Source: a virus
Direction: 5' to 3' (one strand)
Length of the DNA stretch: 24,508 nt
Virus record (IMG/VR): IMGVR_UViG_3300003537_000021
Coordinates: 1-24,508 of that record
Positions 1-24,508 of this stretch are shown piece after piece. The stretch's first letter is position 1, and every line of letters begins with the position of its first letter. Both the position numbers and the translations under genes were made by a program. The notes beneath the pieces are model-generated. The model did no database searches. It worked only from the letters and a program-made list of their open reading frames with translations, and had not been told where the DNA came from.

Positions 1-49
1 TAGCTTAACAGAATCACCTATAGATTAAAATTAAACAGGAGTAAAGACA

Positions 50-607
50 ATGAGTAAGAAATTAACAAAAGTGTTCCATGGGGAATCATTACCGATCGAC
101 ATGATCAATGAGACAGATTTTTATGTAGATGTAACTAGTGTATCAATAAAGTACAATAAACGATTTTCCAATTGGTTCGAAAAACTATCTGTCCAAGAGG
201 AGATTAAACATTTGCATAATCAAAATAAAATTGAGATTGTATTGAGAATAGGAACTACGAGAAAGATACATAGTGGTCTCACTAAATCATTTTTTGAGTG
301 GCTTGTAAGTACAGATAGCAAGAGAAAACAAAAAGATATTATCTATGTCATATCGGATGGAAGGTTCCACAAAATTGGAATGACAACCAATATTCGTGCG
401 AAATTACGAAACCTTCAAGTAGGGAACCCTCTAAAGTTAGAGTGTATTTTCTATCTAAAGACAGAGCATGCAAATGCGATAGTGAGCGCAACACATAAAT
501 ATTTTAAGGACGACAGATTAGTAGGTGAATGGTTTGATGCATCACCAGAACAGGTAGAGAAGAAGATAGTAGAGTTGAATATTAGCTACAATGCAACAAA
601 TAAATAG
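50..607 (+). CDS. GIY-YIG (MUG113/T5orf172-like) protein, copy 1, possibly inactive
   Basis: 185 aa. Residues 1-30 form a short module shared with the next two genes (LTKVFHGE, then MINE..FYV). Residues 96-165 look like the T5orf172/MUG113 branch of GIY-YIG nucleases: IIYVIS, then KIGMT at 108-112, an LQVGNP turn, a THKYF helix and GEWF at 159-162. In this family a conserved Arg after the KIGMT strand and a Glu in the helix before the His are thought to be catalytic. Here those positions appear to be Lys118 and Val145, whereas the adjacent copy has Arg and Glu, so this copy may be catalytically dead (inference). The start is set by AGGAG eight bases upstream. It is the first of three genes with the same leader. 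Its role may be DNA binding, homing or regulation; no substrate can be read from the sequence. Confidence 0.8.
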   Translation: MSKKLTKVFHGESLPIDMINETDFYVDVTSVSIKYNKRFSNWFEKLSVQEEIKHLHNQNKIEIVLRIGTTRKIHSGLTKSFFEWLVSTDSKRKQKDIIYVISDGRFHKIGMTTNIRAKLRNLQVGNPLKLECIFYLKTEHANAIVSATHKYFKDDRLVGEWFDASPEQVEKKIVELNISYNATNK

Positions 608-618
608 GAGTAAAGACA

Positions 619-1179
619 ATGAGTAAGAAATTAACAAAAGTGTTCCATGGGGAATCATTACCGATCGACATGATCAATGAGACAGATTTTTATGTAGATG
701 TAACTAGTGTATCAATAAAATACAATAAACGATTTTCCAATTGGTTCGAAAAACTATCTGTCCAAGAGGAGATTAAACATTTACATAATCAAAATGAAAT
801 TGAGATTGTATTGATAATAGGAACTACGAGAAAGATACATAGTGGTCTCACTAAATCATTTTTTGAGTGGCTTGTAAGTACAGATAGCAAGAGGAAACAA
901 AAAGATATTATCTATATCATATCTGATGGGAGGTTCCACAAAATTGGAATGACAACCAATAGTATTCGTGCGAGATTACGAAGAATTCAATTAGGGAATC
1001 CTCTAAAATTAGAGTGTATTTTCTATCTAAAAACAGAGCATGCAAATGCGATAGAGAGAGCAACACATAAATATTTTAAGGACGACAGATTAATAGGTGA
1101 ATGGTTTGATGCATCACCAGAACAGATAGAGAAGAAGATAGTAGAGTTGAATATTAGCTACAATGCAACAAATAAATAG
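619..1179 (+). CDS. GIY-YIG (MUG113/T5orf172-like) protein, copy 2
   Basis: 186 aa, a tandem duplicate of the preceding gene offset by 569 bases. Leader, Shine-Dalgarno site and the first half are almost identical. Differences cluster in the nuclease-like half: one inserted Ser codon at 961-963, Arg119 in place of Lys, and Glu146 followed by Arg in place of Val-Ser. The domain order is the same: shared N-terminal module, then IIYIIS, KIGMT, the RLRRIQLGNP stretch, ATHKYF and GEWF. This copy keeps the Arg and Glu expected of an active GIY-YIG-type centre, so it is the better candidate for a functional nuclease. The gap to copy 1 is 11 bases, and the same AGGAGTAAAGACA leader precedes the ATG. 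The duplication must be recent, because synonymous differences are also few. Confidence 0.82.
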   Translation: MSKKLTKVFHGESLPIDMINETDFYVDVTSVSIKYNKRFSNWFEKLSVQEEIKHLHNQNEIEIVLIIGTTRKIHSGLTKSFFEWLVSTDSKRKQKDIIYIISDGRFHKIGMTTNSIRARLRRIQLGNPLKLECIFYLKTEHANAIERATHKYFKDDRLIGEWFDASPEQIEKKIVELNISYNATNK

Positions 1180-1190
1180 GAGTAAAGACA

Positions 1191-2018
1191 ATGCACAAAG
1201 AATTAACAAAAGTGTTCCATGGTGAACCATTAAACATCGAAATGATAAACGAAGAGGAATTCTATGTAAATGTGAGTGGTATTGCTACATCATATGGAGC
1301 AAGAATTACAGATTGGAGCGAATCAAGGAGAGTACTTCTTAGAAGAGCGATCTTGGAACAATGGATTGATAAAGAAGAAGCTAAGAAGATGAGCAGAGAA
1401 GAACTCATAGCTCTAAAAGATAAAGTGGACGAAAATCCTCTAATGATGGATCAACGGCTAGTCAAACCAGAGATAGTCGGAAAATACATGATTCACCGAT
1501 CACTCATAATCAGTTTCGCGAGATTCTTAGATATAGAGTTTGAGATTTGGTGTGACAATATGGTGTATGACCTGCTCGTAGGTCGTAAACAATTGGTCAT
1601 AGAAAACCAAACAAAAGCACTTAGAACAATAGAGAAAAAGTATGCTCAACAAATCTCCGACTTAAAATGTGAGGTTGCTAAGAAAACGCAACATAAGTTG
1701 ATTACCTACGAAGATGGTACAAAAAGTTTGAGAAAATGGATTATGGATGAGTTTCCAGAGTATGAAATCTCTGAGAGAGACCTCTGGAAGTTTCTAGCCA
1801 AACATCAAGATTCGTTTATCGAGGTGACTCCAGCCACGAAGACTTTTAACTCTATAACAAATATGAGCATGGGCAAGAATGTTGGAGATGGTATATCTTT
1901 CAACGACAGCATTATACCATACATTCAAGAGTTTGTAGGTGAAATCGGATTGGTAAAGAAACCTCAACAAGGTGTGTTCAATTTTGACGGAACAGAGGAG
2001 GGGCAAAATGATAGGTAA
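1191..2018 (+). CDS. KilA-N domain protein, antirepressor-like
   Basis: 275 aa. Residues 1-30 repeat the module of the two genes before it (LTKVFHGEPL, then MINEEEFYVNV). From there the chain continues as a KilA-N domain (ITDWSESRR, later MIHRSLIISFARFLD and an IWCDNMVYDLL helix), a DNA-binding fold common in phage antirepressors. Residues about 140-165 are a charged helix, possibly a coiled coil. The C-terminal part (about 170-265) begins YEDGTKSLRKW. A similar YxDGTxxLR stretch starts the C-terminal part of the Rha-like gene at 22519. The start has the leader shared with both GIY-YIG genes, so exchange of N-terminal modules is likely. The last 11 bases overlap the next start, suggesting coupled translation. 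Probable role: early transcriptional regulator. Confidence 0.8.
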   Translation: MHKELTKVFHGEPLNIEMINEEEFYVNVSGIATSYGARITDWSESRRVLLRRAILEQWIDKEEAKKMSREELIALKDKVDENPLMMDQRLVKPEIVGKYMIHRSLIISFARFLDIEFEIWCDNMVYDLLVGRKQLVIENQTKALRTIEKKYAQQISDLKCEVAKKTQHKLITYEDGTKSLRKWIMDEFPEYEISERDLWKFLAKHQDSFIEVTPATKTFNSITNMSMGKNVGDGISFNDSIIPYIQEFVGEIGLVKKPQQGVFNFDGTEEGQNDR

Positions 2019-2445
2019 ACACTTTACAAATGAGACATATAAAGAGGTTAGAGTAACTAGAGATGAAGAGGAGGGTTATTTTAGAGGTGAAATTATAAAA
2101 GTAAGTCCTGAGTTCCCTACATGGCATTACCAGAAAGTAGGGTATAGCTCAGGTGAATGGGTTGCATCAGAGTTCCAACTAAAACCGAGCAAACTTGCTA
2201 GACATAAAGGGACTATCAAGTATGAGGTAGAGGTTGTAGAATATATTTATGCTGATACAGATACAGAAGCAAAAATGAAAGGTATTGAAAAATATCCATC
2301 ATTAATACAGCTTATAGCTTATTATGTAGTCTTAGCCACAAACATAGTAAAAAGAGCAGGACATGCTACTCAGCAAGTAAATGAAGAAGATGCATATGAT
2401 GCAGTAATTGAATACATGGAGAAGAATAATGGAAAAAATATTTAA
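2008..2445 (+). CDS. Hypothetical phage protein
   Basis: 145 aa when started at the ATG at 2008, which follows GAGGAGGGG at good spacing. A longer frame from 1972 is possible but has no ribosome site. I do not recognise the family. The first 80 residues look like a beta-rich fold with many charged residues (EEEGYFRGEI, PEFPTWHYQKVG). The second half is mainly helical (AYYVVLATNIVKRA). No Cys cluster, signal peptide or clear membrane segment is visible. It overlaps the KilA-N gene by 11 bases and the next gene by 17, so it belongs to one translation-coupled early transcript. Confidence 0.65.
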   Translation: MIGKHFTNETYKEVRVTRDEEEGYFRGEIIKVSPEFPTWHYQKVGYSSGEWVASEFQLKPSKLARHKGTIKYEVEVVEYIYADTDTEAKMKGIEKYPSLIQLIAYYVVLATNIVKRAGHATQQVNEEDAYDAVIEYMEKNNGKNI

Positions 2446-2734
2446 CCAGCTAATATTAGCCAAACACACTGAACACATTGATGGTGAAGAAGTTAGTGTT
2501 TTTATAACCAAAGAAGATGGATATTATAATGTTTATCTAGTAAATGAACAATATAAAACAGAAGAGCTAAACTCATTAGACCATCAAATACCAGAAGAAA
2601 GTATTTCAAATATTGAAGAATTTTTTACTAAAGGATTCTTTATAGGTGTTATTATGAAATATATAATATGGGATAGCTTTTATGGTTATGGTATAGCAGA
2701 AATAGACTTAAATGTAGAATTTATACCACACTAG
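2429..2734 (+). CDS. Hypothetical small phage protein
   Basis: 101 aa from the ATG at 2429, with GGAGAAG about eight bases upstream; a start at 2408 is open but has no ribosome site. The protein is acidic. Residues 20-40 look like a beta hairpin (EVSVFITKEDGYYNVYLV). A hydrophobic stretch FFIGVIMKYIIWDSFYGYG sits at about 74-92; it is too broken by charged and aromatic residues to call a membrane segment with confidence. Family not recognised. It overlaps the previous gene by 17 bases and is followed 8 bases later by the next gene. Confidence 0.6.
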   Translation: MEKIFNQLILAKHTEHIDGEEVSVFITKEDGYYNVYLVNEQYKTEELNSLDHQIPEESISNIEEFFTKGFFIGVIMKYIIWDSFYGYGIAEIDLNVEFIPH

Positions 2735-2742
2735 GAGGTGAT

Positions 2743-3000
2743 ATGGAAATCACAATAACGGATGTAACAGATAGAGGTAATATAGTAACTACCTTTATTT
2801 ACAAGACTTGGTATACAGTTAGAGGTTCTTCCAACATATGGAAGAGCATATATAATAAAGATTATCAATTAGCTAGTGAGATTATTCAAGCAGGTACAAT
2901 AGACCACATTACTGATACTGATATTATAACTATGTTTGGTAGAGTTATAAACTCTGCTGATGAGTTAAAAACTATAGTTGATAGTCAAGAGGAGAGATAG
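2743..3000 (+). CDS. Hypothetical small phage protein
   Basis: 85 aa. The start is well supported by TAGGAGGTGAT immediately before the ATG, close to an ideal Shine-Dalgarno site and the strongest in this cluster. The N-terminal half alternates hydrophobic and polar residues (MEITITDVTDRGNIVTTFIY), suggesting strands; the rest is short helices (YQLASEIIQAG, SADELKTIVDS). No motif or Cys pair. Its stop codon abuts the next start (TAGATG), so the two are translated together. Function unknown. Confidence 0.62.
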   Translation: MEITITDVTDRGNIVTTFIYKTWYTVRGSSNIWKSIYNKDYQLASEIIQAGTIDHITDTDIITMFGRVINSADELKTIVDSQEER

Positions 3001-3096
3001 ATGATAAAACTAAAATTATTTGATATTATTGATTTAGATATTACTGAGGGGATAATAACCTCAGGTGCAGATGATGAAATATATTCAAAGGAGTAA
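3001..3096 (+). CDS. 31-codon small acidic gene
   Basis: An ATG at 3001 directly follows the stop of the gene before it. GAGGAG lies at 2989-2994. The frame runs 31 codons to TAA at 3094 and ends two bases before the next start. The peptide begins MIKLKLFDIIDLDIT and ends ADDEIYSKE, with an amphipathic start and an acidic tail. It fills the space between two well-supported genes exactly, and its own end (AAGGAGTAA) supplies the ribosome site of the next gene. That makes a real micro-gene more likely than chance. Function unknown. Confidence 0.5.
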   Translation: MIKLKLFDIIDLDITEGIITSGADDEIYSKE

Positions 3097-3098
3097 AG

Positions 3099-3359
3099 AT
3101 GCTAGATTATAATGACTACCCAGAAGATGTAGTAAAAGAGTGCTTAAAGTATGTGAATGATATTACCGAGGAAGAGGTGTGGGAAGTAGCTAGAGAATCT
3201 GAGGAGATTCCTAACTTCTCTAATATATACTTATCTCTTCTGTTTGAGAGGGTTGAGGAAGAGTTAGAAGACACTCATGAGGTGATATATTATGTCAATA
3301 ATCTTGATAGCGATATTGAGGTATGTAAATTAGAAGAGGATGATGAAAATGACAACTAA
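3099..3359 (+). CDS. Hypothetical very acidic small protein
   Basis: 86 aa, strongly acidic (runs such as DITEEEVWEVARESEE and LEEDDENDN). The start at 3099 has AAGGAGTAAAG directly upstream. It is predicted mostly helical, with a hydrophobic core stretch IYLSLLFERV at about 44-53. Small very acidic phage proteins are sometimes DNA mimics or inhibitors of host factors; nothing here proves that. It overlaps the next gene by 11 bases. Family not recognised. Confidence 0.6.
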   Translation: MLDYNDYPEDVVKECLKYVNDITEEEVWEVARESEEIPNFSNIYLSLLFERVEEELEDTHEVIYYVNNLDSDIEVCKLEEDDENDN

Positions 3360-3858
3360 AGAAATTGAAGAGTTACAGGTAACAGCTAAAAAAAAGCTGG
3401 AGGCAGAGTATGCTGAAGCTAAAAAAAATTGGGAAGAGTTAGGAACCGTATCAAAACCTGAACATTATAAATTTTTTATAATGGAAAAACACTATTCTAG
3501 TGACATCCATAACATACCTCATGATGAGGTAAAAACGATTATAGATACCTACATTGAAGAATTAGATGCACTACCTAAGCATATTAGTGTAGTGGAAAGC
3601 ACTGACATAGAATTCTATGATAGCGAAACAGTTAGTGAGTACAGGTTACAATACAGATATCAAGTATTTAATGAAAACTTTAAGATTGATAACAGGGTTA
3701 AAGTAGATGTTAAGAAGCTACTCGAAGAGAAACTAAAGCCTAAGAGTTATAAACGCGTAACCAGAGAGATAGACTGCTCTCTACTGAAACTGTTCATGGA
3801 TAAAGTGATAAAATGGACTGATGTGCAGAAGCTAGTATATAGCGATTGTGAGTTGTAA
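3349..3858 (+). CDS. Hypothetical phage protein
   Basis: 169 aa from the ATG at 3349, eight bases after GAGGA; ATGs at 3340 and 3343 are in frame but sit on the ribosome site. The first 35 residues are a charged helix (EIEELQVTAKKKLEAEYAEAKK), probably a coiled coil. The middle carries a strand-rich part (HISVVESTDIEFYDS, then EYRLQYRYQVF) and the C-terminus is basic (KLLEEKLKPKSYKRVTREI). Family not recognised. It is the last gene of the packed early block; a strong hairpin follows at 3865. Confidence 0.62.
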   Translation: MTTKEIEELQVTAKKKLEAEYAEAKKNWEELGTVSKPEHYKFFIMEKHYSSDIHNIPHDEVKTIIDTYIEELDALPKHISVVESTDIEFYDSETVSEYRLQYRYQVFNENFKIDNRVKVDVKKLLEEKLKPKSYKRVTREIDCSLLKLFMDKVIKWTDVQKLVYSDCEL

Positions 3859-3864
3859 AGAGGA

Positions 3865-3889
3865 GTAGAATAGCTAATTGCTATTCTAC
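3865..3889 (+). promoter_or_regulatory. Perfect 10-bp hairpin before the homing endonuclease
   Basis: GTAGAATAGC, five-base loop TAATT, then GCTATTCTAC: a perfect inverted repeat in the 59-base gap before the endonuclease gene. No T-run follows, so it is not a textbook terminator. It may be an RNA-stabilising or processing hairpin, or a partial terminator separating the early block from the endonuclease. The endonuclease ribosome site (AGGAGG) lies outside it. Confidence 0.6.
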
Positions 3890-3917
3890 AATCAATAGTT
3901 CCATAGGAGGAAAAATA

Positions 3918-5876
3918 ATGAATTTGAAAAAAGAAGAAAGAATACATAAAAAGCAACAAGAGGTTAGAGAACTAATCGAATCCAAGGGCGGAGAGATGCT
4001 TGAAGCATATGAAAAAGCTAGTGTAAAAATACCGTTGATTGCCAGTTGCGGATGTAAAGTGGAGATGCTAATATCCAATATCAAAAAGAAGGATGGGTTA
4101 ATTGTGTGTAAGAAGCACGCTCAAATGGAGCCTGTTGAAGATGTGATAGCTAAATTGAAATCTATTGGGGTGGAGGTGTTCACTACTAGCGAAAGCATCA
4201 CTGTCTCATCTGTAGAAATTGCTCTGATGTGCTCTTGTGGGCATCCAGCGTTTGTTAACTATAAGAACTTCAAGCGTAGAGCTAGAGAAGGTGTTCATTG
4301 GTGCAATGACTGCAATAAGTTTGGGAAAATAACCGCACCTACAACTATTAAGCAAACCAAGAGAATCAAGCAAGATAAACAGGATGTTGCAGAGCAAAGT
4401 TTCATAGTTGCGATGAAAAACGCTGGTGCAACAGTGCTGACACCATATAAAGATGCAAAGACTTCTATCAAAATTATATGTTCGTGTGGTCACGAGAGAA
4501 GTGGGACTGCGAATGTACTAAAAAAAGGGGTAATTGATGGGAAAATTAGGTGTAAGTCCTGTGCTGGGAAGCATAGTCATCCAAAATGGACAGAGGACGA
4601 GTGGCGTACCAAAGCCCTGAATTGTGGATACCAATCTGTGGAGTTTATAAATAATATGACCGAGGTCAAAGCTATCGGCTCTTGTGGCCATGAAATTAAC
4701 ATCAAGATAGGGGGTTTTAAAAAAAAGCTCCAAAAACAAGTATCCACATGCCGAAGTTGCACAACTCAAGCAAACAGAGATCTTACCGAATATAAGATTC
4801 GAACTCTCTTAAAAAATCATAATTGTGAGTTCAAATCGTATTCGACAGAATCAAGGTTTTGCTTATTGAAATACTCCTGTGGGCATGACGGAGAAGAAAC
4901 AGTATCTTCTCTGCAGAGAAAAGCAAAAGATAACAAAAAGATAGAATGTACAGAATGCATTATGTCTAACAAAGAATTTACGCCTCGGGATTCAAAACCA
5001 GAAATAGAATTAAAAACTTATATATCATCTTTGGTACAGGGGGAGGTCAAGAGAAATTATAGAGTAAGCTACCCCTTCGGAAAGGAGATAGATGTTTATA
5101 TTCCTCAACTAAATCTTGGCTTTGAATTAAATGGGCTATATTGGCACTCAACCATCGGGGGTAAAAGCACATCGTATCACATAGATAAAACAAAATTTTT
5201 CATGGAACATGGGATTAAAATCATTCATATAACTGACCATGAGTGGATTCATAAAAGAGAGATAATTTCATCTATCATTAGAGCTAGAGTGGGAAAATCG
5301 CTGATTGCAGTAAATGCTAGAGAGTGTATTATCAAAAATATATCAGCAAAAGAAGGGAAATCATTTTTAGATACAACACATATCCAAGGTGGGACAGGAG
5401 CAACTAATAGTATGACTTATGGTATGTTTCTTGGACATACATTAGTAGCCGTTATGGCATTTAGATCAACTAAAAGTATGGGAGAAGTCGAATTATATAG
5501 GTTCAGCACCATGTTGAATTTCAATGTTAGAGGTGGGTTTTCAAAAATGTTAAAACACTTCGTTAACAATAATGCAAAATATACTCGAATAATAACCTAC
5601 GCCGATATAAGGTTTTCAGGAGCTTCTCCAGACGACACTGTGTATGCCAAAAATGGATTTAAATATATCCATTCATCCCAACCTAACTATAAATATTTTA
5701 GAGATGGCAGAACAATGCTTGATCGCAGAACTTTTCAAAAGCACAAATTAGCAGACAAGCTAGATATTTTTGACAAAGAAAAAACCGAATGGGAAAATAT
5801 GAAAGCGAATGGGTATAACAAGATTTACGATTGTGGAAATATGGTGTTTTCGCTAGAAATAGAACCAATTACCTAA
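3918..5876 (+). CDS. EDxHD (Vsr-like) homing endonuclease with five zinc-ribbon modules
   Basis: 652 aa. Residues 1-350 hold five tandem modules of about 60-80 aa, each with SCG(H/C) then a Cys pair: 44-68 (final ligands Cys64 and His67), 105-132, 189-215, 255-281 and 320-347. Residues 357-460 match the phage EDxHD/Vsr-like endonuclease core: SKPEIE, GKEIDVYIP (Glu390, Asp392), FELNGLYWHS (401-411), a SYHIDK segment and ITDHEW (438-443). Residues 465-645 are a second domain often fused to such nucleases, with VELYRFS, VRGGFSKML, YADIRFSG and QPNYKYF; it resembles a GNAT-like fold. The zinc modules probably read DNA (inference). The enzyme should cut a phage target to spread itself. AGGAGG precedes the start. 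It is free-standing, with no intron seen. Confidence 0.85.
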   Translation: MNLKKEERIHKKQQEVRELIESKGGEMLEAYEKASVKIPLIASCGCKVEMLISNIKKKDGLIVCKKHAQMEPVEDVIAKLKSIGVEVFTTSESITVSSVEIALMCSCGHPAFVNYKNFKRRAREGVHWCNDCNKFGKITAPTTIKQTKRIKQDKQDVAEQSFIVAMKNAGATVLTPYKDAKTSIKIICSCGHERSGTANVLKKGVIDGKIRCKSCAGKHSHPKWTEDEWRTKALNCGYQSVEFINNMTEVKAIGSCGHEINIKIGGFKKKLQKQVSTCRSCTTQANRDLTEYKIRTLLKNHNCEFKSYSTESRFCLLKYSCGHDGEETVSSLQRKAKDNKKIECTECIMSNKEFTPRDSKPEIELKTYISSLVQGEVKRNYRVSYPFGKEIDVYIPQLNLGFELNGLYWHSTIGGKSTSYHIDKTKFFMEHGIKIIHITDHEWIHKREIISSIIRARVGKSLIAVNARECIIKNISAKEGKSFLDTTHIQGGTGATNSMTYGMFLGHTLVAVMAFRSTKSMGEVELYRFSTMLNFNVRGGFSKMLKHFVNNNAKYTRIITYADIRFSGASPDDTVYAKNGFKYIHSSQPNYKYFRDGRTMLDRRTFQKHKLADKLDIFDKEKTEWENMKANGYNKIYDCGNMVFSLEIEPIT

Positions 5877-5890
5877 ACCCGTAGCTATTA

Positions 5891-5956
5891 TGACATAATT
5901 AACATATTGTACTATGTCACTTTATAATGTGAGGCTTATAAATTATCAGCCTCACA
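5891..5956. terminator. Two adjacent hairpins between convergent genes
   Basis: Two inverted repeats lie in the 99-base gap between the endonuclease and the capsid gene: TGACATA (5891-5897) with TATGTCA (5913-5919), and TGTGAGGC (5928-5935) with GCCTCACA (5949-5956). Neither is followed by a clean T-run on either strand. Their position between two converging genes suggests transcription ends or RNA ends here. Confidence 0.5.
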
Positions 5957-5971
5957 AAAGCCCTAAACTTC

Positions 5972-6000
5972 GACCTTATGATAGGTCTAGTTTTATTTTT
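5972..6000 (+). terminator. Rho-independent terminator for the endonuclease gene
   Basis: GACCT, loop TATGAT, AGGTC (5972-5987), followed by a T-rich run ending TTTTATTTTT. It faces the plus strand and lies over the last codons of the opposing capsid gene. The 5-bp stem is short, so efficiency may be modest. Confidence 0.5.
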
Positions 6001-6914
6001 GCAACAGACTTTGTATTGGCTATACCGAAGCCCATTGCGGCATATGAGAAAAAGGATATAAGATCGGCTTTCGTCTCAATCACTAAAGTGTGATCTTGAA
6101 GGATCATAAACCTACCACTATAGTCCTCAGGTGCGAACATGTAAACTTCATCATTAGCAACAATATCATCCTTGATAGTAGTAATGATTGGGAAACCCAT
6201 AAGTCTAGTTATTCCTGCAACACCATTGTTAAAGTGTTTAGAGACACCTGCATCTCCAATATCCATCAAGCCTAACTCAATAAGCTCTTGCTTTAGAGTA
6301 GTTGTCATAAGGAATTTTGGTCTATCTTTATCTGATTTAGGGTCAGTCGGAATCATTCTTAGTTTACTCATCATTTGAATGAGTACTTTAATTGATGATT
6401 TAGTTAGCCCTTCACCTGTAGCTAAATATTGAGTACCTGGTCTCTCTACCTCAGCTTTAGCGATAACTGCTTTAACAGCATTCATAACAGTTTCATCTTC
6501 AACTTGAAACATCGCTTCTACGATACGCTTTTCAAGGAGCTTATCGTATTTTACTTTGCTGTTCATCATTTCGAACTTCGATTTGTTGAATTTATCTGAC
6601 GAATACTTATGGAATGTGATGATAAAATCCTCTCCGTCCCAATATTTACTCTCACCTTGACCACGGAATGGTAAAGTGTATGCAGTAGCATCCATATCTT
6701 TAGAGAGGATGATTGCAGGTTCATCAGAGTTTGCAATTCTGTCAAGGTCTGCTGCAGTTACAAAAATAGGTTCAAAAATTTTTCTAGCAATTCCTAGCTC
6801 TCTAACTCTATCTCTAATAAAGTAAGTTGATTGGTCTATAGCCTGTTTCAATAGGTCTGTATCGCCTGAAAAAATTGTGCGTACAAGAGACGCGTTTGTC
6901 TTTTTAATATCCAT
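5976..6914 (-). CDS. Probable major capsid protein
   Basis: 312 aa. Identification rests on place and general features more than on a motif. It is the last gene of the TerL-side head block, directly after a decoration-like protein, and the pair has its own promoter and an upstream terminator, as expected for the most heavily made virion protein. The chain has a helical N-terminus (LLKQAIDQSTYFIRDRVRELG), a strand-rich middle (AIILSKDMDATAYTLPFRG), a long charged helix (about 125-160) and a C-terminus ending SYAAMGFGIANTKSVAKIK. That last stretch resembles the final strand region of HK97-fold capsid proteins (inference). A strong ribosome site (AAAAAAGGAGTG) precedes ATG. No delta domain is evident. 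It could instead be another abundant head protein. Confidence 0.68.
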   Translation of the reverse strand: MDIKKTNASLVRTIFSGDTDLLKQAIDQSTYFIRDRVRELGIARKIFEPIFVTAADLDRIANSDEPAIILSKDMDATAYTLPFRGQGESKYWDGEDFIITFHKYSSDKFNKSKFEMMNSKVKYDKLLEKRIVEAMFQVEDETVMNAVKAVIAKAEVERPGTQYLATGEGLTKSSIKVLIQMMSKLRMIPTDPKSDKDRPKFLMTTTLKQELIELGLMDIGDAGVSKHFNNGVAGITRLMGFPIITTIKDDIVANDEVYMFAPEDYSGRFMILQDHTLVIETKADLISFFSYAAMGFGIANTKSVAKIKLDLS

Positions 6915-6931
6915 CTTTCACTCCTTTTTTA

Positions 6932-7327
6932 CTAATAATTAACTCTAATATCAATTTTACCATCTGTACCGACTTTGGTTACATAACCCCATACGATAGT
7001 GTTAGTTGCATCAACCTTGCACGGCATCCCATCTCTAACGGAGATTGCGTCATTTATTGCATAGGCGGCTGCATGTATCCTACCAGTCCGTACAACGAAG
7101 TTTGAGATATACACAGGCGTTTTACCTGACCCTTCTCTATATTCAGTCGTTCCTAGATTTGATGGTTGTACAGCGATACCACATTCTAAGTGAGTGTCTG
7201 TCAATGTAATTTTTGCTCCATCTGGGCCGATAATATCTCCATCGAGAACATTAACTGTTGGATCAGTTGCATAAACATCTTCATGCCCATAGGCTCTATA
7301 CCCTCTGACAATTTCTATATTTCTCAT
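6932..7327 (-). CDS. Probable capsid decoration/stabilising protein
   Basis: 131 aa, beta-rich and glycine-rich. It contains a GDIIGPDGAKI turn, a VYISNFVVRTGRIHAAAYAINDAISVRDGMPCKV stretch in two strands, and ends VGTDGKIDIRVNY. Small beta proteins with 'available-at, G-D-x-V' style turns directly upstream of the capsid gene are typical head decoration proteins; the assignment is from context and fold style, not from a signature. It is followed 17 bases later by the capsid gene. It lies immediately after a bidirectional terminator and an extended -10 promoter, so these two genes form a separate unit. AAAAAAGG precedes the ATG. Confidence 0.55.
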   Translation of the reverse strand: MRNIEIVRGYRAYGHEDVYATDPTVNVLDGDIIGPDGAKITLTDTHLECGIAVQPSNLGTTEYREGSGKTPVYISNFVVRTGRIHAAAYAINDAISVRDGMPCKVDATNTIVWGYVTKVGTDGKIDIRVNY

Positions 7328-7359
7328 AAAAAACCTTTTTTAATAATATAAGTATTGTT

Positions 7360-7368
7360 ATTGTATCA
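7360..7368 (-). promoter_or_regulatory. Extended -10 promoter of the capsid unit
   Basis: On the minus strand TGATACAAT, an extended -10 box, lies 33 bases upstream of the decoration-protein start and just past the bidirectional terminator. No good -35 is visible at 17 bases. Comparable TGnTATAAT boxes precede other minus-strand virion genes (7766, 13827, 18873). Confidence 0.45.
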
Positions 7369-7386
7369 AATAATGCAGAAAAGTCC

Positions 7387-7415
7387 AAAAAGTACCGATT
7401 AATCGGTACTTTTTT
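7387..7415. terminator. Bidirectional terminator, 14-bp perfect palindrome
   Basis: AAAAAGTACCGATT and its exact reverse complement meet with no spacer, giving A-run, GC-containing stem and T-run on both strands (TTTTTT on plus, TTTTT on minus). It ends minus-strand transcripts leaving the 95-aa gene and so insulates the capsid unit. Confidence 0.8.
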
Positions 7416-7451
7416 AGGGAGTAGAGAGTGAATGTGAAAAGTTCTTTGCGA

Positions 7452-7739
7452 TTAGGCTAATGTTTCCAACCAATTGGACAATCTTGACCTTCCAGCTAGA
7501 CTTTCGTCTAATACAGTTTGTGTGTCAACAAAACCCATCTCTTGTTGCTCACTCATTATTGAGGCTTCTTTTACAATGTCGTCATCAAAGGATATTGGCT
7601 TCTCTGCTTTTTTTTCAGCAATTAACTGCTGTACTGTATTTTCTAAGGAAGCTATTTTTTGCAGATAGCTCTCCTCTCTATCTGCACTTTCTGTAAGTAG
7701 GGCAGCTATTTTTTCTAAATCAACACCTTGCTTGCTCAT
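7452..7739 (-). CDS. Small coiled-coil head-region protein with LxKxA motifs
   Basis: 95 aa, predicted nearly all helix. Residues 1-45 hold two heptad-like segments (VDLEKIAALLTESA and SYLQKIASLENTVQQLIAEKK), consistent with a coiled coil; the C-terminal half is acidic and then ends LSNWLETLA. It carries the motifs LEKIA, LQKIA and IVKEA, matching the [LI]-x-K-x-A pattern common in the proteins at 10367 and 19437. It sits between TerL and the decoration protein, where scaffolding or core proteins are often found; a scaffold role is only inference. It has its own extended -10 box at 7766 and the ribosome site AAAAAAAGG. A bidirectional terminator follows it. Confidence 0.65.
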   Translation of the reverse strand: MSKQGVDLEKIAALLTESADREESYLQKIASLENTVQQLIAEKKAEKPISFDDDIVKEASIMSEQQEMGFVDTQTVLDESLAGRSRLSNWLETLA

Positions 7740-7765
7740 CTGTGGCCTTTTTTTATTTTTTGTAT

Positions 7766-7774
7766 ATTATATCA
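7766..7774 (-). promoter_or_regulatory. Extended -10 promoter of the 95-aa gene
   Basis: TGATATAAT on the minus strand, 27 bases upstream of the ATG at 7739. The box has consensus TATAAT plus the extended TG. No convincing -35 is seen. Confidence 0.45.
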
Positions 7775-7784
7775 CAAAAGTTGG

Positions 7785-7805
7785 AGTTCTACTATTAGTA
7801 GAACT
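7785..7805 (-). terminator. Hairpin over the terminase stop codon
   Basis: AGTTCTACTA and TAGTAGAACT with one base between them form a perfect 10-bp inverted repeat covering the TerL stop. Read on the minus strand, it is followed a few bases later by ACTTTTG, a short T-run. Probably a weak terminator or an RNA 3' end. Confidence 0.5.
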
Positions 7806-9366
7806 TTAATTGCCCTATAGCGATTTTATATGCATTATATCCAAAAGTCATAGCATGGGCAAAGTCATCTGGAGCAGATGGGCTATGGCTATAGATTCTC
7901 CGACCTGCCCGCGTGACTACTTCAAATAGTGAGAGTAGATGGGATGATTCCTCTTGAAAAGTTTCAAATGGGGGGAGAATAAATTGACCTTGTTTGAGAT
8001 GCATGAAGAAATCATCTAAAGCTTGAGTTTTGTCAAGGTAAATAGTTCTTTTATCTTCGGACAGTTTAGCAGGAAGATTAAAAGCTCCATATCGGAATGG
8101 TTGAACTCTATGAGCACCTAGATGTTTTGCTAGATATGCATTATTTAATGCTCCTTCTCCTGCATCCGCCCCAATAACACTTACCCTGAATATATTCGCA
8201 GTCATAACAATCTCTTCCATCGTTTTCATGAAATCCTGTCTTGGCCAGATTTTCTTGTAAACAACTTGCATCCTCTGCTTTGGATCGCCTGCTAACCTGC
8301 CATAGATTACTGCGGCATTTTTTGATACATTATTTTGACCATCTCCTGTCCAGTCAATCCCCATGACTAATAAGTCGAATTTTTGGAACAGTCTATCGTC
8401 TGGACGGGGCATAACTGGAGACCCGAGGCATTGCTCAATAATATCATCTTCAGTTACGAATCTTGTCCCTGTACTATGAGAGATTCCTAATACTTCATTA
8501 CAGAACTTGGCCTCATCGTAAGTTTCAAACTTTATAAGCAAGTCTTTCCATTTATTTTCAAACCCTGAATGCAACATTAGAGCAGGTTGTGGAATTCTGA
8601 CACCTAAGTAATATGGGTCTTTCCCGTCTTTACTATATGTTGGGATTAAATGTGGTTGCGTAATATCTAGTTTTCCACCACAATGTGTACATATAGGCCA
8701 TCTTTTTCCTATACTTTTATACCCTATACTATTGTATTTCCTGCACCCATTGCATTTAAAGAATACTTCATGCATAGTCGATTGTGACCATTTGTATTCA
8801 ATATGATTATCCATAGTTTTCGGGGTTCCAGTATAAAATCTGCTAGGGTCAAGAGATGCAGACAATATCTCTTCTACTACGGGTAGTTCATTTGGGTCCA
8901 TATCTTGAACCTCATCAAGCATCAATGAATCTGCAGAATATCCCCTTGTCCTGTCAGCATCATCCCTCATATATGAAATAGTAATACCTGATCCATTAGA
9001 GAACTGTTTATCGAAGACAGAATCATTTATCTCCCCTGCATTTTTATTAAAGAGGATTTTTCGTATTCTAGGACTACGAGTTAATAGTTCATTTAGCTTT
9101 ACTCTAGCAAATTCTTTTGCCTGTCGCTCTGATGTAGATGCATAAAATGTTCGATAGTGCCTTTTCCGAGCAGATGTAGTGAGAGCAAAAGCAGATAAAA
9201 ATGTCGACTTACCTACTTGCCTTGCTGTTTTTAAAATAATTCTCTCTTTTGGCCAATTATAGACATCCCTAAAAGGAGCATGTAAATCAAAATTAAAAGG
9301 CTTCCCTTTCAACATCAATGTTGTCTGTGCAAACTGTGAAGAGGTAATTATCTTAGGAAGAGACAT
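7795..9366 (-). CDS. terL: Terminase large subunit (TerL)
   Basis: 523 aa, full length. The N-terminal ATPase has a Walker A-like P-loop ARQVGKST (48-55), Walker B LMLDE (148-152) with catalytic Glu152, and a coupling-type STP/GTP segment YTGTPKT at 178-184. An inserted zinc ribbon follows: CNGC (205-208) and CTHC (226-229), as in GpA-type terminases. The C-terminal RNase H-like nuclease is shown by GIDW (Asp338), GADAGEGALNN (Asp401) and SAPDDFAHAM (Asp500/501). It packages DNA into the prohead through the portal and cuts the concatemer. The start is coupled: the stop of the preceding gene lies two bases before this ATG, and no strong ribosome site is visible. No portal gene is recognised in this window. 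Confidence 0.95.
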   Translation of the reverse strand: MSLPKIITSSQFAQTTLMLKGKPFNFDLHAPFRDVYNWPKERIILKTARQVGKSTFLSAFALTTSARKRHYRTFYASTSERQAKEFARVKLNELLTRSPRIRKILFNKNAGEINDSVFDKQFSNGSGITISYMRDDADRTRGYSADSLMLDEVQDMDPNELPVVEEILSASLDPSRFYTGTPKTMDNHIEYKWSQSTMHEVFFKCNGCRKYNSIGYKSIGKRWPICTHCGGKLDITQPHLIPTYSKDGKDPYYLGVRIPQPALMLHSGFENKWKDLLIKFETYDEAKFCNEVLGISHSTGTRFVTEDDIIEQCLGSPVMPRPDDRLFQKFDLLVMGIDWTGDGQNNVSKNAAVIYGRLAGDPKQRMQVVYKKIWPRQDFMKTMEEIVMTANIFRVSVIGADAGEGALNNAYLAKHLGAHRVQPFRYGAFNLPAKLSEDKRTIYLDKTQALDDFFMHLKQGQFILPPFETFQEESSHLLSLFEVVTRAGRRIYSHSPSAPDDFAHAMTFGYNAYKIAIGQLKFY

Positions 9367-9368
9367 TT

Positions 9369-10088
9369 TTATGTATTAGTAATAGAATCAGCCCAACTGC
9401 CTGATAAATTTGAGATGCTATCTACAATGTACGCTGCTAATATTTTATTTCTAGCAAGATAGTTCTGCTCTGAGGGTTTTGTTTGTTCTCTGACATCTAA
9501 GTTAAAAGCTAGATAGGATAAACCTATGTCGGCAAAAAGTTCTTTGTATTCAGTGACAACGCTATCTGATTCAAACATAACAGTAAAATTATCGAAAAAA
9601 ATTGGTAATGGTGGAACAATCCATCCATCTATTTTTAACCATCCCGTAATTGCTACCAAGACGCTATGGGAGAAGGGGAGATTCATTGAACCTTCAATAG
9701 CTCCTGCCATTATAATAGCCCAAACGATTTGCTCTGCTGTTAAATCTTCTATTTTTCCAACAGTAAATTCAATATTGTTTACTGCACAAGCAAAGGCATT
9801 GAACGCTAAGATATTAGTCCATATGGTATCTTTTGACAATACAGTGGATATGGTTTTTAGATTCATTTTCATTTGCTCTGAACAATCCAAATAATTCACT
9901 GCCTGAGGCTCTACTTGGTGAATATCATCAAAGTATGCATCCATAAGATAAAACATTGTGAACATATCAAATGAGTCTTTTTTAATAGCAGATAAGAAAA
10001 ATGATGAGTTAAGTGAATTCAAAAATTGCTTCATGTCATCAAAACGCTTAATTAATGATATAGTGTCTTTCGTTGCTGTAATACTCAT
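9369..10088 (-). CDS. Hypothetical head-region protein
   Basis: 239 aa, mainly helical, with hydrophobic stretches such as NILAFNAFACAV and QIVWAIIMAGAI that could be buried helices rather than membrane spans. Family not recognised. Its ATG overlaps the stop of the gene before it by 4 bases (ATGA) and its own stop is 2 bases before TerL, so it is made in fixed proportion with TerL. Genes in this position often encode the small terminase subunit or a portal-associated protein, but no helix-turn-helix or other signature supports that here. The antisense frame at 9526-9894 is judged spurious. Confidence 0.6.
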   Translation of the reverse strand: MSITATKDTISLIKRFDDMKQFLNSLNSSFFLSAIKKDSFDMFTMFYLMDAYFDDIHQVEPQAVNYLDCSEQMKMNLKTISTVLSKDTIWTNILAFNAFACAVNNIEFTVGKIEDLTAEQIVWAIIMAGAIEGSMNLPFSHSVLVAITGWLKIDGWIVPPLPIFFDNFTVMFESDSVVTEYKELFADIGLSYLAFNLDVREQTKPSEQNYLARNKILAAYIVDSISNLSGSWADSITNT

Positions 10089-10357
10089 CGAAGATTCTTC
10101 ATTTCAGCAATAATTATTGATATCCTATCGTGGTCTCTGCTTGCAACTGGAACTCTTTTGAGTTTTTTTAGTTCCCTGCGTAGTGTGGCAAATTTTATTC
10201 GGGAGGACTGTTTTTGATCACTATTGGTTGCTAAATCAAATTTTTCATTAAATTTTTGCTTCCTAATGGCATACTTTGATTCGAACCCCCCCCTAACTAG
10301 AGAATGTTGACTTAATATATCAATCAATGTAGAAATTCTTTGTTTTTTTTTTCTCAC
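10085..10357 (-). CDS. Small, very basic hypothetical protein (GTG start)
   Basis: 90 aa starting at GTG 10357; TAAGG, made partly from the stop of the gene upstream, is the ribosome site. The protein is highly basic (MRKKKQRIS at the start, then LRRELKKLKRVP), helical, and may bind nucleic acid. It is tightly coupled to its neighbours: 9 bases after the stop at 10367 and a 4-base overlap with the next gene. Its place just upstream of TerL and its charge make a small-terminase-like role conceivable, but the family was not recognised. Confidence 0.58.
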   Translation of the reverse strand: MRKKKQRISTLIDILSQHSLVRGGFESKYAIRKQKFNEKFDLATNSDQKQSSRIKFATLRRELKKLKRVPVASRDHDRISIIIAEMKNLR

Positions 10358-10366
10358 GCCCCAACC

Positions 10367-11434
10367 TTATATTGCATTGATTCTTTTTGCTATCTCATTC
10401 TGTGCAGATAGAGGTATCTGGGCCAAACGATTTTCAAGGTTTTCTATATTTACTCCACCGTATTGAACGATATCGTTACCTAGTTCTGCAAAGATATGCT
10501 TTGCATCATCTTCAAAGATTGAAGCAATCTTAACAAGGGGTATATTGTAACCGCCTACTTGCAATTCATCAATTGTATTTTCTAGCTCCTGAGCAGTTTT
10601 TAATAGACCGCCTTGTTCCTTGTATGATACAACATTATAGGTGTCATATATGGCATCAAATGGCCCATATAGACCTGCTTGTTTGTCCAATTCTAGTAAT
10701 TCATAAGCAATTGATGTGTTTATATCTTTATCTGTACAAACCATCGCACCATGCTCATTCTTATATATGGCCAATTTTCGCAAGAAAGCCTGATACTTGT
10801 CTTTAGAATCATTTTCTTCAGTAGAAGATACTCTAATTAAAACTTCTTGTGATAATTTTCCTAAATCACAGTTTGCATCAAGGCCATATCTATTAAACTT
10901 CGAGTCGAAATTATTCAAAGCAACATCATGTATTCGTGCAAATTTTCCTAATTGCACAGAACCCTCTACCTTTTGTGGTATAGTTAGTTGATTCCAATGA
11001 CTGCTTAGTGTTGCGGCCGATTTTAGTAGCATTGCTTCATCTAACACAGGGAGTTTACCTAAGGATGGTAAGAGCATAACCTCATCCATTGGGGGCATGT
11101 TGTTTTGGGCTGTCTTATCTAAAGAGGCTTCTATACGCACAGCGTCAATTCCCCATTCATTGAGTGCATTTTGACATGCAGTTTTTACAATTTCTGGAAT
11201 TACATTACTTTGATCGTTTATATATGTAGCACTAAGTATTGTTTGTGATGGAGTGTGAATAGGAAATAATCTATTGTCTTGATCAGCAAACGCTTCTTTA
11301 ATTAACACAGTGTAATCTTCATCGAGATTAGTCTCTCGAAGAATTTCTTGAGCTGTTTTAGATAGATTTGCTTTAGGTAGCAAGTCTGCAAGTTGAACTA
11401 GTCCTTCATCATGTTGTACATCAATATACTCCAT
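10367..11434 (-). CDS. Virion-region protein rich in LxKxA motifs
   Basis: 355 aa, family not recognised. The pattern [LI]-x-K-x-A occurs about ten times: LSKTA (24), LIKEA (44), IVKTA (82), LDKTA (105), LLKSA (136), LGKFA (162), LRKLA (218), LDKQA (249), LLKTA (277) and LVKIA (300). The same motif is frequent in the proteins at 19437 and 7452. The chain is mixed alpha/beta with no signal peptide or membrane segment. FPIHTPSQTILSATYI (57-72) looks like an ordered core. It is the first gene of the TerL transcript, with a TATAAT box at 11466-11471 on the minus strand and AAAGG before the ATG. It may be a structural protein processed during head maturation (inference). Confidence 0.65.
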   Translation of the reverse strand: MEYIDVQHDEGLVQLADLLPKANLSKTAQEILRETNLDEDYTVLIKEAFADQDNRLFPIHTPSQTILSATYINDQSNVIPEIVKTACQNALNEWGIDAVRIEASLDKTAQNNMPPMDEVMLLPSLGKLPVLDEAMLLKSAATLSSHWNQLTIPQKVEGSVQLGKFARIHDVALNNFDSKFNRYGLDANCDLGKLSQEVLIRVSSTEENDSKDKYQAFLRKLAIYKNEHGAMVCTDKDINTSIAYELLELDKQAGLYGPFDAIYDTYNVVSYKEQGGLLKTAQELENTIDELQVGGYNIPLVKIASIFEDDAKHIFAELGNDIVQYGGVNIENLENRLAQIPLSAQNEIAKRINAI

Positions 11435-11465
11435 TATCTATGCCTTTATTATTTTATAGTACACC

Positions 11466-11471
11466 ATTATA
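11466..11471 (-). promoter_or_regulatory. Promoter -10 box of the TerL operon
   Basis: TATAAT on the minus strand within CGCTATAATGG, 31 bases upstream of the ATG at 11434. It lies back to back with the plus-strand promoter of the methyltransferase, about 35 bases away. No clear -35. Confidence 0.45.
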
Positions 11472-11500
11472 GCGAAAATAAACCCCACAAAACAAAATAC

Positions 11501-11529
11501 GGTATATAATTATGCACCGAAAGGTAGCT
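11501..11529 (+). promoter_or_regulatory. Shared promoter plus GNRA-hairpin leader, copy 1
   Basis: TATAAT at 11505-11510 is followed by GCACC-GAAA-GGTAGC (11514-11528): a five-pair stem with one bulged A and a GAAA tetraloop. Expected initiation at about 11514-11517 would put the hairpin at the very 5' end of the mRNA. The 29-nt element recurs at 13844-13872 with two differences, one of which changes the loop to GCAA, so the GNRA class is kept. It leads into the methyltransferase gene. Confidence 0.65.
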
Positions 11530-11547
11530 CTCATATAAGGATATATA

Positions 11548-12522
11548 ATGGAATATACAGCTTCGTCCATGTTTGCTGGAGTAGGAGGCATAGATTTTGC
11601 TTTTCAACAAGCAGGATTTAAAATGGCTTGGGCCAATGAAATGGATAAACATGCAATCAAAACATTTAAAGTCAACCACCCAGACACAGTGTTATTTGAG
11701 GGGAAGATAGAGGATTATGACGAAGCGGATTTGCCATATGTGGATGTGTTGACAGGAGGATTTCCTTGTCAATCATTTAGTTTGGCTGGTCTGCAAAAAG
11801 GATTTAAGGACATAGGCAGAGGAACGCTATTTTTCGAAATAATTAGAGTCGCTAAGCATATGATGCCTAGAGCTATAATGCTTGAAAATGTTAAGAACCT
11901 AGTTCATCACGACAAGGGAAATACGATGAGAGTAATTTTAGAACAATTAGATAATTTAGGATATCATGTTAAGCATCAGATATTATCAGGAGACACTCAT
12001 GGAAACATACCACAAGGTAGAAAGCGGATTTTTATCATCTGCTTTAAAAGCAAAAAAGACTATAATAATTTTGAATTCCCTGCTCCTATCCCATTGACAG
12101 TTGAGCCTAAAGAGTTGATTGATTCTACAGCCCCTCTCAAATACTATTATAATAAAACTCAATATTTCCAAATGCTACTTGAAGAGATGACGGACTTTGA
12201 TGCGGTATATCAGTTGAGGCGAAAGTATGTAAGAAAAAACATGAATGGAGTATGCCCTACCTTAACTGCCAATGCAGGGAAGGGAGGGCACAATGTCCCC
12301 ATAATATGGGATAGCGAGAGCATAAGAAAATTAACACCTAGGGAAATGTTCCGTTTTCAGGGATTTGATGATAGCTTCATATTCCCTAAAGGTATTGCAG
12401 ATTGTCACTTGTATTGTCAGGCTGGAAATAGCGTCATCATCCCAGTTGTTCTCCGAATAGCCAAGAGGATATGGGATAGTTTCTCTACTACAGATCGGCT
12501 CTCTTTGGAAGAGGCTCGGTAA
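11548..12522 (+). CDS. DNA (cytosine-5) methyltransferase
   Basis: 324 aa, complete. The C5-MTase motifs are in order: motif I FAGVGGIDFAF (9-19), motif IV GGFPCQSFSLAG with catalytic Cys74, motif VI ENVKNL (113-118), motif VIII QGRKRIF (156-162), then a short target-recognition region of about 80 residues (167-235), motif IX with LTPREMFRFQGF (262-273) and motif X QAGNSV (291-296). It transfers a methyl group from S-adenosylmethionine to C5 of cytosine in a sequence that cannot be read from the protein. No restriction partner is adjacent, so it probably protects phage DNA from host restriction. It lies opposite to the virion genes around it and has its own promoter, which marks it as cargo. 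Its last 35 bases overlap the convergent gene. Confidence 0.95.
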   Translation: MEYTASSMFAGVGGIDFAFQQAGFKMAWANEMDKHAIKTFKVNHPDTVLFEGKIEDYDEADLPYVDVLTGGFPCQSFSLAGLQKGFKDIGRGTLFFEIIRVAKHMMPRAIMLENVKNLVHHDKGNTMRVILEQLDNLGYHVKHQILSGDTHGNIPQGRKRIFIICFKSKKDYNNFEFPAPIPLTVEPKELIDSTAPLKYYYNKTQYFQMLLEEMTDFDAVYQLRRKYVRKNMNGVCPTLTANAGKGGHNVPIIWDSESIRKLTPREMFRFQGFDDSFIFPKGIADCHLYCQAGNSVIIPVVLRIAKRIWDSFSTTDRLSLEEAR

Positions 12523-13804
12523 TATCTTGATAAGAGTATCCTCCATGAAGAGGCTCTAGTAGAGAGTAAACGGTATCAGGTGAGCCACCAGCCCCTTCAT
12601 CCATACCGAACATATTCGCCACTTGGGTTAATTGTCCAGCAACAGCTGTTCCTTCAGCTCCAAATGGGGCTGTTGCTTCTGCAATAATTTCAGCAGTATT
12701 CACACCACAAAACCAACCATCATCATTGTGCATCCCTGTTTGCCACCACGAATTAAAAGTATATTTGTGTGCACTATTACGATTATTAAACCGATGAATA
12801 TCGGCTTCCCATAACATCGTCATATTGCTCAGGGATACTGCCGTCCAAATATCAGACGGTACTGTTCCTCTTTTTTTTAGATTGTATTTCGTTACCGATA
12901 ACGCAGTGTGTGGTCCTGCCCAATCACTCCATGAAATATCTGTCAACAATTCGCCATCATAATTAGTTATTGGTCCTCCAAATGAATACAATTCCTCATT
13001 ACAATCTTTTCTATTCTTGATTATAGTATTTTCCCATAAACTTTTCTTGTATATAGCCTCTCTAAAATAAATAACATCTAAATCAAGGATATAATATTCA
13101 GGCTCTATAGGTTTATAACATGTATCCCCCGAGGGTATTATATCTATAGTATATCCCATGCAAAGTCTGTGATTTTCTCCAATATATGAAAAAAAAGTTT
13201 TTTCGATAGTAGGCTTAAAAGGCTCTGGATCATCAATCCACCCTACCACTGGTAGTTTTGCAAATTTAGGACAATCACTACATAAAGGACTAAAAATTTT
13301 ACACGGAGTTCTTCTTAGAAAATCTCTTTTTGGCCAATTTGCATATAGTAAAAGAGCCATATAATAATCATGCCTTAATAGTCCTAGTAGCCTCTTGTTT
13401 GAGTTATAATGTGTTACGACCCTACCATTCTCCTTATGCCTCACTACATCTATCCCCTCTCGCTCTCTATAAGAGTAGTATTCATTCCTCATTTCTCCGC
13501 ATGAACGATTATCTTGATTCCGATGAACCCCTTCTCTATTCATAAATGCATGAAAAGTTTTATTATCGACTTTAATATATTTCATTTGATGCATACAATC
13601 ATAAAAATAAGTTTCTACGATTTTATTATAATCAACCGATGGCATATGCTTAGCTATGGTAGGAATTTTAAATTCTACAAATATATAGTTCTTTGTAGGG
13701 TTCATCGTGTGATGAATCTTTGCTGATGCAATATCACATTCAACACCTTCAAAATGTTCTAAACTCTCTCTTCTGTAATTTATATCTACTGTTTCAATAC
13801 CCAA
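12488..13804 (-). CDS. Large virion/tail-region protein, unknown family
   Basis: 438 aa if started at TTG 13804. A longer frame begins at ATG 13843, but an extended -10 box TGTTATAAT (13827-13835) would place the RNA start downstream of that ATG. AAGG lies eight bases before the TTG, so the shorter form is preferred. Family not recognised. The chain is rich in Tyr, Trp and Asn, as are tail and adhesin proteins, with Cys residues in TPCKIFSPLCSDCPKF that could bind metal. The C-terminus has a helical Ala/Gly-rich part (AEIIAEATAPFGAEGTAVAG). It is on the strand of the virion genes, between two plus-strand cargo units, and is probably structural. The stop is convergent with, and overlaps, the methyltransferase gene. 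Confidence 0.6.
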   Translation of the reverse strand: MGIETVDINYRRESLEHFEGVECDIASAKIHHTMNPTKNYIFVEFKIPTIAKHMPSVDYNKIVETYFYDCMHQMKYIKVDNKTFHAFMNREGVHRNQDNRSCGEMRNEYYSYREREGIDVVRHKENGRVVTHYNSNKRLLGLLRHDYYMALLLYANWPKRDFLRRTPCKIFSPLCSDCPKFAKLPVVGWIDDPEPFKPTIEKTFFSYIGENHRLCMGYTIDIIPSGDTCYKPIEPEYYILDLDVIYFREAIYKKSLWENTIIKNRKDCNEELYSFGGPITNYDGELLTDISWSDWAGPHTALSVTKYNLKKRGTVPSDIWTAVSLSNMTMLWEADIHRFNNRNSAHKYTFNSWWQTGMHNDDGWFCGVNTAEIIAEATAPFGAEGTAVAGQLTQVANMFGMDEGAGGSPDTVYSLLEPLHGGYSYQDITEPLPKRADL

Positions 13805-13826
13805 AATGACTACCTTGTTTCTTGAT

Positions 13827-13835
13827 ATTATAACA
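13827..13835 (-). promoter_or_regulatory. Extended -10 promoter inside the annotated start of the minus gene
   Basis: TGTTATAAT on the minus strand, with initiation expected near 13820. It supports the TTG start at 13804 over the ATG at 13843 for the gene it serves. It is divergent from the plus-strand promoter at 13848. Confidence 0.45.
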
Positions 13836-13843
13836 AAAAACAT

Positions 13844-13872
13844 GGTATATAACTATGCACCGCAAGGTAGCT
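13844..13872 (+). promoter_or_regulatory. Shared promoter plus GNRA-hairpin leader, copy 2
   Basis: TATAAC at 13848-13853 is followed by GCACC-GCAA-GGTAGC (13857-13871), the same bulged hairpin as at 11514 but with a GCAA tetraloop. An 8-base inverted repeat (CTACCTTG at 13810, CAAGGTAG at 13863) also spans the divergent promoter region. It drives the two-gene unit starting at 13890. Confidence 0.65.
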
Positions 13873-13889
13873 TAAAATTAGGATTGATA

Positions 13890-14477
13890 ATGGGAACATT
13901 ACGAAAAAAAGTAGATCGTGCAATTGCAGATTTAACCATTAACGCAGAGACTATCTTCATATTGAATGAAAGATTACACTTTATTAAAAAAGAATATGGA
14001 GATTTTAGTATCAAAGTATGGAGAATTGACTATATATGCTCAACGCCTGACATAACGCCTGACATAACGGGTGTATGCTATGGTTCAGAGCGAGATGCTG
14101 TATTATTCATGCTACCAGAACAAGATATTGAAGAGTTAAACAAGAAGACTATTCAAGTAGACATTAATGAATTATATGAGCTTATCATAACGAATGGTTG
14201 CTTTACAATTGATGATGGAGCAATGCTATACAACATAAATCAAGGTTCTACAGATGAAGAGGACGACCAAGATACACGGTATCTGATTGAAGCTTTTTGG
14301 GAAGAAGATGGTGAAGAGAGAGAACTTTATGTTATATGGTCTGATGTAACCAAGATAGAATACAACTACCAATGGGGAGTATTTCATATCTTTAGGAAGA
14401 GTGAAGAGCATACAATAGCACTAAAAATTTTAGAAACGATTTCTGTAATACCTAAAGGAGTAGAAGATGCTAAATAA
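13890..14477 (+). CDS. Hypothetical cargo protein
   Basis: 195 aa from the ATG at 13890, which follows TTAGGAT; a frame open from 13806 runs through the promoter element and is not used. Family not recognised. The protein is acidic, notably at about 130-165 (STDEEDDQDTR, EEDGEERELY). A 12-base exact tandem repeat (14043-14066) encodes TPDITPDIT near residue 55, a fresh in-frame duplication. It forms a two-gene transcript with the next gene (11-base overlap) between the shared leader element and a terminator at 15066. This self-contained plus-strand cassette interrupts the minus-strand virion genes. Confidence 0.6.
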   Translation: MGTLRKKVDRAIADLTINAETIFILNERLHFIKKEYGDFSIKVWRIDYICSTPDITPDITGVCYGSERDAVLFMLPEQDIEELNKKTIQVDINELYELIITNGCFTIDDGAMLYNINQGSTDEEDDQDTRYLIEAFWEEDGEERELYVIWSDVTKIEYNYQWGVFHIFRKSEEHTIALKILETISVIPKGVEDAK

Positions 14478-14976
14478 TGCAAAGACTTCTTTGGTAACGA
14501 TCCTTCATGGAGGAACCATAAAAACATACGACTCCTCTATTACAATATTTGAAGGGAAAATAGTAAAGTTCCCTCAAGAGTGGGAGCTTGATTATGATAG
14601 TATGGTTACTGCGTTTGTGGTAGTCTCAAGGTTTAACATCACTGCAGTGATTGAGGTTGATTTAAAGACGGAGACATTAGTTATAGAAGAGAAGTTCAAA
14701 CAAGCTTTGCTTGGGGAGCTATCTATTATGACAACAGAAGGTGAATTCAATCCATCATGTAAAGTTAATCTTTTAACAGGTGAAATAACAATGCTAACGC
14801 CATTCGAATCTGATGATGAGGTTTTATCTATATCTTTCCCCTTACTTCTGGGAGATTCGACCATAATGATCGCCTGTTATCAAGATGACCAAATGGCAGT
14901 ACATATTGACCAAAGTTGTAAAAACTTACAATGGCTATGGTCTTATGCGCTTGGCATAGTTAAATATCGGCACTAG
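14467..14976 (+). CDS. Hypothetical cargo protein
   Basis: 169 aa; AAAGGAGTAGAAG directly precedes the ATG, an excellent ribosome site lying inside the end of the previous gene. The protein looks all-beta: repeated strand-turn-strand segments (IKTYDSSITIFEGKIVKF, KVNLLTGEITMLTPF, VLSISFPLLLGDSTIMIACYQ). No catalytic motif, Cys cluster or membrane segment. Family not recognised. The overlap with the gene before it suggests the two products act together. It is followed by a 90-base non-coding tail and a terminator. Confidence 0.6.
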   Translation: MLNNAKTSLVTILHGGTIKTYDSSITIFEGKIVKFPQEWELDYDSMVTAFVVVSRFNITAVIEVDLKTETLVIEEKFKQALLGELSIMTTEGEFNPSCKVNLLTGEITMLTPFESDDEVLSISFPLLLGDSTIMIACYQDDQMAVHIDQSCKNLQWLWSYALGIVKYRH

Positions 14977-15065
14977 AAGAGCCTAAAAAAAGCGATGAAA
15001 TAGTAGAGATGTTTCTGCAAATAAACAAAGAAACCAAGTTGGAGTGTGCAAACTAAAGAAACAGT

Positions 15066-15090
15066 GAGGAGAAGGGGCTCCTCTCTTTTT
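15066..15090 (+). terminator. Rho-independent terminator of the two-gene cargo unit
   Basis: GAGGAG, loop AAGGGG, CTCCTC (15066-15083), then TCTTTTT. It is a clear plus-strand terminator, ending just before the 3' end of the opposing tail gene. Confidence 0.8.
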
Positions 15091-15097
15091 CGTCCTT

Positions 15098-16939
15098 TTA
15101 TCTTATCTTTAGTTCTGAGATAAATCTTCGAGCCAAATATCCCTCATTAATTCTCCCTATTTTAATTGTTAAGCTGTTCATATCCCCCGTGCCTTGAGTC
15201 GATAATATCTCTGCATTTTCTATAGAGGAAGAGACATTATCTTGAATAACAACACCGTCTACACTAAGTCGTTGCGTCCCGTTGTCTACAAGGGATATAA
15301 TGGCTCCTGCAGACGCTGTATAAAACTCCAATGTCCCTGTACTTCCTTCAGGGTTATCATGCTCACCCGATATCACTGCTTTGACCTGATTAAAAGGAGA
15401 GTTATACATCTGAAATACAAGTAAGTCAGTATTCTCATTTGCCCACCCTATACCATATTCCTCATGTATATACATTTTATCTTTAATAAAATATACATCC
15501 CCGAAGTGTGACAAGTAATCGCTACTAGTTGCATGTCCTGCAATGATAACCATCCACCCCCCACCATCTGTCTCCATATCGCAAAATATATGACATTCCC
15601 TCTCTGCAATAAGGATTTTATAGAAGCCAGAACCGATATCTCCTTCGTATGCATACCCTGGCTTAGGATTTATATACTCTAAGGCAGAATGAGGGATATA
15701 TCCATTTGTATATCCTGCAACTCCATCTTTTTTAACTATAGTGATAGTGGGACCAACAGGATCGACTATCAAATGTGGTGTTTCTTGTTCTCCTGGGATA
15801 GAAACAGGTTTATTCATTTCAGTAGCGAGAAGATGAAATCCTTTAAAGTACTTCCTCGTAAGAACAACTCTTTTTAGGATATCGTAGACAGTTGTAACGA
15901 TATCTGTCTTTTCATTTTCTCTAAACCATTCCACGAAATCATTTTTCACTGTTGCCGTATACCCAGCTACTTGAAATTCTTCCCCGTTTAGGATTCGAGT
16001 CATATCAGAAGCTATATCTCTAAGATATGCTTCGTCAGCCTGAACAATAATGTTGCTTGATGCCATTATCGTATTGTATTTTCTATCTGCCCAATCTAAT
16101 TCCCTATCATTAGGAATATATTGCATCACGGCATAATCAAGAAGATAGCGCTGATACTCATTTAAGAAATTCCTGCCATTATGTCTCCACAGTATATCGT
16201 CTACACTGCGAGGGTATAATGTATATCTAATAGTGTCATCTGTTTGTGAAAATACTTTGATTGTTCTTTTCGCGGTTGGATTCTCTGCTAAGAATTCTAA
16301 ATCAACTTTTAATCTAAACAATATCTTGTTTTCTGGACCAGAAATTAGAGTTTTTAGTACAGCAAGCTGATTCATGTACTCTATCTTTGGTCTGTACCCC
16401 ATAATAAATTCATTATTATGAATCGTTAATTTATCGTTCATTGGAGTATTTCTAACCCCTATTTCATTAGGCCAATTATTCCCCTCTGCAACATCCAATA
16501 GTAATAAATTATATCTATAATATTCATCGTGAAATAAATTGGTATAGAACCACAAATTTGCGGATATAAGCTGGTTGTCGCCACTTGATGGATTTTCAAA
16601 AGTATAATCAAACACTTCCTCTTTGTTTAACGGTATTAAATCACCATAGTGGGTCTCAAAGTTAGGATTATATGGTATCTGTATCTCTTCGAAACCTGTT
16701 TTCGTTCGTTTACCATTCCCATCAAGAATATCCCAAAAGAACGATTGTTCACAATCTATATATATATTAAAAACTCCAAAATCTGGCATCCATATGTCTG
16801 TTCCACCAAACCAAATTTCAATAGTACCATCGCTGTTTATTTGATCATACAAATTATCATCTGATAGTCTCATTTTTAAATCAGCATCTTTAAAGAAACC
16901 AAAATGACCTAATTTAAAAGCATCTATATTCTCTGCCAT
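15098..16939 (-). CDS. Tail fibre/adhesin-like protein with a fibrinogen-like C-terminus
   Basis: 613 aa. The C-terminal 200 residues begin like a fibrinogen C-terminal domain: GSGFYKILIAE (about 435-446), CHIFCDMETDGGGWMVI (449-465), with the family's CDM..DGGGW core at 453-462. The rest of that domain is degenerate; its last part (SLTIKIGRINEGY, ARRFISELKIR) is strand-rich. The N-terminal 400 residues are beta-rich and Tyr/Asn-rich (DNLYDQINSDGTIEIWFGG near 28-46) and probably attach to the virion. In phages such lectin-like domains are thought to bind host surface glycans, so this is a likely receptor-binding protein (inference). Its ATG abuts the stop of the upstream gene, with GGAGAATTATAG before it, so the two are co-translated. 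Confidence 0.7.
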   Translation of the reverse strand: MAENIDAFKLGHFGFFKDADLKMRLSDDNLYDQINSDGTIEIWFGGTDIWMPDFGVFNIYIDCEQSFFWDILDGNGKRTKTGFEEIQIPYNPNFETHYGDLIPLNKEEVFDYTFENPSSGDNQLISANLWFYTNLFHDEYYRYNLLLLDVAEGNNWPNEIGVRNTPMNDKLTIHNNEFIMGYRPKIEYMNQLAVLKTLISGPENKILFRLKVDLEFLAENPTAKRTIKVFSQTDDTIRYTLYPRSVDDILWRHNGRNFLNEYQRYLLDYAVMQYIPNDRELDWADRKYNTIMASSNIIVQADEAYLRDIASDMTRILNGEEFQVAGYTATVKNDFVEWFRENEKTDIVTTVYDILKRVVLTRKYFKGFHLLATEMNKPVSIPGEQETPHLIVDPVGPTITIVKKDGVAGYTNGYIPHSALEYINPKPGYAYEGDIGSGFYKILIAERECHIFCDMETDGGGWMVIIAGHATSSDYLSHFGDVYFIKDKMYIHEEYGIGWANENTDLLVFQMYNSPFNQVKAVISGEHDNPEGSTGTLEFYTASAGAIISLVDNGTQRLSVDGVVIQDNVSSSIENAEILSTQGTGDMNSLTIKIGRINEGYLARRFISELKIR

Positions 16940-18853
16940 CTATAATTCTCCACTTACATGAATTTGATATCCAGTATATCCAGATACAAAAGAATATTGT
17001 CTTCCATTGTTTCCCCAAGCAGGTGTTTTGATTTTATCATCATCAAGGTCAAATTTTTCCCAATGCTTTTCGAGAGACCCATCCCTATACTTCATGGTAC
17101 TAATAGATGAACTCTCAATCCCCGACATTTCATTCACATTGGAATAATAAAATGATGCAGATGCTGAGTAAATTCCCCTCATATCCTCTGATATATGAAC
17201 CTTGCTCTCTACAAATCCTATGCCACCATTAATGGAGTCTTTTATATAATAGTCTCTAACAATCCAATATGTTCCATCATCCCCTATACCTACAGCCTTT
17301 GCAGAATCATCAACAGGACTCAAACTATATCCTATTTCTTCCTCTGCTAGAATAGACACAACCTCATCATTTGTTATTTTATAGCATCGCAGTATCATAT
17401 ACTGCTTGTTCCATAAAGTGGATGTATCAACCCATGTCCATATTAACATTCCGTCAGACCGTGTTTCAACTTCACACACAGACCTAAAATCAGTATTTGT
17501 AACTTTAAACAGAGGTCTTGTACTTGTACAAATAGAAAAAGGAAATCTAAAGTATGTCATTGAACTTTTACCATATTTTACAGGGGTTTTATTCTTATTC
17601 GCCATTATTACCCACCCCATCGGTAGTGGTTCCGTCTCAATACCACCAGAAGAAGAAGCAGTTGCCATCATCATCACTTCTGTAAAATCATCATATTTTA
17701 TATTATGTAGTAAAGTGTATGCGTTAATCCCATTTACAAGCTTAGATGGGTTGGCAATAAACCAAATCGGACCCCACCATATCTGATCAGAGAATATACT
17801 TTTTAGTAATTCAGAGTCTCTACTTGTACCTTTAATCTCTGACAACATTGCTGAAATTAATTGTACTAGATTCTTCGATTTATTATATAAAGCAGTATTG
17901 TCTGCGATTCCAAGAAGAGTATCTTTTACATATTGGTTGTACATGGCTATCGTCTGATTCTTATATTCTACTATTTGTAGCATACTTAAATACATAATCC
18001 TACTACAATTAGCTGTTAATTTTTGTCCTGTTTCTCCTACATCGGAAGGACTAATCTTGGCTTTATTGAAAATAGATACATATTGGTCTATTGCTTCTAA
18101 GCACTTTTTGTTATCAGCTACAGGTTTTTGTTTCTTCTCCATTTTTGAGAATCCCCCCATTCTAGTTACAGACAGAGAAGCTCCCCCATCCCCCAATGCT
18201 GCCCTAGAAGCTTTATATCCCGTGATGACAAGAGCGTGTCTACCATAACGCTCTTCTCTGCATTCAAAGGAAGATGAATCTCTGGCAGCTTTTCTTTTAG
18301 ACGCACAAGGCAAACAGTCTTCTGGGCTTTCCTTTTTTGATACAAAAAATCTCCAGTAAAGATTATCTCTAATGGCTACAACCCATGAAGATGTACCTAT
18401 TCTTATAGGAACAATTTTTGCTGCAGGGTTTCTCCATAAGCCATTCATGTCTATACCATACGGAGCCATAAATAGCATTTGAAGATTAATGTACATATAT
18501 CCAAGGACTAATTCATGATCATTTATAACAGCCATACAACCATATACATCTTGGGCTGTATGTGTTAATAAATTGAGTTGTGTACCAAGGTCATATATCT
18601 CAACTCCATTTGGGGATAACACTTTTATGATAGTTTGTAATCCACCACCTTGTGCTATAAATATCTTATCATTAAATATTTTGATTGCTAGGATTGTGGA
18701 TGTTCCATCTTCATAGCCAAAACCTGCTCCATCAGAAGGTCCTTCCCAGATATCCGCTAACCCAGCCATAGATAAGAATATTTCATCATATGATTTATTC
18801 CAAAATTCCATAAAAATTGATTTTATACTTTCTGGTGAAGAATAGAGAGCCAT
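16940..18853 (-). CDS. Large virion/tail-region protein, unknown family
   Basis: 637 aa, family not recognised. Residues 50-170 show repeated beta segments (STILAIKIFNDKIFIAQGG, GVEIYDLG, ELVLGYMYI, KIVPIRIGTSSWVVAIRDNLY), which look like propeller or sheet repeats. A basic Cys-containing loop follows (ESPEDCLPCASKRK, Cys198). Residues 245-345 are helical. The C-terminal 250 residues return to strands with several Trp (WGPIWF, MLIWTWVDTSTLW). This composition fits a tail or baseplate-associated protein. The start is supported by AAAGGACCACTG before ATG and a TGCTATAAT box at 18873. It is co-transcribed with the fibrinogen-like gene, which follows without a gap, so a shared fibre complex is plausible. 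Confidence 0.62.
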   Translation of the reverse strand: MALYSSPESIKSIFMEFWNKSYDEIFLSMAGLADIWEGPSDGAGFGYEDGTSTILAIKIFNDKIFIAQGGGLQTIIKVLSPNGVEIYDLGTQLNLLTHTAQDVYGCMAVINDHELVLGYMYINLQMLFMAPYGIDMNGLWRNPAAKIVPIRIGTSSWVVAIRDNLYWRFFVSKKESPEDCLPCASKRKAARDSSSFECREERYGRHALVITGYKASRAALGDGGASLSVTRMGGFSKMEKKQKPVADNKKCLEAIDQYVSIFNKAKISPSDVGETGQKLTANCSRIMYLSMLQIVEYKNQTIAMYNQYVKDTLLGIADNTALYNKSKNLVQLISAMLSEIKGTSRDSELLKSIFSDQIWWGPIWFIANPSKLVNGINAYTLLHNIKYDDFTEVMMMATASSSGGIETEPLPMGWVIMANKNKTPVKYGKSSMTYFRFPFSICTSTRPLFKVTNTDFRSVCEVETRSDGMLIWTWVDTSTLWNKQYMILRCYKITNDEVVSILAEEEIGYSLSPVDDSAKAVGIGDDGTYWIVRDYYIKDSINGGIGFVESKVHISEDMRGIYSASASFYYSNVNEMSGIESSSISTMKYRDGSLEKHWEKFDLDDDKIKTPAWGNNGRQYSFVSGYTGYQIHVSGEL

Positions 18854-18872
18854 CAGTGGTCCTTTTTATCCA

Positions 18873-18881
18873 ATTATAGCA
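18873..18881 (-). promoter_or_regulatory. Extended -10 promoter of the tail-protein operon
   Basis: TGCTATAAT on the minus strand, 20 bases upstream of the ATG at 18853. It is a perfect extended -10 box without a recognisable -35. The plus-strand gene at 18941 has its own box (TATACT, 18910-18915) facing the other way. Confidence 0.5.
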
Positions 18882-18940
18882 TTATCATGAGTGATAAAAA
18901 CTTTTTTGGTATACTTTAAAAAAACTTTTTGGAGCCAACT

Positions 18941-19417
18941 ATGCAAGCTATAATTAAATTTAAGAATGAATTTGAACAACAAGAAATAAATGGAGTGGTT
19001 AATACTCTATACTCTATAGTGGCTAGAGACATATCTACAAAAAAGAAATATTCTCGAACTACCCTCAAAATGATGTTATTACGGGATAATACGAAATCAA
19101 CTATAGAAATAGGGCTTAAAAATAGAAAATTTAAACGATTGTTGGAAGATTTTAGGACTATAGGATTACCATATCTTATAACAGTATATAAAAAAAGAAA
19201 TCCATTATTTGGAACGGTATATAATGGGGTAACAGAAACAAAGATACAATTTGACGATGATGGTAATATTGTGGGAAGAATGGACGGAATACTTGAAGCT
19301 ATAGACTTATTAGAACAAGATGAGGATATGAAGGCACTGATTCTATTGAATCATTTTTGTATACGCACAGATATAGAGAATATGCCTAGAATGGCATTCT
19401 CTATCCCTGATTCGTAG
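18941..19417 (+). CDS. Hypothetical cargo protein
   Basis: 158 aa from the ATG at 18941, six bases after GGAG; an in-frame TTG at 18929 overlaps the ribosome site and is not favoured. Family not recognised. The N-terminal half is basic (TKKKYSRTTLKMMLL, KNRKFKRLLEDF), the C-terminal half acidic and helical (GILEAIDLLEQDEDMKALILL). It is a single plus-strand gene inserted between minus-strand virion genes, with a GGTATACT box just upstream and a long hairpin at its stop. It therefore looks like another cargo insertion. Confidence 0.6.
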   Translation: MQAIIKFKNEFEQQEINGVVNTLYSIVARDISTKKKYSRTTLKMMLLRDNTKSTIEIGLKNRKFKRLLEDFRTIGLPYLITVYKKRNPLFGTVYNGVTETKIQFDDDGNIVGRMDGILEAIDLLEQDEDMKALILLNHFCIRTDIENMPRMAFSIPDS

Positions 19418-19440
19418 GAATAATATTCTCTACGAATCAG
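19407..19440. terminator. 11-bp hairpin spanning both convergent stop codons
   Basis: CTGATTCGTAG (19407-19417) and CTACGAATCAG (19430-19440) pair perfectly around a 12-base loop. The plus-strand TAG and minus-strand TGA both lie inside the stem. On the plus strand a T-rich run (CTCTTTTTTC) follows a few bases later. Probably a terminator shared by both genes. Confidence 0.65.
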
Positions 19441-20246
19441 CTATTCTCTTTTTTCTTCTTTAATGCATAAGCAGTTCCACCACCTGCAGCAAGAAGAGCA
19501 GCACCAACCGCACCTGATTTACCTTTGTTTTCTCCTACCCATTTTCCTGCATTTTTCCCTGCATCGACAACACCATCTTTCATTTTACCAGCACGGTCTT
19601 TAATTGCATCCCATGTTTTCTTTTTGTCACCCTTTGCTAATCTTTCATCCGCGGCTTTTGCGTCTTCAAACGCTTTACCCAAGCCAAATATCGCAGATTT
19701 AGGCAATAACGCATTAACATCATCAACGCTAATCCCTAAACTTTCAGCAGCTTGAGTTGCGTCTTCACTTGATACAATTCCTCGCTCATACATATCAGCA
19801 ATTACAGCTGTTTTTTCCAAATATGTTGCTTGTTGGTTTGCGAGAATCTCATTTGCATTATTAAGTGCAGCAGTTTTATCCAAGTCATGATCTGCTTCAT
19901 AAGCTGTATTGTAAATAGCTTCTATATCCTCAATACTAATATCATTAGCTACAGCAACTTTTACAATGTCATCTATATCTGATAGGTCTCCTGATGCAAT
20001 TGAATCAGCAATGGCCGCAGTTTTTTCAAGATATGTACCACCTTCTACTTGTGCAGTTTTATCAAGACCCTCATAATTGATTCTATAAACGCTTGCCACA
20101 TCTTCTGGATCAATACCCATTGCAGTTGCAGCGTTATTACCCTCATCTGCTGTTATTTTGCCAGTGGCATACAGCTCTGCAATTGATGCACATTTAGTTA
20201 AGTGCGAAGTCCCACTTGCTGCTATCTTTTGTAAATCTTCATTCAT
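19437..20246 (-). CDS. KTA-repeat virion-region protein with C-terminal membrane segment
   Basis: 269 aa. Residues 15-180 hold three repeats of about 50 aa, each starting L-x-K-x-A-x-IA-(D/E) and containing a helix, then a (G/N)ISxEDIxAIY-like segment. LxKxA motifs include LQKIA, LTKCA, LDKTA twice, LEKTA twice, IVKVA and LPKSA. The linker (190-235) is rich in Lys, Gly, Asp and Ala. It ends with one hydrophobic Gly/Ala segment (SGAVGAALLAAGGGTAYAL) and a basic tail KKKKENS, i.e. a single predicted membrane anchor or a small-residue helix as in injected virion proteins. Function not recognised; a virion internal or membrane-active ejection protein is a reasonable guess. AAAAAAGG precedes the ATG, after a long structured leader. 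Confidence 0.65.
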   Translation of the reverse strand: MNEDLQKIAASGTSHLTKCASIAELYATGKITADEGNNAATAMGIDPEDVASVYRINYEGLDKTAQVEGGTYLEKTAAIADSIASGDLSDIDDIVKVAVANDISIEDIEAIYNTAYEADHDLDKTAALNNANEILANQQATYLEKTAVIADMYERGIVSSEDATQAAESLGISVDDVNALLPKSAIFGLGKAFEDAKAADERLAKGDKKKTWDAIKDRAGKMKDGVVDAGKNAGKWVGENKGKSGAVGAALLAAGGGTAYALKKKKENS

Positions 20247-20396
20247 CTGTCTATACCTTTTTTGTAAATTTAATAGGGGATTCCCTCCCCAAAGCGCTCG
20301 ACTATCTCTAGCTACTTAATTTGGTCAATCACCCCTCCATACCCGTTAAAGATTAGAGGGAGATATTGACTCAGTGACTTTTTTTATTTTATTATA
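20247..20396 (-). promoter_or_regulatory. Promoter and structured leader of the KTA-repeat gene
   Basis: The minus strand carries GGATATAAT (-10, 20391-20396), then a leader of about 140 bases with several inverted repeats. GTCAAT/ATTGAC encloses TCCCTC/GAGGGG; a weaker GCTaGA/TCgAGC hairpin follows; GGGGA/TCCCC lies close to the ribosome site. The length and three stems suggest a regulated or stabilised mRNA leader. A run of eight T on the minus strand (20422-20429) lies between the upstream gene and this promoter but has no good stem. Confidence 0.45.
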
Positions 20397-20446
20397 TCCG
20401 TATTTTACTATAGTTTTCTAAAAAAAACAAGCAAGAGATAATAGTG

Positions 20447-20731
20447 CTAAGAAAATTCAGATATATCTATCCTTGCATAGTCAAATGCATCTGCCATTTC
20501 ATCAAATATATCTACAGCACTTAATATGTCTATTTTACCTCTGACTTTAAGAACGGCTTCCTCTTCTAAGCTATTGAGTGTATTCCATAAGTCTGATGGG
20601 TCGATGTGCTCTATCGCAGATACTATAAAGCTCTGCACTGACGCAACTGTTACTCCTGGAGCCGTAATTACATAAATTGGCTCTAGTGGAGAACCTTCTA
20701 ATTCTACATTTAATCCGTCTAATTCAATCAT
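20447..20731 (-). CDS. Hypothetical small acidic protein
   Basis: 94 aa from the ATG at 20731, preceded by GGAGAG. The frame is open further upstream, to 20812, but that part crosses the divergent promoter palindrome and lacks a ribosome site. The protein is acidic with a strand-rich first half (MIELDGLNVELEG, PIYVITAPGVTV) and helical second half (DLWNTLNSLEEEAVLK, AVDIFDEMADAFDY). Family not recognised. It is divergent from the endolysin gene, and both -10 boxes sit inside one palindrome. Confidence 0.58.
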   Translation of the reverse strand: MIELDGLNVELEGSPLEPIYVITAPGVTVASVQSFIVSAIEHIDPSDLWNTLNSLEEEAVLKVRGKIDILSAVDIFDEMADAFDYARIDISEFS

Positions 20732-20738
20732 TTTTCTC

Positions 20739-20759
20739 TCCATTATATGGTATAATGGA
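20739..20759. promoter_or_regulatory. Palindrome holding two divergent -10 boxes
   Basis: TCCATTATA, TGG, TATAATGGA: a perfect 9-bp inverted repeat with a TATAAT box on each strand (plus 20751-20756; minus 20747-20742). It lies between the endolysin gene and the 94-aa gene. It could be an operator or simply two mirrored promoters. No good -35 is seen on either side. Confidence 0.5.
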
Positions 20760-20785
20760 GTTAATATACCATAAAAGGCTAAATA

Positions 20786-21223
20786 ATGTATGTATTTGGA
20801 AAAAAATCTCAAAGAAGATTAGTTGGCGTAAACCCAATTCTGGCTTATGTTGTTTCTATGGCAATCACCAGAACCTCTCAAGATTTCACAGTTTTTGAGG
20901 GCGTTCGTACAATTGATAGGCAAAGAAAATTGTATTCTGATGGAAAATCTAAAACTCTAAGATCAAAGCATCTAACAGGTAATGCCGTAGACTTGGTAGT
21001 TTACAAAAATGGGAAAATTACATGGGATAACTCTCACGGAGAGTTTTTTGAGATTAATAAAGCTGTCAAATCAGTGGTCAAAGAATTACAGTTAGAAAAT
21101 GTGATTCAGTGGGGGTATGAACAATGGGGGTGGGATATGCCTCACTATCAAATTATAGATACAACCTACGACATACGAAAGATACTCCCAAAAGCTACGA
21201 TCAACATGATCGTTAAAAAATAA
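20786..21223 (+). CDS. Endolysin, M15 (VanY/T5-type) peptidase
   Basis: 145 aa, a single catalytic domain. VFEGVRTIDRQRKLYSDGKS (36-55) is followed by SKHLTGNAVDL (60-70), which holds zinc ligands His62 and Asp69, and WGWDMPHYQI (114-123), with catalytic Asp117 and zinc ligand His120. This is the pattern of M15C L-alanyl-D-glutamate peptidases such as the T5 lysozyme, which cut the stem peptide of peptidoglycan in the periplasm at the end of infection. No signal peptide, membrane segment or cell-wall-binding domain is present, so export would need a holin; none is recognised nearby. AAAAGG precedes the ATG. Confidence 0.9.
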   Translation: MYVFGKKSQRRLVGVNPILAYVVSMAITRTSQDFTVFEGVRTIDRQRKLYSDGKSKTLRSKHLTGNAVDLVVYKNGKITWDNSHGEFFEINKAVKSVVKELQLENVIQWGYEQWGWDMPHYQIIDTTYDIRKILPKATINMIVKK

Positions 21224-21238
21224 ACAGGGCGAAAACTT

Positions 21239-21272
21239 TGGTTAGCACCAACTTAATAGTTGATGCTAATCA
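21239..21272. terminator. 15-bp hairpin between convergent genes
   Basis: TGGTTAGCACCAACT (21239-21253) pairs with AGTTGATGCTAATCA (21258-21272) around a TAAT loop, with one G-T pair and one mismatch. It covers the stop of the minus-strand gene. On the minus strand it is followed by AAAGTTTTCG, a short T-run. Probable terminator for the convergent pair. Confidence 0.6.
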
Positions 21273-21498
21273 GGTCTCCATTCGCAAAAGCAAATATCTC
21301 TAATGCAAGGGTGTCTATCCTTACTTCAGGATTGTTAGCCACTATAGCTTCTAGTCCTGTTGCTATCCCAGCTCTCTCGGTTTTGTGTGTCATAATTTTC
21401 CCCTCCCCAATAACTATGTCTACTCCTTGCTCGATTCGATTCTTTACACTTTTTAATGCTGACAGCACTTCTTCTTTGGTATACTCATCTTGTGGCAT
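21253..21498 (-). CDS. Hypothetical small protein
   Basis: 81 aa; GGAG seven bases before the ATG supports the start. The N-terminus is a charged helix (EEVLSALKSVKNRIEQG), then two short strands (VDIVIGEGKIMTH) and a helical C-terminus (ATGLEAIVANNP, TLALEIFAFANGD). No known motif. It is isolated on the minus strand between the endolysin and thyX, convergent with the former and divergent from the latter. Function unknown. Confidence 0.55.
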   Translation of the reverse strand: MPQDEYTKEEVLSALKSVKNRIEQGVDIVIGEGKIMTHKTERAGIATGLEAIVANNPEVRIDTLALEIFAFANGDLISINY

Positions 21499-21576
21499 GA
21501 TTAATCTCCATAAATCTAATTAGGTTGTATTTCTACTCTCTATCTATATATACCATATAATAGTTTAATGATTGTT

Positions 21577-21585
21577 TGCTATTAT
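21577..21585 (+). promoter_or_regulatory. Extended -10 promoter of thyX
   Basis: TGCTATTAT, an extended -10 box 37 bases upstream of the thyX ATG. No clear -35. AAAAAGG at 21610-21616 is the ribosome site. Confidence 0.4.
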
Positions 21586-21622
21586 TGTATTGGTAACATA
21601 TCTATTTCTAAAAAGGCTTTAA

Positions 21623-22201
21623 ATGAAAATTAAATTATTAAACACCCCGACAGCAGAATTTATTGATACAGCCCTAGGGCAATGCTGGGGAAAAGGACCA
21701 TATGAACACCAAACAGGTCGAGGTAGAGAACGGATAGACCGAATATGTAATAAAATGAAACATAGCTCAATGTTGCGTTTCACTACCCTCATTTTTGAAT
21801 TCGAATTTAGCACATCCGTCCTACTTGAACTTAGTCGCCATCAGGTAGGAGTTTCCTTGGCTGTGAAGAGCAGTAGATACTGCACTAAACAGAATCCCGA
21901 TGATATAAAAGTTGAATTGTCACAGAGTGATATTGTTAATGCAATGTTGATTCGACATACAGATGAGATCATTAAGCTGATTAAACAAAACCCTAGGTTA
22001 GGAAATGATGATTTAAAGCTTCTATTGCCTCAAGGGTTTATTTATAAAGGTCAGGTGCAATTCAATGTGCAAAGTTTACAGCATTTTATTAAGCTTCGAT
22101 TGAGTACATCTGCACATTTCCACATAGTCGATGTAGCTCAGGCTTTACTCAACGAAATACCAAAAGATTTGCAATATCTATTCATTGATGTTGCAAAATA
22201 A
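21623..22201 (+). CDS. thyX: Flavin-dependent thymidylate synthase ThyX
   Basis: 192 aa, slightly short for the family. The ThyX signature is recognisable at 70-86 (LSRHQVGVSLAVKSSRY; the usual form is RHR-x7-S, here RHQ). The helix before it is also typical (MKHSSMLRFTTLIFEFEF). The C-terminal substrate-site helix is present (FNVQSLQHFIKLRLSTSAHFHI, Arg159). It converts dUMP to dTMP using methylene-tetrahydrofolate, FAD and NADPH, raising the thymidine supply for AT-rich phage DNA. It differs from the usual sequence in the segment after Arg159: the common A-Q-x-E-I-R reads AHFHIVD here. Whether this affects activity cannot be told from sequence. It has its own promoter and stands alone; its stop is 12 bases before the -10 box of the next transcription unit. 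Confidence 0.9.
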   Translation: MKIKLLNTPTAEFIDTALGQCWGKGPYEHQTGRGRERIDRICNKMKHSSMLRFTTLIFEFEFSTSVLLELSRHQVGVSLAVKSSRYCTKQNPDDIKVELSQSDIVNAMLIRHTDEIIKLIKQNPRLGNDDLKLLLPQGFIYKGQVQFNVQSLQHFIKLRLSTSAHFHIVDVAQALLNEIPKDLQYLFIDVAK

Positions 22202-22219
22202 AGTTTTACTCGCTATAAT
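22191..22219 (+). promoter_or_regulatory. Sigma70-type promoter in front of the structured RNA
   Basis: TTGCAA (22191-22196), 17 bases, TATAAT (22214-22219). It is the best -35/-10 pair in the window and overlaps the end of thyX. Initiation is expected near 22226. An imperfect inverted repeat (AGTTTTACTCGCT / AGCGATAAAACT, 22202-22240) straddles the -10 box and could be an operator, or a hairpin at the end of thyX RNA. Confidence 0.6.
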
Positions 22220-22225
22220 TCGACT

Positions 22226-22454
22226 ATGAGCGATAAAACTCATTCTAAAATATACATGCCACCTTGGCAAGTTTGATTCTAGGGTATCTCGGAAACTTGT
22301 TTCCGAGAACCTGCTTAGTAGTGCTCAAAATAATACATTTGGAAGGGTCTCAAGCGCTTCGGATAGTGTTCTTACAAATAGGAAATTTCGATTTTCTTTT
22401 TGCGAGACACTAGACTTTTCCAAATGTATTATAGGTGCGGAGCGCTTGAGACCC
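22226..22454 (+). ncRNA. Candidate structured RNA with crossed (pseudoknot) pairing
   Basis: This fills the 317-base gap 22202-22518, which has no credible gene. In order: hairpin TGCCA/TGGCA (22257-22269); perfect 10-bp hairpin TCTCGGAAAC/GTTTCCGAGA (22287-22308); arm A (22330-22344); arm B (22345-22361); a 49-nt hairpin (22364-22412) with a UUCG loop at 22387-22390; arm A' (22418-22432); arm B' (22438-22454). A and A' are complementary over all 15 bases. B and B' pair over 17 positions with one G-U. The order A-B-A'-B' is crossed, so both can form only as a pseudoknot; otherwise they are alternatives. B contains the palindrome AAGCGCTT. No T-run follows B', so it may be the leader of the 22519 gene rather than a separate RNA. 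It matches no RNA family I recognise. Confidence 0.6.
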
Positions 22455-22475
22455 ACTCCACACTTGAACTATATT
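22446..22475 (+). promoter_or_regulatory. Possible second promoter before the Rha-like gene
   Basis: TTGAGA (22446-22451), 18 bases, TATATT (22470-22475). The -35 lies in arm B' of the structured RNA. If used, the Rha-like gene would have its own short leader of about 37 bases, independent of the structured region. Confidence 0.35.
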
Positions 22476-22518
22476 ACATAGTACCCCCTCACAACTTTTT
22501 TGTACGAAAGATATTTAC

Positions 22519-23262
22519 ATGAACGAATTAATTGAATTGAATCCACAGGAACTATTTCTGCAGAATACTGGTTTGACAATGACCTTGAAGCAAATCGCTG
22601 AGAAATATGGGAAAGAAAACGGAAAACTTGTAAGCGATTTTTATAGAGCAATAAGTAAAGTTACAGAGGACAGATTAACTACTCTGACATACGAGGAGTT
22701 GTTAATTGACCAGAATTTGGGCAATGGAGCCACTAGAAAAATCAAGACAGTTGCCATGGATTTCAAAACAACAGTATGGTTTATAGCTAAATTTGACGAG
22801 AATATAAGGCTTGATATTGTTAACTATGCATTTGAAAATATTCAAATAGCCAAAGAGCAAGAAATAGCTATTGTAAGAAAAGAGGCTAAAAAACCAAAAA
22901 AATACAAAGATGGAACAGCAGGGCTGAGACGATGTTTGCTTGACGAATACGAAGATGACGAAGAGTTACCTAGCGAAAATGAAGCATGGAGTGCATTAAT
23001 ATGGAAAGGAGCAATTAAAACGAAGGCGAAAGTGACTATCATAAGGAGATTCATACCAAGCTTTGAAGGAATTATTGGTTCATCTAAGAAATATGGGATG
23101 CCGACTTTTAAACCTAATATGATTAGGCAGATCATCACCGAGTGGCGTGAAGCTGGAGAGCCTAAACAGGATGAATACGAGCGATTAGCTAAGGAGTTTA
23201 GCGACATTTCTAAAGATTATAGAGCTAAACTTGAAGCATTAAAGCAAAACGATTTAGAATAA
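22519..23262 (+). CDS. Rha-like phage regulatory protein
   Basis: 247 aa. Residues 15-105 look like the Rha/antirepressor-type DNA-binding domain: LTMTLKQIAEKYGKENGKLVSDFYRAI, a variable loop, then VAMDFKTTVWFIAKFDENIRLDIVNYAFE. Residues 106-130 are a charged linker rich in Lys and Glu. The C-terminal domain opens YKDGTAGLRRCLLDEY, like the YEDGTKSLRKW stretch of the KilA-N protein at 1191, so the two probably share a C-terminal domain fused to different DNA-binding heads. The C-terminus is a helix (YERLAKEFSDISKDYRAKLEALK). Likely role: transcription control or antirepression. The ribosome site before the ATG is weak (GAAAG), and the gene follows the structured RNA region, so translation may be regulated. 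Confidence 0.65.
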   Translation: MNELIELNPQELFLQNTGLTMTLKQIAEKYGKENGKLVSDFYRAISKVTEDRLTTLTYEELLIDQNLGNGATRKIKTVAMDFKTTVWFIAKFDENIRLDIVNYAFENIQIAKEQEIAIVRKEAKKPKKYKDGTAGLRRCLLDEYEDDEELPSENEAWSALIWKGAIKTKAKVTIIRRFIPSFEGIIGSSKKYGMPTFKPNMIRQIITEWREAGEPKQDEYERLAKEFSDISKDYRAKLEALKQNDLE

Positions 23263-23282
23263 AAACACAAGGAAAGCAACCG

Positions 23283-23720
23283 ATGAACGATCCCATCATA
23301 ATAGATATAGACAACATTCATATTAAGCGAACAATGCTCAATATGATCAAATGCAAAGATGAAGACAATAAGATTCTTGTACAAGAAGAGAATGCTACGG
23401 AGTTTCCAGAAAATACATTTTCATATGATTATATAACGACAGCAGTCTCAACGACTCATAGTATGAAGAATGACAAGGGAAAATGGAAAGATGTATTGAC
23501 CTTCACTTCTACATGGAGCGAAGATATAGCCTTGGCGATATTCAACAATACAGCGGCCACTCTAAAAGAGGCTATTGTTATTGCTGCAACAAGCTGTGAG
23601 GCTTGTGTCAATATATTAGCTAATACCTATGGATTGAGTTGGGGATATCCCTATGATAGTGATGAGTTTAGAAATTGTGATACCTCTTGCGATTTCTGCA
23701 GGGGAAATAAACATGAGTAA
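23283..23720 (+). CDS. Hypothetical protein with C-terminal Cys cluster
   Basis: 145 aa, family not recognised. The start has GGAAAG nine bases upstream. The first 80 residues are mixed strand and helix (PIIIDIDNIHIKRTMLNM, KDVLTFTSTWSEDIALAIF). The second half holds a helix with SCEACVNILANTYG, and the last 17 residues hold CDTSCDFCRG, so up to five Cys could form a zinc site. It overlaps the next gene by 8 bases, so it is translationally coupled to the AAA ATPase and may be its partner (inference). Confidence 0.6.
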   Translation: MNDPIIIDIDNIHIKRTMLNMIKCKDEDNKILVQEENATEFPENTFSYDYITTAVSTTHSMKNDKGKWKDVLTFTSTWSEDIALAIFNNTAATLKEAIVIAATSCEACVNILANTYGLSWGYPYDSDEFRNCDTSCDFCRGNKHE

Positions 23721-24507
23721 TTTTATTACAAAAATTCACCCCAAACATCTATCTAAAGATATTATTGTGCATAGATGTGACAAACACCTCATCCTGACTG
23801 GAGAGAGTGGATGTGGGAAAACCACATTCTTAAAATGGTTGCACACTGAATTGATACAATCCTCCCCATCCGAATCTATTAGTGGCTCTACACAGGAGGT
23901 GTTCGCATGGACTAACAATAGCATATACGCCTACTTTAGAGCAAAGAGACGATTCAAGGCGTATCAACCAAAAAGTCCCAAAGTCATAGAACTATCAAAA
24001 GAGAGAGGATCGAAGTTGAATCCGAACTTCATACAATACATTCTCAATCTAAAAATAGAATCTTTGTTTGCTCAGATAGATAAGGATATTGAAGCTGTCA
24101 AAGAGTTAGATAATTGGTTTGACAGATTTGAAAATATATTGAAAAAGATATTCAATGACGATTCTTTTAGACTAACATTTGATAGAAAAAACTATGAGTT
24201 CTGGATGGAGAGAGATAACAAAGAGCGTTTCGACTTGCATCATTTATCTGATGGTTATTCTGCCATTATAGATATTGTTACAGAGCTTATTTTGAAAATT
24301 GAGAACACGGAATCCAAAAGTTTTGAATGCGAGGGAATCGTCCTGATAGATGAGATAGAAGCTCACACACATGTAGAGCTTCAAAAGCGAATCCTACCCT
24401 TGCTTACGAGCTTCTTCCCTAATGTCCAATTTATAGTTACAACTCATAGTCCATTCGTATTATCCTCGGTGGAAAGCGAAAATGTGGTATTGTCAACAGT
24501 AGTTTAG
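23713..24507 (+). CDS. ABC-type AAA ATPase (AAA_21/OLD-like)
   Basis: 264 aa from the ATG at 23713 (GGGGAAATAA upstream); the open frame before it lies inside the previous gene. Walker A is GESGCGKT (30-37); an ABC signature-like HLSDGYSA lies at 176-183; Walker B is IVLIDE (209-214) with Glu214; the H-loop is TTHSP with His245. The middle (100-165) is a helical insertion. This is the single-protein ATPase type related to OLD, RecF and SMC heads, found in DNA repair proteins and in many defence or anti-defence systems, usually with an effector gene next to it. No nuclease domain is present, and the protein stops soon after the H-loop, one base before the window ends, so any downstream partner is out of view. 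Confidence 0.8.
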   Translation: MSNFITKIHPKHLSKDIIVHRCDKHLILTGESGCGKTTFLKWLHTELIQSSPSESISGSTQEVFAWTNNSIYAYFRAKRRFKAYQPKSPKVIELSKERGSKLNPNFIQYILNLKIESLFAQIDKDIEAVKELDNWFDRFENILKKIFNDDSFRLTFDRKNYEFWMERDNKERFDLHHLSDGYSAIIDIVTELILKIENTESKSFECEGIVLIDEIEAHTHVELQKRILPLLTSFFPNVQFIVTTHSPFVLSSVESENVVLSTVV

Positions 24508-24508
24508 A

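What the first reader, a model, noticed from the sequence alone, without database searches (positions are those of the whole stretch)
22202..22518. Pseudoknot-type structured RNA between thyX and the Rha-like gene
The sequence shows two long, independent complementary pairs in crossed order: A 22330-22344 with A' 22418-22432 (15 of 15), and B 22345-22361 with B' 22438-22454 (17 pairs, one G-U). A and B touch directly, and A' and B' are 5 bases apart. Between B and A' lies a 49-nt hairpin ending in UUCG, so almost every base is paired. Two more hairpins precede this, and a TTGCAA-N17-TATAAT promoter sits just upstream. Chance cannot plausibly give two such pairs in 125 bases. With no base between A and B and 5 between A' and B', full pairing of both would need a sharp bend. 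The RNA may therefore be a switch (A-A' forms first in transcription, B-B' later), a true pseudoknot, or a dimer through AAGCGCTT. It could be a phage regulatory RNA, a decoy, or a cis-acting leader for the Rha-like regulator.
Basis: partly seen in the sequence, partly recalled or inferred. Interest (0 to 1): 0.88.

Follow-up and report, generated by a model that had tools for sequence, protein, structure and literature searches.

The report
Two-step folding RNA in phage leaders
In front of a phage control gene lies an RNA leader that should fold one way while it is being made and then refold a second way; eight more genes of related bacteria-infecting phages carry leaders of the same layout but unrelated sequence, so this looks like a recurring regulatory device and not a one-off.

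Summary
In detail: A/A' (15 of 15) and B/B' (16 Watson-Crick + 1 G-U) cross in 125 nt and are not chance. The 'pseudoknot' reading is probably wrong. A:A' extends 6 bp into B (21 pairs, 2 G-U), so the helices compete. Alternative folds A and B have similar energy (-83.3, -84.8); in a growing transcript A:A' dominates until B' is made, then B:B' takes over. Relatives decide it. A 76-kb phage contig (G013) encodes five proteins sharing the window protein's C-terminal domain; four of their leaders have the same layout with different sequences, the fifth a variant. Unbiased scans find it also before a helicase gene, two unknown genes and, in a Campylobacterota genome, an AntA antirepressor. In all nine, A abuts or overlaps B at the promoter side and B' lies before the gene; three paralogous leaders show two-sided compensatory changes in both helices. 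Best reading: a cis-acting leader that folds twice in sequence and gates phage regulator and early genes; the output step is inferred. Closest known: C4 and P4-CI antisense leaders, metastable toxin mRNAs; C4 membership tested, not met. Nine examples, three genomes, no transcript data.

The parts
22191..22219 (+). sigma-70-like promoter TTGCAA-N17-TATAAT; predicted start near 22226
   Evidence: consensus match 10 of 12; the related G013 leaders have a TATAAT box 9-55 nt upstream of A where one is found. No transcript data.
22226..22314 (+). 5' domain of the leader: hairpins 22226-22243, 22257-22269 and 22282-22314, not shared with the relatives
   Evidence: predicted fold; strongest inverted repeat 22287-22308
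22330..22350 (+). segment A (22330-22344, extended to 22350 by six pairs that belong to B)
   Evidence: 21 pairs with 22412-22432, two G-U
22345..22361 (+). segment B
   Evidence: 17 pairs with 22438-22454, one G-U
22364..22412 (+). central hairpin with UUCG loop, kept in both states
   Evidence: predicted fold -15.8 kcal/mol, z -4.5
22412..22432 (+). segment A' (core 22418-22432)
   Evidence: complementary to A
22433..22465 (+). alternative hairpin of state A (AGGUG.GGAG / CUCC.CACUU), contains B'
   Evidence: constrained fold and fold of 22433-22530
22438..22454 (+). segment B'
   Evidence: complementary to B
22446..22481 (+). possible 11-codon leader ORF (TTG start 8 nt after AGGTG); a lead only
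   Evidence: sequence; found by the start-codon scan; not present in all relatives
22455..22505 (+). G-poor stretch between B' and the ribosome-binding site, predicted more open in state B
22519..23262 (+). gene behind the leader: Rha/ORF6N-type regulator with a C-terminal domain shared with phage KilA-N proteins
   Evidence: ORF6N E 0.0033 and 2.4e-5 in the window's own genome search, both below the curated cut-off; anti-repressor PHROG E 0.017; C-terminal domain matches

Best explanation
The region is the 5' leader of a phage regulator gene and works as an RNA that folds in two steps. Shown by sequence: A and B overlap or abut near the 5' end, followed by a loop that mostly holds a small hairpin, then A', a spacer, B', and the start codon (26-64 nt after B' in the leaders measured; 64 nt in the window). 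Computed: while the RNA is being made, A:A' forms first; once B' emerges, B:B' becomes the stable fold and breaks A:A' (7 of 9 leaders). Inferred: the delay or the final fold gates expression of the gene behind it. The state does not change how open the ribosome-binding site is, but state B hides B' and frees the G-poor stretch between B' and the ribosome-binding site in all seven leaders examined, so the likely output is ribosome loading (standby) or Rho loading, possibly with an effect on message stability. Which of these, and whether a ligand, protein or antisense RNA biases the switch, is unknown.
For: Crossed pairs are beyond chance. Same layout in 4 of 5 leaders picked only because their proteins share the window protein's C-terminal domain, and by sequence-blind scans before a helicase gene, two unknown genes and an AntA antirepressor gene in another genome. 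G013 shuffles reach at most 24 against 33, 31, 27, 27 observed and 35 in the window; 768 kb of other viral DNA reaches at most 24. Leader by leader: 0 of 100 shuffles reach the observed score in the window and in four G013 leaders, and most other leaders score zero. Three paralogous leaders: two-sided compensatory changes at 6 of 16 A:A' pairs and at most varied B:B' pairs. G-U pairs in the helices and the fixed orientation relative to the gene (9 of 9) point to RNA. Order of folding. Energies of the two states. State-dependent exposure.
Against: No transcript, probing or expression data. Nine examples come from three genomes, seven of them from one contig. Two leaders (G013 27134 and 4135) stay in state A in the calculation, and G013 26170 has a different, nested arrangement. 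In two leaders (27936, AntA) the predicted balance shifts back when 30 more nt are added. Folding energies ignore pseudoknots, proteins and kinetics. Structural relatives G003, G005, G006 lack the element. No direct effect on the ribosome-binding site is predicted.
Confidence: 0.6

Rival explanations
1. A C4- or P4-CI-like antisense RNA: the 5' part of the leader is processed off and pairs in trans with A' and/or B' of other copies of the transcript, giving immunity by blocking expression of the antirepressor-type gene.
For: Position in front of Rha, KilA-N and AntA antirepressor-type genes matches C4 (P1 icd-ant) and the P4 and IsrK arrangement (PMC4825925). One segment with two complementary partners in the same leader is also the logic of C4. 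In most B-states B:B' encloses two hairpins, as the C4 fold does.
Against: In P1 the partners are nested (b' a' - a2 b2), here they cross. No Rfam C4 match at E 10 for the window or E 1 for the G013 leaders. No second target of A' downstream of B' beyond chance, combined z -1.1. No intrinsic terminator was found between B' and the gene.
Confidence: 0.2
2. A stable pseudoknot (both helices at once) that serves as a protein-binding, ribosome-binding or exonuclease-resistant element.
For: In the window the 15-bp and 17-bp cores do not overlap and could coexist if the A/B border bends sharply.
Against: In the relatives the helices overlap by 3-13 nt and B can lie fully inside A, so coexistence is not the conserved property. 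Loops of 0 and 5 nt do not fit a coaxial H-type pseudoknot of this size (geometry, own knowledge).
Confidence: 0.1
3. A processing or stability element: a long 5' helix that is an RNase III site or protects the 5' end from decay.
For: A:A' has 12-25 pairs in most leaders and begins 9-13 nt after the start of the -10 box in three G013 leaders, so the 5' end would be paired in state A.
Against: Does not explain the second, competing helix or the conserved order; in the window A lies about 100 nt from the predicted 5' end.
Confidence: 0.07
4. A DNA-level element (operator, recombination site or replication origin).
For: Long inverted repeats; cumulative GC skew of the window has its minimum near here.
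Against: G-U pairs in the helices, fixed orientation between promoter and gene in 9 of 9, many different sequences in one genome; the skew follows gene direction.
Confidence: 0.03

Closest known systems
C4 antisense RNA of phages P1/P7 (Rfam RF01695, with c4-a1b1 RF03163)
   Same: Leader RNA in front of a phage antirepressor operon; one antisense segment with two alternative partners in the same transcript; long closing stem around two hairpins resembles state B of most relatives.
   Different: Partners are nested and short (7-8 nt) in P1, crossed and mostly 9-25 pairs here; no covariance-model match.
P4 CI RNA with seqA and seqC; IsrK-orf45-anrP of Gifsy-1 (PMC4825925)
   Same: Phage leader RNAs with alternative pairings that control replication genes or an antirepressor.
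   Different: In P4 the antisense lies between its two targets and acts in trans; here both partners lie downstream and no small RNA or termination has been shown.
Metastable toxin mRNAs (H. pylori aapA3, PMC6733600; timP, PMC11228461)
   Same: Leader hairpins that form during transcription or as one conformation and are replaced by another, mutually exclusive fold.
   Different: Those mask the ribosome-binding site of a toxin and have an antitoxin RNA; here the ribosome-binding site is not masked in either state and no toxin or antisense gene is seen.

Membership tests
C4 antisense RNA (RF01695) | match to the C4 covariance model | tested here: not met
   no C4 hit at E up to 10 in 22150-22560 or E up to 1 in two G013 regions; the P1 control scores 68.8 bits
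C4 antisense RNA (RF01695) | a' and b' complementary to a1/b1 upstream and a2/b2 downstream | tested here: not met
   no downstream partner of A' beyond chance; order crossed, not nested
C4 antisense RNA (RF01695) | located in front of an antirepressor-type gene | tested here: met
   Rha/ORF6N, KilA-N and AntA genes; not exclusive, also a helicase
C4 antisense RNA (RF01695) | processed small RNA acting in trans | not testable with these tools
   needs RNA data
P4 CI-type immunity RNA | antisense between two targets, premature transcription termination | tested here: inconclusive
   order differs; the downstream stretch is G-poor and C-richer in the window (18 C, 7 G in 76 nt) but termination is untested
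Metastable/sequentially folding leader | early helix replaced by a later mutually exclusive helix | tested here: met
   computed in 7 of 9 leaders; no experiment
H-type pseudoknot | both helices coexist | tested here: inconclusive
   full helices overlap in all nine when G-U pairs are counted, so they cannot coexist in full; shortened helices could, most easily in the window
Any Rfam family | match at the curated score | tested here: not met
   window; several relatives

The most novel reading that the evidence does not exclude
A previously undescribed class of phage leader RNA, defined by layout and not by sequence: two overlapping helices that must replace each other during transcription, used as a modular timer in front of several early and regulator operons of the same phage, each copy with its own private base-pairing code.
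Probability: 0.4. Interest if true: 0.85.

Novelty: new variant of a known kind. Interest (0 to 1): 0.72.

Why it matters
If true, phages of Campylobacterota carry a reusable RNA timing device that can be recognised only by its crossed and overlapping complementarity, so sequence and covariance searches would miss it. Several copies with private codes in one genome give a natural set of compensatory mutants with which to test how co-transcriptional refolding controls gene expression, and it would add a new design to the antirepressor leader RNAs known from P1, P4 and Gifsy-1.

Tried and rejected
DNA similarity searches in phages and plasmids and exact patterns in IMG/VR found no relative of the leader; the weak 36-nt hit in Wolbachia phage WO lies in the terminase gene and was judged chance. 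Close-relative searches for the Rha-like protein and ThyX gave nothing (ThyX has only distant phage relatives). Terminase relatives share the structural genes but not this module. Structured intergenic regions in G005 and G006 were inspected; the G006 one contains a short ORF and a terminator-like hairpin, the G005 one is a different RNA. A C4-style downstream target of A' was tested and not found. Shine-Dalgarno masking as the read-out was tested and not found. A leader ORF as the read-out was looked at and is present only in some leaders. The KilA-N and Rha genes of 399 Campylobacterota-order genomes were sampled; among the loci scanned only one further leader (AntA) has the layout clearly.

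Full report
Observation. A 22330-22344 pairs with A' 22418-22432 without a mismatch, and B 22345-22361 with B' 22438-22454 with a single G-U. In 150 dinucleotide shuffles the best crossed pair had a shorter arm of 10 bp against 14 here, and the fold is far more stable than shuffles (z -6.6). It is also the most extreme of 44 noncoding stretches in the window and its relatives. The promoter-like site and the UUCG hairpin are there. No Rfam family matches.

Correction. A:A' continues for six more pairs into B (22345-22350 with 22412-22417, two G-U), so A and B overlap by 6 nt. Constrained folding gives two alternative states of nearly equal energy for 22226-22518: -83.3 (A) and -84.8 kcal/mol (B). 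When the transcript is lengthened step by step, A:A' has probability 0.999 until 22450 and B:B' 0.99 from 22460 on.

Surroundings. The window is a fragment of a phage (virus record of 24,508 bases); a terminase relative at 67% sits on a contig of a Sulfurimonas single-cell genome. Upstream is thyX (Pfam Thy1 4e-21). The gene behind the leader has a weak ORF6N match and an anti-repressor PHROG match; its best homologue in G013 matches Phage_pRha. So 'Rha-like' is fair. Behind it are a 145-aa ORF and a Septu PtuA-type ATPase at the contig end.

Relatives. Sequence searches with the leader, the Rha-like protein or ThyX found nothing close. The way in was the endolysin: contig L098/G013 (76 kb) carries a KilA-N gene whose C-terminal domain matches the window protein. 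Its leader, of unrelated sequence, shows the same A-B-hairpin-A'-B' order. A profile of the shared domain finds five such genes in G013. Their leaders were inspected without prior selection on RNA: four have crossed, overlapping stems (genes 49255, 48312, 27134, 27936); the fifth, 26170, the closest homologue of the window protein, has a 19-bp stem and a local competing hairpin in a nested arrangement.

Unbiased scans. A scan of whole records for the layout finds in G013 the 27134, 48312 and 49255 leaders again and also leaders before a helicase gene (13020) and two unknown genes (4135; 69779-70291), with scores 33, 31, 27, 27, 23, 23; 24 strand-shuffles of G013 reach at most 24. The two that score 23 are therefore significant only in the leader-specific test, where 0 of 100 shuffles reach them. 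The terminal repeats of G013 and a few hits inside coding sequence were set aside. In 768 kb of other viral DNA the maximum is 24. Of 24 G013 leaders of at least 110 nt, 18 score zero and four score 23-33; 42 leaders in G003, G005 and G006 reach at most 18. Among loci with KilA-N or Rha genes from Campylobacterota-order genomes, one further clear case precedes an AntA antirepressor (G056, L183).

Common anatomy. Promoter; A and B overlapping by 3-13 nt; a loop of about 23-55 nt, mostly with a hairpin; A'; 5-41 nt; B'; start codon 26-64 nt after B' in the leaders where this was measured. For the 69779-70291 ORF the start lies further away. B lies wholly inside A in 27134 and 4135. In three G013 leaders A begins 9-13 nt after the start of TATAAT, that is at the expected transcript start; in the window it begins about 100 nt further on. 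In state B most relatives fold into a closing helix B:B' with one or two hairpins in which the two halves of A' find other partners.

Compensation. Three G013 leaders are alignable on TTAGAGG/CCTCTAA. In A:A' 6 of 16 pairs, and in B:B' most of the varied pairs, change on both sides and stay paired.

Order of folding. For each of nine leaders, base-pair probabilities were computed for transcripts ending before and after B'. In seven, A:A' gives way to B:B' when B' is complete; 27134 and 4135 stay in state A. In 27936 and the AntA leader the balance moves back towards A when 30 further nt are added, so the final state is uncertain there.

Read-out. Openness of the ribosome-binding site is about the same in both states (for example 0.65 and 0.65 in the window). 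B' closes in state B, and the stretch between B' and the ribosome-binding site is more open in state B in all seven leaders tested. This makes ribosome standby or Rho loading the best guess; it is inference. A short TTG leader ORF with an SD-like AGGTG lies across B' in the window, and similar ones in two G013 leaders, but not in the others.

Comparison with known RNAs. In P1 the C4 RNA has b' then a', and the targets a2 then b2 follow, a nested order with 7-8 nt matches. The crossed order, the long helices and the absence of any C4 model match and of a further target keep this out of the C4 family, although position and logic are alike. P4 CI/IsrK (PMC4825925) and the metastable toxin mRNAs (PMC6733600, PMC11228461) are the nearest functional models.

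Limits. Everything about folding is computed with nearest-neighbour energies without pseudoknots, proteins or real kinetics. Nine examples, three genomes, one contig giving seven. No RNA evidence of any kind was available.

Noticed in passing
window 23653-24507: Septu PtuA-type ATPase (PADLOC 8.8e-81) that ends, with a stop codon, at the contig end; relatives are 404-412 aa and are followed by an HNH (PtuB-like) gene, so this copy is shorter or affected by the assembly end.
   Followed up: partly
window 50-607 and 619-1179: Two nearly identical tandem genes with KilA-N and T5orf172/MUG113 domains, followed by a KilA-N gene (1191-2018) with the same C-terminal domain as the Rha-like protein.
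   Followed up: partly
window 22202-22240: A near-perfect hairpin directly after the thyX stop codon contains the -10 box of the leader promoter.
   Followed up: no
L022 5320-5569 (G005): Strongly structured convergent intergenic region (z -8.5) with a 15-bp closing stem and several hairpins; no Rfam match.
   Followed up: partly
L119, G013 about 68975-69139: 165-nt near-perfect inverted repeat between two genes, able to form one very long hairpin.
   Followed up: no
genomes G056, G070, G083 (loci L183-L194): Campylobacterota-order genomes with at least 11 KilA-N and 8-12 Rha genes each; G056 also has repeats TTTCTTATCCCCACTGGGGATCGCCGAAC, CRISPR-like, next to them.
   Followed up: no
window 15098-16939: Possible tail or appendage protein with a fibrinogen C-terminal-like domain (Pfam E 1.1e-5).
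   Followed up: no
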